From positions 62,001 through 126,000 of the forward strand of contig NZ_LS422991.1 in the NCBI RefSeq assembly GCF_900411375.1: DNA of 64,000 bases, read 5' to 3'. The DNA comes from Lentilactobacillus raoultii (GTDB lineage Bacteria > Bacillota > Bacilli > Lactobacillales > Lactobacillaceae). The notes beneath the pieces were generated by a model. It saw only the letters and a list, made by a program, of their open reading frames with translations. It ran no database searches and was not told the DNA's origin. Below, piece by piece: positions 1 to 64,000 of the stretch; within the stretch, counting starts at the first letter, position 1, and the number at the start of each line of letters is the position of its first letter. Position numbers and translations under genes: made by a program.

Positions 1-90
1 GGCTTTCACAAGCGCGCCAAGTTTTCGACCATCATTCAGTATATCATTGTCTAAGTTCAGACCAGCATGATTTTTCAGGAATTGTTTCAT
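1..90 (-). CDS. Unknown protein, N-terminal fragment (cut by window edge)
   Basis: An open frame starts with ATG at 90 and runs off the left edge; 30 codons are visible, beginning MKQFLKNHAGLNLDNDILND. An in-frame GTG lies directly before the ATG. The nearest Shine-Dalgarno-like GAGGA is about 25 nt upstream, overlapping the end of the pentapeptide-repeat gene, so the gene is probably the last visible member of the operon running leftward from the permease. I do not recognise the family from so short a piece. The start choice is uncertain. Confidence 0.5.
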   Translation of the reverse strand, partial: MKQFLKNHAGLNLDNDILNDGRKLGALVKA

Positions 91-119
91 CACGTTAGCC
101 GGCTTTGATCATTATTTCC

Positions 120-722
120 TCAATCATCTTTAACAACCACCCCCAGCAGCCCAATTAGTGACCTTGCCTGCCATGGGTTAATGATTAATCCCCTAATCAG
201 TTCAGGACTAACCGTGAGCGTTTCAAAACGAGATTGGGACAGGTCAATCCCTTTTAACTTGGTGTCCAGAAAATCGCTCTGATCAAGGTTACATTGAGAA
301 AATACCAGTCCTTTTTTGAGAGTCACAGCCTGAAAAGCGGTTTCCTGCAAATTCACCTGATTAAAATGAACCTTGACCATCGTTGACTCACTAAAATTCG
401 CGTATCGCAGATTGGTATCAGTGACCGACACATTTGTCAGTTTGGTGCCAACAGAAAAATCGGCCCCCATTAACTGGCTACCGATAAATTGACTGTTGGA
501 AAAATAGCTTTGGTGAAAGCTGGCGTTGAGAAATTGACACCCTTTAAACACCACAAAATTCCAATCACTTTGATCAAAATTGGTCTGTTCAAACTGACAG
601 TGATCAAACGTCACATCGCTAATTCGAATCGGCTGATTTGAAACCCGAAAGGTACAGTCCACGTAGTCATGATCGACTTCAACGTCATCTAATCCCAAAG
701 TCTGTTTTCGAATGGTTATCAT
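120..722 (-). CDS. Pentapeptide-repeat protein
   Basis: 200 aa. From about residue 30 to 170 the sequence follows the five-residue periodicity of pentapeptide repeats, with a central F or L and a preceding small/polar residue (for example CQFEQTNFDQSDW, SYFSNSQFIGSQLMGADF, NLRYANFSEST). This fold is a right-handed quadrilateral beta-helix; some family members (Qnr, MfpA) mimic DNA and protect gyrase, but most in Gram-positives have no known role. There are no membrane segments or signal peptide. Its ATG overlaps the stop of the permease gene by one base (TAATG), which suggests translational coupling. Family assignment is firm; function is open. Confidence 0.85.
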   Translation of the reverse strand: MITIRKQTLGLDDVEVDHDYVDCTFRVSNQPIRISDVTFDHCQFEQTNFDQSDWNFVVFKGCQFLNASFHQSYFSNSQFIGSQLMGADFSVGTKLTNVSVTDTNLRYANFSESTMVKVHFNQVNLQETAFQAVTLKKGLVFSQCNLDQSDFLDTKLKGIDLSQSRFETLTVSPELIRGLIINPWQARSLIGLLGVVVKDD

Positions 723-2096
723 TAGTTTGATTCCTCCCGATCATGACGAAAAAGTCGGTTTAAAACTAGGTAGAGAACAGCTGCGATGATCATCGAAAGA
801 AACGTTGCCCCAACTGACTTTGCCAACAATGGAATGGTTTTGATGAAGCCATACGAAACTACTGCAACAGCCCATGAACCAATGGCGAACCAATTGATGC
901 CACCAGTATACCAGTATTTCCCATCTCGAAGTGCAAAATGTTCAAATTCATAACGCCGATGCGAAATTAGATAAAAATCTGTTAAAAAAAATAGCAATTT
1001 CTGGTCCTAAGAACATCCCAATTCCGTCCAAAAAAGCGGTGAAGACATCTAAAAAGGTGGCATAAAAAATCGGAATGAAAGTGACAATGACCGCAACCAA
1101 GGTTACCACCACAATACTAACGGTCAACGATAACCGTTTAGTCATATTGGTCAGTGCGGAGCCGGCGGACATCAGATTGACTGCGTTGGCCGTCGTACTG
1201 GTAATAATAATCACCAACATGGCCAAGACACCCAGACCCAGTTTGCTGGCGATAGTGGATGGATCGGAATTGTTAGCATCAAAATGTGATAGGGTAATGG
1301 CCGTCGCAATGGTTGACACAACGCCAATCATCGCAAACCAGATCAGACCAAGATTAGCACCCCAAAATGGCGCATGAGTTGAACTACGCTTCTTTTTAGC
1401 AAATCTCGTAAAGTCACTAGCGGCCGTAACCCATGCCAAATTAAACGCTGCTAACACGTCGACCGCCTGCCCGGCACTCATTTTTAAATTGTGAGGTGGT
1501 CGCCAAGCAATAATCTGTGAAAAAGACACGTGTTGAAAAACGACCACGCATTCCCAGATCACTAAGACAAATACGAGAACGATCCCGACTCGTTCAATGA
1601 TTTGAACTGACCGTTCGCCCATTGAAATGCTTAACAAGTGAAGAATGCTCATCACGATGATGCCTGAAACCAGGCCTTTCAAACCACCGGGCTTACCGTA
1701 AACCGGCCAGCCCAAGACATCGTGGAGAATGTAGCTAATTGATGTGGCGGCAATAAAGGTGTTAACCGCCGCCCAACCAATGAATTGAATCACGTTAATC
1801 ACCGAGGGTAAGAAGCTACCCCTTAGGCCAAATGAAGCCCGAGTCAAGGCCATTGCCGGCAAGCCGGTCTGATAGCCCATATATCCGGAAAGTGCCAATA
1901 ATAAATAAGTAATAATGCCCACGATGATGAGCGAGGTGGAGGCCGTTGCAAATCCACAAGCTGCGATCACACCGCCAACGTACCAGGTGCCATTATTGGC
2001 ATTTGCCCCAACCCAGGTAGCAAACATATCCCAGTAAGATTGGTGCCGATTGGCTTTTGGAATCGCCACCACCCGGCCAAACGTTTTATTTTCCAT
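722..2096 (-). pseudogene. NCS1 (cytosine/purine-type) permease, frameshifted
   Basis: Two frames together make one roughly 457-aa NCS1 nucleobase:cation symporter. The first (ATG at 2096, stop at 948) gives 382 aa with about ten membrane segments and an NCS1-like N-terminus (DMFATWVGANANNGTWYVGG). It ends in an unrelated tail just after FLGPEIAIF. The second frame (722-997) continues with LTDFYLISHRRYEF and two more membrane helices. They join if one A is removed from the run of eight A at 984-991. The substrate could be cytosine, another pyrimidine/purine or a thiamin precursor; sequence alone does not say. SD GGAGG lies before ATG. Either a true pseudogene, a phase-variable or slippage-corrected gene, or a base-calling error. 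Confidence 0.8.
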
Positions 2097-2099
2097 TCC

Positions 2100-2258
2100 T
2101 CACAGTCCTCCAACTTCTCCATCAAAAAAGAATGCCCCAGCTCACGACGAGTCAAGGCATCCCTTACCAGATGTATATTCTGGAAGAACAATGTTCATTA
2201 ATGGCATTCCTTAACAGACTCACTGGGCTGTTTTTAAAGGAGTATAGTATTTTTCTGC
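2100..2258 (-). promoter_or_regulatory. Attenuator-like 5' leader of the permease operon
   Basis: The leader contains a strong intrinsic terminator close to the ribosome binding site: a stem of about 12 pairs read on the minus strand from 2160 to 2131 (GATGCC...GGCATTC, loop GTCGT), followed by six T at 2129-2124. An upstream GGAATGCC at 2210-2203 can pair with the GGCATTC arm and would then block the terminator, the usual arrangement of a transcription attenuator. I see neither a T-box motif nor the conserved cores of TPP or purine riboswitches, so the sensor is unidentified. Confidence 0.55.
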
Positions 2259-2263
2259 CCTTA

Positions 2264-2292
2264 ATTATACGGGAGCCGGTCCTAAAATGCAA
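2264..2292 (-). promoter_or_regulatory. Promoter of the NCS1 permease operon
   Basis: On the minus strand TTGCAT (2292-2287) and TATAAT (2269-2264) are separated by 17 bp. The predicted start leaves a leader of about 160 nt before the permease ATG. Confidence 0.65.
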
Positions 2293-2316
2293 TTTAAGAT
2301 CAGTTAAAGCCCCATC

Positions 2317-2345
2317 TTGACAAACCAACCCCTGACGATTAAACT
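2317..2345 (+). promoter_or_regulatory. Promoter of the T-box/YxjG-like methyltransferase unit
   Basis: TTGACA at 2317-2322, a 17-bp spacer and TAAACT at 2340-2345, directly upstream of the first T-box leader. Confidence 0.75.
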
Positions 2346-2372
2346 GCTTGATAAATGAATTAAAATGAAAAA

Positions 2373-2638
2373 GCAATGAGAAGATAAGTAGTGGCCCTAA
2401 TCATCTCCAGAAAGTTTGCGTTGCTGGAAGCAAACGATGAGTAACCATGAAAATGGTCTTTGAGCAAGATACCGTCGAGCTGAGGTAAGACGATATTGGG
2501 TAACGCCCATTAATGCGTCGAAGTTGTCATTAACTATTTTTAGTGATGACTTTTGGAGTTGATCGATGCGAGTCGATCAAAAATAAAGGTGGTACCACGG
2601 TAATGCGTCCTTGGAATTGAGATCCCAAGGCTTTTTTT
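2373..2638 (+). ncRNA. T-box leader (probably methionine-specific)
   Basis: The conserved T-box sequence GGTGGTACCACGG lies at 2588-2600 and is followed by an intrinsic terminator (CCTTGG...CCAAGG plus T run, 2609-2638). The distal stem I resembles the usual AGAAAGTTTGCGTTGCTGGAAGCAAAC arm (position 2409 onward). In the expected specifier position an ATG stands at 2447-2449, followed by AA as in the second T-box of this window. T-boxes bind a specific uncharged tRNA and prevent termination. The AUG (Met) assignment agrees with the downstream methyltransferase but rests on visual alignment only. Confidence 0.85.
2609..2638 (+). terminator. T-box terminator hairpin
   Basis: Stem CCTTGG/CCAAGG with loop, followed by seven T; mutually exclusive with pairing of the T-box antiterminator. 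Confidence 0.8.
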
Positions 2639-2676
2639 ATCTTCAAATGACACTAATTTTTAGGAGTGACCCATTT

Positions 2677-3792
2677 ATGACAATTGAAACTAAAATTAAG
2701 TATCCCAACCGGTTTGATATTGTTGGCAGTTTTTTAAGACCGGCCAAGTTAAAACAAGCTCGGGAAGATTTTCATGCTAATCGGATTAGCCAAGCCGAAC
2801 TTACCAAAGTTGAAAATCAAGAAATTGATCGCCTAGTGAAAAAAGAAGTTGAGCTTGGGCTAACCGACGTTACCTCAGGCGAATTCAGACGAAGCTGGTG
2901 GCATTTGGATTTTCTCGATGGATTGAAGGGCGCCCACTTTTTCACACCCGAGCATGGGTTCATTTTTCATGGTGAAGAAACCAGAAAGGGCGGCATCAAG
3001 ATTACTGATAAGCTCGCGTATAACCCTAACCATCCCTTCTTTGATGATTTCAACTATTTAAAGCAGATTGTTCCAGACGGCATCACCCCAAAGCAGACTA
3101 TCCCAAGTCCGTCAGTTCTCTTTCCAAATGAAGATGCTGAAATTTACGACGAGTATTATCATCATGATTTCAATGCTTTTCTAGCGGATGAAATTAAGGC
3201 TTATCAGGAAACAATCCAGCATTTTTACGACCTTGGCTGTCGCTATCTGCAATTGGATGACACCTCATGGGGCATGTGGGCTTCTTTCTCAAAAAACACG
3301 ATTAACCCAGAGTTAAAACCACTTTGTGAAGCAGCCGTTAAAGCAATCAACGCGATTGCAGATCATAAACCAGCTGATCTCACCTTAACCATGCACGTTT
3401 GCCGGGGAAATTACGACTCCCATTGGGCAGGTGCCGGCGCTTATGATCCAGTGGCCGACTACCTTGCACAATTGCACATTGATGGTTACTTCTTGGAATA
3501 CGATGACGAACGCTCCGGTGGCTTTGAACCATTGAAAAAGATCGCTGACAACGGCCGTCATCAGCGAATCGTTCTGGGTTTGGTCACAACTAAGAAGCCT
3601 GATTTGGAAGATCCTGACCTGCTGAAAAAACGAATCCAATTAGCCAGCCAGTACGTCCCACTTAATGATCTGTGTCTTTCGCCGCAATGCGGATTTGCTT
3701 CTACCGAGGAGGGTAATCACCTTACCGAAGCTGAACAGTGGCAGAAGTTAAAGTTGGTCATTGACACTGCAAAAGCCGTTTGGCCAAATTAA
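2677..3792 (+). CDS. MetE C-terminal-like (YxjG/YxjH) methyltransferase
   Basis: 371 aa from the ATG at 2677, preceded by AGGAG at 2662; upstream in-frame codons lie inside the T-box terminator and are not used. The protein is a single-domain relative of the C-terminal half of cobalamin-independent methionine synthase, like B. subtilis YxjG/YxjH. Zinc-ligand candidates are visible: His240 and Cys242 in TMHVCRGN, and Cys338 in QCGFAS. These enzymes are thought to methylate homocysteine with a methyl donor other than polyglutamyl methyl-THF, but the donor is not settled. Control by the preceding T-box fits a methionine-starvation response. Cytoplasmic. Family is clear, exact donor is inference. 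Confidence 0.9.
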   Translation: MTIETKIKYPNRFDIVGSFLRPAKLKQAREDFHANRISQAELTKVENQEIDRLVKKEVELGLTDVTSGEFRRSWWHLDFLDGLKGAHFFTPEHGFIFHGEETRKGGIKITDKLAYNPNHPFFDDFNYLKQIVPDGITPKQTIPSPSVLFPNEDAEIYDEYYHHDFNAFLADEIKAYQETIQHFYDLGCRYLQLDDTSWGMWASFSKNTINPELKPLCEAAVKAINAIADHKPADLTLTMHVCRGNYDSHWAGAGAYDPVADYLAQLHIDGYFLEYDDERSGGFEPLKKIADNGRHQRIVLGLVTTKKPDLEDPDLLKKRIQLASQYVPLNDLCLSPQCGFASTEEGNHLTEAEQWQKLKLVIDTAKAVWPN

Positions 3793-3829
3793 CTTTTGGT
3801 AGTCAGTCACACCATTTGTATCAAAACCA

Positions 3830-3858
3830 TTGACAATCATTAAAAGTACGTCTATTAT
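3830..3858 (+). promoter_or_regulatory. Promoter of the luxS leader
   Basis: Consensus TTGACA at 3830-3835, 17-bp spacer, TATTAT at 3853-3858, then the second T-box leader. Confidence 0.85.
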
Positions 3859-3884
3859 TATCATTAAATTTTAATGCTAATCCG

Positions 3885-4177
3885 AAAAGAAAAAAGCTCT
3901 GAAGAGAAGAGTAACTGATTTAACAAAGGTCAAAGAGAATCCGGTTGGTGAGAAAGGATCCCTGAGCAATCAGCGAATATGAACTCTGAATAGCACAACT
4001 AAGTTAACGCTTGGTTGTCGGCTGCAACCGTTACATTGCGGAGTTTCAAGAATGACAATTAGTCATTTTTGGTACTTTCAGAGGTATTACTTGTGAGAGT
4101 AATACGAATCAGGGTGGTACAGCGAGACATTCGCCCCTCCGTCAGATTAATCTGATGGATGGGACGGATGTCTTTTT
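3885..4177 (+). ncRNA. T-box leader upstream of luxS (probably methionine-specific)
   Basis: A distal stem I arm (AGAATCCGGTTGGTGAGAAAGGATCC region, 3935-3960), the T-box core AGGGTGGTACAGCG (4111-4124) and a terminator (4126-4177) are present. In the specifier position stands GAATATGAA, with ATG at 3979-3981. The core and terminator follow the familiar layout GGTGGTACnGCGn...TTCGCCCCT. AUG specificity is inferred by eye and agrees with the methionine cycle role of LuxS. Confidence 0.85.
4126..4177 (+). terminator. T-box terminator hairpin before luxS
   Basis: Arms GACATTCGCCCC and GGGACGGATGTC pair with one mismatch and one G-T; five T follow at 4172-4176. An inner stem CAGATTAATCTG lies in the loop. 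Confidence 0.8.
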
Positions 4178-4270
4178 ACTTGCTGAACCTCCGAAAAGAT
4201 TTTATTATGTAGCGGTGACTGTTAAAATAGTAGTTGTGCGCACAAAAAATTTAAGGAGATTTGATAGTTT

Positions 4271-4744
4271 ATGGCAAAAGTTGAAAGTTTTACATTAGAT
4301 CACACAAAGGTTAAAGCACCTTACGTTCGTCTCATCACTGAAGAAACTGGAAAAAAGGGCGACGTCATTTCTAATTATGACTTACGACTTGTTCAACCCA
4401 ACACCAACGCCATTCCAACAGCGGGGCTGCACACGATTGAACATCTCTTGGCCGGCTTATTGCGCGACCGTCTTGATGGCGTTATTGATTGCTCCCCATT
4501 TGGCTGCCGAACCGGATTTCATTTGATCACTTGGGGCGAGCACAGTACCACTGAAGTTGCCAAAGCTTTAAAGGGCTCACTTGAAGCCATCGCCAATGAC
4601 ATCGAATGGAAAGACGTCCAAGGTACCGACAAGTACAGTTGCGGTAATTACCGTGACCATTCCCTCTTCTCCGCTAAGGAATGGAGCAAGGAAATCTTGT
4701 CACAGGGGATTTCAGACCAGCCTTTTGAACGCCACGTCATCTAG
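4271..4744 (+). CDS. luxS: S-ribosylhomocysteine lyase LuxS
   Basis: 157 aa, the normal LuxS length. It cleaves S-ribosylhomocysteine to homocysteine and DPD, the precursor of AI-2, and returns homocysteine to MetE. The metal site HTIEH (His54, Glu57, His58) and the third ligand Cys124 in SCGNYRD are present, as is the catalytic [10 protein letters not shown] segment around Cys79. AAGGAG precedes the ATG by about 11 nt. Expression is controlled by a T-box leader, so here LuxS appears tied to methionine supply. A terminator follows at 4777, separating it from metE. Confident. Confidence 0.97.
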
Positions 4745-4776
4745 TTTCTGAAGTACCTTCATTTAACGACTTTTGA

Positions 4777-4819
4777 AGCGCCATCGTAATCTGAATCTTG
4801 GATTATGATGGCGCTTTTT
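4777..4819 (+). terminator. Intrinsic terminator after luxS
   Basis: Long perfect-looking inverted repeat AGCGCCATCGTAATC / GATTATGATGGCGCT followed by TTTTT. Confidence 0.9.
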
Positions 4820-4940
4820 CCTTTTCAGAGCATCGGTTTTGGATTAGCAATGATATCCCTAAAAATTAGTTTTAAAAATTGATTGTTGGGGATAGCAACA
4901 ATTGATTATCGGGTTTTTAATTATCGAGGAGGTTTCACTT

Positions 4941-7226
4941 ATGACAACAACCATTATCGGCTTTCCAAGAATCGGGCACCATCGAGAATTAAAATTTGCG
5001 ACTGAACACTACTGGAAGCATAAAATCAATCAGGAAGAATTACAGCAAACCGCTTATCAAATTCGAAAGAACCATTGGCTGGCTCAACGAGATGCCGGCA
5101 TTGATTTGATCCCGGTCGGTGACTTTTCGTTCTTTGACGGCGTTCTAGACACCGCTAATTTATTAAATATCGTGCCATCGCGCTACAAAGCACTTAATTT
5201 ATCCGAATTAGATGAATATTTTGCTCAAGCCCGAGGTTATCAAAAAGGCAGTGAAACGGTTAAGGCATTGCCGATGAAAAAATGGTTTAACACCAATTAC
5301 CACTACATCGTTCCTGAATTTTCAAAGGATACTGAGGTTAAGCTGGTTGGCAACAAACTTTTTAACGAAGTCAACGAAGCCCTTTCATTAGGCATTAACG
5401 CTAAGGCCGTGGTCACTGGACCTTACACGCTGCTCAAATTGAGCCGGTTCTTAGACGACACCAAACCACGCGACTACGTTGATGCGCTGATCACGGCTTA
5501 CCAGCAGGTAATTGCCCGCTTAAGTGAAAAAGGTGTGAAATGGCTTCAAATTGATGAACCGGCACTAAGCTTTGATGTCGACACTGCTGAAAAACGGCTC
5601 TTTGATGACCTTTATGATGGTATTTTAGCTCAGAAGCACTCAACCAAACTACTGCTGCAAAACTACTTCGGTGATATTCGTGATATTTACAACGATGTTG
5701 TCTCAAAAGGTTTTGACGGCATTGGCCTGGATTTTGTCGAAGGCACTTATAACAATCATCTGTTGGCTGAAAACGGCTTTCCGGATGATAAGGTGTTATT
5801 TGCCGGTGTCGTTAACGGTAAAAATATTTGGCGTAATCACTATGCTAAAACCATTCATTTCTTAAATCAGCTAAATACCAAAGCCGACGTTGTTCTAAGC
5901 AGTTCCGCTTCCCTGCTCCACGTACCTTATACAGCAGATGACGAAACCAAATTACCCTCAGACGTCAAGCAACACTTAGCCTTTGCACTTCAAAAATTAG
6001 CCGAAATTAAAGAACTTGACACTATCTACCATGACGAAGCTGATGGTCAAGCCGCTTTAGCAAAGAATGACGCGCTATTCCGTAATGTGAAGCATCCAGT
6101 TAACCCAGCCGTTCACGATCGCATTGCCAACTTAACCGATGCTGATTACACCCGGTTACCAGCTCGGGCAGAACGCGAAAAAATCCAGAAAAAAGAATTC
6201 AACCTGCCGCTACTGCCAACAACCACCATTGGCTCATTTCCTCAAACCAAGGATGTCCGCCAAAATCGCTCCAAACTGCGAAAAGGCGAAATTACCCGTG
6301 AGCAATACGACCAATTCAACGAAGACAAGATTGTCCGCATTCTCAGGAAACAAGAGGAAATCGGCTTAGATGTCCTGGTACACGGTGAGTACGAACGAAA
6401 TGACATGGTTGAATACTTTGGTGAAAAATTAGACGGCTTTGTCTTTACCCAAAATGGTTGGGTTCAATCGTACGGAACTCGGGGTGTCAAGCCGCCCATT
6501 ATCTGGGGAGACATCTCACGAACCGCACCGATCACCGTTAAAGCATCCGTTTTTGCCAAAAACCATACTGACAAATTGATTAAGGGGATGCTGACGGGGC
6601 CGGTCACCATCTTTAACTGGTCATTTCCACGTGAGGATGTCACACCAAAAGAGTCGGTCACCCAAATTGCCTTGGCACTCCAGGATGAGGTGCTAGACCT
6701 CGAAAAGCACGACATTAAAATTATTCAGATTGATGAACCGGCATTGCGTGAAAATCTACCATTAAGAAAATCCAATTGGTATTCAGAATATCTCGACTGG
6801 GCCGTTCCAGCATTCCGGTTGGTCCACAGTAAGGTTCAAGCCTCGACCCAAATCCACACTCACATGTGTTACAGTGAATTTGGTGACATTATTAAAGCAA
6901 TTGATAACCTGGATGCCGATGTCATTTCATTTGAAGCTTCCCGTGCCGACTTTACTCTGATTGACCAACTGGTTGCGGCTAACTTCCAAACTGAAGTTGG
7001 TCCCGGCGTTTACGATATTCATTCACCGAGAATCCCTTCGGAACAAGAAATTGAAGATCTAATCAAACAGTTGGTTCACAAATTGCCAATTGACAAGATC
7101 TGGATCAATCCGGATTGTGGTTTGAAGACGCGAACCGAAGAAGAATCTTTCAAGAGTCTGCAAAACATCGTTGACGCAACCAAGAAAGTAAGAAGTGAGA
7201 TTAATGAGCCTAACAGCGTTATTTAA
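4941..7226 (+). CDS. metE: Cobalamin-independent methionine synthase MetE
   Basis: 761 aa from the ATG at 4941 (SD GAGGAGG at 4926-4932); a longer frame from a TTG at 4902 lacks a better site. Transfers the methyl group of 5-methyl-THF-triglutamate to homocysteine. Two barrel domains are visible: the N-terminal one begins TTTIIGFPRIGHHRELK and the C-terminal one begins near residue 430 (TTTIGSFPQTKDVRQ). The zinc ligands His641, Cys643 (HTHMCYSEF) and Cys726 (NPDCGLKTR) fall at the same numbers as in E. coli MetE. metF overlaps its end, so both are probably one operon that supplies and uses methyl-THF. No T-box was seen in the 120-nt gap before it. Confidence 0.97.
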   Translation: MTTTIIGFPRIGHHRELKFATEHYWKHKINQEELQQTAYQIRKNHWLAQRDAGIDLIPVGDFSFFDGVLDTANLLNIVPSRYKALNLSELDEYFAQARGYQKGSETVKALPMKKWFNTNYHYIVPEFSKDTEVKLVGNKLFNEVNEALSLGINAKAVVTGPYTLLKLSRFLDDTKPRDYVDALITAYQQVIARLSEKGVKWLQIDEPALSFDVDTAEKRLFDDLYDGILAQKHSTKLLLQNYFGDIRDIYNDVVSKGFDGIGLDFVEGTYNNHLLAENGFPDDKVLFAGVVNGKNIWRNHYAKTIHFLNQLNTKADVVLSSSASLLHVPYTADDETKLPSDVKQHLAFALQKLAEIKELDTIYHDEADGQAALAKNDALFRNVKHPVNPAVHDRIANLTDADYTRLPARAEREKIQKKEFNLPLLPTTTIGSFPQTKDVRQNRSKLRKGEITREQYDQFNEDKIVRILRKQEEIGLDVLVHGEYERNDMVEYFGEKLDGFVFTQNGWVQSYGTRGVKPPIIWGDISRTAPITVKASVFAKNHTDKLIKGMLTGPVTIFNWSFPREDVTPKESVTQIALALQDEVLDLEKHDIKIIQIDEPALRENLPLRKSNWYSEYLDWAVPAFRLVHSKVQASTQIHTHMCYSEFGDIIKAIDNLDADVISFEASRADFTLIDQLVAANFQTEVGPGVYDIHSPRIPSEQEIEDLIKQLVHKLPIDKIWINPDCGLKTRTEEESFKSLQNIVDATKKVRSEINEPNSVI

Positions 7227-8106
7227 AGATAAAACCGTCTTCTCATTGGAAGTTTTCCCACCAAAAAAGAACTCGCCAAAGGAAGCCATTTTACCAACGC
7301 TTCAGCAACTGCAGTCAATTAGCCCGGATTTTATCTCCGTTACTCTGGGCGCTGGTGGGTCGGATCATTACACGGGAACCGTTTCAATTGCCGACTTAAT
7401 TCAAAATCAATTGAATATCCCAGCAGTGGCTCACGTTCCCGGGCTGTACCAGACTGAAACCCAGGTGCTGAACTTACTGGATCACCTTTCCGAAATCAAC
7501 GTTAAGAATATTTTGGCCCTTCGCGGGGATCGGATTCCGGGAAAAGAACCGGTTGGCGTTTTCAATCACGCCAATGAGCTGGTGGCATTTGTTCGCAAGA
7601 ATCGTCCCGACTTCAGCATTGCCAGTGCCTGTTATCCGGATTGTCACACTGAAGCAAGCGGCTTTGTTGACGACATTACCCATTTGAAAGCCAAGGTGGA
7701 CGCCGGTGCCGATCACTTGATCAGTCAACTCTTCTTTGATAATCAATCTTTCTATGATTTCAAAGAAAAAACTGAAATTGCCGGTATTAACGTCCCAATT
7801 GAAGCCGGCATTATGCCCTGCACCAATAAAAAGCAGATTGAGCGGATTACTCAAATCACCGGCGTGCCGCTGCCAAAGAAGTTCAGTGCCATTCTGGATC
7901 GTTATCAGGATAGTAAGCAAGCCATGAGGGACGCTGGCATCGCCTTTGCGGTCGATCAAATCATTGACTTAGTCTCCGAAGGTGTCGACGGTATTCACCT
8001 TTACACAATGAACCATGCCGACATCGCTGAACGCATTTGGGAAGCGACTAAATCGGTTTTTGAGGCTGCTAATCAAAAAAAGGCTGAAAAAGCGAGTAAT
8101 TATTAA
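7204..8106 (+). CDS. metF: 5,10-methylenetetrahydrofolate reductase MetF
   Basis: About 300 aa, a normal bacterial MTHFR length. Reduces methylene-THF to 5-methyl-THF, the donor for MetE. Recognisable segments are FSLEVFPPK at the N-terminus (catalytic Glu of the family), FISVTLGAGGS, NILALRGDR and DHLISQLFFD. The start is either ATG at 7204 or GTG at 7195; both lie inside the end of metE, and the AAGTGAG before the ATG can serve as ribosome binding site, so the genes are translationally coupled. A terminator follows at 8125. Confidence 0.95.
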   Translation: MSLTALFKDKTVFSLEVFPPKKNSPKEAILPTLQQLQSISPDFISVTLGAGGSDHYTGTVSIADLIQNQLNIPAVAHVPGLYQTETQVLNLLDHLSEINVKNILALRGDRIPGKEPVGVFNHANELVAFVRKNRPDFSIASACYPDCHTEASGFVDDITHLKAKVDAGADHLISQLFFDNQSFYDFKEKTEIAGINVPIEAGIMPCTNKKQIERITQITGVPLPKKFSAILDRYQDSKQAMRDAGIAFAVDQIIDLVSEGVDGIHLYTMNHADIAERIWEATKSVFEAANQKKAEKASNY

Positions 8107-8124
8107 TCAATAAGAAATAATACT

Positions 8125-8175
8125 AAAAGTCACGATTAAGTACGAAAAGTACTGAGATCGTGACTTTTATTTTTC
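8125..8175 (+). terminator. Terminator after metE-metF
   Basis: AAAAGTCACGAT / ATCGTGACTTTT inverted repeat with an inner stem GTAC, followed by ATTTTT. Confidence 0.9.
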
Positions 8176-8224
8176 TCGCAGCCGTCCTTTTATTAGGAGG
8201 CTGAGTTTAGTTAATTGGCCCTGT

Positions 8225-8335
8225 TTATTGACCATGCAACATTAGATGAGATTTCCTGACATAGCCGGTCACCATCACCGCCGTCAACGCTGCGGTCACC
8301 CAGCCAAACGTATAGTACAGATGCTTTTTTGACAT
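8225..8335 (-). CDS. Small single-pass membrane peptide (36 aa)
   Basis: ATG at 8335 to TAA at 8225 gives MSKKHLYYTFGWVTAALTAV followed by MVTGYVRKSHLMLHGQ. A good ribosome binding site (AAGAAAGGGAA) lies about 5 nt before the ATG. The layout is a short basic N-terminus, one hydrophobic stretch (about residues 10-25) and a basic tail, typical of small membrane proteins. It stands alone in an otherwise gene-free gap between metF and a CPBP protease. I do not recognise a family; it has no cysteine or leader-peptidase site that would mark it as lipoprotein or bacteriocin. Confidence 0.5.
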   Translation of the reverse strand: MSKKHLYYTFGWVTAALTAVMVTGYVRKSHLMLHGQ

Positions 8336-8408
8336 TTAAAGTTCCCTTTCTTACTTCATTAAATGACTTATTAATCCTGGATACTTGAGACGAAAATAAA
8401 TTGGAGGA

Positions 8409-8555
8409 GTTATTTCGACAGCCGAATCGGATCTCAAAGCCATTTTAAAGTTAATCGGTTTCAGCTCCCTGGCTGATATTAACCGTCATTTCAATAACGC
8501 TACCGTCATCCCCTTTCCGTTAAAGATTATCCATAGATTACCGGTGACAACTTAA
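8409..8555 (+). other. Coding-like open stretch without start codon
   Basis: A 48-codon open frame reads VISTAESDLKAILKLIGFSS then LADINRHFNNATVIPF, with normal amino-acid composition, and ends with TAA at 8553-8555. GGAGGAG stands just before it but no ATG/GTG/TTG is in place; an ATT at 8412 would be the only candidate. It is most likely a gene remnant. No family was recognised. Confidence 0.3.
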
Positions 8556-8623
8556 CCCAAGCTTAAAATGCTCAATGATTTCTAAAAACCGGCTGTCTCT
8601 TAAGAAAATCATTAACTTTATCC

Positions 8624-8660
8624 CAAAAAAGAAGCAGCCACTCTACAAATGGCCACTTCA
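8624..8660 (-). terminator. Terminator of the CPBP protease gene
   Basis: On the minus strand AAGTGGCCA / TGGCTGCTTC form a hairpin followed by TTTTTT. It lies about 110 nt after the stop of the gene ending at 8773. Confidence 0.65.
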
Positions 8661-8772
8661 CTAAGAATAACGAAATTCCGTTTTCGTTGTACCGGATCAA
8701 TATAATACAGCACCAGAATAAAAATACGATTACCTATGAAAGGACGTGCTATGTGACAGGTTATCTAATAGT

Positions 8773-9993
8773 TTAATGTTCATTAGTAATATCTTTAAGT
8801 GTTGGTCGCATTACTTCAAACCTTTTGAACATCAAATAGAATGCCACAAGTAAAATAATTAAAGTGATCAATGAAGTTAGTTCAATTATATATAAACTTG
8901 GCGTAACTTCAGTAAAACTTGCTCCTCTTGCTAAAACGCCACCAAACAAATCCATCAAACCATGCATTAACACAGCCGTCCACAATCTTCCAGTACATAG
9001 ATAAATAATTGCAAAAAGAACTCCTACAGAAAAAGTCGTGACAATTTGTAACAGAGTTGCTTCAATTGATTGTTGATTGGACAAATTAAAACTGTGAGCT
9101 AACCCAAACAAAAGTGATGAAATGATTACTGGTTTGATCACTGGGTTTTTAGAATTTCGATAATGCCTAATCAGTTGCCAAAGGACTGCATACCGAAATT
9201 CCCATTCCTCAACAAAACTACCCATCATAGTTACAATAATCGTTAAAAGAGGCACTTCTCGCAATTTAAAATTCCAATGATTAATAAATTGAAACCAGCT
9301 ATCTGCTGTCGAAAAAGTACTTATGCCAATTATTACAAATCCAAGCAAAAACAATCCAGTTAATACTATCAGTTGAGTATCAGAATTAACCCCAAACTTT
9401 AAAAGATTAGGAGACTTATAGCCCCACCAATGCATAAGCCAACCTATTAGCAGAATGAATCCTATATCTGAAATCAGCTCCAAAATTTCAGGATGCAAAA
9501 TTTTGGCAGGTGATAAAATAATAATTTGATCTAAAGAAACTTGAAAAGCCACATCAAAAAGAATAACCAATCCTATACGTTTTGCTAGTAATTCAGCCTT
9601 TCTCATATAAATATACACTAAGGGTATCAATCCTATGAAAAAAGTAATTATAACGAAATAGCTTAGCAGTTCTGATGTTAGATGCCACTCAACCACTAGG
9701 ACTGAGAAGGATAGGGTAATTGTTGCAGACAAAGCACTCGGAAAAATAAGAACTTCAAAAAAGTCCCCAACCGTAATTAGAAAATGTGACCTTTTTTTGT
9801 GCATTATTTCTAGCAATACTCCAACAAAACTGGATGCAAGAAAAATGCCAAAGAAAAGATGACTATCTACGCGGGTAAAAGCATTATTAGGATATGGATA
9901 TCGTTTAAACCAACTGATGCCAAGAACTATCACCATAAATATGCATTGAGTCATGAATATTTTTGATAGTAAATTTTCCTTATCTTTATTCAA
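8773..9993 (-). CDS. CPBP-family intramembrane metalloprotease
   Basis: 406 aa, polytopic, with about ten predicted membrane helices. The C-terminal third carries the CPBP (Abi/CAAX-like) motifs in order: EEWEFRY (EExxxR), HSFNLSN (FxxxH) and HGLMDLFGG. Such glutamate/histidine metalloproteases act in the membrane; in lactic acid bacteria many are linked to bacteriocin immunity, but no bacteriocin gene is visible here. The long N-terminal membrane part is larger than in compact CPBP proteins. Start is TTG at 9993, with GGAGG about 11 nt upstream. The gene is visibly more AT-rich than its neighbours, which suggests separate ancestry. Confidence 0.85.
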   Translation of the reverse strand: MNKDKENLLSKIFMTQCIFMVIVLGISWFKRYPYPNNAFTRVDSHLFFGIFLASSFVGVLLEIMHKKRSHFLITVGDFFEVLIFPSALSATITLSFSVLVVEWHLTSELLSYFVIITFFIGLIPLVYIYMRKAELLAKRIGLVILFDVAFQVSLDQIIILSPAKILHPEILELISDIGFILLIGWLMHWWGYKSPNLLKFGVNSDTQLIVLTGLFLLGFVIIGISTFSTADSWFQFINHWNFKLREVPLLTIIVTMMGSFVEEWEFRYAVLWQLIRHYRNSKNPVIKPVIISSLLFGLAHSFNLSNQQSIEATLLQIVTTFSVGVLFAIIYLCTGRLWTAVLMHGLMDLFGGVLARGASFTEVTPSLYIIELTSLITLIILLVAFYLMFKRFEVMRPTLKDITNEH

Positions 9994-10404
9994 GGGGCTT
10001 TACACCTCCAAAAATGGTCAAACATAATTAAGCCATAGCTTAAGAATATATTAAGTTAAATTCACACTTACAAGCTTATACTAGCATAGATAGACTTAAA
10101 AACTAATCGATTTGTATTAGCATTTTGAAAATTCGAAGCCTATCAAACACATTGATAAAAACGACTTTTAGGTAAGTATATGTAATCCCCCCTGCAGCAG
10201 CTTCGAATTAATTGCCATACAGGGGCACCAAACTTAGAAAAACACATTTTCTCACTGATCGTGCAGTATTGTAACCAATTTTCCGACATAGATCATCGCA
10301 TTTAATGCTGCGACCGCTTAATCATATCAAACATTTCACGAAGATACTTTAGACACGTAAAACTCCATTTCCTATCTTGGCTAATGACTTAAACGAAATT
10401 TCAT
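9994..10404. other. Gene-free interval
   Basis: About 410 bp, AT-rich. It must hold the promoter of the CPBP gene; apart from that I see no convincing gene, hairpin or repeat. Confidence 0.5.
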
Positions 10405-11523
10405 TTAATCATACTGTCGTAAAAATACCGATAAACGCTTCAAACCTTCACGTAAAGTTGATTCATCCGCACAATACCCTAATCGAACGTTCCCCGGCAT
10501 ATCAAATCGGGTTCCCGGCACGAGTAAAACGCCCTGTTCCTTTAACAGTCGTACACAAAAATCTTCAATATCGTCTGGAATTGTCAGTTTGGGAAATGAA
10601 GTTGAAACGGCCTGTGGCATCACCACACTGGCTCGCGGCTCGTGATCAAGCCACTGTTGATAAATCTTGAGATTATTGACAACCAATTTCCGGTTTCGAG
10701 CCAAGACCTGATCCCGATGTTTAAGGATGCAAACCGCCATTGCGTCATTAAAGACGCCACAGCAAATCATCGTATAATCCCGATACTTCCGAAATAGATC
10801 GGCGATTTCAGCATTGGAAGCCGTCCAGCCAACTCGGATTCCCGGCATTGAATACGTTTTTGACAACGAATTGGTCGCAATTCCCTTTTCGTACAAGTCT
10901 GCAATTGACACAAACCTTTCAGAATCTACCAATGGCATATAGACTTCATCTACCAACACATATGCTCCTGATTGCTTAGCCAGCGCCACAACCTGTTTCA
11001 AAAAGGCTTCATCCAATAATGTACCAGTTGGATTATTAGCGTTATTTAAACAAATCATTTTTGTATTCGGTCGCATCAGAGCCTTCAATTCCGCTATGTC
11101 AGGATACCAATTTTGATCCTCATGGATGGACCAGTAGTCAACGTCTGCTCCCAGTGACTTGGGGATATCATACAGTTGCTGGTAGGACGGGTATTCAGAA
11201 ATAACGTGATCGCCCGGTTCAATTAACGCGTAAAGTGCCAAGTGATTAGCACCCGTTGCCCCATTGGTTTGGAGGATGTTATCCGGACGAATATGCCGAT
11301 ATAATTTTGAGACTTCTTTTTTAAATTCCGGTGACCCTTCAATCCAGCCATAATTCATTTTTTGCTGATCCAAAATTTTGTAAAATTCTTCACCATCTTG
11401 ACCATCAAGTGAAAGTGCTTCCTTCATTGTCATGGAAGCAATGGTGCTCTGAGAAATATCATACGTCGCTGACTTTTCCCACTTATTGAGCCATTCTTCA
11501 ACGCCAAAGCCTGCAATTTTCAT
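10405..11523 (-). CDS. Class I/II PLP-dependent aminotransferase
   Basis: 372 aa from ATG at 11523 (AGTGGGG 5-7 nt upstream; a GTG at 11535 is the alternative). Fold-type I aminotransferase: NNANNPTG binds the cofactor and substrate carboxylate, VDEVYMP holds the PLP-pyridine Asp, the Schiff-base lysine is in NSLSKTYSMPGIRVGW, and a C-terminal NVRLGYC carries the carboxylate-binding Arg. The sequence resembles the group annotated as aminotransferase or capreomycidine-synthase-like in lactobacilli; substrate cannot be told from sequence. Monocistronic, divergent from the Spx-like gene. Confidence 0.85.
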   Translation of the reverse strand: MKIAGFGVEEWLNKWEKSATYDISQSTIASMTMKEALSLDGQDGEEFYKILDQQKMNYGWIEGSPEFKKEVSKLYRHIRPDNILQTNGATGANHLALYALIEPGDHVISEYPSYQQLYDIPKSLGADVDYWSIHEDQNWYPDIAELKALMRPNTKMICLNNANNPTGTLLDEAFLKQVVALAKQSGAYVLVDEVYMPLVDSERFVSIADLYEKGIATNSLSKTYSMPGIRVGWTASNAEIADLFRKYRDYTMICCGVFNDAMAVCILKHRDQVLARNRKLVVNNLKIYQQWLDHEPRASVVMPQAVSTSFPKLTIPDDIEDFCVRLLKEQGVLLVPGTRFDMPGNVRLGYCADESTLREGLKRLSVFLRQYD

Positions 11524-11762
11524 TTTATACCCCACTTTTACTAAAATCTAAAACTGTCTATGCATCAATATTATTAGTTGTGAACGATTTAATTATCTGA
11601 AATTGTTCCGGGCAAATTCCATATAAATTTTTAAAAACGCCGTAAAATCGCTGTTGACATTCCTAATAAATATGAGATGATTAATACATCGAATCGGTAC
11701 ATGACCTATCTCGCATAACTCATGTATTATTGTTGGCTGGTTACAAAGGGGGAGAAGTAACT

Positions 11763-12158
11763 ATGTTAAACTTATATGTTGCACCAAGTAGCGCTTCTAG
11801 TCGAAAGGCCCGCAAATGGCTTGTTGACCACGGAATCGAATTTAAGGAACGAAACATTTCGCGAATTCCGTTAAATGCCGATGAAATCAAACAAATCTTG
11901 CGACTAACGGAAAACGGTAGTGAGGATATTATTTCAACTCGCTCCAATGCTTTCCAGAAACTACATGTTGATTTGGATAATCTAACTGTATCACAATTAA
12001 TTGATTTAATGGTTAAACACCCTGATTTAATCAGACGACCACTAATTTTTAACGATGAACAACTTCAAGTTGGCTTCAGTGAAGAAGACATTCGCAGTTT
12101 TCTGCCACGGAGTGTCCGTGAAGCCAGTTTAAAACAACTGATGGATAGAATTAGCTAA
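11763..12158 (+). CDS. Spx/ArsC-family regulator lacking the CxxC
   Basis: 132 aa from ATG at 11763 (GGGGGAG 8 nt upstream). Spx proteins bind the alpha C-terminal domain of RNA polymerase and redirect transcription under thiol stress. The body is clearly Spx-like: LYVAPSSASSRKARKWL, TENGSEDIISTRSNAFQKL, HPDLIRRPLI and a final VGFSEEDIRSFLPR. In Spx the redox switch is Cys10-x-x-Cys13; here both positions are serine (S10, S13), so disulfide control is not possible. This matches non-redox Spx paralogues known in Gram-positives. Followed by a terminator at 12178. Confidence 0.9.
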   Translation: MLNLYVAPSSASSRKARKWLVDHGIEFKERNISRIPLNADEIKQILRLTENGSEDIISTRSNAFQKLHVDLDNLTVSQLIDLMVKHPDLIRRPLIFNDEQLQVGFSEEDIRSFLPRSVREASLKQLMDRIS

Positions 12159-12177
12159 AAATAATCTGCTCAAAAAC

Positions 12178-12212
12178 GCCAAGGATCGCAACAATGATCC
12201 TTGGCATTTTTT
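12178..12212. terminator. Bidirectional terminator between the Spx-like and YhgE genes
   Basis: GCCAAGGATC / GATCCTTGGC with T runs on both strands (ATTTTTT on plus, GTTTTTG on minus). Confidence 0.88.
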
Positions 12213-12233
12213 GTGTTCAACTTTAGATAAGCT

Positions 12234-14396
12234 TTAACTCATCCCGGTTTTTTTAAAATCATCTAAAAGCCGATCTGTGTATCGTTTTAGTGGTTTCTTG
12301 GTAGACAAACCCACAGCCAGCACCAACACTGCCATGCAACTCAAAACGAACACGTCAACCATCACGGTTGCCATATTGGCACCACCAATGGCCTCGCGAA
12401 AACCGCTGACACTGTAAGCAAACGGAAACAGGGGTTGAAAAATTCTAAACAGCAGTGGATTCAATTGCACCGGATACATCGCGCCACTGCCTGCTAATTG
12501 CACCGCCATCAGCATGACAACCAAGGCCTTTCCAAGGTTGCCAAACAAGGCCGCCATCGTATAAACAATGATAGTAAACGTGACGGAAGAAATCAGTCCA
12601 ATCATCAGCATTAAAAAAAGACTGGCGACGTGAATCTTTAAAAGGGCCACCGCAGACCCAATGATCACAACTGTTTGGACTAGTGAAAGCGTGCCAAACG
12701 TTAACAATTTTCCCAGATATTCGTCACGCACTGAAAGCCCTCTAAACTTCGCCAACTTGGGCGCCTTGGTTTTTAAAACTGCTACCAACATTGTGCAGCC
12801 GACCCAAATCGAAAGTGCAATATATGTCGGCGAAAAAGCTGCCCCAAAACTATTAACCTTATAGATATCTTCATTTTTAACCGTAACCGGTCGGGCAAGT
12901 GCACTTCCCATCAAGTCCGGATTACTTTGTAAAACCGTGATGATATTGGCAATATCATGATCACTGGTTAATTTCAGTTGATTGCTGACCGCCACGATCT
13001 CATCTTTGTAACTTTGCAACCGCTTCTCTAGTTTCCCGGAAGTGGACGCAACCAATTGATTCCCCTGGATAGCTGTATTTAACGACTGATTATTTAATTT
13101 TTTAACCCGGTTTAAGCTTCCCAAAATGTCCTGCGAAGAATGAGTCATTGCTAGCAAATCATTCCCAACGCCGCTCATCTGCTGTTTAACGGCATGATTG
13201 TAATGAATCAGCGCCTGATTTAAAGATGTCGCCACTTTGGCAAAGCCTTGGTTAATCTGCTCCTTAGCCGTCGCATTTAGTTGACGGTTTTGGTCGGTTA
13301 TCTGCTTCAAAACGGCTAATTGATGCTTTTGAGCTTTTGTTAATCTAACCGCACTGGCCAGCGTCTTGATCAAGTCATGGCCTTCTCGTGTCGAGTGAAT
13401 TCGGTTAAATGCCTGAGCAAATTCAAGTAACGGCTGAACCTGTCCTGACAATAAGTCTAATTGCAATGTCAGATTATCGGCCTTAGCATCAAAAGCACTT
13501 TGGTTTATCGTCGTCGAGGTCTGGTTGAGTTGATTAGCCACCCTTTTAAGTTGATTGGCGCTTTCGTTTGCTCCAGCCAGATTATTGCCAAAATTAGTAA
13601 ACGACCGATTCAAAGATTTTTTTACCAACGGTTGCATCGTTGATTGCCCATCAGCCAAATTATCTGACAAATCAACATTTTGGGAAGCGTTAATCACTGG
13701 TTTAAACTCAGTAAAGGCCAACGCTAAACTATTTGATGTATCGCTAATAGTCCCAAGCGAATTGGAAGCCAGTCCCATGCTATCGCCTAGCGCAATGATG
13801 AGATCTTTTAGGTTTAAAATCCGGTCCTGATTCTCAGAGGCCTTGTTGCCGGCAATATTCAAATAGGAAAAAATTGTTCGATTAACTTCATAGATAAACT
13901 TTTGTCGAATCTTGGTTACCAACGTTTTAGCCGCCATTGACGTGATTTTAGCACCCATTGGGCTGTTCTTAGTGTTGGTTTTATAAATCAGCTGAGCCCT
14001 TTGAGGATGTGTTCCGGCAATACTGGTTAATTTCTCAGAAAAATCCTTTGGAATTTCAATCTCGGCATAGTACTTCCCTTTTTGCAGGTTTTTGGTAGCG
14101 TTAGCCCGACTTGCAAACCGCCAACCAATTTGGTTATTTTTATGTAAATTTGCGACAACCTGACTTCCCAAATTAATTTTTTGATGATGCAAATTGGTTC
14201 CAGTATCCCGATTTACCACTGCGACTGGAATATGATCAACTTCACTTGGTTGATAGGGGTTCCAAATTGCCCGAACGTTGACCAACGTATATAAACTTGG
14301 CAACAGGCATAACACGGTCACCGTAATAAAAGCCGCCCGATAACTAAAAATCGCGTGCAAATCACGATGATAAATCTTCCGAATGTTCGACATCAT
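12234..14396 (-). CDS. YhgE/Pip-family membrane protein
   Basis: 720 aa. The N-terminus has one membrane helix followed by the YhgE/Pip domain (LPSLYTLVNVRAIWNPYQPS, then HIPVAVVNRDTG). A long, Q/N/S-rich extracellular helical stretch runs from about 190 to 500, and the C-terminal third has five membrane helices of ABC-2 type (from YIALSIWVGCTMLV). The family includes phage infection protein Pip of Lactococcus and the YueB phage receptor of Bacillus, and is related to type VII secretion EsaA. Cell-surface role; true substrate or function unknown. Divergent from a second homologue at 14834. Confidence 0.88.
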   Translation of the reverse strand: MMSNIRKIYHRDLHAIFSYRAAFITVTVLCLLPSLYTLVNVRAIWNPYQPSEVDHIPVAVVNRDTGTNLHHQKINLGSQVVANLHKNNQIGWRFASRANATKNLQKGKYYAEIEIPKDFSEKLTSIAGTHPQRAQLIYKTNTKNSPMGAKITSMAAKTLVTKIRQKFIYEVNRTIFSYLNIAGNKASENQDRILNLKDLIIALGDSMGLASNSLGTISDTSNSLALAFTEFKPVINASQNVDLSDNLADGQSTMQPLVKKSLNRSFTNFGNNLAGANESANQLKRVANQLNQTSTTINQSAFDAKADNLTLQLDLLSGQVQPLLEFAQAFNRIHSTREGHDLIKTLASAVRLTKAQKHQLAVLKQITDQNRQLNATAKEQINQGFAKVATSLNQALIHYNHAVKQQMSGVGNDLLAMTHSSQDILGSLNRVKKLNNQSLNTAIQGNQLVASTSGKLEKRLQSYKDEIVAVSNQLKLTSDHDIANIITVLQSNPDLMGSALARPVTVKNEDIYKVNSFGAAFSPTYIALSIWVGCTMLVAVLKTKAPKLAKFRGLSVRDEYLGKLLTFGTLSLVQTVVIIGSAVALLKIHVASLFLMLMIGLISSVTFTIIVYTMAALFGNLGKALVVMLMAVQLAGSGAMYPVQLNPLLFRIFQPLFPFAYSVSGFREAIGGANMATVMVDVFVLSCMAVLVLAVGLSTKKPLKRYTDRLLDDFKKTGMS

Positions 14397-14833
14397 TAAT
14401 TACCTCTCAAAGACATAGATCCCCCCTTCATAAAAAAAGCCACAACAAAACTCACCGTCTTGCTTCGGTCCCTTAACAAATATGTAATTACTAATGCTCC
14501 CCATTTTTCTTTTCCGATATAGTTTTAAGTCACTAATTTAATAACTGTTTTTTCTGAAAATTCGGCTGTTTTCTTATCCATAATGCACTATAATGATTGT
14601 AATGCATTCGTTAACCATTAACAAGACACAATTATTCCGCCCATTGACTATTGCTGGCCTATCGGGTTTGCTAAAACATACAGCTACAATTTATTACAAA
14701 TTAAGCTAATTAAGTTTAGCAAAGAGCTTATATATCGTTATATTACGAGCCGGCTTTTCGTAGCTACAGATAATAGGCCACAGTCCTCAATACATAAGTT
14801 TAAAATTATTAAACCACATAAGTGAGGTTCTTT
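14397..14833. other. Divergent intergenic region between two YhgE/Pip genes
   Basis: About 435 bp. A TATAAT at 14590-14595 is a possible -10 for the plus-strand gene but lacks a good -35. No further gene or strong hairpin was seen. Confidence 0.4.
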
Positions 14834-17005
14834 ATGCGAACGATCGTCACACTTCTAACCAGAGATTTCAAAAATATTTTTCACAGTCGACCAGTGCTAA
14901 TTACACTGATCGCTTTTTGCGTGATCCCGGCAATCTACGCCCTGCTTAACATCAAGGCATCGTGGAACCCTTATTCGCCAGCCAATACCAGTCGTTTACC
15001 AATCGCCGTGATCAATAACGACGAAGGCAGTACCGTTAACGGAAAGTCACTGAACGTTGGCGATCAGGTGATCGATGAACTCAAGCAAAATCATGAAATT
15101 AACTGGGTTATTACCAATGATTGGCAGGGAAACAACGGGTTGGATCAAGGTAAATACTATGCACTCATTGAAATTCCAAATGATTTTTCCAGTCGACTGG
15201 CAACTTTGGCCAGTGCCAACCCGCAAAAACCAAATGTCATTTACAAATCCAACGAGAAATTAAATCCGGCCGCCACAATTATTTCTGGGCAGGCCAGAGA
15301 TACCCTCACTCAACGAATTCGAACAAATTTTACCAAAGTAACGGGACGTGAAGTCTTACAAGAAATGAACCTTGTTGGCAAAAAACTGGACACCAAGAAG
15401 CCTCAAATTTTACAGATTCGTTCCTCTTTACTCAACGCCATTTCGACAATTAACCGAACAAAAGCCTATCTAAATCGTTTAAATCAACATTCTGCCGATG
15501 TTCGAGCTTACTTAAAAGATATCAACCAGAACCTGCCGAAAGTTTCATCACAAATTAATCATCTGCAATCCATTATTAACCATGGTAAAAGCCTTAACAT
15601 GGCCACTAGTCGGACAATTAACGCCGCTCGCAGCTCATTGTCAACCGGTCTGGAAACCCTTCATTCACAAAATGATCGACTTCAATCCATGTTGACCAAT
15701 CTTTCAACCCTGATTGATACTAATCATAACCCGTCGTTACTGAAAACCGAAATTATTCAAGTTGCTTCTCTAAATGATGCTGTCATCAATCAGATCAACA
15801 AGCAATTAAGAGTCCTGGCCGTTTTGAACAATCTATTGCCAACCAGCGGAACAACCACACTGATCAAATCGTTAGCCCACCTTAAAGCCGGCTTTAACCG
15901 CCAATCCCAACCCATTTCAAAGTTAAAACGGCTGACCAACCATCAAGCTGTAAGTAATCAGCAAATGAAGCAGTTGATTTCCCAGCTGTCACGCACTGAC
16001 AATCAATTAGCCAATCGCATTGAAGCCGCCACAACCACCTTTAATGCGACGACCAGTCAATCTTTAGATAACTTGGACAACCTTACCCGCAATAGTCTTA
16101 ATAATGACAGTTCAGTTGTTCAGACGTTGCAAAACCTGATTCCAAAATTGCAGGCGTTGCAAAGTGCCGGTACAGCAGCCAGTACCCTATCTTCCGGTCG
16201 AATTAGCAAAGTTAATCATCGATTGGATAACGTTAGAAAAACGCTTCGTGATTTAGACCAGAAAGCTGATTTTATCAACAATCAAAATCTCACTCAATTA
16301 ACTGCAATTTTAGAGAAGAACCCAAGCCTTTCAAATTTACTTTCGTCACCCATCAGTCTTAAAAATACTGAGCTTTATAATCTAGGGAAATTTGGCTACG
16401 CGGCTATGCCATTCTATGCGGTTCTCTCAGTTTGGGTTGGTATTCTACTATTAACTGCCATTATCACTTGGCGGTACCGGCTTTCTGTCGACCAACGACT
16501 TCCCAAGCCCAACCTCATCCAACAATACGTTGGCAAATTAGGACTATTTCTGACTTTTTCAGTGACTCAAACGACCTTTACCTTGCTAGGCGAATTGCTC
16601 ATCTTGGGAATTCGACCCAGCAGTTTGATCGCATTATTAGCCATTGCTTACACGACAACACTGGTTTTCTCGGTCATACTGTTCACGTTGGTCTTTCTTT
16701 TCGGCAATGCCGGTAAAGTCTTTGGCGTTCTCCTATTAATTGTCCAAATTTTTGGGACTGGTGGCATCTATCCTTTAGAAACAATTCCACGCGATTTATC
16801 AGCGTTGGCACCACTTTTACCGTTCACTTACGCCATCCGTGGCTTTCGGGAAGCGATTGCGGGACCAGATTGGGGAACTTTTAGTCGATTACTTTTAACT
16901 TTGGCACTATTTGGCAGTATCTTTCTGCTAATCACCCCACTCAAGCGTTTCTTCATCCGACCGGTTAAGTTATTGGAAGAAGGCATGAAGCGTTCAAAAT
17001 TATAA
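14834..17005 (+). CDS. YhgE/Pip-family membrane protein (second copy)
   Basis: 723 aa from the ATG at 14834 (GAGG six nt upstream; GTG at 14822 is less likely). Same architecture as its divergent neighbour: N-terminal helix with FCVIPAIYALLNIKASWNPY, a YhgE/Pip domain (LPIAVINNDEGSTV), a long helical extracellular region rich in N, Q and S, and a C-terminal ABC-2-type membrane bundle (from YAAMPFYAVLSVWVG). The pair are paralogues of moderate similarity in divergent orientation. They may work as partners or bind different surface ligands; this is inference. Ends before a hairpin at 17019. Confidence 0.88.
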   Translation: MRTIVTLLTRDFKNIFHSRPVLITLIAFCVIPAIYALLNIKASWNPYSPANTSRLPIAVINNDEGSTVNGKSLNVGDQVIDELKQNHEINWVITNDWQGNNGLDQGKYYALIEIPNDFSSRLATLASANPQKPNVIYKSNEKLNPAATIISGQARDTLTQRIRTNFTKVTGREVLQEMNLVGKKLDTKKPQILQIRSSLLNAISTINRTKAYLNRLNQHSADVRAYLKDINQNLPKVSSQINHLQSIINHGKSLNMATSRTINAARSSLSTGLETLHSQNDRLQSMLTNLSTLIDTNHNPSLLKTEIIQVASLNDAVINQINKQLRVLAVLNNLLPTSGTTTLIKSLAHLKAGFNRQSQPISKLKRLTNHQAVSNQQMKQLISQLSRTDNQLANRIEAATTTFNATTSQSLDNLDNLTRNSLNNDSSVVQTLQNLIPKLQALQSAGTAASTLSSGRISKVNHRLDNVRKTLRDLDQKADFINNQNLTQLTAILEKNPSLSNLLSSPISLKNTELYNLGKFGYAAMPFYAVLSVWVGILLLTAIITWRYRLSVDQRLPKPNLIQQYVGKLGLFLTFSVTQTTFTLLGELLILGIRPSSLIALLAIAYTTTLVFSVILFTLVFLFGNAGKVFGVLLLIVQIFGTGGIYPLETIPRDLSALAPLLPFTYAIRGFREAIAGPDWGTFSRLLLTLALFGSIFLLITPLKRFFIRPVKLLEEGMKRSKL

Positions 17006-17018
17006 TCATTTTAAAATT

Positions 17019-17064
17019 AATCGCGGCAGTCAGGTGACTTCTATTTCACCCAACTGCCGCGATT
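17019..17064. terminator. Hairpin between convergent YhgE and ppx genes
   Basis: AATCGCGGCAGT / ACTGCCGCGATT, 12-bp perfect arms. T-rich sequence follows on the minus side (TAATTTTAAAAT) and only weakly on plus; it probably serves both genes. Confidence 0.7.
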
Positions 17065-17086
17065 GCTATTAATTATATCAATTAAT

Positions 17087-18037
17087 TTAAAGCGATTTGC
17101 CGGCGACATTCTCTTTCAAAATGTCATGCAGCCGTTCAAATAAGATCCCTTCTCGAAGACCACTGGTGGAAAATGTAATTCGATCCGAATCAAGATAGTT
17201 CATCAAGAAGATTACCGGAATTAAGCCACCGACAATAATGTCAGCTCGGGCTTTACTGATCCCGGGAACCTGTTTTCGTCCTGCCAAATCATGACTAACG
17301 ATATTTTCGAAAGTTTCATTAACTTGCGTATCCCGCAACTGATAACCGTGAATATCGTCAATATCAAGAAATTTATTAAGTCGTCGATTAATTTTGGCAA
17401 GTGTCCGGTTACTGCCACCCAGTGCAATAATCGGTAAGTTTAATCCATTTTTGAGCCACCAGACACTCTGGAAGATTTCGTTAATAAAAATCACGGCTTT
17501 AAAAAGCTGTTCCGGCAGAATTTTATCTCCTAAATCAAATTTGGAAGATAGTGTGACTGAACCAATGGGAATACTGATTAAGTTTGACACCTTACTGTTC
17601 TGGACCAAAATAATCTCCGCGCTGGCACCCCCGGTATCGATAATAACGCCGTTAGTTGCCGGTAATGTCTCACTTACGCCAACATAATCGTAATAGGCCT
17701 CCTGAGCACCGGAAATGACCTCTAATTTAATGCCAATTTCAGATTTAACCTTTTTTAAAAATTCTTTCTGATTGGTTGCCTGACGAACTGCTGCCGTCGC
17801 AACAGCTTTTAACTTTAAATTCTCCAGTTTCGAATAAACGTCTTTAAAAGACCGCAACGCAGCCAAGGTTCGTTCAATCGCTGCTGGCTGAAGAATCTTT
17901 TCAGGCCCCATGTTTTCAGATAGCCGAACATATTCTTTCATTTGGGTCACATTATCATAGGTGCCATCTCCATTAATTCGGCTGACTGTCATCCGAACTG
18001 AATTGGAACCTAAGTCAATGACGGCAAAATTTTCCAT
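17087..18037 (-). CDS. ppx: Ppx/GppA-family exopolyphosphatase (short form)
   Basis: 316 aa, ASKHA phosphatase fold. Recognised by the first phosphate loop FAVIDLGSNSVRM, the catalytic-Glu region near GAQEAYYDYVG, the second loop VIIDTGGASAEI and IALGGSNRTLAK. It has only the two Ppx/GppA domains, without the HD extension of the copy at the operon's start. It would hydrolyse terminal phosphate from polyphosphate, or pppGpp to ppGpp. It is the last gene of a three-gene minus-strand operon; its ATG overlaps the ppk stop by one base (TAATG). Which substrate it prefers is not visible. Confidence 0.9.
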   Translation of the reverse strand: MENFAVIDLGSNSVRMTVSRINGDGTYDNVTQMKEYVRLSENMGPEKILQPAAIERTLAALRSFKDVYSKLENLKLKAVATAAVRQATNQKEFLKKVKSEIGIKLEVISGAQEAYYDYVGVSETLPATNGVIIDTGGASAEIILVQNSKVSNLISIPIGSVTLSSKFDLGDKILPEQLFKAVIFINEIFQSVWWLKNGLNLPIIALGGSNRTLAKINRRLNKFLDIDDIHGYQLRDTQVNETFENIVSHDLAGRKQVPGISKARADIIVGGLIPVIFLMNYLDSDRITFSTSGLREGILFERLHDILKENVAGKSL

Positions 18038-20217
18038 TATGATTCATTTCCCCCATCCTGATCTTCTTCACCTAATGGGTCGGGCTGGTTCTCAGGACTC
18101 ATCATTGGCTGAAATTGATTTGGATTTTGTTTATGCGTTTCAGATTGCTGCTGCTCTGCCAACTTGGTTGCTTGGCTTGCAAAATAGTCCTGAGAATTGA
18201 GTGGTGCCCGACCTCTGCGATCAACTCGCTTATATGTTCCATCAGCATCAAGAACCCGTGTTTTAACATTATCTTCCCACATGGTACTGTAAATTTTCAG
18301 CACCCGCTGTGTCAAATCAGGCTGTTCTACCGGAAATAGTTGTTCAACCCGCCGATTCAAATTCCGAGTCATTAAATCTGCGGACGACAAGTATACCTGC
18401 TTTTCACCATCGAAATCAAAGATATAAATCCGACTGTGCTCCAAGAAGCGGCCAACAATAGAATGAACTTGAATGTGATCACTCACATCCTTGATGCCGG
18501 TCTTTAGACAGCAAATTCCCCGCACAATCAGATCAATTTGAACACCGGCATGAGAAGCTTTGTACATTTCAGCGATCATATCCTTATCCGACAGTGAATT
18601 CATCTTCATGCGCACATGAACCAGCCGACCGGCTTTAGCATACTCAATGGCCTGATCGAGCCGATCCGTAATAAACTCACGGATGCCCTTCGGTGAAATG
18701 TGCAGTTTGTGAAAGTATGGTGGTCGTGAATAACCAGACAACATGTTAAAAATATTTGTGACATCAATGCCGATATCATTATTCGCTGTTAGTAATCCAA
18801 TATCCGTGTAAAAGTGAGCCGTGACATCATTATAATTACCGGTTCCTAAATGAACGTATCGACGAATACCGCTTTCTTCCCGCCGAACAACCAACGATAG
18901 TTTGGAGTGCGTTTTTAATCCCACCAAACCATAAATAACGTGGCAACCCATGCGTTCAAGTTGGCGAGCCCAATGAACATTATTTTCTTCATCAAACCGG
19001 GCCTTGACTTCAACCAGAACCGTGACTTGTTTACCGTTTTGAGCTGCCCGACCCAGATATTTAATAATCGGTGAGTTGCCGGAAACCCGGTACAACGTCA
19101 TTTTAATGGCCAAAACTTCTTTATCAATTGACGCTTGTCGGATAAACTCCACCACCGAATCGAATTTATCATAGGGATGCTGCATCAGCCAATCGTGTTT
19201 CTGAATTGCTTCAAAAATATTGTGGTCCGAATTAAGAGCTTCCGGTTGATAGGCTTTAAATGGTGGATATTTTAAATCATCATGGCCGGTTACCGCACTC
19301 GCTAATTTACCCAAGAACGTCAGATCAATTGGGCCATTGACTTCATAAACGGAATCTTCTTCGGTTTCCAGTTCGCGAACCAGTCGTTTTCGTAATTTTT
19401 TACTAATATCTGAATCCACTTCCAACCGGATCACTTTGCCATGTTCACGGAGCTTCAACTGTTGCTGAACCTTCTTCAAGAGATCAGAAGTATCTTCTTC
19501 GGCCACATCCAAGTCCATGTCACGAATGACTCGGAAAGTTGAGACTTCTTGAATATCGTAATTCACAAATAATTGGTCAACAAACTGTTTGACGATCTCC
19601 TCAAGTAAAATGAAGTCATTAGGTGCTCCCGGCAGCTTGACAACCCGCGGGAAAATACTTGGTACCTGAAGGGTCGCATATAATGATTTACTGTCACCTT
19701 TTTTGTTTAGGCGTAACGACAAATTTAACGTATCGTTACTAATAAACGGAAACGGTCGCGAACTGTCATCGGCCATCGGTGTTAAAACAGGGTACAACTC
19801 ATCGTGAAAGTAACTCTTAATAAACTGATACTGTTCTTCACTTAGATCCGTCACCTTAAGCAACCGAATGCCAACTTGTCTGATTGCCGGCAGAATAATC
19901 CGATTCAGCGTTGTATATTGCTTAATCAATTGCTCATGAGCCTTATCGTTAACGGCCTTTAATTGCTGTTCTGCTGATAGTCCAGATGCATCTTGACCAT
20001 CCCAATGAACTTCCGTCAACTTTGCCAGTGAGGCCACCCGGACCATGACAAACTCGTCCATATTGCTTTGAGTAATCCCCAAAAATTTAACCCGCTCCAA
20101 TAACGGATTGCTTTTATCACGAGCTTCTTCAAGAACCCGTTCATTAAAATCCAGCCAACTTAATTCACGATTTCGATAGTACTTTGGATTTTCATAATTA
20201 ATTTTATCCTTAGCCAT
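18037..20217 (-). CDS. ppk1: Polyphosphate kinase PPK1
   Basis: 726 aa, normal for PPK1. It builds polyphosphate from ATP. Visible features: an N-terminal helical domain (YYRNRELSWLDFNERVL), the phosphohistidine segment with VEVKARFDEENN and LKTHSKLSLVVRRE (autophosphorylated His), HLGTGNYND, and the second PLD-like half with IRGICCLKTGI and HSRIYIFDFD. The C-terminus ends in a hydrophilic, Q/E-rich tail. It sits between two Ppx-family genes with one-base stop/start overlaps on both sides, so the three are translated as one unit. Confident. Confidence 0.97.
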   Translation of the reverse strand: MAKDKINYENPKYYRNRELSWLDFNERVLEEARDKSNPLLERVKFLGITQSNMDEFVMVRVASLAKLTEVHWDGQDASGLSAEQQLKAVNDKAHEQLIKQYTTLNRIILPAIRQVGIRLLKVTDLSEEQYQFIKSYFHDELYPVLTPMADDSSRPFPFISNDTLNLSLRLNKKGDSKSLYATLQVPSIFPRVVKLPGAPNDFILLEEIVKQFVDQLFVNYDIQEVSTFRVIRDMDLDVAEEDTSDLLKKVQQQLKLREHGKVIRLEVDSDISKKLRKRLVRELETEEDSVYEVNGPIDLTFLGKLASAVTGHDDLKYPPFKAYQPEALNSDHNIFEAIQKHDWLMQHPYDKFDSVVEFIRQASIDKEVLAIKMTLYRVSGNSPIIKYLGRAAQNGKQVTVLVEVKARFDEENNVHWARQLERMGCHVIYGLVGLKTHSKLSLVVRREESGIRRYVHLGTGNYNDVTAHFYTDIGLLTANNDIGIDVTNIFNMLSGYSRPPYFHKLHISPKGIREFITDRLDQAIEYAKAGRLVHVRMKMNSLSDKDMIAEMYKASHAGVQIDLIVRGICCLKTGIKDVSDHIQVHSIVGRFLEHSRIYIFDFDGEKQVYLSSADLMTRNLNRRVEQLFPVEQPDLTQRVLKIYSTMWEDNVKTRVLDADGTYKRVDRRGRAPLNSQDYFASQATKLAEQQQSETHKQNPNQFQPMMSPENQPDPLGEEDQDGGNES

Positions 20218-21758
20218 TAGCCTTTCACCCCTCTTTGTTTTAGAATCGCTTTTAGTCCATAAGTCTCCAAGAAGAAACGACTTTTTGAATTAAAAATCCA
20301 ATTCTCATATGCCAGATTAGCATTACTATAAACTGTGATCACCACATTATGCGGTTTAATGGAAACTGAAATTTTTTTGATTTTTTGTTGACGATCATCA
20401 TCCAGCGCATCCGCCAGTCTTAAAATAGCCGCTAATTTAGAAATCAACCGTCGATTTTCTGCCGAAATTTGGCTAAAATGGCTTAAATCTTCACTAGGTG
20501 TCGTCGCACTATGGTAGCGGGCAACCGCCGCAATCACAGCCCGTTCAATTCGCGATAATCCGATAATATCAGAATGACGAATAATATACTCAGAATGGAT
20601 ATAATGAGCATGGACCCCAACGTAGTTACCGACATCATGTAAAATTGATGCAACCTGCAGTAAAACCCGTTCTCGAGGTCCTAACATATGCAGTGGCTTT
20701 AACTGATCAAATAGGTGAAGCGCAAACTTGGTTACCAGATCTCTGTGAACCGGCTCAACGTCATAATGATCTGCCAGGTTGGTTGCCATAGTAATTGTTT
20801 GATAGGTAAAGTCATGTTTGGAAAATCCCAAGGCCACTTCTTCGTTATTAACCAGTCCATCAACCACCCCTGAATCCGAGAAGCTCAATTCCTTTGCACC
20901 CGTCAACTGAAGGATTCGCCTAATCAATAATAATTCAGGCAAAATGAGCGGCACCGCATCTTCACTTATTTCCAACTGCTCAATTAAATATTGATCAGAA
21001 GCATCGACAATGTCATCAACCATATCATTAAAATCCGAAACTTTCAGCGGACCCAACGACTTATTTTTTTCATAATGGGTCACCAATCCTCTGATTGGCG
21101 AAGTTCCCAGCAAAATAATTTTGATTGGATTAGGATTTTGCGTCAAACTGGCTAAGTCGCCTATATCAAAATCGTTCAATTTACTATCGATATAATCATT
21201 TAACACGCTGATTGAGTTGGGTGCCGACTGCCTTAGACTTTGCAAATCTTCAGCAATTTTAATTGGCCCCAACGCAAAATTGGTGGACGTTACAAACTGT
21301 CCATCATCAAATCGAGTAACCGACGTGTTGCCTGATGTGATGCCAACCAAATAGACAATTCCATGGCTGGCCTTTTTCTTATCCCGCAGTTCTAAGGAGA
21401 TATTTTGGTTACGGTAATAAGCTTCTTCACTCATTGACAACCATCGAACCTCAAGTCCGGTGTGTAAAAACAATTGATCTGTGATGAAGTCAGCATTAAC
21501 AGCCTGTGATAAAGCCTGACTTCCCCATAATTGATAATTTTCAACACCGTAATCATGCAAAATTTGAACGAATCCCGTCAAGGCCTCAACTACCCGACTG
21601 ACCGCATCAAATTGAACTGGCCGATCATGATACACATCATCGCCTAAGTTAATTTCTTTTGTTACCCTTTCAAGCGTCTTATGTGTCTTCAAATTGACAA
21701 TCAACAGTTCAACACCGGTAACGTTAACCATCATTACACCAAAATATTTTTGAGCCAT
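20217..21758 (-). CDS. ppx: Exopolyphosphatase with HD domain (long Ppx)
   Basis: 513 aa from the ATG at 21758 (GGAGA about 8 nt upstream; an earlier ATG at 21773 is within the ribosome binding site). The first 300 residues are a Ppx/GppA actin-like pair (YFGVMMVNVTGVELLI, EEAYYRNQNISLEL, GIVYLVGITSGNTSV), somewhat divergent in the phosphate loops. The C-terminal part carries an HD-type domain (SILHDVGNYVGVHAHYIHS, LADALDDDRQQ). This is the layout of long Ppx enzymes. First gene of the ppx-ppk-ppx operon. Confidence 0.88.
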   Translation of the reverse strand: MAQKYFGVMMVNVTGVELLIVNLKTHKTLERVTKEINLGDDVYHDRPVQFDAVSRVVEALTGFVQILHDYGVENYQLWGSQALSQAVNADFITDQLFLHTGLEVRWLSMSEEAYYRNQNISLELRDKKKASHGIVYLVGITSGNTSVTRFDDGQFVTSTNFALGPIKIAEDLQSLRQSAPNSISVLNDYIDSKLNDFDIGDLASLTQNPNPIKIILLGTSPIRGLVTHYEKNKSLGPLKVSDFNDMVDDIVDASDQYLIEQLEISEDAVPLILPELLLIRRILQLTGAKELSFSDSGVVDGLVNNEEVALGFSKHDFTYQTITMATNLADHYDVEPVHRDLVTKFALHLFDQLKPLHMLGPRERVLLQVASILHDVGNYVGVHAHYIHSEYIIRHSDIIGLSRIERAVIAAVARYHSATTPSEDLSHFSQISAENRRLISKLAAILRLADALDDDRQQKIKKISVSIKPHNVVITVYSNANLAYENWIFNSKSRFFLETYGLKAILKQRGVKG

Positions 21759-21974
21759 GTGAGTTTCTCCCATTTTAGAAATTGCTTTTTCAATTAATGT
21801 TCTTTCATATCAGTATACAATAATCTGCGGACCATTGATTCATAATTACACCAAAATATATGCAACTTTTACATTGCGATTTTTATTTTTTTAGCTTAGA
21901 TATTTATCGTTCGGACTTAAATCGTTTAAAATGAAATTGCAGGAATTAATTTTTTGAAGAAAGAAGTGGCGTTC

Positions 21975-22844
21975 ATGACAGAACTAAATGCAGCAAATTC
22001 CGGCACTTATGAATTCGATGATACGTTTAAAATTAATCGTTTGGGTTACGGCACGATGCAACTAACCGGGCCAGGAACCTGGGGACCATACAAAGATCCA
22101 AAACAAGCTGAAGCAGTAGTTACCCGAGCAACTGAATTAGGAATCAACTTTTTTGATACAGCTGATTCTTACGGGCCTTGGTTTGCAGATCGGTATTTAG
22201 CTGCCGGCTTAAAGAAGGCGGCTAACCGCGATCAAATCTTTATTTCGGATAAGGTCGGTCAAACTCGTCAAGGTCCAAATGTTTGGACACCACACGGCGA
22301 ACCGAATTACCTTCGCCAACAGGTTGAAGTCTCAATGATGACATTGGGAATCGATCATGAAGATCTTCTGTTTCTTCACCGAATCGACAGCCATTTCCCA
22401 GTAGCCGATCAGGTCGGTGAACTCAAGAAGATGCAAGATGAAGGTAAAATCAAGCATATCGGCTTGAGTCAAGTAACGGTTGATCAAATTAAAGAAGCCC
22501 AAAAATACGCTAAAATTGATGCTGTCGAAAACCTCTACAACGTCGCTAACCACAAGGATGACGATGTGGTTGATTATGCTCAATCCCAACACATGGCATT
22601 TGTGCCGTGGTTCCCACTAAATACCGGCAAACTAACCGGTGCTGACAGTCCGCTAAGTGCAGTTGCCAAAAAGTACCAGGTCTCCGAAGCTCAAATCGCG
22701 TTAGCTTGGCTGCTCAAACGATCACCAAATATTTTACCGATTCCAGGTACTTCTTCAATTCAGCACTTGGAAGATAACGTTGCTGCTGCCAATGTCAACT
22801 TGAGTGATGATGATTTCAAGAAGTTAAGTGAATTAGCAAACTAA
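21975..22844 (+). CDS. Aldo/keto reductase
   Basis: 289 aa from the ATG at 21975 (AGAAGTGG about 8 nt upstream; a TTG at 21954 is the longer alternative). NADPH-dependent (beta/alpha)8-barrel oxidoreductase. Catalytic tetrad members are visible: FFDTADSYGP with Asp and Tyr, DKVGQT with the Lys, and LLFLHRID with His. C-terminal IPGTSSIQHLEDNV binds NADP. The closest general group is AKR13/YhdN-like oxidoreductases. Substrate unknown. It is monocistronic, with a terminator at 22910. Confidence 0.9.
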   Translation: MTELNAANSGTYEFDDTFKINRLGYGTMQLTGPGTWGPYKDPKQAEAVVTRATELGINFFDTADSYGPWFADRYLAAGLKKAANRDQIFISDKVGQTRQGPNVWTPHGEPNYLRQQVEVSMMTLGIDHEDLLFLHRIDSHFPVADQVGELKKMQDEGKIKHIGLSQVTVDQIKEAQKYAKIDAVENLYNVANHKDDDVVDYAQSQHMAFVPWFPLNTGKLTGADSPLSAVAKKYQVSEAQIALAWLLKRSPNILPIPGTSSIQHLEDNVAAANVNLSDDDFKKLSELAN

Positions 22845-22909
22845 ATCGCAAACCAGAGTGGTCATTCTCATTTAGTGACTGCTCACAACGTTTCATTTAC
22901 GCAAAATAA

Positions 22910-22949
22910 GGGGTTGAGGAAAAGTCATTTTTTCCTCAACCTCTTTTTC
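22910..22949 (+). terminator. Terminator after the aldo/keto reductase
   Basis: GGGGTTGAGGAAAA / TTTTCCTCAACCTC with CTTTTT after it; may also act on the convergent CPBP gene. Confidence 0.85.
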
Positions 22950-23004
22950 TGCCCTTCATTCATTAATTACGTTAATTAACTCAATATTTTTCTGGCATTT
23001 TGAG

Positions 23005-23859
23005 TTAAGCCAGTTGTCGATTTCTAAACTTATCAACGATGAACAAGATCCCGCCCACTGCTAAGATCTCCACGAGAACCAGTAACAGACTACCAGCAAG
23101 ATGAAGTGAATAGAAGAAACCAACAAAGCCAAAAATGTTGTTGGCCATGTGTAGTAAAATTGACGTTAATAGCCGACCCGTCTTCATATATGCAAAGCCA
23201 AAGATCACGCCCATGCCAAAGTAAACCGAAAACTGAACTAGGTTAGCCGTATCATGGAAAGAAGCAAACACCGCGGCACTAAAAATAATCGGAATCCAAA
23301 AGAGATTATCTTTAAAAATCAGATTAATTAAGAACCCTCGGAAAATCAGCTCTTCAATAATTGGCGAAAAGATCATAATGGTCAGGCCCATGCTAATAGC
23401 CGAATTCCAGTTAATACTTTGTTCAATAAAGGTTTGGTTAGGGGTAGTCGTCACAATTAATTGCGATAGCATCGTAAACAGTAAGGCTACAACCAATGAA
23501 ACCGTAAAGACTTTAAAAACCTGCTTAGAGTTAGTCCCATGACCACCGATTCGAACATTTGGTGTCACCATTTCAACGTAAGCTTTGTATCCAAACCAAC
23601 TGACGAGTGGGGCAACAACCAACACAAAAATAACTGAGAAAATCACATATGTTAATGAGTGTTCGTGGATCAGGCCCCCAATAGCAGGTGGGGCCATCAC
23701 AATCTGATCAAGTAGCAAAAAATAAAATAAGTAAACAAAAATTCGTGAAATTGGCGTTCCTTTAAAAAGATAGTGTTTTATTCTCGAAAAGGGTTCCTTC
23801 CACTTTGATAATTGCTGCTTTTTCGATGAATGAGCTGTTTTTGATTCTTCTTGCATCAT
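23005..23859 (-). CDS. CPBP-family intramembrane metalloprotease
   Basis: 284 aa, with a charged Q/K/S-rich N-terminus of about 30 residues and then about eight membrane helices. Motif 1 is EELIFRGF (EExxxR), motif 2 FASFHDT and motif 3 HMANNIFGF, all typical of CPBP (CAAX protease and bacteriocin-processing) proteins. The order and spacing are intact, so it is probably active. Role unknown; such genes occur in many copies in lactobacilli and some confer bacteriocin self-immunity. Start at the first of two adjacent ATG codons with GAGGAGG upstream. Monocistronic. Confidence 0.88.
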   Translation of the reverse strand: MMQEESKTAHSSKKQQLSKWKEPFSRIKHYLFKGTPISRIFVYLFYFLLLDQIVMAPPAIGGLIHEHSLTYVIFSVIFVLVVAPLVSWFGYKAYVEMVTPNVRIGGHGTNSKQVFKVFTVSLVVALLFTMLSQLIVTTTPNQTFIEQSINWNSAISMGLTIMIFSPIIEELIFRGFLINLIFKDNLFWIPIIFSAAVFASFHDTANLVQFSVYFGMGVIFGFAYMKTGRLLTSILLHMANNIFGFVGFFYSLHLAGSLLLVLVEILAVGGILFIVDKFRNRQLA

Positions 23860-24449
23860 AAATGCCTCCTCGTAAGTTTTAGCCCTGTATCAGACTAATT
23901 TGATCTCACTTAAACTTAGTATCCCGACTTCGATAACCGCCATCCCTAACAAATTAAGTCAAACCTTTCTTAAGAAGAACGATCGTTATTCCTGCATCAG
24001 GTATGGTTTGACTATATTCCCTTAACCATTCTTTGGTCAATAACCTGCGTGTCTGAAATCACTAGACATCAGTAATTAGCGGGTGTCTAATAATTGTTAC
24101 AGATGCCAAAAGCTGTTATTACAAGGTTAGTTAATCATTCAGTCTTGCGAAGATAAAGATAGTTCTTAAAATTATTTTAGTTGATCGAAATCCAAAGTTT
24201 GCTATCTCAAGTTGTTGGTTTCCGATTTAATTGTCAAATGGATTGGCTCGACTGCAAAATACTCCCAATACTAAAGCGAGACGGCATTATTTTCTTATGG
24301 GATGCCGTCTCGCTTTGTCGCTTACATAAAAATCTATCTAGAAATCAACTTGACTAATTTTTAAATTAACCAAAAGTCCGCTTCAAATTTAGCAGAATTC
24401 CTGTTCTTAATTTCTGAATCTTAATTTCAATACTTTAACAATAAATTAG
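23860..24449. other. Gene-free interval with one strong hairpin
   Basis: About 590 bp. The only structure seen is the inverted repeat at 24273-24317; no small gene with a convincing ribosome binding site was found. Confidence 0.5.
24273..24317 (-). terminator. Strong hairpin downstream of the GNAT/PH-like operon
   Basis: AAAGCGAGACGGCAT / ATGCCGTCTCGCTTT, 15-bp perfect arms. The T tract is short on both strands, so termination is likely but not certain. Confidence 0.6.
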
Positions 24450-24818
24450 TTATGGTCGTCTTAATTGTTGATACTTCCTCAAAATTTCCATTGGGTCGTT
24501 AACCGTTAAAAACAAATAATCGTACTTTTCATGATTCAATCGAATAAATAGAATCGGCGCATCTCCTTGGACATTTAAGTATGACAACTTTCGATTCCCA
24601 TAAAAGGTGCCCACTTGCTTTTTCGGTAGTCCCAATCCAAGGAGTCGCCACTTAATAACCCGCCATTTGCCATCCCGCTTTAATTGGCTTCGACTTTCAA
24701 CCGCCATTTCTGAGACGTGGATTAATGGTAGCTGCAACCGGCTTTTAAAGCCCCACAGCCGATCTAATCCTGAGATTGTCACCATCAATTGTTTGTCCAC
24801 AAATTTAATCTGATTCAT
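24450..24818 (-). CDS. Bacterial PH-like domain protein
   Basis: 122 aa, no signal peptide or membrane helix. The pattern GLDRLWGFKSRLQLPLIHV...VGTFYG...ILFIRLNHEKYDYLFLTVNDP matches small bacterial pleckstrin-homology-like proteins, where a beta-rich core starts with a membrane-protein-like W/L segment and ends with a V.D.P motif. Function is unknown. It is the last gene of a minus-strand set with two GNAT acetyltransferases (30-nt gap). GAGGTGAA lies upstream of the ATG. Confidence 0.65.
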   Translation of the reverse strand: MNQIKFVDKQLMVTISGLDRLWGFKSRLQLPLIHVSEMAVESRSQLKRDGKWRVIKWRLLGLGLPKKQVGTFYGNRKLSYLNVQGDAPILFIRLNHEKYDYLFLTVNDPMEILRKYQQLRRP

Positions 24819-24848
24819 TTTAACTATTCACCTCACGTTGTGTTAGCA

Positions 24849-25244
24849 CTAGTTTCCTGAAACCAGTTCAAATCCCGAATCTACTTTTTTAAAACCAAGC
24901 TTTAAATAAGTTGGTAAAAAGGTTGAAGATGCCTTTAAAACCAGCGAGATACCTGGGCCAAGATCACGATGAATTTTGCTAATTAACTTTCGTTCAATCT
25001 CCTGGGATTGATCACACTTTCTAATCACGACGTCAGCGAGGTAGCAACAATACGCCTCATCACTAAAACCCCGAACGACCCCGACCAACGTGTCATCATT
25101 CCAAGCCGAATACAATAAATTCGTATTATGTAACAATCGGTCTATTCGACGAACGTCAGTAATTTGTCGAGGACTGTTCGCATGACGAGATAACTCAATG
25201 AACTGTTTAACATTAATTTTTGCTGTTGCAGAATAAATAATCAC
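24849..25244 (-). CDS. GNAT-family N-acetyltransferase (divergent copy)
   Basis: 131 aa, GTG start with GGGAGG nine nt upstream, inside the last codons of the preceding GNAT. It is a paralogue of that gene: LLYSAWNDDTLVGVVRGFSDEAYCCYLADVVI aligns with LMVTVWDDKNLVGLARCLTDYESSCYLSELVI. The acetyl-CoA loop is degenerate: where the neighbour has YRGRGLGKRL, this copy has CDQSQEIERKL, without the R/QxxGxG signature. Thus CoA binding, and so activity, is doubtful. Confidence 0.75.
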   Translation of the reverse strand: MIIYSATAKINVKQFIELSRHANSPRQITDVRRIDRLLHNTNLLYSAWNDDTLVGVVRGFSDEAYCCYLADVVIRKCDQSQEIERKLISKIHRDLGPGISLVLKASSTFLPTYLKLGFKKVDSGFELVSGN

Positions 25245-25246
25245 GT

Positions 25247-25648
25247 TTAATCCTCCCGATAAAGACGCACCAAGTTCGCAATTTCTTGATAGCCAAGCGC
25301 TTGATAGAAACCAACTGCTTTGGGAGCCGCCCTCAAAATAATTGAGACCCGCCCTCCTAAATAAGCATGAAGTGCCATTAACAGTCGTTTCCCTAATCCC
25401 CGACCACGATAATTAGTTGAAATCACAAGTTCACTTAAATAACAGCTCGATTCGTAGTCGGTCAAGCACCTGGCCAAGCCAACCAAGTTTTTGTCATCCC
25501 ACACCGTCACCATCAACTGAGTGTGATCCAACATCGACTGTAGCCGCTTAGGACTGTCATTTAATTTTCCTTGTTCAAATGATGCTTGCCGATACAGCTT
25601 CAAAAAGTCTTTTAAAGCAATTCGTTGATTAAATCTTATCTTAATCAT
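25247..25648 (-). CDS. GNAT-family N-acetyltransferase
   Basis: 133 aa from the ATG at 25648 (GGAGG 11 nt upstream; GTG at 25678 is an unlikely earlier start). A complete small GNAT: beta-strand SSCYLSELVIS, acetyl-CoA loop YRGRGLGKRLL and C-terminal AVGFYQALGYQEI. Substrate unknown. It belongs to the group annotated as YhdJ/YlbP-like acetyltransferases in Firmicutes, but I would not assign more. Two nucleotides separate it from a degenerate paralogue downstream, a tandem duplication. Confidence 0.85.
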   Translation of the reverse strand: MIKIRFNQRIALKDFLKLYRQASFEQGKLNDSPKRLQSMLDHTQLMVTVWDDKNLVGLARCLTDYESSCYLSELVISTNYRGRGLGKRLLMALHAYLGGRVSIILRAAPKAVGFYQALGYQEIANLVRLYRED

Positions 25649-25908
25649 TGCGTTAATGGCCTCCAACTCCGAAATCACGAGCTTTCTTCATCCAAATCCA
25701 AAAGCATTGGTTTTCTCCATTATTGACATCTAAGGGCCACTTGTCCAGCCCCTCTAAACTAATTCAGATATGATTCATGACTTCGAAACAACTAAAAAGG
25801 CCGCTCCATTAATAATTTGTTCACAAGTGAGCGTTATAATCGACCCGCTAATTTAGAATTGTTATAATTTAGATAGAGATCAATCTACTTAGAATGGAGG
25901 CAACTATC

Positions 25909-27756
25909 ATGACTCGATTAACAAATTATCGCCGACTAGTCAGTGTCTTACTAGTTAGTATACTGGCATTGATACTTCAATTTGTGTTTAAATTGCCACA
26001 GTATGCTCAATTGACCATCACGATTCTCGGTTCGTTTATTGCCCTGTTAATGTTAATTGACATGGTCAAGACCCTTCGTTCCGGTAAATTCGGTGTCGAT
26101 TTGCTTGCTATCACAGCAGTCATCGCCACACTGGCCGTAAGTGAGTATTGGGCTGCAATGATTGTGTTACTCATGCTAACGGGTGGTGATGCCCTAGAGG
26201 ACTACGCCGCCAATAAGGCCAATTCAGAACTCAAATCCTTGATTGAAAATTCACCAAGTGCTGCTCATCTTGTGACCGACCAAACTATCAAAGACGTTAA
26301 TGTTGATGCGGTCAAAATTGGTGATCGTTTGTTAGTCAAACCGGGTGAACTCATCCCAGTCGACGGCACCGTTACAGAAGGTCACATCACAATCGATGAA
26401 GCGTCGCTAACCGGTGAATCACGGCCGGTCAACAAACAGGTTGGTGACCACTTAATGTCTGGCGCCGTAAACGGTGAAAACTCATTTATAATGATCGCCG
26501 ATAAAACGGCTGATAACAGTCAGTACCAGAATATCATCCGACTGGTTAAACAAGCAGAAGCACAACCTGCCCACTTCGTTCGATTGGCAGATCGTTATGC
26601 CGTGCCGTTTACCTTAGCGGCCTACCTGATCGCTGGTATTGCATGGTATCTTTCCAATGACCCGGTTCGATTTGCCGAAGTCCTGGTTGTGGCATCACCT
26701 TGCCCGCTGATTCTGGCTGCCCCAATTGCCTTAGTCTCGGGAATGAGTCGTGGGAGTCGAAACGGGATTATTGTAAAAAGCGGCACGATTATCGAAAAGT
26801 TAGCCAAGGCGAAAACCTTTGCCTTTGATAAAACCGGTACGATTACCAAGGGACATTTAGTTGTCGATCACGTCTTTGGCACGAACGGCTTTACACCGGA
26901 TGAAGTGCTTCAAATGGCTGCCGGCGCTGAACAACAGTCCAGTCACATTCTGGCACGGTCACTGGTAGCCGCCATCCCTGATAAAATCCCAACTGCAGAG
27001 GATGTTAAAGAAACCACTGCCGAAGGGGTTTCAGCAACGATTAATCATCAGTTGGTTAAAGTCGGTAAAGCCTCATTTGTTTCAGATCAACCTATTAAAA
27101 AAATTGATAAAACCACCGTTTACGTTTCAGTTAACGGAACCTACATCGGTTATGTCAGTTTTTCAGATGAGTTGCGACCAGAAGCCCATTCTGTAATGCG
27201 CCAGCTTCATCAACTCGGCGTTAAACAAATCATTATGATTTCCGGTGACCGTCTGCCAATTGCCCAACAAATTGCTGATCAGGTCGGCATCGATCAAGTC
27301 TATGCGGAAAAGCTGCCAAAAGAAAAGATAGCAGTTTTAAATCAGCTGGAAACCAAAGATCGACCGGTTTGTATGGTAGGCGACGGTGTGAACGATGCCC
27401 CATCGTTGGCAACAGCAGATGTCGGCATTGCTATGGGGGCCCACGGATCAACCGCCGCTAGTGAGTCTGCCGATGCCGTTGTGTTAAAAGATGACTTGAG
27501 TTTGGTTGGAAAAGCCGTTTCGATCTCTAAGGAAACCATGAACGTTGCGCGCCAATCAGTTCTAATTGGTATCTTAATCTGTCTAATCTTAATGTTAATC
27601 GCCAGTTTTGGCGTGATTCCGGCAATTATTGGGGCACTGTTCCAAGAAGTTGTTGATACGGTTACCATTCTATGGGCTTTAAGAGCTCGAATTGATCGCT
27701 CGGACAAGCCAAGTTCTAATTCGCAAACCAAGCGAAAAGATGCAGTTCGCGTCTAG
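25909..27756 (+). CDS. P1B-type heavy-metal translocating ATPase
   Basis: 615 aa from the ATG at 25909 (GGAGG upstream; -10-like TATAAT at 25863-25868). Features in order: no N-terminal metal-binding domain, two to four short membrane helices, actuator loop ASLTGESRPV, TM6 metal motif SPCPLILAAP, phosphorylation motif FDKTGTITKG, and hinge VGDGVNDAPSLATADVGIAMG. SPC instead of CPC points away from copper pumps, and the last membrane helix has QEVVDTVTILWALRAR rather than HEGGT of Co/Fe(II) pumps. The metal, perhaps Zn, Cd or Mn, is therefore not assigned. Exporter in the cytoplasmic membrane. Confidence 0.92.
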   Translation: MTRLTNYRRLVSVLLVSILALILQFVFKLPQYAQLTITILGSFIALLMLIDMVKTLRSGKFGVDLLAITAVIATLAVSEYWAAMIVLLMLTGGDALEDYAANKANSELKSLIENSPSAAHLVTDQTIKDVNVDAVKIGDRLLVKPGELIPVDGTVTEGHITIDEASLTGESRPVNKQVGDHLMSGAVNGENSFIMIADKTADNSQYQNIIRLVKQAEAQPAHFVRLADRYAVPFTLAAYLIAGIAWYLSNDPVRFAEVLVVASPCPLILAAPIALVSGMSRGSRNGIIVKSGTIIEKLAKAKTFAFDKTGTITKGHLVVDHVFGTNGFTPDEVLQMAAGAEQQSSHILARSLVAAIPDKIPTAEDVKETTAEGVSATINHQLVKVGKASFVSDQPIKKIDKTTVYVSVNGTYIGYVSFSDELRPEAHSVMRQLHQLGVKQIIMISGDRLPIAQQIADQVGIDQVYAEKLPKEKIAVLNQLETKDRPVCMVGDGVNDAPSLATADVGIAMGAHGSTAASESADAVVLKDDLSLVGKAVSISKETMNVARQSVLIGILICLILMLIASFGVIPAIIGALFQEVVDTVTILWALRARIDRSDKPSSNSQTKRKDAVRV

Positions 27757-27800
27757 TTTTCAATTTAAGTTTCTCTGGTGTTTAACTCTATTGTCTTATC

Positions 27801-27856
27801 AAAAAGGCGCTGATCGTTTAAAGAGTTCTTTAATCCTCTTTGAAACGGCCAGCGCC
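27801..27856 (-). terminator. Terminator of the rpiR/agmatine-deiminase-like unit
   Basis: On the minus strand GGCGCTG...AAAGAG pairs with CTCTTT...CAGCGCC, a stem of over 15 pairs, followed by TTTTTG. Confidence 0.88.
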
Positions 27857-27860
27857 TATA

Positions 27861-28646
27861 TTATGATTTATTTTTTTGATACTCTAAATATTGATACAGC
27901 AGCAATTCCATAATAATAATCAGTGACACATGTGAGGTCATGTCGATGCTATTAATTTTCAATTCATCCGTAAACAAGTACAAGTTTTCATCACTCATAT
28001 TTTGGATGGTATTATTATTAGCGCCGGTAATCGAAATTAACGACGCATAATCGGCACGACTTTTTAAGGTTTGAATAATTTGAATCAACTCGTCATCTTC
28101 GCCGGCATAGTCAAAAACAAAGATTAAATCGTTTTTCTCAACATTTCGATAAGCTAATTTACGTTGTTCAAAGTTTTTGGGAAAAATGACAATAAAATTA
28201 TTTAAAGTGTAGAGATACTCAAGATAATCCGTCGCATATTTACTAAATCCTTTCGCATAAAAATAAAGTTTTGGATGATGATCTAAGCGCCGACAGATTT
28301 TTAATAGTTTTCGTTCATCCAATACACGCACCGTTTCTTCAATGTTTTTAAGGTATTCACTACGGTATTGAGACTGTTTTTGAACGAAGGCTGTATCAGA
28401 AGTCGTTTGTTTGTCACTATTTAACACCGTATATTTGATCACGGTGCTAAATTCACTATAACCGGAGAAACCAATTTTACGCACAAACCGTAAGAAGGTC
28501 GTTGTTGAAACAAAACATGCAGCAGCCACTTCCCGAATGCTTTTGTTCTGAATGTCAGCCATATGCTTAATGACATAATCCAATAATGTATAGTCATTTT
28601 TAGTTAATTTCTCCACGTACGGTTTAATAATTTCAAAAAAGTTCAT
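27861..28646 (-). CDS. RpiR-family transcriptional regulator
   Basis: 261 aa. N-terminal HTH_6 domain (residues about 1-80) with helix-turn-helix SIREVAAACFVSTTTFLRFVRKIGF. The rest forms a SIS-like sugar-phosphate domain (LYFYAKGFSKYATDYLEYL, LIFVFDYAGEDDELIQII, ASLISITGANNN), here with weak ligand motifs. RpiR proteins usually sense phosphosugars. It is placed 11 nt after the inactive agmatine deiminase paralogue and is probably co-transcribed with it, so it may govern the agmatine locus; this is inference. SD AGGAG precedes the ATG. Confidence 0.85.
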   Translation of the reverse strand: MNFFEIIKPYVEKLTKNDYTLLDYVIKHMADIQNKSIREVAAACFVSTTTFLRFVRKIGFSGYSEFSTVIKYTVLNSDKQTTSDTAFVQKQSQYRSEYLKNIEETVRVLDERKLLKICRRLDHHPKLYFYAKGFSKYATDYLEYLYTLNNFIVIFPKNFEQRKLAYRNVEKNDLIFVFDYAGEDDELIQIIQTLKSRADYASLISITGANNNTIQNMSDENLYLFTDELKINSIDMTSHVSLIIIMELLLYQYLEYQKNKS

Positions 28647-28657
28647 TTAAAAATCTC

Positions 28658-29746
28658 CTAATCCGGGACACCTAAGATAATTGAATGAATATTCCCTCCT
28701 CCCAAGAGCAGTTCACGCGTATAAACGGGTTCAATTTTTCGTTTAGGGAACAACTGTTGATACTGATCAATGGCGGCCTGATCATGAGTATCATCAAAAA
28801 TTGGCAAGATCACTGCATCATTTGCCAAATAACAATTAATATAGGAAGCCGTCAAGCGATCGCCGGCATATCGCGGCAATCGACCATTGACCGGATCAAC
28901 ACCCTGACTTTCCGTTTCGGTTGCCAATAACGGCCGTGGCAAACTAATTTTATGAATTTTGAGTTTTCGACCTTTGGCATCTGTGGCACCATTCAAAGTC
29001 CGAAACGCTTGGTGTGTAATGGCAAACATCGGGTCCGTTCGATCTTCTGTCCAATTAAGTGCGACTTCGCCAGGGCAAACAAAATTAACCAGATTATCAA
29101 CATCACCATTGGTTTCATCCATGAAATATCCTTGAGCCAACCAAATGATCTTCGACACATTTAAATACTTTTTTAGGATGCTTTCGACGTCACTTTTTTG
29201 AACCTGGCCGTTTCGCCCCTCCGACAAGACTGATTCTTCAACTGCCAATAGCGTTCCCTCGCCATCCAATTGATAGCCACAGCCTTCAAGCACAAAGTTG
29301 ACGTCATAATAATCTAATCGGTCCAGATCAGACAATTTTTGAGCAACTAAATTATCTTGATCCCACGGAAAATACAAGCCATCAAATAAGCCGCCCCAGG
29401 CATTAAACTGCCAATTAACCGTTCGCACCTGATGTTGCCGGTTCATCAAATAAGCCGGCCCAATATCTCGAATCCAAGCATCGTTATAACTCATTTCGAT
29501 CACCCGAATGTTTTCCGGCAAGACGTGGCGGGCGTGTTGATACTGACTTTGTGAAACCAGCATGGTAACCGGCTCATACTCGCTGACCTTGGTCGCAATT
29601 TCAGCGAACACCCGCTGGGCAGGTTTAGCGCCATCCCGCCAGTTGTCGGTTCTTTGTGGCCACATCATATAAGATTGTTTGTGATGCTGCCACTCGGGTG
29701 CTAAATAATAGCCATCATCTTGTGGCGTTGAATTTTTAAGTTTCAT
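28658..29746 (-). CDS. Agmatine deiminase paralogue, catalytic residues lost
   Basis: 362 aa, full-length member of the agmatine deiminase (guanidino-modifying) family, aligning end to end with the intact copy at 30865. Conserved are NDAWIRDIGP (Asp94), FVLEG (Glu154) and the [15 protein letters not shown] loop. Not conserved: the catalytic His in NGHVDN is Asp215 (NGDVDN), the nucleophilic Cys in GGGNIHC is Ser355 (GGGNIHS), and GGSIH is GCGYQL. It should not deiminate agmatine. It has its own transcription unit after the terminator at 29821, followed by rpiR. A regulatory, binding or stabilising role is possible but unproved. Confidence 0.9.
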   Translation of the reverse strand: MKLKNSTPQDDGYYLAPEWQHHKQSYMMWPQRTDNWRDGAKPAQRVFAEIATKVSEYEPVTMLVSQSQYQHARHVLPENIRVIEMSYNDAWIRDIGPAYLMNRQHQVRTVNWQFNAWGGLFDGLYFPWDQDNLVAQKLSDLDRLDYYDVNFVLEGCGYQLDGEGTLLAVEESVLSEGRNGQVQKSDVESILKKYLNVSKIIWLAQGYFMDETNGDVDNLVNFVCPGEVALNWTEDRTDPMFAITHQAFRTLNGATDAKGRKLKIHKISLPRPLLATETESQGVDPVNGRLPRYAGDRLTASYINCYLANDAVILPIFDDTHDQAAIDQYQQLFPKRKIEPVYTRELLLGGGNIHSIILGVPD

Positions 29747-29820
29747 TTTTTTGCCTCACCTATAAGCTTCTTTAATTCTATCACGACTACGCACTAAAGC
29801 CTTAAAAACTTCAAAAAATA

Positions 29821-29857
29821 TAAAAAGGAGCTTAACCCATCACAAGGTTAACCTCCC
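29821..29857 (-). terminator. Terminator of the agmatine catabolic operon
   Basis: Minus strand GGGAGGTTAACC / GGTTAAGCTCC with one mismatch, then TTTTTAT. Confidence 0.8.
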
Positions 29858-29901
29858 AGTTTCTAAATCATTACGCTAACTTAATCAAGGGCTGAACGGT
29901 A

Positions 29902-30852
29902 CTAGACACGAACGCGTTGTTTTTTAATCGTTGTGCCCTCTGTTCCCCGGATAATTTCTTGAACATCCTCCAAGGCACCAATCACAGCCGGATGACCGGT
30001 CTGGCGTACAAAGTCAACTGCTGCTTGAACTTTTGGTTCCATACTGCCTTTGGCAAATTCATCGGCATCGAGATGTTTTTGAATCTCATCGACGTCGACT
30101 TCCTTAAGTTCCTGCTGATTTGGTTTGCCATAATGATAGAAAACGCCACCAACCGACGTTAAGATTATCAATTGATCGGCATCAATCAACTGCGCAATTT
30201 TTGACGCACTGAAGTCTTTATCAATGACTGCCTCAGTCCCAATCAGTTGGTTGCCTTTTTTAACAACCGGAATACCACCGCCACCGGAAACAATTGGGAT
30301 GATTCCTGCATCCACAATCTGCTTAATTGCATGATATTCATTGATTGCCAATGGTTTAGGTGATGGAACAACCCGTCGATACCCTCGGCCGGCATCTTCA
30401 ACAATTTGCCAATCCGGATGTTGCGCTTTTAGCTCTGCAACTTCACCCGCTTTATAAAACGGCCCGATCGGCTTGGAAGGATTTTGAAAAGCCGGATCAT
30501 TTTCGTCAACAAGCGTTTGGGTAACCACCGAAACGACATCCTTATTGATCCCGTTATCCAGCAACGCTTCCTTCATGGCATTTTGAAACCAGTAGCCAAT
30601 GGCGCCTTGGGTCATTGCGCCACAGGTATCAAGCGGCATTGCCGGATTCTCGTTATTATCGGCAGCCAATTGTTGAAGCAATAGATTGCCAACCTGCGGC
30701 CCGTTGCCGTGGGTAATGATTAATTGATCCCCATTTTTAACAAAGTTTACCAACACTTTAGCTGTCTGCTTAACAGCCTTTATTTGTGCATTGGCGGAAG
30801 CATCCTTTGATAGGATCGCATTTCCGCCAAGTGCTACCACAATCTTAGCCAA
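29902..30852 (-). CDS. arcC: Carbamate kinase (agmatine pathway)
   Basis: 316 aa from TTG at 30852, which gives the typical start MAKIVVALGGNAIL and a correct 8-nt spacing from AGGAGG; the TTG two codons earlier is too close. It converts carbamoyl phosphate plus ADP to ATP, the energy-yielding last step. Signature segments: THGNGPQVGNLLLQQ, GYRRVVPSPKP, IVSGGGGIPV and DKDFSASKIAQLIDAD. Length is normal. It lies 12 nt after aguA and before a terminator. In agmatine loci this gene is often named aguC. Confidence 0.96.
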   Translation of the reverse strand: MAKIVVALGGNAILSKDASANAQIKAVKQTAKVLVNFVKNGDQLIITHGNGPQVGNLLLQQLAADNNENPAMPLDTCGAMTQGAIGYWFQNAMKEALLDNGINKDVVSVVTQTLVDENDPAFQNPSKPIGPFYKAGEVAELKAQHPDWQIVEDAGRGYRRVVPSPKPLAINEYHAIKQIVDAGIIPIVSGGGGIPVVKKGNQLIGTEAVIDKDFSASKIAQLIDADQLIILTSVGGVFYHYGKPNQQELKEVDVDEIQKHLDADEFAKGSMEPKVQAAVDFVRQTGHPAVIGALEDVQEIIRGTEGTTIKKQRVRV

Positions 30853-30864
30853 ATTCAATTCCTC

Positions 30865-31962
30865 CTATCTGCCAGCCGGGACTTGTTGCGTGATGCAATG
30901 GATATTGCCACCACCAAGTAAGATTTCACGCGCCGGCACCCCAACAATTTTACGGTCTGGGTACAATCGTTGTAACGTTGCCTTAGCTTTTTCATCGTTT
31001 GGATCACTAAACTCAGGGAAAACAATGCCACCATTTGCCGTATAGTAGTTAACGTAACTTGCAGCCAATCGGTCACCTTCCTGACGTGGTAATGTGCCGT
31101 CCACCGCATCAACGCCTTCACTTTCTTCTTTAGTGATTGTGACCGGTTTTGGTACATAGAGCTTCTCAACTTGAATTTGACGACCTTGGGCATCAGTGGC
31201 GTGACTTAAAATATCATAGTTTTCTTTTGAAATTTCATACTGAGGATCACTCTTGTCGTCCGTCCAAGCCAGCGCAACCACACCCGGTTTGACAAAGTTG
31301 GCAATGTTATCAACATGACCGTTGGTTTCGTCGTTATAAATCCCGCGTTTTAACCAGATGACCTTATCTAAGTTCAGGTACTCCTTTAAAACATTTTCGA
31401 TTTGTTCCTTTGATAACTGGGAGTTTCGGCCTTTCGATAAGAGGCACTCTTCTGTGGTAATCAGTGTCCCTTGCCCATCTACGTGAATCGAACCACCTTC
31501 AAGGATAAAGTCATCCAACCGGTAACGATCGGCATGTTCGAGTTCAGTCACTTTTTGAGCAACCCGATCATCCTTATCCCATGGGAAGTAAAGTCCGTCT
31601 ACCAGACCACCCCATGCGTTGAAAGTCCAATCAACGCCGCGAAGCTCACCGTCTTCATTGGTAACAAATGTCGGTCCGCAATCGCGAATCCAAGAATCAT
31701 TGCTTGACATTTCAACCACTTCTACGTCGTCCGGTAACATGTGACGAGCGTTGGCAAATTGTTCATCTGAAACGCCAACCGTGACGTGTTCAAACTGCGA
31801 AATTGCTTTGGCAACATTGACAAAAGTGTGTTGAGCCGGTTTGGCACCGTTACGCCAATTATCGGGACGTTCAGGCCACAGGATGTAAACACCCTTGTGA
31901 TGTTCAAACTCGCCCGGCATTCTAAAACCGTCTTTTTTAGGTGTCCTATCTAGTGTTTTCAT
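30865..31962 (-). CDS. aguA: Agmatine deiminase
   Basis: 365 aa, normal length. Hydrolyses agmatine to N-carbamoylputrescine and ammonia. All catalytic residues are present: Asp94 (SWIRDCGP), Glu155 (FILEGGSIH), His216 and Asp218 (NGHVDN) and nucleophile Cys356 ([13 protein letters not shown]), offset by one or two from the numbering known for the Enterococcus enzyme. Its ATG overlaps the stop of the upstream amidohydrolase by one base (TAATG). Together with ptcA and arcC it makes a complete agmatine-to-putrescine route giving ATP and ammonia for acid tolerance. Confidence 0.97.
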
Positions 31963-33599
31963 TAGTTATGACTTCCTACCTTACTTGCAGTGTATACAAT
32001 CTTTCCGTCAACCATCGTCATTAATGAATGGGTTTTTAGAATTTCGTCTGACGTAGTATTAAGAATATTAGTGTCAAGAACAGCAATGTCAGCTAATTTA
32101 CCTTTCTCGATTGAACCTAATTCGTTTTGCCGACAAGAAGGACCATAAGCACCAAATGTGTATGCCCGTAACGCTTCAGTAACTGAAACGCTGTTTTGTG
32201 GTTGCCATGCAGTGCCACCTGTAACCGGTTTACGAGTCACTGCATTATAAATTGATTCATACGGGTTAATATCTACAACTGGGGTGTCCGTTCCAAAAGC
32301 AAGACGAACACCGCGAGCAAGATATTGGCGGAACGGCCACATCATTTTAATTCGTTCTGGTCCCAGATCATTTTCGATACCCTTAGTATCAATAAGTGCG
32401 TGTGCCGGTTGACAAGAGGCGATTACATTCAAATCTCTTAATCGCTCAATATCTGAATCCTTTAAATTCTCTAAATGTTCAATTGTGTATTGAACATCTG
32501 GTAGCTTCCCGTACTTCTTCTCGGCTTCTTGATAAATATCAAGGGCTTGAGTAACTGCTTCATCGCCAATTGCATGAATCCTTACAGAAAAATGATTCTC
32601 AGTGGCTTCAAAGACCATTTGACGCATATCATCTACCGTTGTTGTTAAATGACCCTTATCATCTAAGCTATCTGCATCACTATATGGTTCAGAAACATAT
32701 GCAGTGTGGGTACTTGAAACGCCATCAAAAAACTGTTTTAATCCTGAGATTCTCAGTAGTGATCCAGTATATTTCTTTCTCATTTCCTTACCGCGCTTCA
32801 ATCCTTTCTGTAGCGTAGGAAACATATTTACTCGAAGAGTCAAATCATTACTATCTAGAAGTTTTTGATAAGCGTCATCAAAAATTAAGTCTGAACCTGG
32901 TACTGCTGAAATTGATAAATCGGAAATAGCAGTGATACCATATGAATTAGCTACTTTAGCAAAGTTCTTAATCATTGCAGCTGCTGTGTTCAAATCGGGT
33001 TTATAAACAATTCCAGATGCCCATGAATTAGCTGCTTCTAATAGCAAACCAGTCAATTTGCCATTCTCATCACGATCGAAAAAACCACCTTTGGGATCTT
33101 TAGAGTCTTCAGTAATCCCCAATTTTTTTAATCCAGCTGAGTTTGTCCAGACAGTATGTCCATCTGATGAGTTAACCAACACAGGAGTATCTGGGAACGC
33201 CTTATCCAAACTCTTCTTACTTGGTAATGTTTGATTATCCCATAATAGATGATACCATCCCCAACCAATGAGCCACCCATTAATTAAGTTGTCACCTTCG
33301 GATAGTTTGATTAAGCGATCAACGCATTCTTGCTCTGACTTAGTATCATAAAGAACCGCAATTTTCCCTGAATTTAATACTGCTGCGTTAAGGAAATGAG
33401 TATGTGCATCATGAATTCCGGGAATAACTAGTTTGTCACCGTAATCTAAAATTTCAGTATGGCTTCCCTTAAAACTATCTAAAGATTGGAAACCAACATA
33501 AACAATTTTGTTATCCTTAATGGCAACTCCACCACTAATTGACTGTTGTGAATTTCCTGTCCAAATATTCTTGCTTAAAATGATTTTATCTGCATCCAT
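31962..33599 (-). CDS. YtcJ-like metal-dependent amidohydrolase
   Basis: 545 aa, Amidohydrolase_3 family. Motifs: [12 protein letters not shown] (first metal His pair), [20 protein letters not shown] and FGTDTPV (catalytic Asp). No signal peptide, so cytoplasmic. YtcJ/ExcE-like enzymes hydrolyse amide or formamide bonds, and the substrate here is not known. Its position between the MATE transporter and aguA, with a one-base stop/start overlap to aguA and AGGAGG upstream, puts it firmly in the agmatine operon. This is not a standard member of such loci. It is visibly more AT-rich than aguA and arcC, which suggests later insertion. Confidence 0.88.
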
Positions 33600-33616
33600 A
33601 ATATGTTTCCTCCTAT

Positions 33617-33654
33617 TTGTTAATATGCTTCAATTTTGTTAATATGCTTCAATT
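33617..33654. repeat. 19-bp tandem direct duplication at the end of the MATE gene
   Basis: The unit TTGTTAATATGCTTCAATT occurs twice without gap (33617-33635 and 33636-33654). The duplication covers the stop codon; because 19 is not a multiple of three it changed the last codons of the MATE protein. Confidence 0.9.
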
Positions 33655-34996
33655 CTTTTCGCCAAATAAATACTGCAATCACAAAAGCGAACACATCTGC
33701 AGCTGGTTGGCTTACCCAAGCTCCCTTAACACCTAAGGTTAATACCAAAACAATTAGGAGTGGCGTGCCAAGAATTAAGAATTTAGTAACTCCCAAAAAG
33801 ACTGAAATTTTCACTTTGTTGATTGCTTGATAATATCCAGAAAGGATATTCGAAGTTGACCCTAATGCTGTCAAGCAAACCATTGTAACAGCTGCCGAAA
33901 TAGTTACTTTTGTGAGCACTGCATTGCCACCTGCAAAGAAGGCAATGATCGGGTGTGAAAAAATTACGAATATGAGTGTAATTCCGGCAATCACAACCAT
34001 ATTAGTAATCATACCGACATTTAATAATCCGCGAACTCGTTTCTGTAGTTTTGCGCCAAAGTTGTAACTAACAATTGGTTGCATGCCAGTAGTAAAGGAT
34101 ACGGTCACCATATTTAAAATGTAAAAGATATATCCGTTAACAATTCCAAAAGCCGCAACATCAATGCTATTACCAAACTTTCCCAACATGACGTTCATAA
34201 CCCACGTAAACACAAAGCTCGACATTGTGACCAAGAAAAACGGCATTGAGATGTTCACTGAATCTTTTAACATTTTCCAATCAAACTTGAAATCAAATCT
34301 AATCTTAAATTTTGTTTTTGCGAATAGAAAATAAAAGATACCAGTAAAGAAGAGACCAATCGACATCCCGTAATAAATCCCGACTGCAATGATTCCCCAT
34401 TTTGCAATAAAGATCCCATAATACAATTCAGTAGCAGCTAATATAGCTGCAAAACTCATGACAATCGTACCAATCCCTGGTTGTTCATCAACTCGAAGCA
34501 TGCTAACTATGACTTGACCGGAAATTGCAAATGGGTACCCAATCATAAATATTCGAATGAATGTCGTAGCCGCCGCATGGGTTGCCGATTGAGCCCCCAG
34601 CAAAGATGCAATAGATGAAGCGTTTAATCCAATTAAGAGTGCCAACAATACGGATAAAATGACGGTTGCCCAAAATCCATCTGAAAATGCTTTTTGTGCC
34701 TGCTTAATCTTACCTTCACCTTTTTTTAGGGCTGATACCGTGCTAACACCGATTCCGAGTGCACCACCCAAGGCATCGTTCAGTAACTCTAACGGCATAA
34801 CCACACTTACTGTAGCTAATCCAAGGGCTCCTAGTCCGTTCCCAATGAAGAGTCCCTCTAAAATAACCATAACTGCCTGTGCACCCATTCCGAGTAACGT
34901 TAGAAAACCATATTTAAAGAATAAGTAACTAACCCCTTTTGTTCCAAGCTCATGACTATTCGAATCACTCATATCGACCGATTTTTCATTTTCCAT
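33620..34996 (-). CDS. MATE-family transporter
   Basis: 458 aa with 12 predicted membrane helices in two six-helix halves; N-terminus hydrophilic (about 20 residues). The pattern EGLFIGNGLGALGLATVSVVMPLELL is typical of MATE helix 1-2 (the family's FVGxxLGxxALAxxxxxxP). MATE proteins export organic cations or drugs with a Na+ or H+ gradient. Here it lies between ptcA and the amidohydrolase, where an agmatine/putrescine antiporter would normally be. It may export putrescine or another cationic product; this is inference. Its last seven residues arise from a 19-bp tandem duplication. Base composition is AT-rich like the amidohydrolase. Confidence 0.88.
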   Translation of the reverse strand: MENEKSVDMSDSNSHELGTKGVSYLFFKYGFLTLLGMGAQAVMVILEGLFIGNGLGALGLATVSVVMPLELLNDALGGALGIGVSTVSALKKGEGKIKQAQKAFSDGFWATVILSVLLALLIGLNASSIASLLGAQSATHAAATTFIRIFMIGYPFAISGQVIVSMLRVDEQPGIGTIVMSFAAILAATELYYGIFIAKWGIIAVGIYYGMSIGLFFTGIFYFLFAKTKFKIRFDFKFDWKMLKDSVNISMPFFLVTMSSFVFTWVMNVMLGKFGNSIDVAAFGIVNGYIFYILNMVTVSFTTGMQPIVSYNFGAKLQKRVRGLLNVGMITNMVVIAGITLIFVIFSHPIIAFFAGGNAVLTKVTISAAVTMVCLTALGSTSNILSGYYQAINKVKISVFLGVTKFLILGTPLLIVLVLTLGVKGAWVSQPAADVFAFVIAVFIWRKELKHINKIEAY

Positions 34997-35029
34997 TTCT
35001 TCACCTTCATTAATGACAACAAGTACAAA

Positions 35030-36064
35030 CTAGTTTGTTGCATCATCAACCATTTTTAAAATCATATCTTTAAGTTTGGGGTCATTAAGTCCATCTAGCT
35101 GTTCTTTTGTATAATTCATTGTAGGGATCATCAAATAGACGAGCAGTGCCCGCATTGCAGTCAAACGATTCTCAGCTTCATCCCATGCGATCGAGTGAGG
35201 CGAATCAATTACACTATCGGTTACTTCCTCACCACGATTAGCTGGTAAACAATGCATAAACATCGTATGACTAGTGGCTTTACTCATCAAAGCGTCATTC
35301 ACCTGATACTTAGGATAAAAAATCGCCATTCGTTCATCATATGATAATGGAGATTCATATAATCCATACCAGACATCCGTATATACGAAGTCAGCATCTT
35401 TCATTGCCAAATCTGGATCTTCTGTAATCTCAACACTTCCTCCTGACAATTCAGCATTCCTTTTACCAATCTCAAGAGTATTCGGCTTAATTTGATGACT
35501 TTTTGGCCCGAATTGAACAAAGTTCATGCCCATCTTAGTCGCGATAAACATCAGAGAAACACAAACCTGAGTTGCATCACCGACAAAAACCACTTTACAA
35601 TCACTTAGTCTTTTTCCACTAGGTAAATGTTCTGCCATTGTGATAATATCTCCCATTTCCTGAGTTGGGTGATTATAATCACTCATTCCATTAAGCACAG
35701 GAACCGTTGCAGTTTCCGCTAATTTTTCAACAGTGCTGTGTTTAGCAACTCGCGCCATTAAAATGTCAACTAGACGTGAAAGAACAATCGCTGTATCACT
35801 AAGAGATTCACTTTCGGATGATCCTAAATGAATCTGGCCTGGCGCCAAATACTGAGCATGGCCCCCTAATTGAGTCATAGCTGTTTCAAATGAGACTCGG
35901 GTTCGGGTTGAAGATTCCTCAAATATCATCCCTAAAGTACGGTGTTGTAATAGTTGGGGGTAGTTTCCATTCTTAATATCGCGCTTAATTTGTAATCCTA
36001 AGTTAATTAAGTACTGAATTTCTTTTTTGGTATAAGAATTAGTATCAATAAAGTCTCGTTTCAT
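35030..36064 (-). CDS. ptcA: Putrescine carbamoyltransferase
   Basis: 344 aa from ATG at 36064 (GGAG 8 nt upstream). Transfers the carbamoyl group of N-carbamoylputrescine to phosphate, giving putrescine and carbamoyl phosphate for ArcC. Carbamoyl-phosphate site [10 protein letters not shown] and the HPTQEMGD and [10 protein letters not shown] motifs are present. Putrescine rather than ornithine specificity is shown by [10 protein letters not shown], by the absence of the ornithine SMG loop and by the C-terminal helix after LLVYLM, all as in Enterococcus PTC. First gene of the operon, with a cre site in its promoter. Confidence 0.95.
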
Positions 36065-36125
36065 TTTTACATCTCCATTTTCATTCATTTGTTAAAGACC
36101 TGCTCGAGCATTTCTTAACAATCTA

Positions 36126-36154
36126 AATATAAGTCATGAAAGCGCTTAAGTACA
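36126..36154 (-). promoter_or_regulatory. Promoter of the agmatine operon
   Basis: Minus-strand TGTACT (36154-36149), 17-bp spacer, TATATT (36131-36126). The -35 is weak, as expected for a regulated promoter. Confidence 0.5.
36137..36150. promoter_or_regulatory. Putative CcpA cre site
   Basis: TGAAAGCGCTTAAG matches the catabolite response element consensus TGWAARCGYTWWCW at nearly all positions and lies between the predicted -35 and -10 of ptcA, a repressing position. Confidence 0.7.
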
Positions 36155-36289
36155 TAGCTTGACACACTTTAGAAAGCAAATGTCAGATGATGTTTTTTGT
36201 TACGGAATTGTGCACATGTAACACTGCTCATGATTATCTACTGTGATTCGAACAGTACATAAAAGTTAAGAACTTATCAACTTTCTTAG

Positions 36290-36800
36290 GACAATCATTT
36301 ACTAAGGCCCGCAATTTCAGAATGGTAGCCAAATAAACGTGGAATAACTTATTGTAATGTATCGCAATTTTCCAATAATTTTCCAACTGATTGAAGACAT
36401 TTTTAATTAAGCACTGAGCAACTTGACTATCGTGGACTTGACCACCTGTGAATTAAACTCGAACGGGTTTTCCGAGCATCAACGACGGCATAAACTTTGT
36501 TGGTATTGCCTTCCAGCACTGCGGCTAATGGGGTAATTTCCTACTGTACGAATGGCTTTTTGAGCATCGGTGCCCTTTTGATAGACAAGAATCGTGATGG
36601 AATCAAGACTAACATTTTTCATGTCGGGATCATCGCTTTCACAAATGATTTTGAAGACCTGTTCGAAGAGACCACTATCTTGTCCATTCCCGGAACTGAC
36701 TATAAATGGGTTTCGAAGAACCGACCTTCAGTTGCCACAAAATGGCATTTAAAGCTGCTTGGGCGACCAGCGACCAAATTATAGACGAAAAAGGACTTTT
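36290..36800 (-). pseudogene. Degraded IS5-family transposase
   Basis: Minus-strand pieces in shifting frames resemble an IS5-type DDE transposase: ALNAILWQLKVG near the N-terminus, GLFEQVFKIICESDDPDMKN, then the first catalytic block NVSLDSITILVYQKGTDAQKAIRTVG, a shifted GNTNKVYAVVDA, and a C-terminal IHYNKLFHVYLATILKLRALV. Several frameshifts and stops separate the blocks, so it is inactive. I could not define terminal inverted repeats; limits are approximate. It follows the ptcA promoter. Confidence 0.7.
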
Positions 36801-37022
36801 CGATTTGCTAGCACTTTCATCAAAGTTGGCATGTCAATTAACAGTTAATTAGGGCTTAGTCATGCATCGATTCTTCATTTCTTGTTTTTTAACAACATTA
36901 AACCAGCATCTTGGCTAAAAGCCTGTTTTAAAATCGATTACTGTTAAGCTTGCTGACTGGGTTGCTTTATCAATCAGGATGATATTTTCTTAGTGAAAAA
37001 TGATATTAAGAGGAGCTGAAAT

Positions 37023-37262
37023 ATGTCAATAATTAAGCTAGGATCGCTTGCATTGATTGCTTCACTGATATACTGGTGGTCTTTGCTTTGGCATTCATTT
37101 AAATTAACCAAACATACACTGCTATTTTTGAATACAGTTGGGACAATCGCAATGACATTCTTCACGTGGCACGTAACTTATGGAATATTGCTTATTCCAA
37201 TTTTAATCATTTACACTATGTCTACTTCTGCTATTCTCAAATTGCCTTTGAAAACAAAATAG
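37023..37262 (+). CDS. Small hydrophobic membrane protein
   Basis: 79 aa with two or three membrane helices (SLALIASLIYWWSLLW, LNTVGTIAMTFFTW, ILLIPILIIYTM). AGAGGAG lies about 8 nt before the ATG, and a strong terminator follows at 37303. The opposite-strand open frame over the same bases has no comparable signal. I do not recognise a family; W-rich small membrane proteins of this type are common hypothetical genes in lactobacilli. It borders the IS5 remnant, so the area has been rearranged. Confidence 0.65.
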   Translation: MSIIKLGSLALIASLIYWWSLLWHSFKLTKHTLLFLNTVGTIAMTFFTWHVTYGILLIPILIIYTMSTSAILKLPLKTK

Positions 37263-37302
37263 GCCTAAACAATTTCCAGAAATTACAAAAAGTGAGCTTA
37301 TC

Positions 37303-37360
37303 AAAAACGGCAAATAATTCCAATGACCGCTAAGACATTAAAATTATTTGCCGTTTTTCG
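37303..37360 (+). terminator. Terminator after the 79-aa membrane protein
   Basis: AAAAACGGCAAATAATT / AATTATTTGCCGTTTTT with a 25-nt loop. Confidence 0.85.
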
Positions 37361-37421
37361 TTAATATAAAGTCGAGACTACGTGTCAGTCGACAGCAAAA
37401 GGCCTTGATAAGTAGTCTTTA

Positions 37422-37529
37422 TTAATAATAGACAATTCCTAAAATTACCAAAATAACTAATAGAACTAGTAACACAGCTAATAGAATTAATAATGAATAA
37501 ACAATTTGGTGTCTTCTAAATTTATCCAT
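37422..37529 (-). CDS. Very small hydrophobic membrane peptide (35 aa)
   Basis: ATG at 37529 to TAA at 37422 encodes MDKFRRHQIVYSLLILLAVL followed by LVLLVILVILGIVYY: a basic N-terminal head and one long aliphatic helix. GGAAAG lies about 12 nt upstream of the ATG, a modest ribosome binding site. The reading frame is clean and the composition extreme. It resembles in build the hydrophobic toxins of type I systems or small membrane regulators, but there is no Fst/Ldr sequence signature. Not recognised. Confidence 0.45.
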   Translation of the reverse strand: MDKFRRHQIVYSLLILLAVLLVLLVILVILGIVYY

Positions 37530-37597
37530 TATAATAATCACTTTCCAGCTTTTTAAAATATGGTATTCAACTACAATTCCAGTCAAATCTCCTCAGA

Positions 37598-37628
37598 TTG
37601 ACAATTCAGTTATCCAACTGGATATAAT
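37598..37628 (+). promoter_or_regulatory. Possible promoter for the small membrane protein at 37841
   Basis: TTGACA (37598-37603) and TATAAT (37623-37628), both perfect, but 19-bp spacer. The gene would have a leader of about 205 nt. Confidence 0.45.
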
Positions 37629-37840
37629 TCTCTGATCTTCAACCTGGTAATATTTGTTAATTTTAACGTACATTAGCAGTGCTATCAATACCAATCCTGG
37701 CTTCATTGCTAATACAGTAGATGTTCTGCGATTCTCTTTTTAGGAAGGCGATTTCAGTAGCTGAAATTTTGATTTATTAATACTTTCACTGGTTGTTTAT
37801 CTTTTTCCAGATTAACATTATAGAGATTGGAGCTGGTTAT

Positions 37841-38095
37841 TTGCATACCGTAATCAGAGTTAAAATAGCCCTATGGTTGTCACGTTTAGTGTATATCGTG
37901 TGCTTCTTTTGGTTAGTTAATGATTTTTTTGTAATGGATGTTAATGCAGGACTACCTGGATTACTATTCTTTTTAGTGGGTTTTCCGTTAGTTTACCTGG
38001 AAAATCAATTAGCGAAACTAAATCCACAATACGGGGAATCGTTGATAAGTACAATTTGGCGATTTCTTTTATTCCCATGGTTTCTGGTGATGTAG
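37841..38095 (+). CDS. Small membrane protein
   Basis: 84 aa from TTG at 37841, which has GGAG 8 nt upstream; a longer frame from TTG at 37793 has no ribosome binding site. About two to three membrane helices (WLSRLVYIVCFFWLV, GLLFFLVGFPLVYL, FLLFPWFLVM). No family recognised. Bidirectional terminator downstream at 38163. Confidence 0.5.
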   Translation: MHTVIRVKIALWLSRLVYIVCFFWLVNDFFVMDVNAGLPGLLFFLVGFPLVYLENQLAKLNPQYGESLISTIWRFLLFPWFLVM

Positions 38096-38162
38096 CGCGC
38101 ATGGGCATAACGATATAATACTGGCATACTGTTAATTCAACAAAATTAAACGATTTTCATAC

Positions 38163-38199
38163 TAAAAAAGTTGTCCACTTCAAAATGGACAACTTTTTT
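38163..38199. terminator. Bidirectional terminator between the small membrane protein and menE
   Basis: AAAAAAGTTGTCCA / TGGACAACTTTTTT with a 7-nt loop. Confidence 0.9.
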
Positions 38200-38287
38200 A
38201 ACAAATATCAGCCAAATGCGTTTCGACCTTAAACTGCAGCAATCAAAGCCTAATTTCAAGAAAGAAAAGCTGATTAATGATTTTGGG

Positions 38288-39724
38288 TTAACCCGTCGTC
38301 TTTTCTGCCAACCACTTTTTTAACTTAAAGCGCTGAATCTTTCCACCGGCATTCATCGGTAAATGATCGACTTGATAAAATTGTCTTGGGACTTTATAGT
38401 GTGCCAAATGACGACGTCCAAACGTCATCAGTGACTGGGTTGAAAGGGATTTTTCACTAACGACAAATGCGACTGGTGACTGTCCCCATTCAGCACTTTC
38501 TATCCCAACCACCGCAATTTCTTTAATACCAGGATATGACAGATAGACCGACTCAATTTCATCAGGGAAAATATTCTCACCACCGGAAATAATCATGTCA
38601 TCTATTCGACCATCAATGTATAAAAAGCCATCAGCATCAAGGTAACCGATATCCCCGGTATGGTACCAGCCATCAGCTGTTTTTTTCTTATTTAAAGCTT
38701 TTGGCCGATTAAGATATCCAGGGGTCAGTGCCGGTGTTTTAAGTAAAATTTCATGACTGGGATCGGCTAATCGAAGTTGTGTTAAAAATAAGGGCTTGCC
38801 AACCGAACCGATTTTGGTGGCCGCATCTTCATCATTTAAAGCAACAATTTGCGAACAGGTTTCCGTCATCCCATACGATTGAACTACCGGAATATGATAC
38901 GTTTGACATCTGGTTAAGGTCTGCCGATCAATTGGGCCGCCACCTAGAAGCATGCAACGAAATTTACTGTTATAGTTGCCACTATGCCGATCTCGCAGAT
39001 TCAGTAGTTTTTTTAACATGTAAGGAACAACTGAAATCGTTGTCACTGGTTCAGTTCTCAAAATTTTGTCAATTGATTGCGCATCAAAATGAGGAACTAG
39101 TCGCACCGTCATTCCGTATACCAAGCCTCTCATTATAATCGAAAACCCACTAATGTGAAAAATGGGCACCGCGCACAGCCATTCATCATTCGGCATCACG
39201 CCTAAATTAAGTGAAGAAGCAATTGCCGAAGAAAAATGGTTATGAATTGTCTGTAAGACACCTTTAGGCTGACCAGTTGTTCCCGATGTATACATAATAC
39301 TGGCCACTGCATTCGGGTCAAACTGAGTCACTAATTTTAGCGGTTTAGCCTTCATATGATAAATTTGGCTAAACTTAACAAACTTATCATCAAAACTATC
39401 CCGCCACAACGAATCATCTACTAGACATCGTGTCGGCCGGCTATCGTTAAGTTGTCGCCGAATCTCGTCATCGGCTAGTCGCCAATTAAGCCAGACAATC
39501 GTTTGACCACTGCCCAAAACCGCCAGTGCAAGCTGGTAACCCAGCAATGAATTTTTGGTCATAATGGCGATTCGATTGCCACTCAATGCCCCAAGCTGAT
39601 TTAAATTGCCGGAAAGTTGCATCAACTTTGCAGCCAAATATTTAAACGTCAACTTTTGACGACCATTATCTACCGCAATCCGATTCGGGATAAGTGCGGC
39701 TTGCTTTGTAATCCAATTATCCAA
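38288..39724 (-). CDS. menE: 2-succinylbenzoate-CoA ligase MenE
   Basis: 478 aa, acyl-CoA synthetase (ANL) fold. It activates o-succinylbenzoate with ATP and CoA. Motifs: phosphate loop SIMYTSGTTGQPKG, QSYGMTETCS, GWYHTGDIGYLD, hinge GRIDDMIISGGENIFPDEIE and the adenylation Lys in NAGGKIQRFKL. Start TTG at 39724 with AGAGG upstream; it lies 14 nt after menB. With menB and the nearby thioesterase it covers only the middle of menaquinone synthesis. The MenE assignment is supported by menB next to it. Confidence 0.93.
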   Translation of the reverse strand: MDNWITKQAALIPNRIAVDNGRQKLTFKYLAAKLMQLSGNLNQLGALSGNRIAIMTKNSLLGYQLALAVLGSGQTIVWLNWRLADDEIRRQLNDSRPTRCLVDDSLWRDSFDDKFVKFSQIYHMKAKPLKLVTQFDPNAVASIMYTSGTTGQPKGVLQTIHNHFSSAIASSLNLGVMPNDEWLCAVPIFHISGFSIIMRGLVYGMTVRLVPHFDAQSIDKILRTEPVTTISVVPYMLKKLLNLRDRHSGNYNSKFRCMLLGGGPIDRQTLTRCQTYHIPVVQSYGMTETCSQIVALNDEDAATKIGSVGKPLFLTQLRLADPSHEILLKTPALTPGYLNRPKALNKKKTADGWYHTGDIGYLDADGFLYIDGRIDDMIISGGENIFPDEIESVYLSYPGIKEIAVVGIESAEWGQSPVAFVVSEKSLSTQSLMTFGRRHLAHYKVPRQFYQVDHLPMNAGGKIQRFKLKKWLAEKTTG

Positions 39725-39738
39725 CTATTTCAACCTCT

Positions 39739-40560
39739 TTATGGAAATTTCGGAAACTTATCAAAATCAGGTTTGCGTTTTTCATTAAAGGCATCGCGGC
39801 CCTCTTTTCCTTCATCGGTCGTGTAAAAGAGCATCGTGGCGTCACCACCCAATTGCTGCAAACCAGCTAAGCCATCCGTATCCGCATTCATCGCTGCTTT
39901 GATAAACCGAAGAGCCGTTGGTGACTTGGTAAGAATTTCATTACACCAATCAAGCGTTTCGGATTCCACATCCGCTAACGGCACAACCTTATTAATCCAG
40001 TTCATTTGAAAGGCCTCTTCAGCACTATAAAAATGATTTAGGAACCAAACTTCTTTCGCCCGCTTATGGCCGATTACTCGTGCCAGGTATCCGGAACCAT
40101 AGCCGGCATCAAAACTACCAACTTTAGGACCGGTTTGGCCGAATTTAGCATTATCAGCAGCAATCGTCAGATCGCAAACTAATTGTAAGATATTACCGCC
40201 ACCAACTGACCATCCCTTAACCATTGCAATTACCGGCTTAGGAATAATCCGAATCAAATGTTGCAAATCCAACACGTTAAGCCGAGCAATATGATCAGGG
40301 CCGACATAACCGCCATTGCCACGAACACCTTGATCACCGCCCGAGGAAAACGCTTTATCACCTGCGCCGGTTAGAATGATAACGCCAATTGTGCTATCAT
40401 CACGACAGATGCTAAACGCATCAATCATTTCTTGAACCGTGACAGGCGTAAACGCGTTCATTTTTTGGGGACGATTCATTGTAATTTTTGCAATCTTATC
40501 TGCGCGCTCAAAAATGATTTCCTTATACGTTTTAACTGGTTGCCAGTCAACTGATGTCAT
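39739..40560 (-). CDS. menB: 1,4-dihydroxy-2-naphthoyl-CoA synthase MenB
   Basis: 273 aa, crotonase fold, typical length. It closes the second naphthoate ring from o-succinylbenzoyl-CoA. Recognised by [14 protein letters not shown], the oxyanion segment [35 protein letters not shown] with the bicarbonate-binding GGN type, [13 protein letters not shown] and the C-terminal [16 protein letters not shown]. First gene of the menB-menE pair, divergent from a thioesterase gene 38 bp away. Confidence 0.95.
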
Positions 40561-40598
40561 TGATTATCAATCCTTTCAAAATTGGAGTGTGACTTGCT

Positions 40599-40979
40599 AT
40601 GCATGATTTACTGGAGACACTTGGAATTAAAACAGTCTCTGTTAGCGAAACTAAAGTTATTATATCACTTAACGTCACCGATTCTGTTAAACAGCCATAC
40701 GGTCTCCTCCACGGTGGTGTTAACACGGTCATGGCCGAAACTGCTGCTTCAATCGGTGCCAATCAAAATGTTGAAGCCAATTCATACGCCGTCGGAGTTA
40801 ACGTGACCACTCAACATCTCCGACCCGTTAAATCAGGGACCATTGTGGCAACTGCAGAACCGCTACATATTGGTCACCAATTACAAACCTGGCAGGTCAT
40901 CATCACCCACAGTCATCACCTTACCAGCACAAGTACGGTCACTTTAACGACCCATCACCGCAAATCAGAAAATTCTTGA
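40599..40979 (+). CDS. menI: Hotdog-fold thioesterase, probable DHNA-CoA thioesterase
   Basis: 126 aa, PaaI/YdiI-type hotdog. PYGLLHGGVNTVMAETAAS carries the HGG loop and the catalytic acidic residue (Glu), and VGVNVTTQHLRPVKSG is the second hotdog strand pair. Beside menB and menE it most simply hydrolyses 1,4-dihydroxy-2-naphthoyl-CoA, the next step. It has GGAGTG upstream of the ATG and its own terminator at 41007. Only 38 bp separate its start from that of menB, so the two divergent promoters must overlap the genes. The name is context-based. Confidence 0.78.
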   Translation: MHDLLETLGIKTVSVSETKVIISLNVTDSVKQPYGLLHGGVNTVMAETAASIGANQNVEANSYAVGVNVTTQHLRPVKSGTIVATAEPLHIGHQLQTWQVIITHSHHLTSTSTVTLTTHHRKSENS

Positions 40980-41006
40980 TAAAATTCATCCAAGTTAATT
41001 AAATTG

Positions 41007-41066
41007 AGTAATCCCTTTAAACCAGCATCTTAGCATTGATTTCACATCAAAGGGATTACTTTTTGT
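41007..41066 (+). terminator. Terminator after the thioesterase
   Basis: AGTAATCCCTTT / AAAGGGATTACT then TTTTTG; 30-nt loop. Confidence 0.82.
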
Positions 41067-41171
41067 AAATGAGATCTTTTATTATCCTCTAACCCTGTTA
41101 TAATTTAGTGTTAAATAGCACTTTTTTACTATCAGCGCCGTGTCATTTCACTATGTTAGGAGGGGCTATAA

Positions 41172-42203
41172 ATGCTAGAGACCCAGAGTTGGATCAAACG
41201 CTACTTTGATGAAGCAACTGACGCTGTGTTTATTTTTGAAAATCATGAATTAGTGATTTGTAATCAGCTTGCTAATGAGCTGCAACAGGAATTAAAAATC
41301 GATCCCCAGTATCTGCTTGAAGTTGCCGATACAGCCGTTCAACAGCAATTTTCACAAACTGACAACTGTTTTAGTTGCGTCATCAAAAACCACATGCATA
41401 ATATCTCAATTCCAATCAATCTATCACATGACACTGTTCACCCGCTTAACTATTTTTTGGTCTATCATCTAATTGACCAGCCACAACACGTTTTTTCGCT
41501 CACTTTAAAAAGCCGAGGTGTCATCAAACGGATGGATCAGTTGGCCCAACAACGGCAATTAACCCAATACGTTAATCGAGCCCATGAAGAGGAACGAAAG
41601 CGAATCTCACAAGACCTTCATGACAGCATTGCCCAAGGCGTTTATTCTGCAATCATGGGTGTTCGGCGACTGAATGAGCAAGCTTTCACGACTAATGACC
41701 TAACCACTTTAACCAAAGAAATCGAGCATCAGTTAAATGATACCTTGGCTGAGGTTAAAGGCATGGCGCTGGATATTCGCCCTTCCGTTCTGGACAACTT
41801 TGGCCTACTGCCGGCCTTGCGGGTCCTCGCCAAAAGACTTTCGGAAAATTCGGGTGTCATGATTTCCGTCAATGGCAATACCACAACCGCAAACCTGGAA
41901 ACCGATATTCAAAGCGTATTATATCGAATCGGTCAAGAAGCCATTAACAATGCCCTGAAGCATGCCCAGGCCGATGAGATTAACGTTCTTTTGGTTGCTC
42001 ACGATCATTACATTATCCTGGAAATCATCGATGACGGCGTCGGCTTTGATGTTCCCAAACATCACCGATTTAACGGCCGTTCACTTGGTCTAATGAACAT
42101 GAACGAGCGGGTTAAAGCGCTAAATGGGACCTTTGAAATTAAGTCCAAACCAGGAACTGGTACGACCGTTACCGCCAAGTTCCCGATCAAATTTTCAGAA
42201 TAG
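41172..42203 (+). CDS. nreB: NreB-like sensor histidine kinase
   Basis: 343 aa, cytoplasmic (no membrane helix). A PAS-like N-terminal domain (about 1-125) is followed by a HisKA_3 domain, EERKRISQDLHDSIAQG with His150, and a HATPase_c domain (GQEAINNALKHAQA, DDGVGFD, RSLGLMNMNERV). Size and layout match NreB, the oxygen sensor of staphylococci, and the partner at 42216 is clearly NreC-like. NreB holds its Fe-S cluster with two CxxC pairs. Here one pair remains (Cys66-x-x-Cys69 in NCFSC) and the first is missing; Cys30 is the only other nearby cysteine. SD AGGAGG upstream. Confidence 0.85.
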   Translation: MLETQSWIKRYFDEATDAVFIFENHELVICNQLANELQQELKIDPQYLLEVADTAVQQQFSQTDNCFSCVIKNHMHNISIPINLSHDTVHPLNYFLVYHLIDQPQHVFSLTLKSRGVIKRMDQLAQQRQLTQYVNRAHEEERKRISQDLHDSIAQGVYSAIMGVRRLNEQAFTTNDLTTLTKEIEHQLNDTLAEVKGMALDIRPSVLDNFGLLPALRVLAKRLSENSGVMISVNGNTTTANLETDIQSVLYRIGQEAINNALKHAQADEINVLLVAHDHYIILEIIDDGVGFDVPKHHRFNGRSLGLMNMNERVKALNGTFEIKSKPGTGTTVTAKFPIKFSE

Positions 42204-42215
42204 GAGGTGAAATGA

Positions 42216-42869
42216 ATGTTAAAAGTTTTAATTGCCGATGATCATGCAGTGGTTCGTCAAGGGTTAGCGTATCTAATTAACAGTCAGCCTGACTTCAAAG
42301 TTGTTTCGGAAGCTGGCAATGGTACCGACGCCTATGCTCGAGTTGAACAGGGAAATATTGATATTTTGGTAATGGATCTTAGTATGCCGCCGGGCGAGAG
42401 CGGCTTAGTGACGACTCAGCGGGTTCACGAGCGTTTTCCCAACGTTAAAATATTGATTCTTTCTATGCATGAGGAACAGGAATACATTAACCAGGCAATT
42501 CATAATGGGGCAATGTCCTATATTTTAAAAAGCTCACCTGACAGTGAATTAGTCAATGGCTTAAATGCGTTGGCGGCCAATCGACGCTACATAGATCAAA
42601 ATATTACGCTAACAAAATCGGATATTAAACAAATTGAAGCCGACGGTCTGGATGCCCATCTTCAAGGCTATCGAAGCTTGTCAAAACGGGAACGCGAAGT
42701 TTTTCCATTAATGGCTTTAGGGTACACAAACAAGGAAATCGCCAACCGACTTTTTATTTCAACCAAAACTGTTGAGGCACATAAGGCTAGTATCATGCAC
42801 AAGCTTTCGTTAAACTCCCGTCCCGACTTGGTTCGATACGCCGTTCATCATCATCTAATTGAATTCTGA
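42216..42869 (+). CDS. nreC: NreC-like response regulator
   Basis: 217 aa, NarL/FixJ family. The receiver domain has the acidic pair DD8-9, phosphoacceptor Asp54 in MDLSMPPGESG, and KSS lysine. The C-terminal LuxR-type HTH reads SKREREVFPLMALGYTNKEI and STKTVEAHKASIMHKL. MDLSMPPGESGL and the ending LVRYAVHHHLIEF closely match staphylococcal NreC. In other bacteria NreBC activates nitrate/nitrite respiration without oxygen; no such genes are in this window. Start ATG at 42216, 8 nt after AGGAGG, 12 nt after the kinase. Confidence 0.9.
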   Translation: MLKVLIADDHAVVRQGLAYLINSQPDFKVVSEAGNGTDAYARVEQGNIDILVMDLSMPPGESGLVTTQRVHERFPNVKILILSMHEEQEYINQAIHNGAMSYILKSSPDSELVNGLNALAANRRYIDQNITLTKSDIKQIEADGLDAHLQGYRSLSKREREVFPLMALGYTNKEIANRLFISTKTVEAHKASIMHKLSLNSRPDLVRYAVHHHLIEF

Positions 42870-42874
42870 TTAAA

Positions 42875-42913
42875 AATAAAGCAGGAACCCATTTTTAAGT
42901 TCCTGCTTTATTT
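42875..42913. terminator. Terminator between nreC and the XRE-TPR gene
   Basis: AAAGCAGGAAC / GTTCCTGCTTT followed by ATTT; A-rich on the other side, so probably bidirectional. Confidence 0.82.
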
Positions 42914-42970
42914 GGCTTACTTTATCCAAAGGGCCCAATTCCAAAATCATTTCCAATAATGTTGTTCTTG

Positions 42971-43867
42971 CTAAACGTTGCTGACATACCCGTTATTTTT
43001 CAGGGCTGCTACCCGTAATTCAATGACCTGATTATGGTTCAAACGTGCAAATGCAAGCGCCTCATCCAACAATTGATGAATATCAGTTTTATCGGCATCC
43101 TCATGAACTGCGTTTTCGGCTGCCAAGAATTTTAATCGCGGCAGATAATAAGTGACGTGATATTGCGAACATAGATCAACACCCGCTTGAATCAACTGAT
43201 CACTTAATTCAAAATTCTTCTTGGTTGCATAATAATTTGCCGTATAAAAAATTAACGTCAAAATCCGTAGGTAGTTATTACTGTCCTCTTCATTCTCCTG
43301 ATCCGCTAACGCAGCATTAATAAACTCATGGGCTTTTTTAAAAAAGAAATCGGCCCGAGCTGGTTGATTAATTCTTGTATATGTAATTCCTGAACCAACA
43401 TAGGCCAGCTGTGTAAAGATTGTCTGATGTTTTTCATCCAGTTCATCCAGAATTTGGGAAAAATCAAATAGGACCTCATCCGGTTTTTTATTTGTCACAG
43501 CATTTAACATCCCTCGTAAATAGAAAAACTGCATGCGCAACGGAATCGCAGGAATCTGGGCTTCATCAATTGTTTTAAGAGCAGATTGGACCTTCAAGTA
43601 ATTCTCCATCATCAAATCTCTTTCAATTGTGTTCAATTGCTTTCGGATAATGACAATTGAAGGTGCCGGATCCTGGTTCAATTCATCAACCGTCATTCCC
43701 ATTCGATCACATAGTCGGTGTAAAATCGAAAGTGATGGAATACGCCCATTTCGTTCAAACTTACTCAGTGTTGCCTGGGTACAAATCCCCTTGCAAAGAG
43801 TCATCTGAGATAGTTTAAGCGCCTTTCTTCGAGCCACAAATTTTTCAATATTCATTGGTATTTTCAT
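42971..43867 (-). CDS. XRE-family regulator with TPR-like C-terminus (Rgg-like)
   Basis: 298 aa. N-terminal XRE helix-turn-helix (residues about 5-60: LSQMTLCKGICTQATLSKFE then GRIPSLSILHRLCDRMGMTV). The remaining 230 residues are all-helical with repeats of the TPR kind. This is the layout of RNPP/Rgg-like regulators that often bind short signal peptides, though no peptide gene is evident next to it. Target unknown. Two ATG codons (43867 and 43855) are possible starts. A SufT-like gene lies 27 nt upstream on the same strand, perhaps the same transcript. Confidence 0.82.
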   Translation of the reverse strand: MKIPMNIEKFVARRKALKLSQMTLCKGICTQATLSKFERNGRIPSLSILHRLCDRMGMTVDELNQDPAPSIVIIRKQLNTIERDLMMENYLKVQSALKTIDEAQIPAIPLRMQFFYLRGMLNAVTNKKPDEVLFDFSQILDELDEKHQTIFTQLAYVGSGITYTRINQPARADFFFKKAHEFINAALADQENEEDSNNYLRILTLIFYTANYYATKKNFELSDQLIQAGVDLCSQYHVTYYLPRLKFLAAENAVHEDADKTDIHQLLDEALAFARLNHNQVIELRVAALKNNGYVSNV

Positions 43868-43894
43868 TGGTTATCAATCCATTCTTTGACGTCT

Positions 43895-44221
43895 CTATTC
43901 ATGTATCCCTAAGGCTACTTTTGCAACCCGACTCATCCGGTTAATATTCCAAATTGGGTCCCAGACCAGGTGAATTTTACAAGTTGAAATGCCTTTAACT
44001 GCTGTTACAGCAGCTTTAATTTGATCAGCTAGTAAATTTCCTAAAGGACAGCCCATCGTTGTCAACGTCATCGTGACAATGCAATGCGTATCAACCACTT
44101 TAATTTCATAAATTAATCCTAAATTAACCAGATCAACACCAAGTTCGGGATCAATCACATTCTTTAAGGCCGCTTTTGCCGCTCGTTCAATTTTCGAAAG
44201 GCGATCAACTGATTTAGCCAA
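43895..44221 (-). CDS. MIP18/SufT-like metal-sulfur cluster assembly factor (DUF59)
   Basis: 108 aa, typical of stand-alone DUF59 proteins. KNVIDPELGVDLVNLGLIYEI and VTMTLTTMGCPLGNLL contain the hallmark DPE and T.xGCP motifs, with the conserved Cys thought to take part in Fe-S transfer, and VWDPIWNINRMS near the end. Acts in maturation of Fe-S proteins. It starts with TTG at 44221, with GGAGGG 8 nt upstream. The same-strand XRE-TPR gene follows by 27 nt. Confidence 0.92.
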   Translation of the reverse strand: MAKSVDRLSKIERAAKAALKNVIDPELGVDLVNLGLIYEIKVVDTHCIVTMTLTTMGCPLGNLLADQIKAAVTAVKGISTCKIHLVWDPIWNINRMSRVAKVALGIHE

Positions 44222-44491
44222 AGAAATCCCTCCTTATCAGGTTGGTCCGTTGTTCAACAATGATGCAATTCCCGTAATCAATTAAAAATAAATGTGATTA
44301 CTTACTTAAAAGCTACTGATTAAAGCATTTTGATTCTTCGCGTATTCTAATTATAACAAAAATATTCCAAAATAAAATAAAAACTTCCAAGTGGGTTTGA
44401 AAAGTTCTCTGAGATTGATCGCTGAATGCCAATTTTATTTTTCACTTCGTTTAGAAATGCTAAAATTAAAGAGATAAGGAGGCTGATTTTG

Positions 44492-44995
44492 ATGGCAAAA
44501 TTGAACATTATCAAAGGTGATATTACAAAGATGCCCGTTGACGCCATTGTCAACGCAGCTAATACCGCACTCTCCGGTGGCGGCGGTGTCGACGGCGCCA
44601 TCCATCGAGCAGCCGGACCGCAGTTGGATGAAGCCTGTCGAAAGCTTAATGGTTGTCCAACGGGCGAGGCTAAGACAACACCAGGGTTTAATCTGCCTGC
44701 CAAATATGTCATTCATACTCCCGGTCCGGTTTGGCATGGAGGTTCCCAAAACGAGAGTCAACTTTTAAGGAATTCTTATGTTAATAGTCTAAAACAAGCT
44801 GTTCTTAATCATTGCACCACCGTCGCCTTTCCGTCCATCAGTACCGGCATTTACAGCTTTCCGCTTGAAAAAGCAGCTAAAATTGCCATTACTGCCATTC
44901 AAGAATTTGATGCACCACTTGATGTGACGATGGTTTGCTTTGATTCGGTAACCTATGATGCATTCCTTAACGTGAGCCAAAATCATTCGTTCTAA
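44492..44995 (+). CDS. Macrodomain protein (ADP-ribose hydrolase, MacroD/YmdB type)
   Basis: 167 aa from ATG at 44492 (AAGGAGG nine nt upstream). Macrodomain motifs: IIKGDITKMPVDAIVNAAN, LSGGGGVDGAIHRAAG, and SISTGIYSFPLEKAA. These bind ADP-ribose; the class removes ADP-ribose from proteins or acts on O-acetyl-ADP-ribose. It is convergent with a GcvH-like/lyase/lipoate-ligase operon. In SirTM-type operons a macrodomain protein is found with GcvH-L and LplA2, but those are longer zinc-containing macrodomains (about 260 aa); this one is the ordinary short form. Confidence 0.93.
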   Translation: MAKLNIIKGDITKMPVDAIVNAANTALSGGGGVDGAIHRAAGPQLDEACRKLNGCPTGEAKTTPGFNLPAKYVIHTPGPVWHGGSQNESQLLRNSYVNSLKQAVLNHCTTVAFPSISTGIYSFPLEKAAKIAITAIQEFDAPLDVTMVCFDSVTYDAFLNVSQNHSF

Positions 44996-45011
44996 ATTTA
45001 AGCCCTTAAAT

Positions 45012-45060
45012 GTTACAAAAAAGGTTAGAATATATGCCAGCTGGCAAGCCTTTTTGTAAC
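45012..45060. other. Inverted repeat after the macrodomain gene
   Basis: GTTACAAAAAAGG / CCTTTTTGTAAC with an inner CCAGCTGG palindrome; it directly precedes a classic terminator. Confidence 0.6.
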
Positions 45061-45063
45061 AAA

Positions 45064-45097
45064 AGACCGGAAGAACCATTTTCTCCGGTCTTTTTTG
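45064..45097. terminator. Terminator between convergent macrodomain and gcvH-like genes
   Basis: AAGACCGGA / TCCGGTCTTTTTT; A-run on the other side allows function in both directions. Confidence 0.88.
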
Positions 45098-45149
45098 ATT
45101 CAAATAGACTTATCCTCGTCTCTATAGGACAAGTCCATCTGAATATCCT

Positions 45150-45458
45150 TTAGAATAACTCGATTACCCAATTTTTGTCTTCATCCGAACTTTCCAAATA
45201 CTCCGGATGGTCTTTTAAGGCAACGTTCACTTTTGCAACCTTTCCGGCAACCGGTGTGTGAACTTCGGAAACCGCTTTGGCGCCTTCAATTGAAAGAATC
45301 ACATCTCCAAGCTTGACTTCAGCCAAATTATCCGGAAAACTGGCAAAGGAAATCTCGCCAATCTCCTGACGAGCAATATCGTTAAAGCCAATCCGAACGT
45401 GACCGTTGTCCAATCGTCTTTGCCATAAATATTTTGCATCATCAGCTGCTTGTGCCAT
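45150..45458 (-). CDS. Short GcvH-like lipoyl carrier protein (GcvH-L type)
   Basis: 102 aa, shorter than glycine-cleavage H proteins (about 125-130). The lipoyl hairpin is clear: LSIEGAKAVSEVHTPVAGKV, with Lys61 as lipoylation site, followed by LKDHPEYLESSDEDKNWVIEL. No P, T or L proteins of glycine cleavage are in the window. It is translationally coupled to the lyase gene (17-nt overlap) and a lipoate ligase-like gene lies upstream, as in GcvH-L/LplA2 units. Thus probably a dedicated carrier of lipoyl groups or of something attached to them, not a glycine cleavage part; this is inference. Confidence 0.88.
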   Translation of the reverse strand: MAQAADDAKYLWQRRLDNGHVRIGFNDIARQEIGEISFASFPDNLAEVKLGDVILSIEGAKAVSEVHTPVAGKVAKVNVALKDHPEYLESSDEDKNWVIELF

Positions 45459-46842
45459 GATTCATTACTCCTTCTTTCATTAGTGGATGTCTTTGCCGAT
45501 ACAATTTTAAGATCTTCTGGGTCTTTTCAACCGCATGGGGGACCCCGGCTTCAGGTGACATGATTTGATCAAGTTCTTGGCGGTTTAAGTATTTAGCGAT
45601 CGTCTTATCCGAATAAAACAAGTCTTTTAATAATTGATTTTCCGAATCCGCTTTTACTCTCAACCGCACTAGAAGTTCATGAGCATCTTGACGGCCTAAT
45701 CCTTTCTTGGCCAAGGCCATCATCAATGCACCGGAATACATTGTCCCGTCTCCAAGAATAAAGTTTTCAGCCATCCGCTTGGTATTAAACTTTCCAGTTT
45801 TCAAGATGGTTGTCGCGTAATTGAGCTGGCCGGACAAATACATTGTCATTTCTGGTAACGCCACATAGATGTCCCGCCAAACCGCCGTATCTTTTTCGCC
45901 ACTAACCTGCATCGTATCATATAACAGTGGCATCTCATTTCGAATGATAGTTGACAGATTCACGATTGCTTCACACATGTAAGGTTCGCGAACCGTTGGA
46001 ATAACGGTTGATCCTTGGCGGCCCGGTGCATAGTTTTCCTGAAACTCTCCAACCTGCGTTTGGCTCATCGTCAATAAATTTTTCCCTAGTTTACCAATCA
46101 TCTGGGCAATCATTGTTAAAACATGGCAATATTCGGTAAATCGCTCACGCTGCGTGTGCCAATACATTTCCGGCACTTGCAGATCCAGCTCATCACAAAA
46201 ATCGGTTTCAACTTGGTCATAGCCATCACCAATCATGGTTGAAAGCCCATCAACTCCGGTTAAAGAACCGGCAAACGTGAAGTCTGAAAGGCTATCCAGT
46301 CGGCGCATTAAGTAATCCAGCTCATTTAAAATAATGCCCAGTTTGAATCCTAACGTTGATGGCGAACTATAAGTCCGATGCGCAATTGCCACGCTAATGG
46401 TTTTTTGATAGTTGTCTGTCAGTTCATAAAGAACGGACCCAAATTTTACCAGTTGATCCATGATAATTTTATCAGCCTGTTTTAGCTGTAACACATAGCA
46501 GGTGTCTTCCACATCTTCACTGGCAGCTCCATAATGTAAATACTGACCGCTCCCATCATGAAACAATTGTTGGGAATAGCTGACGAAACCAGCCAGAAAG
46601 TGTCCCGCCCGAGCAGCGGCCAACCTCAGCTTAGTCATGTCGTAGTTCTGAGGAATGACCCTTTCTTTAATTTCTTCATAAGCCGATAATGGGATCTTTT
46701 TATTTTTAGCCATAGCATATGCCACCGCTGTTTCAACCTGGCAAACCGTTTTTAACCGATTCTCATCCGACCAAACAGCCCGCATTCGAGCTGTCGAATA
46801 ACCGTTTTGATTAAAAATTGATCCAAGGACTTCACCACTCAT
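45442..46842 (-). CDS. Fumarase/aspartase-superfamily lyase with altered active-site motifs
   Basis: 466 aa, the normal size for adenylosuccinate lyase or carboxymuconate cycloisomerase relatives. Region 1 is intact (LHYGAASEDVEDT, residues 102-114). In region 2 the usual RTHxQ is RTYSS (Tyr158 for His). In the signature loop GSSxMPxKxNP the sequence is GSTVIPTVREP (277-287), so the Lys and Asn are lost while Ser278 stays. A canonical reaction is therefore doubtful and a different substrate likely. It overlaps gcvH-L by 17 nt. AAGGGG precedes the ATG. Substrate unknown. Confidence 0.85.
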   Translation of the reverse strand: MSGEVLGSIFNQNGYSTARMRAVWSDENRLKTVCQVETAVAYAMAKNKKIPLSAYEEIKERVIPQNYDMTKLRLAAARAGHFLAGFVSYSQQLFHDGSGQYLHYGAASEDVEDTCYVLQLKQADKIIMDQLVKFGSVLYELTDNYQKTISVAIAHRTYSSPSTLGFKLGIILNELDYLMRRLDSLSDFTFAGSLTGVDGLSTMIGDGYDQVETDFCDELDLQVPEMYWHTQRERFTEYCHVLTMIAQMIGKLGKNLLTMSQTQVGEFQENYAPGRQGSTVIPTVREPYMCEAIVNLSTIIRNEMPLLYDTMQVSGEKDTAVWRDIYVALPEMTMYLSGQLNYATTILKTGKFNTKRMAENFILGDGTMYSGALMMALAKKGLGRQDAHELLVRLRVKADSENQLLKDLFYSDKTIAKYLNRQELDQIMSPEAGVPHAVEKTQKILKLYRQRHPLMKEGVMNHGTSS

Positions 46843-47047
46843 TTAAACATTTCCCCTTCACTATTTAGAGTAATTCCAGCAAGCTGTTCATTTAGCCTAA
46901 GCGACTGACTAGTGAAAGCTCAACCATTCTACTAAATCATCCTCTGAGTCTACCCATTTGTAATCACTACTTAGCACATGATCCAGTTATCTTTATGTTA
47001 ACTCTTAGACGAAGAGTTGTCAGAAATCAGCACTAAACACGATAAAT

Positions 47048-48109
47048 TCAATTAATTGTCGACTTGTCTGCAAAGCGTTTATCAACCATCATTTTAGCCA
47101 AGGCTTCAGGTGAAATGGGCCCGATGTTACGTTCAGGGTTCCCTTGCTTAAATGCCTCCGTTAGATTGGCTAAATGATAAGGCGCGCCAACTAGTTGACG
47201 CTCAATTTCACCCAAATCGCCATTCATTTTGTTAAAATCACCAAATATTTTGGCGTGTGTAATCACCCCATCAGTTACCGAAAAACTAATTTCAACGGTA
47301 CCAACTCCGGCAAAATGTTCAGAGTGATAGTTTTGATCCGTCACTGGCGTCCCCATTACCCAACTGGGATTACCAAATTTCTTTTGGGCAGCCTTTTCAA
47401 CGGTTTGCCAATCCGTCTGATCCATTCGATAAGTTGGCACCTGATCGAGATTAGCCACTTGAAATAGATTTAGCAGGAACTGAGTTTGTAACTCCATCAG
47501 CGTGATCTGCCGATATTTTGGGCTAAAGTATGGTCTTAGGTTTGTTATCTGACTATGAACCGACTTAACACCTTTGGAAGACATTTTAGATTTCGGTGGC
47601 CGTAAAGCTTTAGCAGCTCTCTGCAAATCAACGTCCACCATTAGTGTGCCCCCAGTTGAAAACCGATGGCCAATTTTCAAAGCCGACATCCCGGAAAATT
47701 TTTTGTTAGCTACGGTGAGATCATTTCTGCCAGTCATTGCGGCTTCAACTCCCAACTTCGCTAAGGTTTGAATCGCATTTTTGGCATAATACTTAAAATC
47801 CAAATAATGATGGTGCCGATCATCATCGACAAAACAATAGGTTAAGTTACCGGGGTCAACATAGACGGCACCGCCACCGGCGCCACGTCTGGCAATCTTA
47901 ATCCCCTGCTTCTTGCAATAAGCCAGGTCGACTTCCGAGTAGATATTCTGATTAACCCCACAAATAATGATTGGGGTTTTAGGACGATAAAAGAAAATAA
48001 CCTCTTCATTTGCAAATTTTGGATTAGTTATGAAATATGTTGACAGATACTGACCAACAGCCGGTTGCTTTAAATATTGATCACCACTGGATGTATCAAC
48101 ATACAACAT
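47048..48109 (-). CDS. Lipoate-protein ligase A-like protein (LplA2 type)
   Basis: 353 aa from ATG at 48109 (AAGGGA about 10 nt upstream; ATG at 48118 is too close to it). LplA catalytic domain plus C-terminal accessory domain. The lipoate loop is unusual: RRGAGGGAVYVDPGN instead of RRxSGGGAVYHDxGN found in the other copy at 60796. GRNDLTVANKKFSGMSA and KGVKSVHSQITNL are family hallmarks. It lies 205 bp upstream of the lyase-gcvH-L pair on the same strand, suggesting it charges that carrier. A cre-like sequence lies before it. Confidence 0.88.
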   Translation of the reverse strand: MLYVDTSSGDQYLKQPAVGQYLSTYFITNPKFANEEVIFFYRPKTPIIICGVNQNIYSEVDLAYCKKQGIKIARRGAGGGAVYVDPGNLTYCFVDDDRHHHYLDFKYYAKNAIQTLAKLGVEAAMTGRNDLTVANKKFSGMSALKIGHRFSTGGTLMVDVDLQRAAKALRPPKSKMSSKGVKSVHSQITNLRPYFSPKYRQITLMELQTQFLLNLFQVANLDQVPTYRMDQTDWQTVEKAAQKKFGNPSWVMGTPVTDQNYHSEHFAGVGTVEISFSVTDGVITHAKIFGDFNKMNGDLGEIERQLVGAPYHLANLTEAFKQGNPERNIGPISPEALAKMMVDKRFADKSTIN

Positions 48110-48136
48110 GCTTACCATTTCCCTTCAATTGTCGCT

Positions 48137-48152
48137 AGCGAAAACGTTTTTT
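48137..48152. promoter_or_regulatory. Possible cre-like site before the LplA-like gene
   Basis: GCGAAAACGTTTTTTC resembles the cre core TGAAAACGTTTTCA with about three mismatches at the edges, and follows a TATACT (-10-like, minus strand, 48164-48159). Confidence 0.3.
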
Positions 48153-48257
48153 CTTACAGTATAACAAAAAAGCGTTTTACCGGTAACTCATTCCGACAAA
48201 ACACTCATCTAATCATAAAGGTTAAAACAACCCGCTTCATTAACAATATTAGTTAGC

Positions 48258-48950
48258 CTACTGCGCTGATTTACTTGGCTGCTTCAACTGCAGCTTGCCA
48301 TCCATAATCTCATAAACTTTATCGGCAAATTCCATTAATCGCACATCATGAGTGACCACAACAACAGCTTTTTGGCGTGTATCAGCCAGTTCCTTAAACA
48401 ATTTGCCGACTTCTACCACCCGAGCTGAATCAAGGGCTGCAGTTGGTTCATCCGCCAAAACAATTTCAGGATTCGCGTACAAAGCTCTCGCGATAGCAAC
48501 TCGTTGTGTCTGACCGCCTGAAAGTTCACCCGGAAACTTATTAACCAGGTCTTCAATCCCTAATTGTGCCAGAAGATCTTTAAGTTCAGTATCATTAAGA
48601 TTTCCCTTGGGTTTAACTTTCCTAACAAATGCCAGTTGTTCCTTTACTTTGAGATAGGGCACCAACGAATACGATTGCAGGACAAAGCCGACGTGGTTGA
48701 GCCTTAACTTGTCACGTTGCTTTTTGCTCAATTGATCAACGGATTGATTTTCAACAATTACCTCACCGGAAGAAGGGGTTTGTAACCCACCTGCAATGGT
48801 GAGAAACGTACTCTTACCGGATCCTGATGGACCGATTACTAAAATCAACTGTCCCCGCTCAGCAGAAAAGTTAACATTTTTTAAAACGTGAACTCGACTA
48901 ATACCGGTGCCAAAATATTTATTAATGTTTTTTAATTCAATTACTGACAT
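48258..48950 (-). CDS. ABC transporter ATP-binding protein (MacB/LolD type)
   Basis: 230 aa. Walker A GPSGSGKST, Q-loop VLQSYSLVPYL, signature [15 protein letters not shown], Walker B IVLADEPTAAL and switch His VVVTHD. The short DevA/MacB type partners FtsX-like permeases. It follows two homologous permease genes; its GGAGG ribosome binding site forms the last codons of the preceding permease gene. The set is controlled by a TetR-type repressor at the operon's start, so an export pump for a toxic or signalling compound is likely. Confidence 0.93.
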   Translation of the reverse strand: MSVIELKNINKYFGTGISRVHVLKNVNFSAERGQLILVIGPSGSGKSTFLTIAGGLQTPSSGEVIVENQSVDQLSKKQRDKLRLNHVGFVLQSYSLVPYLKVKEQLAFVRKVKPKGNLNDTELKDLLAQLGIEDLVNKFPGELSGGQTQRVAIARALYANPEIVLADEPTAALDSARVVEVGKLFKELADTRQKAVVVVTHDVRLMEFADKVYEIMDGKLQLKQPSKSAQ

Positions 48951-48954
48951 TTAT

Positions 48955-50019
48955 TTAACCTCCAATTACTTGTACAGGGTCCACTGTGGCAATCTTCCGG
49001 GCTGGAATTGCGGCACCAATTACACCCATTAGCAGCAAGCCAATGCCCATCATCGAAAGTCCGGGAACGTTGAAGGCCATCGGCACTCCAAACGGAATCA
49101 GGTTTGCGGTCACCATTGTTAAGATCGCACCAATTACAATTCCAGCTGCCATTAAAATTAAAGACTGACTAATAATCGTTCTCACAAGCGTTGCTGCCGG
49201 AATTCCCTGAGCCCTCAAAACGGCATAGGTCGGCAACGCTTGAATTGTCAAAATGTATAGAAAAACGGCAATAATCACCAAAGAAATGATCATCAAAAAG
49301 CCAATCATAAAATCAAAAGTTGTATTTTGAGCGGTATAACCCGGCAGCTTAGAAATAAAATCATCATTGGAATAGGTTTTCAAATTCTTACTATGCGTTT
49401 TAAAGTTTGCAGTTTTCGAAACAATTGCACTACCTGCCAGTTGATTTCCCGGCACACTTCGCAAATTCTGCCAGACACTAAGAGCACCATAAGCAACCGG
49501 AGCAACACTAAGCTTGGCATTTTTAACGAACCCCACAATTCGATATTTTGTGGCAGCTGAATTAAATGTCACCCGATCACCCAACCGGTAACCATCCTGT
49601 TTAAACTGTTGGTCAACAACAATTTCATGACTATTTTTTGCTTTTCGCCCATTAATCAAATCAAGATTTTTAGCAATATATTGACTTTTATTTAAACCAA
49701 TGAACGAAGCCGATTCCTTTTTACGTTGATGATGCTTCACCACCATTGATGCTTGACCAATTACGGCTTGATTTTTTGTTAATTTTGCCCGTTTAACCTC
49801 TTTGTTTGTTAACGTTGATTGTGACAAATTAACGTCGGCATCCCGATTTAAAACAATACTTTTAGCGTGCCATGATTTAACTGCCTGCGTATTTTCACCA
49901 GCTAAGCCGGTCGCTAACCCTGATAGAATAAAAATCAGGTAGGTGATCAATACAATCATCGCAACAATTAAAGCGTATCGTAATTTCTCATGACGAATTT
50001 CTTTTAAAGCCAAGTACAT
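48955..50019 (-). CDS. FtsX-like ABC permease (copy 2)
   Basis: 354 aa from ATG at 50019 (AAAGGGGG 10 nt upstream). One N-terminal helix (YALIVAMIVLITYLIFILSG), an extracellular MacB-like domain (about 45-230) and three C-terminal helices, as in DevC/FtsX permeases. The first 60 residues and the last 100 are almost the same as in the upstream copy at 50116, with more changes in the extracellular domain. The pair would make a heterodimeric pump with the ATPase at 48258. Confidence 0.9.
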   Translation of the reverse strand: MYLALKEIRHEKLRYALIVAMIVLITYLIFILSGLATGLAGENTQAVKSWHAKSIVLNRDADVNLSQSTLTNKEVKRAKLTKNQAVIGQASMVVKHHQRKKESASFIGLNKSQYIAKNLDLINGRKAKNSHEIVVDQQFKQDGYRLGDRVTFNSAATKYRIVGFVKNAKLSVAPVAYGALSVWQNLRSVPGNQLAGSAIVSKTANFKTHSKNLKTYSNDDFISKLPGYTAQNTTFDFMIGFLMIISLVIIAVFLYILTIQALPTYAVLRAQGIPAATLVRTIISQSLILMAAGIVIGAILTMVTANLIPFGVPMAFNVPGLSMMGIGLLLMGVIGAAIPARKIATVDPVQVIGG

Positions 50020-50115
50020 TGAGGGATCCCCCTTTCTCACTTTGCAATTAAATCCAAAATATACCGTAACTCCCTGTTAAACTCAATTAAGAAAACTGAT
50101 GTCAAAGCGGTCACA

Positions 50116-51177
50116 TTATCCAATTACCTGAACTGGATCAACTGTTGCAATCTTTCGAGCTGGGATAGCGGCACCAATAAGCCCCATTAAAAGCAAACCA
50201 ACTGCCATTATCGATAAGAATGGGACGTTGAACGCCATTGGAACGCCGAATGGAATCAGGTTCGCAGTAATTAGTGTAAAGACCGCTCCCATCGCAATCC
50301 CAGCTGCCATTAAAATTAAGGATTGACTGATAATGTTTTTAACCAGAACAGCCGATGGAATCCCTTGAGCTCGAAGAACTGCATACGTTGGTAGTGCTTG
50401 AATCGTCAGAATATATAGAAAAACGGCAATAATAACTAGTGAGATAACCATTAAAAATCCAATCATAAAGCCAAAAGTCGTGTTCTCAGCTGAATATCCC
50501 GGCAGCTTCGAAATAACATAACTATTGGAGTAAGTTTTTAGGGCTTTATCAGACACCTTAAAGTTTGCGGTTTTCGAGATAATTGCACTCCCAGCTAATT
50601 GACCGCCCGGTATATTTCTTAAGGCCCGCCAATTTTTTAAAGATCCATAAACAGCTGGTGCCACGTTCAATTTTGAGTCCTTCACAAAACCAACAATTTT
50701 ATACTTGGTGGATGAGGAATTGAACTTAACTTGATCGCCCAATTTGTAGCCATCCAATTTGAATTGTTGATCAACCACAACCTCATGATTGTGACGAACT
50801 TTTCGACCGCTATATGGCGTTAAATTTTTAGCAATATATTGATTTTTGTTCAGTCCAACAAATTGAGCTGATTCCTTTTTTCGATCACTGTGTTTAACAA
50901 CAACTGGTGCCAGACCAATTAGTGACTGTTTTTTTGTTAAATTAGCTTTTTTTAGTTGGTCCTTAGTGATATTTGATTGTGATAAATTAACATTGGCATC
51001 CCGATTTAGCACGATGCTTTTAGCATCCCACGAGTCAATTGCCTCCGTATTTTCACCAGCCAAGCCCGTCGCCAAGCTCGATAAGATAAAAATCAAATAA
51101 GTAATTAACACGATCATTGCAACGATTAACGCGTAACGCAGCTTTTCATGTCGAATTTCCTTCAACGCTAAATACAT
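50116..51177 (-). CDS. FtsX-like ABC permease (copy 1)
   Basis: 353 aa with the same start MYLALKEIRHEKLRYALIVA and the same ending KIATVDPVQVIG as the next gene; clearly a tandem duplicate. Four membrane helices, extracellular domain between the first and second. Ribosome binding site GGGGGA lies in the end of the TetR gene, 3 nt apart. About 95 bp separate it from copy 2. Export function with the shared ATPase is inferred from family; substrate unknown. Confidence 0.9.
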   Translation of the reverse strand: MYLALKEIRHEKLRYALIVAMIVLITYLIFILSSLATGLAGENTEAIDSWDAKSIVLNRDANVNLSQSNITKDQLKKANLTKKQSLIGLAPVVVKHSDRKKESAQFVGLNKNQYIAKNLTPYSGRKVRHNHEVVVDQQFKLDGYKLGDQVKFNSSSTKYKIVGFVKDSKLNVAPAVYGSLKNWRALRNIPGGQLAGSAIISKTANFKVSDKALKTYSNSYVISKLPGYSAENTTFGFMIGFLMVISLVIIAVFLYILTIQALPTYAVLRAQGIPSAVLVKNIISQSLILMAAGIAMGAVFTLITANLIPFGVPMAFNVPFLSIMAVGLLLMGLIGAAIPARKIATVDPVQVIG

Positions 51178-51180
51178 GAA

Positions 51181-51702
51181 TCAATCCCCCTTTTGTGTCA
51201 ATAGCTGTAACACCCCATGTAATCGTTTCAATGATAAGTCCTTTTGATCAGGATTTAACAAAATTTGCTTGATTACCTGATGACTCAATACCATTGCTGC
51301 CCATTGTCGCCCTTGCAGACGACTATCGTCAAAATTGTCATCAATCAAAGATTCGTTCCTTCTGAGATGCATTTTGATCAAGTTTAGATAATCGCTTTTG
51401 GCAACTCCATCAACGAACGAAGTCACCTGGCTCAAGAAAAATTCCGGATCAAACTGGTCACTGGCAACTTCCTGATTAACCTGAACGTGAATATCCTTCA
51501 TCGCCACCCCGTAAATATAGCGGTAGGCATCTTTTAAATCATCAAAGTATTTATAAAACGCCCCTCGCGCGATGCCGGCCTGTTTAACAATCGGCGCCAC
51601 CTCGGCTTCAGCCAATGGCCGACTTGAAAATTCATCAATTAGCGCCTTTCTGATCCGAGCCTGCTTCTCATCATTTAAATTAAGAAAAGTTGTTGATACC
51701 AT
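51181..51702 (-). CDS. TetR/AcrR-family transcriptional regulator
   Basis: 173 aa. N-terminal HTH (AEAEVAPIVKQAGIARGAFYKYFDDLKDAYRYIYG) and an all-helical ligand domain. First gene of the operon with two permeases and an ATPase, 3 nt from the first permease. Two copies of a 13-bp palindrome flank its promoter, one overlapping the -35 and one after the -10, so it most likely represses its own operon until a transported compound binds. Start ATG at 51702 with GGAGG upstream. Confidence 0.92.
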   Translation of the reverse strand: MVSTTFLNLNDEKQARIRKALIDEFSSRPLAEAEVAPIVKQAGIARGAFYKYFDDLKDAYRYIYGVAMKDIHVQVNQEVASDQFDPEFFLSQVTSFVDGVAKSDYLNLIKMHLRRNESLIDDNFDDSRLQGRQWAAMVLSHQVIKQILLNPDQKDLSLKRLHGVLQLLTQKGD

Positions 51703-51719
51703 CAGATTTCCTCCTCGTA

Positions 51720-51732
51720 TGACACTGTGTCA
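51720..51732. promoter_or_regulatory. TetR operator, downstream copy
   Basis: Perfect palindrome TGACACTGTGTCA, between the -10 and the start codon of the TetR gene; differs from the upstream copy only at the central base. Confidence 0.85.
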
Positions 51733-51748
51733 TTCAATTGTTAAATTG

Positions 51749-51777
51749 AGTATAGCAGTTAGGTGACACGGTGTCAA
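51749..51777 (-). promoter_or_regulatory. Promoter of the TetR/ABC operon
   Basis: Minus-strand consensus TTGACA (51777-51772), 17-bp spacer and TATACT (51754-51749). The -35 lies inside the upstream operator. Confidence 0.88.
51764..51776. promoter_or_regulatory. TetR operator, upstream copy
   Basis: Palindrome TGACACGGTGTCA overlapping the -35. Centre-to-centre distance to the other copy is 44 bp, about four helical turns, so two dimers could bind on one face. Confidence 0.85.
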
Positions 51778-51842
51778 CTTCAAAGCTTAACCAATTCAAA
51801 AAAGCAGTGTCCTGCCGAATTGCATCGACTGAACGCTGCTTA

Positions 51843-52166
51843 CTAATCATTCTGAGAAAATCGCCGTTTAAGTTTCTCTTCACTGGCAACCATTAACTGT
51901 TCCGGATCAACGCCAAACTTACCGCATAAGATGAGCACCTGATCCATTGTATCAGCCAATTCTTCCACCAGATTTGCCCGTAACTCGGGTGGCGTTTTCA
52001 CTTTTTCGCCTGGATGATCCCGACCAATTTCGATTGCCCGAATTGCTCGGGATAATTCCCCCACCTCTTCTGTTAAAAAATTCACTCGAATAGCAGGTGG
52101 ATATTGATACCAATTTCGCTGCCGATAAAAATCAATTAGCCAACTGGTATGTTCTGAAAGTTTCAA
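51843..52166 (-). CDS. MazG-like nucleotide pyrophosphohydrolase
   Basis: 107 aa from TTG at 52166, placed about 10 nt after AAGGAG; a longer frame from 52187 would overlap that site. Small all-alpha NTP-PPase: NFLTEEVGELSRAIRAIE (EExxE metal motif) and NLVEELADTMDQVLILC (ExxD), the four acidic Mg ligands of MazG/dUTPase-like enzymes. Such proteins remove damaged or excess nucleotides. Monocistronic. Confidence 0.85.
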   Translation of the reverse strand: MKLSEHTSWLIDFYRQRNWYQYPPAIRVNFLTEEVGELSRAIRAIEIGRDHPGEKVKTPPELRANLVEELADTMDQVLILCGKFGVDPEQLMVASEEKLKRRFSQND

Positions 52167-52256
52167 TATTTTACAGCTCCTTTTCAAATCAACCGTTAAA
52201 TCTTATTTTCTTGATGTTACGGGCACACTTTTAACTGCTAAAACAACTGATAGTCG

Positions 52257-53339
52257 TTAATATCGACTTGTCGATCTCATTAATTCCGGATTGCGATTAG
52301 TCAGAAGCATCGCATGCCCGGTGTGATCAAAGGTGAGGCCTTCAAATTCCCGTCCTGAATGAAACCGGGTATATTTGATATCACTCGGCTTTAAATGCCC
52401 ATTTCCATATGTCTTACGAGCTGGCAAAGTCTGAACCGAGTCATCGGAAACCAGGTACAGCCGACCATTGTGAGCATTATAACCAATAGCCTGTTCATGG
52501 GTGCCAGTCCGTTTCCTCAACAATTGCTTGGTGAGTGACACCTTAACTGAATGCTCGCCAAAAATTCCCCGATAAAGCTTAACCTTATTGTTGGAAGTCT
52601 CCCACCAGTAAGCATGGCCCGAATGATCAAATGTCAGATTATGCCCAGCTGGCACGTTTGCCCCATGATGATTCATGGAAAATTGAATGATCTTTTCCGG
52701 TTTCAACTTTGAGGGACTGATTTTTTGAATGGTGGCTCGAGTGGTTGGCTTCATGTCTGCTCTATCCCGCCACATCCATAAAGAATGGTGCTTTTGGTCA
52801 TAAGCCAAAGATTGCCCGTGACCAACAGTAAATTGCGGCCCAACTCGCATCCCAGCGGCTGGCCGTGTGCCAAGGGCGGCCTGTACTGAGCCAAGAGACA
52901 TTTGATTTAATTTATTGAGATCATAACGAACGATAAAGCCCTTTCCAATTGTGTTGTGTGGTGCATAAAGCGCGAACAAATAGTTTCCTGTAACCACTGC
53001 AGCTTGTGGATTTGTCATATCATAGATTGATTTACCCAGCGCTGTATGTGTGACTGGTAATAGGTACTTCGTTCGAAATGCCCACTTTACTCCGCTGACA
53101 CTTTTTAGCGTATCGACGTCATTTGGATTTTTTGACCAAGCATAATTTAAAGGTGCTTTAACAAAGTGGACATTCCGATTATTGAGCGTTCGCAAACTAC
53201 TGCTTGGATACTGCATCAATGCGTTGCTGTGCTGAACACGAAGAGTCGCATTTGCAACTATCACCCCTGAAATAGCCAAGCCCATTCCGATAATCCCCAA
53301 AAGCAAACTTTTAAATTTCAAAACCTTACCCCACTTCAT
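52257..53339 (-). CDS. Secreted protein of unknown family, copy A
   Basis: About 360 aa with an N-terminal signal sequence or anchor (KFKSLLLGIIGMGLAISGVI then VANA). Start is ATG at 53339 or TTG at 53321, the latter better placed after GTGGGGTAAGG. The mature part is rich in H, R and aromatic residues with repeated beta-type patterns: FRTKYLLPVTH, VGHGQSLAYDQKHHSLWMWRD, AGHNLTFDHSGHAYWW and GREFEGLTFDHTGHA. These are shared with the gene at 57586, so they are paralogues; about five blade-like repeats suggest a beta-propeller. No enzyme motif is recognised. Divergent from the ABC genes. Confidence 0.8.
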   Translation of the reverse strand: MKWGKVLKFKSLLLGIIGMGLAISGVIVANATLRVQHSNALMQYPSSSLRTLNNRNVHFVKAPLNYAWSKNPNDVDTLKSVSGVKWAFRTKYLLPVTHTALGKSIYDMTNPQAAVVTGNYLFALYAPHNTIGKGFIVRYDLNKLNQMSLGSVQAALGTRPAAGMRVGPQFTVGHGQSLAYDQKHHSLWMWRDRADMKPTTRATIQKISPSKLKPEKIIQFSMNHHGANVPAGHNLTFDHSGHAYWWETSNNKVKLYRGIFGEHSVKVSLTKQLLRKRTGTHEQAIGYNAHNGRLYLVSDDSVQTLPARKTYGNGHLKPSDIKYTRFHSGREFEGLTFDHTGHAMLLTNRNPELMRSTSRY

Positions 53340-53547
53340 CCTAAATTTTGATCGCAATCATGACTAATTTAATTTTATCTCTAATTCAGCCTAATTTAAC
53401 AAAAGAAAAAATGCCAGCTCAAATAATCAAGAAGTGATGATTTTTAAGTGAAAATTCTGATTTAAGCTAAACTAACGATTGCCAATTCTATCAAAACTAC
53501 TCATACTAAGGATAATAGCGTAAGCGGATTCAATTGGAGGGATTTAT

Positions 53548-54249
53548 TTGGCTTACATTGAACTAAAACACGAATTTAAAAAATACCAAATGGGTGATAC
53601 CGAAATCGTCGCTAACAACGACATTAGCTTTCAGATTAACGAAGGGTCGTTAACCGTGATCTTAGGACCAAGTGGCGCTGGGAAATCCACCGTTTTGAAT
53701 ATTCTCGGTGGCATGGACAGCCCCACCAGCGGTGAAATTCTGGTTGACGGCACCGACATTGCTCAGTTTAATAACAAGCAATTGACCAAATATCGACGGG
53801 ATGATGTCGGTTTCGTTTTTCAGTTCTATAATTTGATCCCTAATTTGTCGACACTGGAAAACATCGAACTGGCTACTTCAATTGTCAAAAACGGCTTGGA
53901 TCCTGCCCAAGTCCTTCGAGAGGTCGGCCTCAGCAATCGCCTGGATAATTTCCCTTCTCAGTTGTCAGGCGGTGAGCAGCAACGGGTCGCCATCGCCCGG
54001 GCATTGGCTAAAAATCCTAAACTGTTACTATGTGATGAGCCAACGGGGGCCCTGGATTACACCACTGGCAAACAAATTTTATCGCTACTCAGCGACGCCA
54101 GCAAAACTTTTCATAAAACTGTCATCATCATTACCCACAACTCAGAGATTGCTAAAATGGCCGATCGGGTTATCCACATCAACGATGCAAAAGTCCGTTC
54201 CGTAACTGATAATCCATCACCAATCCCAATTGCCGACATTGAATGGTAG
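53548..54249 (+). CDS. ABC transporter ATP-binding protein
   Basis: 233 aa, TTG start with GGAGGG 7 nt upstream. Walker [11 protein letters not shown]-loop [10 protein letters not shown], signature [15 protein letters not shown], Walker [12 protein letters not shown], switch VIIITHN. This subtype (MacB/LolD, TGALD motif) works with FtsX-domain permeases; the permease follows after 12 nt. Located between two secreted paralogues on both sides, which may be substrates or partners of the pump. Confidence 0.93.
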
Positions 54250-54261
54250 GGAGGTGAAAAA

Positions 54262-56874
54262 ATGTATAAACTATTATGGCGTGACATTCGTAACTCCTTA
54301 GGTCGATTTATCGCAATTTCACTCATCATTCTACTGGGCGTTTTGATCTTCGTTGGTGTTAAAGCTACCGGCCCGGCCCTCATTGATTCCGCCCAGACAA
54401 ATTTAGCCCAACACCGTCTATCAGATATCCAGCTGATTTCAAATAAAGGTGTGACGAGCCAAGATGTTCAAGCTGTCGAAAAGGTGGCCGGCGCCAAGGC
54501 TGAAAAAATAAAATTCAAATTTGTTTTGGGCGGCCGTAACAAAGATGCCGTTGCACTCTATGGGTTTTCCAACAATCGCGGTCAAAATCGGCTTCAATTA
54601 ACAAGTGGCCATTTCCCAAAAAACGCAAACCAAATTGTTTTAGATCAGCGGGCGCAACGTCTAAATCACTATCAATTAGGCGATAAATACCGGTTTAGTA
54701 AGCAAGCCAATTTGAAAAAGCGAACTTATCGCATTGTTGGGTTTGCGAATTCTCCACAATATATTGATAACACCACTCGGGGCGCAACAAATATTGATAC
54801 TGGGCAAGTCGCCTACTTTGCCTATCTTCCAAGTAGCCAACTCAATCTACCCGTTGCAACAATGATCAATATTCGTTTCCCAGCCATTCAAAAACTGGGG
54901 GCTTTTTCAAGTGAGTATAAACGAGCTGTCAATCATCGGCTCACCAAATTAAAGACTATTTTTAAAACCCAAGCTGCCAACCGCCAAGCTGAACTAATGG
55001 CAAAGGGTCAAAAGAAATTAACACTTGCTAAGCATCAACTATTACTTGCGCAACAAAAAATCAACCTCGCCAAACAGGCTTTGGCCAAACGTTCTCAAGG
55101 CCAAATCAGTACGACTAAAGCACTCACCCTTCAGCAAAAAAAGCTTAACTCGCAAAAGCAGCAACTCAACCGCTCACAAGCTAAGTTAAGCGCTAATTCA
55201 ACGCCAACCTATACTTGGTCAACCAGGCAGGACTTGGCCGGCTTTTCGGCTTATGGTGAAAGTGCTGACCGAATTGCCGCAATCGCTAACGTTTTTCCAG
55301 TATTCTTCTTCCTATTGGCTGCTTTAATTACGTTTACAACCGTTACAAGAATGGTCGAAGAGGCCAGAATGCAAATCGGAACTTTCAAAGCACTTGGCTT
55401 TTCCAACACAGCAATCACCAAGAATTATGTTGCTTACGCTTCTTTAGCAGGTTTGTTGGGCGTTATTCTTGGTAGCTTTATCGGCAACCAATTCTTACCA
55501 AGGTTTGTGCTTTCAATCTACTCTGAATATATTTTCCACACACCAATTATTCATTATCAATGGGGGCCTATCTGTTTAGCAGCCATTTTCTCCTTGATCG
55601 CAACGGTTGGCGCCGCGCTATATGTCAGCCTCAAACAAATTAAAGAGGTTCCCGCTGCCCTCATGCGACCCAAGTCCCCCAAATCTGCAAAACCAATTCT
55701 ATTAGAGAAGTTCACGTGGTTGTGGTCGAAACTAAAATTCTATCAAAAGATTAGCTACCGCAATCTGTTTAGATTTAAATCCAGAGCATTCATGACTATC
55801 CTTGGCATCGCGGGCGGAACAGCGCTTATTTTAACCGGTTTCGGGATTGCCGATTCCATCAACGCTTCCGGACACCGCCAATTCAGTCAAATCATTCATT
55901 ACCAGTCAATTGTCCAAGCAAATCGATCAACTGAATTGGCTTCCATCAAGAAGACGTTACGGAATAGCTCTCATTATCAAAATAGCACACCGGTTGGTAC
56001 CTCTGTCGTTAAGGTACGTGCAAATGGCCATCAACTAAATGATGTTAATCTGTATGTCCCAAAGTCTCCACGTTCTTTCCAAAAGGATGTCTCTTTATCC
56101 GATCTTTCAACCGGCCGTCGCATTCCACTTCATCAAAAAGGCATTGTCATCTCCCAAAAGATTGCCAAAACATTGGCAGTTAAAAAAGGCGACACTTTGA
56201 CAATCCCGGTTACAAACGGCCCCGCCGTCTCAGTGAAGATTTCGGCCATTACCCGAAATTACATTGGCCATTTTATGTACCTGTCACCTAAAGCCTATCA
56301 TCGGGCATTTCATCAAGCGCCCGTCATTAAAAGCCTCTTTGTCAAACTGGCGAAAGCCACCCCTCAGCAGCAAACCCAGCTGGGGAGAAAATGGTTAAGT
56401 CATAATCCCCATATTCTGGGTGTCAGTTTTACAGCTGATCAACGCAAAACCGTTAATCATATGTCTAGTCAAATGAGTCCAGTCGTCTTAATTTTCATTT
56501 TGTTATCAGGGATTCTATCGTTTGTGGTTCTGTATAATTTGACCAATATCAATATTTCAGAACGACTTCGCGAACTATCCACCATTAAAGTTCTCGGTTT
56601 CTTCGATCGGGAAGTTACCATGTATATCGCCAGAGAAAACATTGTTCTGGCAATAGTTGGGATTATCCTCGGCTTTGGCTTTGGTAATCTCTTAACGGCT
56701 TACGTTCTTCATCAAGCTGAAACGCCAACGGTTGTCTTCCCACTAACCATCCACGTCCAGTGGTACCTGGTCGCAACCATTCTTATGATTCTCTTTAATT
56801 TAATTGTCATTTGGGTCGCCCACCAGCATCTCAAGCAGGTTGACATGGTGGAAGCCCTAAAATCAAATGAGTAA
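54262..56874 (+). CDS. Large FtsX-domain ABC permease
   Basis: 870 aa. It has an N-terminal helix (FIAISLIILLGVLIFVGVKA), a long extracellular part including a Q/K-rich coiled coil (about 235-310: KGQKKLTLAKHQLLLAQQKI), then an FtsX domain with three helices (about 350-465), a second helix near 510 and extracellular domain, and a second FtsX domain at the C-terminus (740-870). This is the ten-helix layout of the large type-VII ABC permeases that move lipids, peptides or work mechanically on the envelope. Sole partner is the preceding ATPase. Confidence 0.92.
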   Translation: MYKLLWRDIRNSLGRFIAISLIILLGVLIFVGVKATGPALIDSAQTNLAQHRLSDIQLISNKGVTSQDVQAVEKVAGAKAEKIKFKFVLGGRNKDAVALYGFSNNRGQNRLQLTSGHFPKNANQIVLDQRAQRLNHYQLGDKYRFSKQANLKKRTYRIVGFANSPQYIDNTTRGATNIDTGQVAYFAYLPSSQLNLPVATMINIRFPAIQKLGAFSSEYKRAVNHRLTKLKTIFKTQAANRQAELMAKGQKKLTLAKHQLLLAQQKINLAKQALAKRSQGQISTTKALTLQQKKLNSQKQQLNRSQAKLSANSTPTYTWSTRQDLAGFSAYGESADRIAAIANVFPVFFFLLAALITFTTVTRMVEEARMQIGTFKALGFSNTAITKNYVAYASLAGLLGVILGSFIGNQFLPRFVLSIYSEYIFHTPIIHYQWGPICLAAIFSLIATVGAALYVSLKQIKEVPAALMRPKSPKSAKPILLEKFTWLWSKLKFYQKISYRNLFRFKSRAFMTILGIAGGTALILTGFGIADSINASGHRQFSQIIHYQSIVQANRSTELASIKKTLRNSSHYQNSTPVGTSVVKVRANGHQLNDVNLYVPKSPRSFQKDVSLSDLSTGRRIPLHQKGIVISQKIAKTLAVKKGDTLTIPVTNGPAVSVKISAITRNYIGHFMYLSPKAYHRAFHQAPVIKSLFVKLAKATPQQQTQLGRKWLSHNPHILGVSFTADQRKTVNHMSSQMSPVVLIFILLSGILSFVVLYNLTNINISERLRELSTIKVLGFFDREVTMYIARENIVLAIVGIILGFGFGNLLTAYVLHQAETPTVVFPLTIHVQWYLVATILMILFNLIVIWVAHQHLKQVDMVEALKSNE

Positions 56875-56958
56875 TCGCCAGATGGGCTTGTTTTGCATCA
56901 ATAAATAGCGTACAATTTATTTAATTTAATCAACTGGTTAATATAAGGAGTGATTAAT

Positions 56959-57429
56959 TTGACAACTGTTTATGATTTTTCGGAAACTGAGATGAATGAC
57001 CAACCGCTTAATTTAAAAGATTATCAAGGAAAGGTCCTGTTGATTGTTAATACCGCCAGTAAATGTGGCCTGGCTCCACAACTGGAAGGACTCGAAAAGC
57101 TTTATAAGAAGTATCGAGATCAAGGTCTCGTTGTGTTGGGACTGCCTTCAAACCAATTCCATCAAGAACTTGAGAATGATGAGAAAACGGAAGAATATTG
57201 TCAACTGCATTATGGCGTGACTTTCCCAATGACTAAGCGGGTCGCTGTTAATGGTGATCAAGAAGACCCGTTATTCACCTATTTAAAAGAAGCATCGGGT
57301 CATGGTAAGATCAAATGGAACTATACGAAGTTTCTAGTTGGTCGTGACGGCAAACTGATCCATCGCTATGCACCGATCACGAAACCAGAAGCAATCGAAG
57401 AAACCCTTTCTCAGGCACTCAGTCATTAA
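56959..57429 (+). CDS. Glutathione peroxidase-family thiol peroxidase
   Basis: 156 aa from TTG at 56959 (AAGGAG 8 nt upstream; the GTG at 56950 is too close). Peroxidatic Cys in NTASKCGLAPQ (about residue 36), LPSNQF with the catalytic Gln, and KWNYTKFLVG with Trp/Asn: the full GPx tetrad in the cysteine version. No second cysteine occurs in the usual resolving position of thioredoxin-dependent forms (…FP), though Cys near residue 80 (EEYCQLHYG) may serve. Reduces peroxides; cytoplasmic. Own terminator at 57461. Confidence 0.93.
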   Translation: MTTVYDFSETEMNDQPLNLKDYQGKVLLIVNTASKCGLAPQLEGLEKLYKKYRDQGLVVLGLPSNQFHQELENDEKTEEYCQLHYGVTFPMTKRVAVNGDQEDPLFTYLKEASGHGKIKWNYTKFLVGRDGKLIHRYAPITKPEAIEETLSQALSH

Positions 57430-57460
57430 TTTCACATTGGTTCAATAATTGACTCCTCAA

Positions 57461-57511
57461 AAACTGATTAAAAGTGGCGTTTAATCTCCCTTTTTAATCA
57501 GTTTTTATTTT
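57461..57511 (+). terminator. Terminator after glutathione peroxidase
   Basis: AAACTGATTAAAA / TTTTTAATCAGTTTTTATTTT. Confidence 0.88.
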
Positions 57512-57585
57512 ACTTTTAAAATGCTATATATTAGCATAAAAGAGTTAGGCTATTTGTATTAAGCATGCCTGAGGGGGCATATGAG

Positions 57586-58701
57586 TTGAAACTTTGGAAA
57601 TCCCTAATCATCATGCTAGGATCTCTAATTTTATACAGTGGTTGGGTCCAGCCAGTCAACGCTAAGTTAGTGATTTATCATCAACGGTCATCCGGCTTAA
57701 TTTATGATCAGCATAATATGCGCTATTTAAACGACTCAAAGGTCCATTACGTTCGGGTGCCAAAGCACTATACTCACGTTAAAGCCGGTTATAAGCGCCA
57801 TAAAATTAAGGCTACTCGCGGTAAAAAAGTTATTTTTAAGACCAGGTATCTGTTGCCATTTCCAGGCAAAAACGGCCAACATTGGGGAAATCCTCAGTCG
57901 ATTGCAATGACTGGCAAAAAATACATGTACATCGTCTACTGCCCAACTACCCTACATAATCGAGGTCGTCTGGTTCGCTTTAATACTCGAAAACTGGATT
58001 CGCTTGGCGTTCGGCTTCACCCTACAGAATTGCGGGACGCCTATGTGAAAAAGAAGGGCCATTACTCGCACATTCAAAAACAACTCCACCGAGCTATCAA
58101 GGTGGGCCCACTTTTTATAACCGGTCATGGTCAGTCATTGGCTTATAATTGGAAAAATCACGGAATGTACATGTGGCGGGATAAAGAAAAAGCGCCAAGA
58201 GTTCCCGTCAATCACTGGGCCTACATTCAGCATATCAATCTAAAAAAATTACGACCTGATCACGTAATTCGATTTCGCTTAAGCAGCCACGGCCTTCACG
58301 TCCCCTGCGGACACAATCTAACCTTTGATAAAAGCGGCCACGCCTATTTTTGGTCGTTTCCCGGTTGGTGTGCTTATATCTACAAAGGTGTGATCCATCA
58401 TCGTTCTGTCAAATTCCGACTCACTAAACAGAAACTACGCCACTTACCAGGAACCCGAATTCAAAGTATGGCTTATAATCCACTCCGTAAACGATTACTC
58501 ATGATCTCTGATGATTCAATTGCCAGTTTCCCAAGAAACCGATTGCTGGGACGAGGACATTTAACCAACCATTGCTTTCAGTGGAGTCGATTTAGTCCCA
58601 GACGCGAATTTGAGGGAATTGCTTATAACGGAAAAAGTGGCATCGCAAACTTACTGGTTAACCACGTTCCCGAAGTAATGTCTTCAAATCATGCTTATTA
58701 A
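57586..58701 (+). CDS. Secreted protein of unknown family, copy B
   Basis: 371 aa from TTG at 57586, 8 nt after GAGGGGG. Signal peptide MKLWKSLIIMLGSLILYSGW then VQPVNA with likely cleavage after NA. The mature protein is strongly basic (many K, R, H). It shares with copy A: FKTRYLLPF, TGHGQSLAYNWKNHGMYMWRD, CGHNLTFDKSGHAYFW and PRREFEGIAYN. Copy B has cysteines (YCPTTL, PCGHNL, GWCAYI, NHCFQW) not found in A. It has about five repeats like blades. No catalytic motif recognised. Terminator at 58712. Confidence 0.82.
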   Translation: MKLWKSLIIMLGSLILYSGWVQPVNAKLVIYHQRSSGLIYDQHNMRYLNDSKVHYVRVPKHYTHVKAGYKRHKIKATRGKKVIFKTRYLLPFPGKNGQHWGNPQSIAMTGKKYMYIVYCPTTLHNRGRLVRFNTRKLDSLGVRLHPTELRDAYVKKKGHYSHIQKQLHRAIKVGPLFITGHGQSLAYNWKNHGMYMWRDKEKAPRVPVNHWAYIQHINLKKLRPDHVIRFRLSSHGLHVPCGHNLTFDKSGHAYFWSFPGWCAYIYKGVIHHRSVKFRLTKQKLRHLPGTRIQSMAYNPLRKRLLMISDDSIASFPRNRLLGRGHLTNHCFQWSRFSPRREFEGIAYNGKSGIANLLVNHVPEVMSSNHAY

Positions 58702-58711
58702 TATCACCACC

Positions 58712-58756
58712 AAAAGCGGCCAACTCCGTCATATCGACAGAATCAGCCGCTTTTTT
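58712..58756. terminator. Bidirectional terminator between copy B and the ABC exporter
   Basis: AAAAGCGGC / GCCGCTTTTTT, 22-nt loop. Confidence 0.85.
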
Positions 58757-58778
58757 GATTCATCACTTGAATTTCAGA

Positions 58779-60572
58779 TTACTCAAACTGTGCCTCATAC
58801 AACTGTTTATAATAACCGTTTTGAGCCATTAAGCTCTCATGATTGCCTCGTTCGACAATCTGACCATCGTCAACCACCAAAATCTGATCAGCATTATGAA
58901 TGGTGGATAAACGATGGGCAATCACTAATGATGTCCGCTGTTCCATTAAATTTTCCAAAGCATGTTGAATGGTTTTTTCCGATTCATTGTCCAAAGAAGC
59001 CGTCGCCTCATCAAGAACCACAATTTGAGCATCTTTGAGTAGTGCTCGGGCAATGGCAATTCGTTGCTTTTGTCCACCGGAAAGTTTGATTCCCCGTTCA
59101 CCAACTTGCGTTTTCATCTGATCCGGCAGTCCCTTAATAAAGTCATCAATGTCAGCTAGCTTTGCTACTGCCCATAATTGATCCTGAGTGGCGCCCGGTG
59201 TCCCGTATTTAATATTATCAGCAATCGTGCCATCAATAATGAAAATATCTTGAGAAACAATCGCAATATTTTGACGCAATGAGCTTAATTGAATCTGCTT
59301 AATCGACACACCATCAAAAGTGATCTGGCCACTATCGATATCGTACAATCGATCCAGTAATTCGGTAATGGTGGACTTGCCAGCACCAGAATGCCCAACC
59401 AACGCCGTTTGTTTGCCAAACGGGATCTCAAAACTTACATCGCGAATTGCTGGCTTATGCGCTGCCTGTGGATCATCAACATCGTAGGTAAATGTCACAT
59501 GATCAAACTTAACGCCTTGCTTAATTTTTGGAAAGGCCACAGCATCTTTGGCATCAATAATTTGTGGTTTCAAAGCCATAATATCGACAATTCGACCATA
59601 GGATACCAGCGACTGTTGAAACTGATTTAACAGCCTGGAAAAAGAGCTGATGGGACTTTGAAGAATCCCAACATAGCTTAAATAAGCAACTAATTCTCCT
59701 AATGTCAGCTGCTTTTTAAAAACAAAAATAGTTCCCATTAGTAACACAATTGCCGTTCCTAAATATTCAACAAAGTTAATCAAGGGTGAAAAGATTGCTT
59801 GGTTTCTGGTTGCTTCAATGATATTGTCCTTATTCATATTGGCTAATTTATTAAAACGACCAGTCTCCAATCCTTCAGTGGTGTAACTTTTAATCAGTTG
59901 AATCTCAGTCAGGGTATTTTGCAATTGGTTGGTCATTAAAGCCTGGGATTGCCGCGCTTTCTGATAGGAATTTCTGATGCGAGTTCGAAAAACGCGCACT
60001 ACTAAGAAAATAAACGGAAACGTCAGACTAACCGCCAATGCCATTTCCCAATTCACAAAATAGATGAACCCCAACACGCCAACGAACGTAAAGATGCTTC
60101 CTATTAGGGACAGCATATTGGGTGAAATCAGGTTCTGGAAGTTGTTAATATCAGAAGTTAATCGAACCATTAAATCACCAGTTTTACTCGATTCAAAGAA
60201 GTGAGTATCTAACCGAATCAAGTAACGATAAAGCTGATTTCTTAAATTCGTAATAGCGCCCTGACTCATGATGCCCATCCAATAAGTCGACAGGTAAGTC
60301 AATATGCCAGAAATGGTTACGGTTAAAAGTAACAGTCCAATCACAATTAACAGCTGACTAACACTTTTATTTGGAATAACGTGGTCAATAATATATTGGT
60401 TAAATTGAGGTAATAAAAAATCCATTAAAGACAGAATTGTCAAAACAACGACATTTAATATCAGAACCCATGGCCGTTTTAAAACAGTGCCAAAAACAAA
60501 CTTAAACATCCCGATCATTGTAACAGGTGGTTTGTTTCCCGTAGAGGCAGCCTGGTTTTGCTTTTGTTGCAT
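58779..60572 (-). CDS. ABC exporter, fused membrane and ATPase domains
   Basis: 597 aa half-transporter of the type I exporter (MsbA/LmrA/BmrA) class: six membrane helices in residues about 30-330, then an ATPase with Walker A VGHSGAGKSTI, signature LSGGQKQRIAIARAL, Walker B IVVLDEATASLD and IAHRLSTI. It probably works as a homodimer in drug or lipid export; no second half-transporter is next to it. AAGGAGG before the ATG. Confidence 0.93.
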   Translation of the reverse strand: MQQKQNQAASTGNKPPVTMIGMFKFVFGTVLKRPWVLILNVVVLTILSLMDFLLPQFNQYIIDHVIPNKSVSQLLIVIGLLLLTVTISGILTYLSTYWMGIMSQGAITNLRNQLYRYLIRLDTHFFESSKTGDLMVRLTSDINNFQNLISPNMLSLIGSIFTFVGVLGFIYFVNWEMALAVSLTFPFIFLVVRVFRTRIRNSYQKARQSQALMTNQLQNTLTEIQLIKSYTTEGLETGRFNKLANMNKDNIIEATRNQAIFSPLINFVEYLGTAIVLLMGTIFVFKKQLTLGELVAYLSYVGILQSPISSFSRLLNQFQQSLVSYGRIVDIMALKPQIIDAKDAVAFPKIKQGVKFDHVTFTYDVDDPQAAHKPAIRDVSFEIPFGKQTALVGHSGAGKSTITELLDRLYDIDSGQITFDGVSIKQIQLSSLRQNIAIVSQDIFIIDGTIADNIKYGTPGATQDQLWAVAKLADIDDFIKGLPDQMKTQVGERGIKLSGGQKQRIAIARALLKDAQIVVLDEATASLDNESEKTIQHALENLMEQRTSLVIAHRLSTIHNADQILVVDDGQIVERGNHESLMAQNGYYKQLYEAQFE

Positions 60573-60736
60573 CTCTTTACCTCCTTGCTGAATTTAAATG
60601 GCTTCTTTTTAATTATATATTTAGGTACCTAACTTAATTGAGTATACTAATTTTTGAATTGGCTTTCAACTATTTGGCTTGGACACAACTCTTCATCTCA
60701 GCCTTTCAGTATGCCACGTCGTTAAAGAATTGAAAA

Positions 60737-60775
60737 CAAAAAAGGCTTACAACCTTTACGTCATAAGTCTTTATC
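60737..60775 (-). terminator. Probable terminator after the second lipoate ligase gene
   Basis: Minus strand AGACTTA / TAAGCCT with one mismatch, followed by TTTTTTG. Confidence 0.55.
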
Positions 60776-60795
60776 TTGTTAGTCGACAATTATCG

Positions 60796-61836
60796 TTAAT
60801 CCGTCGGCGTTTTTTCCAGCAGTAAATCCGCTAAGGCTGCCGGATCAACTTTTCCTAAATTATCAGCCAAATTAACCGACTGCAATGCATTAACCAGTGC
60901 TGGTTTAGTGAGTTCAGTTCCTTGAAGCGCTTTTTCAATCACCCCAATATCGCCACCCGTGATAAAATCACCATAAATTTTAATATCTGAAATTCGATTT
61001 TGATCGGTTAGTGAGTAATTAAAACTGACAGTGCCAATATCGTAATGCTTGGAAACATAGTAATCGAACCCTGGGTTTTGGCCATAATTCCATTCATCGG
61101 TATCATACTTTCCCTGCAGTCGTTGATCAATAATCGCCCAGTCGTGATCGTTCAAATGATAGGTTTTAATATCGTCAAGTGAATTGACTTTAAACAGTTT
61201 CAGTAACAATTCTTTTTTAAAGCCCTCGATGTCCATCGCTTGATATTGCGAATCTAAATAGGGTTTGATGTTGGTGACACGACTATGAACGGATTTGACC
61301 CCTTTTGATGCCAACTTATCTTTTTCCGGGGTTAAAACTTTCGTTGCCACATCCATGTTTAAATCAAACATTAATGTCCCACCGGCAGCGTACGATTGCC
61401 CAACTTTGAACATGGTCATGCCGGAAAACTTACTGTTACCAATGACCATATCGTTACGGCCGCGCATCTGGGCATCCTTAGCACCCATTTCGTGCAAAAC
61501 ATCAATGATCGGCTGTGCAAAATAACGAAAATCACCAAAATGCCGGTCATCGTTAATCACGATGTTTTCAAAAATAATGTTACCAAAATCATGATAAACG
61601 GCCCCACCACCGGAAGTGCGTCGGACCAGTTTAATCTTATTTTTTCGCAAATAGGGCATGTTAACCTCTGCATAGGCATTTTGATTAACCCCGATAATCA
61701 CTGCCGGTTGATTCACATACATTATGAGACCATGACCAGGTAACTTTAAGTCATTTACCAGGTAATTGTCCAGCGATTGATTAACGATTGGATCATAAAC
61801 CGGTTGGCCATTTCGCGATGTATCAATGAAAAACAT
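60796..61836 (-). CDS. lplA: Lipoate-protein ligase A
   Basis: 346 aa, standard LplA length with C-terminal accessory domain. It activates free lipoate with ATP and attaches it to E2 or H proteins. The canonical loop RRTSGGGAVYHDFGN, GRNDMVIGNSKFSGMTMF with the AMP-binding Lys, and KGVKSVHSRVTNI are all intact, unlike the paralogue at 47048. So this copy is probably the housekeeping scavenging enzyme. ATG at 61836 follows GGGGATGGG. Confidence 0.93.
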   Translation of the reverse strand: MFFIDTSRNGQPVYDPIVNQSLDNYLVNDLKLPGHGLIMYVNQPAVIIGVNQNAYAEVNMPYLRKNKIKLVRRTSGGGAVYHDFGNIIFENIVINDDRHFGDFRYFAQPIIDVLHEMGAKDAQMRGRNDMVIGNSKFSGMTMFKVGQSYAAGGTLMFDLNMDVATKVLTPEKDKLASKGVKSVHSRVTNIKPYLDSQYQAMDIEGFKKELLLKLFKVNSLDDIKTYHLNDHDWAIIDQRLQGKYDTDEWNYGQNPGFDYYVSKHYDIGTVSFNYSLTDQNRISDIKIYGDFITGGDIGVIEKALQGTELTKPALVNALQSVNLADNLGKVDPAALADLLLEKTPTD

Positions 61837-61922
61837 TATCCCATCCCCAAAATAAAAGTCGTTGTTAACGCTACCATCATCATAGAACGCAATGCCGGCT
61901 TTTACAAATACCCGTTAAAAAA

Positions 61923-62429
61923 TTACTTTTCATCATAGAGCTGAGCGTCGCCGGGATTAGCTTTAGCGGTATAGTTGTTGACGATGATTTTAATAACACC
62001 AACGTGGCTAAGAGCAGAATCCGGCAAATCAGCCCACTCATGGCCGATTTCGTGTTGGACAATTTGTTGCAAGGCATGTCGTTTTTCATTTACATCTTCA
62101 ATCAGCTCAGCTTTTCCGGTGCCCATCACACTTTGATATTTGAAACTTGGTGTGTGATGAGCAGTATCTTTGGGATATAGAACGTGCCCATCCGTTTCAA
62201 TCGCAAACCCAACTCGACCGTCCTTACCAATCAGTTCGCGTTTATAACCAACCGGTGCCCCATGAAGATAAAGGGTGAGGTGATTTTCATTATCAAATTC
62301 GTAACCGTAATTGGTTGGCACTACATAGGGATAATCGGGGGTTCGAAGTCCCAAATGAATCACCTCGGCATCAGTTAAAATCGCTTTAATCTGTTGGATA
62401 TCCGTTACTTCTCGATCGGTTCGCCGCAT
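61923..62429 (-). CDS. FMN-binding split-barrel (NimA/pyridoxamine oxidase-like) protein
   Basis: 168 aa from ATG at 62429 (GGAG 8 nt upstream). RRTDREVTDIQQIKAIL, VIHLGLRTPDYPYVVPTNYGYEF and LYLHGAPVGYKRELI are typical of the NimA-like flavin proteins, with a C-terminal YQSVMGTGKAELIED strand. These bind FMN or heme and may reduce nitro compounds; natural role unclear. It is followed by the D-LDH gene upstream, 8-nt from its end, same strand. Confidence 0.88.
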   Translation of the reverse strand: MRRTDREVTDIQQIKAILTDAEVIHLGLRTPDYPYVVPTNYGYEFDNENHLTLYLHGAPVGYKRELIGKDGRVGFAIETDGHVLYPKDTAHHTPSFKYQSVMGTGKAELIEDVNEKRHALQQIVQHEIGHEWADLPDSALSHVGVIKIIVNNYTAKANPGDAQLYDEK

Positions 62430-62446
62430 CAATTTCACTCCTATCC

Positions 62447-63439
62447 CTAATTGACCTGATGCAATGACTTTTTACCTTTTAGGATAGTATCAACGTCGTT
62501 CAACGTAATTTCAACCATATTGGCAACCGCCACTTCAGTGTAAAACCCAATGTGTGGACTCACATTTACGTTAGGCATTGCCAATAGTTTTTCCAGATTA
62601 TCATTGTGAAGTGGCTTTCCCGTTAAGTCATGGTTAACAATTGGCGTTTCACCTTCGAAAGTATCGATGGCCGCAGCTGCAATTTCATGATTGTTCAACG
62701 CTGCCACTAAATCCTCGGTTTTAACCACTGGCCCTCTGGAGGCGTTGATAAAAATTGCAGTCGGCTTCATCTCTTTGAAAACTCTGGCATTAATCATGTG
62801 ATGGGTTTCATCAGTTAGTGGCGTGTGCATCGTCACAATATCCGCAGTTTTATAAACCGTCTCATGATCAACGTAGGTCACCGTATCGTTTAAATCCGGT
62901 CGATGAATCGGATCTGCGACAATCACTTTTGCTCCTAAAGCTCGAAAAATTCTGGCAACCGCACTCCCAATTTTGCCGGCACCGATAATGCCAACTGTCA
63001 AGGTATGAATTTCCTTGGCCTCGGTATTTGTCCAGGTGAAATCACCATGCATTTCACGTTCGCGAACCTCGCCTAAGTGGCGTAACAGGTACATCACATC
63101 AGCCAGTACCAATTCACTAACCGACCGAGGCGAGTATCCAGGGACATTGGTTACCGCTAACCCATTCTTAGTTGCTGCCGGTAAATTAATAATTTCATAT
63201 CCGGTACTTCGAAGCGATAATTGTTTAATCCCAAATTCCTTTAATTTTTGGTAAACCACTGGATCTGGAATTGAAGCGTGCTGTAAAATGGCTACCCCAT
63301 CGTATCCCTTTGCCAAGTCAACTGTCTCAACATTCAGTGGGACCGAGTTGGTATCAATGTGGTATTCGGGATGTTGCTTAACCCAGTCGTTAATCGGGCC
63401 TTGTTCATCAGGTCGAACAGTATACATTAGAATTTTCAT
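62447..63439 (-). CDS. ldhD: NAD-dependent D-lactate dehydrogenase
   Basis: 330 aa, the normal length of lactobacillar D-LDH. Nucleotide-binding loop VGIIGAGKIGSAVARIF; catalytic Arg in NASRGPVV, Glu in DTFEGE and His in SPHIGFYT. Start MKILMYTVRPDE and the Lactobacillus-type substrate segment (STGYEIINLPAA) support D-LDH rather than another 2-hydroxyacid dehydrogenase; D-2-hydroxyisocaproate dehydrogenase is the closest alternative. It reduces pyruvate to D-lactate. GAGG precedes the ATG by 11 nt. Confidence 0.88.
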   Translation of the reverse strand: MKILMYTVRPDEQGPINDWVKQHPEYHIDTNSVPLNVETVDLAKGYDGVAILQHASIPDPVVYQKLKEFGIKQLSLRSTGYEIINLPAATKNGLAVTNVPGYSPRSVSELVLADVMYLLRHLGEVREREMHGDFTWTNTEAKEIHTLTVGIIGAGKIGSAVARIFRALGAKVIVADPIHRPDLNDTVTYVDHETVYKTADIVTMHTPLTDETHHMINARVFKEMKPTAIFINASRGPVVKTEDLVAALNNHEIAAAAIDTFEGETPIVNHDLTGKPLHNDNLEKLLAMPNVNVSPHIGFYTEVAVANMVEITLNDVDTILKGKKSLHQVN

Positions 63440-63493
63440 AATAGTTAATTACCTCGTTTTCAATTAATTTAAAATCAGTCTTCAGATAATTTA

Positions 63494-64000
63494 TCAGGCT
63501 TGGACCCTTTCAGCCACAAACTTTTGAATTCGGTCAATGGCTTTCTTCAAGTCGGCTTCACTGGCTGCGTAACTAATTCGAACATAACCTTCACCACCAG
63601 GGCCAAATGATGCTCCCGGCACAACCGCAACTTTCGCCTCATCAGCCAATTGGTTACAAAATTCGACACTGTTTTGGTTAAGCCCCGCTGGAATTTTAGC
63701 AAAAATATAAAAGGCACCGTTTGGATGTGGACAGGAGAAGCCGGCTTTTGATAACCCATCAATCAATAAATCGCGTCGCTTCATATACTCAGCTTTCATT
63801 GGCTGAGCATCATCCATTCCATTTTTAAAAGCTTCTTCAGCGGCCGCCTGCGCGTTGGTGGTCGCTGACGTAATTGTAAATTCGCTGACTTTGCCAACTT
63901 CATTGATCACGTCGGCTGGACCACAGATCATCCCGATGCGCCAACCCGTCATAGCGTGTGATTTAGAAACGCCATTCATGACAAGTGTTTGTTCAGGTAA
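63494..64000 (-). CDS. Aminotransferase class I, C-terminal part (cut by window edge)
   Basis: 168 codons are visible, running in from the right edge; the true start lies outside. The PLP lysine is in VSKSHAMTGWRIG (first residues visible), the substrate Arg in GYVRISYA, and PNGAFYIFAKI is typical of AspC/PatA-type aromatic or N-acetyl-diaminopimelate aminotransferases. Substrate cannot be set from half a protein. Confidence 0.88.
   Translation of the reverse strand, partial: LPEQTLVMNGVSKSHAMTGWRIGMICGPADVINEVGKVSEFTITSATTNAQAAAEEAFKNGMDDAQPMKAEYMKRRDLLIDGLSKAGFSCPHPNGAFYIFAKIPAGLNQNSVEFCNQLADEAKVAVVPGASFGPGGEGYVRISYAASEADLKKAIDRIQKFVAERVQA

Follow-up and report, generated by a model that had tools for sequence, protein, structure and literature searches.

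The window analysed here is a 64,000-nt stretch of DNA from Lentilactobacillus raoultii. The locus under study comprises four genes, which encode an LplA-like ligase, a lyase, a GcvH-like carrier, and a macrodomain protein (Table 1). A sequence-only reading had described them as one neighbourhood with a 17-nt overlap between lyase and carrier, and both descriptions hold: Pfam and NCBIfam are concordant on all four families, and the two ORFs overlap by exactly 17 nt, with the ribosome-binding site of the carrier inside the lyase gene. The ligase scores 288 bits against NCBIfam lipoyltrans (cut-off 280), and the macrodomain 209 bits against NF001664, O-acetyl-ADP-ribose deacetylase (cut-off 200). 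The best NCBIfam match of the lyase is NF052536 XcbD at 246 bits, far under the cut-off of 600. The putative lipoyl lysine of the carrier is Lys61, located in EGAKAV. The macrodomain gene, whose ATG is preceded by AAGGAGG as read directly from the sequence, is convergent to the other three. By eye, an inverted repeat accompanied by a run of T can be seen near 45063-45097; an inverted-repeat scan restricted to loops of up to 8 did not list it.

Table 1. Genes of the locus, with positions in the window
Feature	Position	Strand	Pfam match
LplA-like lipoate-protein ligase	47048..48118	-	LplA-B_cat (7e-48), Lip_prot_lig_C
Fumarase/aspartase-superfamily lyase, 466 aa	45442..46842	-	Lyase_1, ADSL_C
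GcvH-like lipoyl carrier, 102 aa	45150..45458	-	GCV_H (1e-17)
MacroD/YmdB-type macrodomain	44492..44995	+	Macro (1e-45)

Judged by their substitution pattern, all four are real genes, because synonymous sites between the window and the L. hilgardii locus (L006) are close to saturation or past it (pS 0.70-0.82), whereas differences at non-synonymous sites amount to 6% for the lyase, 5% for the carrier, 14% for the macrodomain, and 17% for the ligase. The gap between ligase and lyase genes is 205 nt in the window and 132 nt in L006; in the other 11 loci having the two adjacent, it is at most 20 nt or the genes overlap.

Conservation and genomic context of the unit

The link between lyase and carrier proposed from the window is borne out by the neighbourhoods of other genomes, where ligase, lyase, and carrier form a conserved unit. 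The ligase gene adjoins that of the lyase in 13 of 14 intact lyase loci and shares its operon in all 14, and a carrier gene lies next to the lyase gene in 11 and within its operon in 12. The set is kept together across seven different gene contexts, among them two families outside Lactobacillaceae. Within the sampled Lactobacillaceae, a close carrier is present in 10/10 lyase-positive genomes, compared with 4/387 genomes lacking the lyase. Two loci (L050 and L052) have ligase and lyase with no carrier in the stretch examined, and L051 has a carrier-ligase fusion ORF. The real unit is thus made of ligase, lyase, and carrier. Close lyase matches are few: 5 of 395 genomes sampled from the order (E 1e-90), and, with the L071 lyase as query, one of 398 in a class-level sample, the source genome only (E 1e-85). 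The window lyase has matches in 465 plasmid records, none of which reaches 60% identity (best 31%). Eight Lactobacillaceae genomes have only distant lyases (28-32%), five of which were inspected and three not; the second lyase copy of genome G282 was left out of locus inspection.

In three loci from other families (L070, L071, and L072), the set is part of a run of genes on one strand that includes YxeM- and YxeN-like genes and a Xi-class GST gene; L070 and L071 also have a YxeO-like gene. Ligase and carrier there occupy the place of YxeL and YxeP in yxe loci, and neither YxeL nor YxeP has a match in the three stretches, the contigs of L070 and L071 being short with cut flanks. In the Lactobacillaceae cassettes (eight loci), the unit lacks importer and GST genes, and no yxe genes were seen in it, the comparison being by BLAST for L055, L056, and L057. 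A related GST is present in 4/4 Lactobacillaceae yxe-type loci inspected. Genome-wide, Xi-GST was found in 9/13 lyase-positive and 3/9 lyase-negative genomes and does not clearly track the lyase, a distribution that leaves it unsupported as an obligate partner. The LLM of SirTM operons was considered as a YxeK counterpart and dropped, their likeness being of broad-family level only (the YxeK-like protein of Niallia aligns with Aerococcus LLM over 30 residues, E 0.024).

An aldo/keto reductase (AKR) gene accompanies ligase and carrier in three genomes with no lyase (G082, G109, and G133); the AKR of G082 is split into two ORFs, the ligase ORF of G133 is short, and the G109 carrier was placed from a separate search. 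AKR is ruled out as a general partner of the lyase because of these three loci.

The macrodomain had been taken as part of the system, which does not stand. It faces the set in only one syntenic block of four genomes (the window, L006, L007, and L008), the remaining 11 of the 15 lyase loci showing no macrodomain gene. Its glycine-rich loop SGGGGVDG is of the ordinary MacroD/YmdB type. With PRK04143 protein-ADP-ribose hydrolase, the name under which the macrodomain of the Aerococcus SirTM operon is annotated, it reaches a score of 136 where 272 is required. We judge it an incidental neighbour outside the system and reject it as a functional part. As the sequence-only reading had noted, no sirtuin was recognised beside the set; a genome-wide search gave two SIR2 genes, one on contig C26 and one on C7, neither contig having a carrier, and the better one shows 26% identity with Aerococcus SirTM across 197 aa (E 2e-4). 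The suggested kinship with SirTM operons stands in part. The carriers of L070 and L071 group with the GcvH-L of the Aerococcus SirTM operon (96/91), that of L071 with 40% identity over 107 aa; for the window carrier, which is placed elsewhere in the tree, the identity is 31% over 72 aa. A SirTM-like switch working without sirtuin, in which the macrodomain would strip ADP-ribose from the lipoylated carrier, could draw on the adjacency in the window block and on these GcvH-L-like relatives, but it is largely refuted by synteny; the macrodomain is also convergent and of MacroD/YmdB type, and no SirTM was recognised. In addition, MacroD1 and YmdB failed to reverse GcvH-L ADP-ribosylation according to Rack et al. 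(2015; PMC4518038), and we give this switch hardly any chance.

Glycine cleavage is an unlikely role for the window carrier, since a search for glycine decarboxylase came back empty: the P-protein profile PF02347 has no match in the source genome, with 10/14 genomes positive as control. That role, raised earlier as a case that would refute the idea, was therefore rejected. The putative lipoyl lysine is kept in 14/15 aligned carriers, the exception being the carrier on contig C23 of the source genome. Bacillus subtilis GcvH relays lipoate to E2. The carrier might likewise only store lipoate or pass it to pyruvate dehydrogenase E2, with the lyase an unrelated operon passenger. Given that a 2-oxoacid dehydrogenase E2 is present in the source genome and glycine decarboxylase undetected, such a relay by a GcvH protein is plausible. 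The lyase nevertheless stays with ligase and carrier through the seven contexts, and another GcvH-like gene, located beside rodA in the source genome and likewise in two Limosilactobacillus plasmids, is better suited to the relay; we regard a relay as quite unlikely.

Sequence features of lyase and ligase

The window lyase and the 13 other lyases linked to ligase or carrier form one clade (100/100). Seven yxe-locus lyases fall outside it, and cassette and yxe lyases together split from six others (89/92) in a tree computed without the two assayed S-(2-succino) lyases (2SLs; E. italicus and D. dadantii). Parts of this tree, and of the ligase and carrier trees, are weakened by long branches. The nearest characterised relative of the cassette lyases is 2SL, and the L071 lyase is 40% identical to the lyase of a Niallia yxe-type locus. 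His81, His103, His155, and Ser278, which we take to be catalytic, are invariant in 18 aligned lyases; in an alignment of 27, Tyr replaces His81 in three, and Asn or Leu replaces His155 in two of the six others. In the Lactobacillaceae lyases, TTQD is replaced by [AT]SED, RTHGxQ by [AT]H[RK]xx, and PxKRNP by PT[VS]xx, residues that presumably bind the carboxylates of fumarate. In the signature loop GS[ST]TMPxKRNP, L070 and L071 keep Lys and Asn and L072 has Met and Asn, while the 11 Lactobacillaceae lyases have Val or Ser for Lys and Glu, Asn, or Cys for Asn; both Lys and Asn are missing from the window lyase. The Lactobacillaceae enzymes thus keep the catalytic His and Ser but have lost the presumed carboxylate-binding residues, and a change of substrate is probable. 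With those residues replaced, and with Met for the Lys in L072, fumarate may not be the product there. The change of the second Ser to Thr in this loop was dropped as a cassette hallmark because the Niallia and Pantoea yxe-locus lyases share it.

The window ligase has the motif RRGAGGGAVYVD, with Val where most of the other LplAs compared have His. It belongs to a subfamily clade of 18 of the 25 tree rows (100/99), all 18 members of which have RRxxGG[GS]AVxVD. This subfamily pairs with three enzyme types, namely the lyase, AKR, and MR/MLE. Motif and range of partners would both fit a ligase subfamily that attaches another carboxylic acid to Lys61, the partner enzyme then acting on the tethered acyl group. 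However, the L070, L071, and L072 ligases are linked to the same lyase clade and retain the HD motif, and an amide tether would require a release enzyme, none being recognised as common to the loci. A tethered substrate therefore appears improbable.

Proposed thiol chemistry and comparison with known systems

The module is best explained as a lyase from the 2SL side of the superfamily to which a dedicated lipoylation pair, made of ligase and GcvH-like carrier, is coupled. According to Hillmann et al. (2022; PMC9706529), 2SL releases fumarate and N-acetylcysteine from N-acetyl-2SC. It splits S-succinyl thiols into fumarate and thiol; DTT (a dithiol), 2-mercaptoethanol, and CoM are also succinated by it, whereas CoA and GSH are not (PMC9706529). 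That the lyase may act on or beside a lipoyl-bound group, as already proposed from the window, is still the best hypothesis, and it has gained in sharpness, S-succinyl thiols being what the closest characterised lyase cleaves. The lyase would make or break adducts with the lipoyl dithiol of the carrier as its thiol partner, a reading to which we give slightly less than an even chance. Going by family and residues, LplA would load lipoate on Lys61, and the reduced dithiol arm would then partner the lyase, which may reversibly form and break a bond linking one of the lipoyl sulphurs to a compound that carries an activated double bond. This compound may be fumarate-like in L070-L072 and is probably something else in Lactobacillaceae. 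In the L070-L072 operons, the adducted compound would be imported, then exchanged onto the lipoyl arm or cleaved with it, and the arm reset by GST and/or lipoamide dehydrogenase. Overall, the module would be a lipoyl-protein version of 2SC-type thiol-adduct breakdown, having LplA and carrier for YxeL (N-acetylation) and YxeP (deacetylation).

Several observations count against this explanation: the replaced residues of the Lactobacillaceae and L072 lyases, the long branches in the trees, the pairing of the ligase subfamily with AKR and MR/MLE, the two loci without carrier, the Lactobacillaceae cassettes without importer or GST, and a Xi-GST that does not clearly track the lyase. The importer and GST genes of L070-L072 are also consistent with a lyase acting on a free imported thioether or succinyl-type compound, the carrier being a separate reductant (with Xi-GST or AKR). 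The binding of OYE to GcvH-L only when the latter is lipoylated, reported in PMC4518038, fits such a reductant. Against it, the tight coupling in Lactobacillaceae is between lyase and carrier, by adjacent or overlapping ORFs, in a cassette having neither importer nor GST, and we think a free substrate unlikely.

In the dithiol reading that we prefer, the conserved set suggests that some undescribed pathway uses a protein-bound lipoyl arm as its thiol handle. A further-reaching form is possible, but we lean against it: the lyase would add or eliminate the dihydrolipoyl arm at an activated C=C, and the adduct on this covalent handle would be resolved by the second thiol, together with the Xi-class GST or with lipoamide dehydrogenase. 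If true, glutathione conjugation and the 2SC pathway would have in this handle a counterpart based on a lipoyl protein, and it would suggest a purpose for GcvH-L carriers outside glycine cleavage, those of SirTM operons included. Lipoate would gain another job, as a protein-bound thiol for adduct handling. Bacteria of this kind often lack glutathione. For lipoylated GcvH-like proteins beyond glycine cleavage, the partner here has a relative of defined C-S chemistry, which makes their role a question for enzyme assays.

The module resembles several known systems in part. The extended SirTM operon likewise has an operon-specific LplA and a short GcvH-like carrier outside glycine cleavage (PMC4518038, PMC11490716), and carrier and LplA form one unit in 12/14 lyase loci, the grouping with GcvH-L being seen for L070 and L071 only. 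SirTM, Zn-macrodomain, OYE, and LLM are unrecognised here and the lyase stands in their place; the role of LLM and OYE is called elusive in PMC11490716. Hdr-like sulfur oxidation (Cao et al., 2018; PMC6067878) also pairs specific LplA-like ligases with a GcvH-like lipoate-binding protein, LbpA, a sulphur-binding carrier outside central metabolism. No Hdr-like genes were recognised around the cassette by ORF reading, and the partner here is a fumarase-superfamily lyase. On the lyase side, XcbD, 3-sulfopropionylcysteine synthase, is by name a C-S bond-forming member of the same superfamily, and reading recognised no coenzyme M pathway genes near the lyase. The yxe/scm loci share with the module the lyase superfamily, their 2SLs being the nearest characterised relatives in the tree, and with L070-L072 an amino-acid-type importer. 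The expected common chemistry is the release of a thiol by beta-elimination from an adduct of succinyl type, and 2SL accepts a dithiol, DTT. Unlike those loci, the module has LplA and carrier instead of the YxeL acetyltransferase and YxeP deacetylase, and its lyases form a separate clade whose Lactobacillaceae members have lost residues that yxe-locus lyases keep.

Window genes and lipoylation in L. raoultii

ORF reading and Pfam/NCBIfam matches confirmed the coordinates and families of the four genes that the sequence-only reading had placed in one neighbourhood. The lyase and carrier genes overlap by exactly 17 nt, and alignment identifies Lys61 as the lipoyl lysine of the carrier. The lyase is 90% identical to that of L. 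hilgardii DSM 20176. In comparison with L. hilgardii, synonymous sites in the four genes are near or past saturation, and non-synonymous differences amount to 6% in the lyase, 5% in the carrier, 14% in the macrodomain, and 17% in LplA. Synonymous saturation with few non-synonymous differences points to purifying selection on all four genes, strongest on the lyase and the carrier. The window also holds a further LplA with an HD motif, which in the tree is sister to the LplA beside the carrier of contig C3.

The 3.07-Mb genome (99.97% complete) encodes eight LplA-like ligases and, besides the window carrier, three GcvH-like proteins plus one weak match. Gene reading places an apparent E1-beta and lipoamide dehydrogenase alongside the one 2-oxoacid dehydrogenase E2, and finds an apparent lipoyl synthase with an LplA-like gene of its own. 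No glycine decarboxylase P-protein was detected in this genome, which argues against a carrier serving only glycine cleavage. On contig C23, the carrier no longer has its lipoyl lysine (ESPNTV versus EGAKAV) and has gained three residues, with LplA and an aldo/keto reductase (AKR) still close by. The corresponding loci in two relatives (L138 and L139) have a C23-type carrier and a second carrier adjoining LplA. A GcvH-like gene lies directly 3' of rodA, although glycine decarboxylase was not found in this genome, and the same arrangement occurs on two Limosilactobacillus plasmids.

The proposed search for a SirTM yielded two sirtuins, both on contigs without a carrier. A SIR2-family protein on contig C7 has WG at the site of the catalytic HG in ordinary sirtuins, a position at which SirTMs are described as having QG (PMC4518038). 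Contig C5 also carries an apparent toxin-antitoxin pair of the DarTG type, in which a DarT-family gene (Pfam DarT, 8e-29) comes after a macrodomain gene.

Coordinates of the features discussed (window positions, or positions within the named locus)
Feature	Location	Positions	Strand
Four-gene neighbourhood	window	44492-48118	
Macrodomain	window	44492-44995	+
Carrier	window	45150-45458	-
Lyase	window	45442-46842	-
LplA	window	47048-48118	-
Further LplA	window	60796-61836	
C23 carrier	L021	7769-8086	
rodA-linked GcvH-like gene, L. raoultii	L022	9265-9558	
rodA-linked GcvH-like gene, Limosilactobacillus plasmid	L103	4989-5282	
rodA-linked GcvH-like gene, Limosilactobacillus plasmid	L104	4983-5282	
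SIR2-family protein, C7	L066	1354-2133	
Macrodomain and DarT-family genes, C5	L027	8698-10725	
Lyase remnant	L137	7448-7870	
LplA and MR/MLE enzyme, C5	L025	7611-9763	
LplA and MR/MLE enzyme, Pediococcus plasmid	L098	7845-10237	
L071-related GST	L059	6274-7194	
L071-related GST	L060	7676-8641	
L071-related GST	L061	1685-2782	
L071-related GST	L063	7145-8236	
Tandem Xi-like GSTs and importer, C5	L091	6726-11202	

Conservation of the LplA-lyase-carrier unit

The lyase has matches at E 1e-60 in 18 of 397 Lactobacillaceae genomes, ten at 53% identity or above (eight in the same genus and two in another) and eight at only 28-32%. Three further relatives with 39-44% identity were found in two other families among 395 genomes drawn from the order. 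With the lyase of L071, a locus from another family, as query (E 1e-85), the L. raoultii genome was the sole match among 398 genomes drawn from the class.

Twelve genomes supplied the 14 intact lyase loci examined; L008, which is cut by a contig end and is the same stretch as L058, was examined as well. LplA directly adjoins the lyase in 13 of the 14 intact loci and shares a same-strand run with it in all 14; for the carrier, these numbers are 11 and 12, respectively. The LplA-lyase-carrier unit is conserved, and the adjacency of lyase and carrier for which a neighbourhood survey had been proposed holds in other genomes. No carrier lies within the stretches examined at L050 and L052, and both genomes have a second copy with a carrier. 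The flanks fall into eight types, which are the hilgardii block, the AKR/bPH2 block (L051, L053, and L054), L050 with L052, L055, L056, L057, L070 with L071, and L072; seven of them include the carrier. The macrodomain, which the sequence-only reading had listed in the same neighbourhood, is found only in the hilgardii block (the window, L006, L007, and L008). At L051, LplA and a second carrier share one ORF, a fusion that could be genuine or an artefact of assembly.

All 10 lyase-positive Lactobacillaceae genomes, and 4 of the 387 others, have a carrier with 48% or more identity to that of the window (Fisher p 4e-17, with related genomes being non-independent and the identity cut chosen after viewing the list). 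One of these four, G047, has a lyase remnant adjoining its carrier (L137). In G105 (L142) and G155 (L143), two further genomes of genus g9, neither LplA nor lyase was recognised beside the carrier. L142, L143, and the G047 locus look like decaying forms of the unit.

LplA has other partners as well. The other three of the four lyase-negative genomes with a close carrier (G082, G109, and G133, of the same genus) have AKR-LplA-carrier without a lyase (L134, L135, and L136; the AKR is split in L134 and the LplA ORF is short in L136), and it is therefore a module separate from the lyase module, sometimes its neighbour. A third LplA pairing, with an MR/MLE enolase-superfamily enzyme, is found on contig C5, where the two genes overlap by 4 nt, and on a Pediococcus plasmid; it is a second lipoylation-linked enzyme pair. 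The Lactobacillaceae LplAs of the lyase, AKR, and MR/MLE pairings form one subfamily (18 of 25 tree rows, support 100/99) with the motif RRxxGG[GS]AVxVD, and in the seven remaining LplAs the Asp is preceded by His, Gln, or Thr.

Kinship and active site of the lyase

By sequence alone, CMLE, adenylosuccinate lyase, XcbD, and trans-aconitate decarboxylase are similarly distant from the lyase. The runs of L070, L071, and L072, which come from other families, also encode a solute-binding protein (family 3 in L071, Pfam), a permease, and a protein with GST C-terminal domains, and those of L070 and L071 an ATPase. The L071 GST is a relative of E. coli YqjG and other Xi-class/glutathionyl-hydroquinone reductase GSTs. 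A Niallia taxi plasmid lyase, 40% identical to that of L071, lies within a yxe-type locus, in which the acetyltransferase, importer, and M20-type genes were read by eye (the record is unannotated there) and LLM by Pfam. The same plan is seen on two Pantoea plasmids, where no LLM is annotated. Four of the five distant Lactobacillaceae lyases examined are in yxe-type loci; by BLAST, L059, L061, and L063 match YxeL, M, N, O, and P, and at L060 the matches close to the lyase are to YxeL and YxeM alone. All four have an L071-related GST of the Xi/YqjG-like type, and the gene plan with importer and Xi-type GST is common to L070-L072 and yxe-type loci. At L091, two tandem Xi-like GSTs adjoin a YxeMNO-like importer; comparison with the yxe proteins gave no lyase, YxeL, or YxeP match there.

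Loci of the yxe plan are described as those of S-(2-succino) lyase (2SL), which converts N-acetyl-2SC to fumarate and N-acetylcysteine and catalyses the reverse reaction, succinating DTT, 2-mercaptoethanol, and CoM, but not CoA or GSH (Hillmann et al., PMC9706529). In a tree of 27 lyases, with several long branches (PurB foremost) and the two 2SLs assayed in print left out, the 14 cassette lyases make up a single clade (100/100) and the seven yxe lyases fall outside it; a split at 89/92 separates these two groups together from the remaining six lyases.

H81, H103, H155, and S278 are invariant in 18 aligned lyases (12 cassette, four yxe, L062, and PurB). A wider alignment keeps them in all cassette and yxe lyases, and among its six other lyases three have Tyr at H81 and two have Asn or Leu at H155. 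We take S278 and the histidines to perform the elimination chemistry, and TTQD and KxN to bind the two carboxylates of fumarate. TTQD, RTHGxQ, and the loop GS[ST]TMPxKRNP are all retained in the yxe lyases. L070 and L071 keep the loop Lys and Asn, but have ASQD and GHGGH; L072 has TTQD, AHGNH, and MRN; and the 11 Lactobacillaceae cassette lyases have [AT]SED, [AT]H[RK], and PT[VS]xx. As the catalytic residues are kept and the carboxylate-holding motifs altered, the elimination chemistry should persist with a shifted substrate, most so in Lactobacillaceae. The altered residues make fumarate doubtful for the window enzyme.

A possible lipoyl-arm mechanism and known systems

We propose that LplA would lipoylate Lys61 of the carrier, that the dihydrolipoyl dithiol would be the thiol partner of the lyase, as DTT can be for 2SL, and that GST or lipoamide dehydrogenase would reset the lipoyl arm. 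The reaction might run as detoxifying addition or as salvage by elimination; the 2SL equilibrium is reported to favour the adduct (Kc of breakdown 0.0046-0.0067; PMC9706529), so addition would be chemically easier. Against the lipoyl-arm reading, importer and GST are missing from the Lactobacillaceae cassette loci. Nor is there a clear association of Xi-GST with the lyase across genomes (present in 9/13 lyase-positive versus 3/9 lyase-negative genomes searched). The LplA subfamily serves other partners too, so the carrier may have a general role as a thiol or redox protein.

No description of the LplA-lyase-carrier unit was found by full-text search, in which the matches listed were judged by title and start of abstract, with most subscription journals and all bioRxiv preprints outside; the same literature gave no publication linking succination with lipoyl/lipoic acid, fumarate, and lyase. 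Words beginning with lipo- and the word S-transferase are absent from the two 2SC-pathway papers examined, and the word lyase from two SirTM-operon papers (PMC4518038, PMC11490716). In the latter, the oxidoreductase OYE is described as binding GcvH-L only if lipoylated (PMC4518038), and the relevance of LLM and OYE is called elusive (PMC11490716).

An extended SirTM operon on an Aerococcus tenax plasmid encodes a flavin oxidoreductase, LLM, a carrier, a protein-ADP-ribose hydrolase, SIR2, and LplA. Over 107 aa, the carrier of this operon shares 40% identity with that of L071, and it clusters with the carriers of L070 and L071 (96/91), within a group holding the rodA-linked carrier of L. raoultii (97/97), in a tree much of which is weakly supported, with long branches. 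The window carrier lies elsewhere in this tree and is 31% identical to the Aerococcus carrier over 72 aa.

Compared with the 2SL/yxe loci, the importer/GST lyase loci have LplA and the carrier in place of YxeL and YxeP. The grouping of the Aerococcus carrier with those of L070 and L071 indicates a carrier type common to the SirTM operons and the lyase operons with importer and GST, a likeness that concerns the L070 and L071 carriers and not the window carrier.
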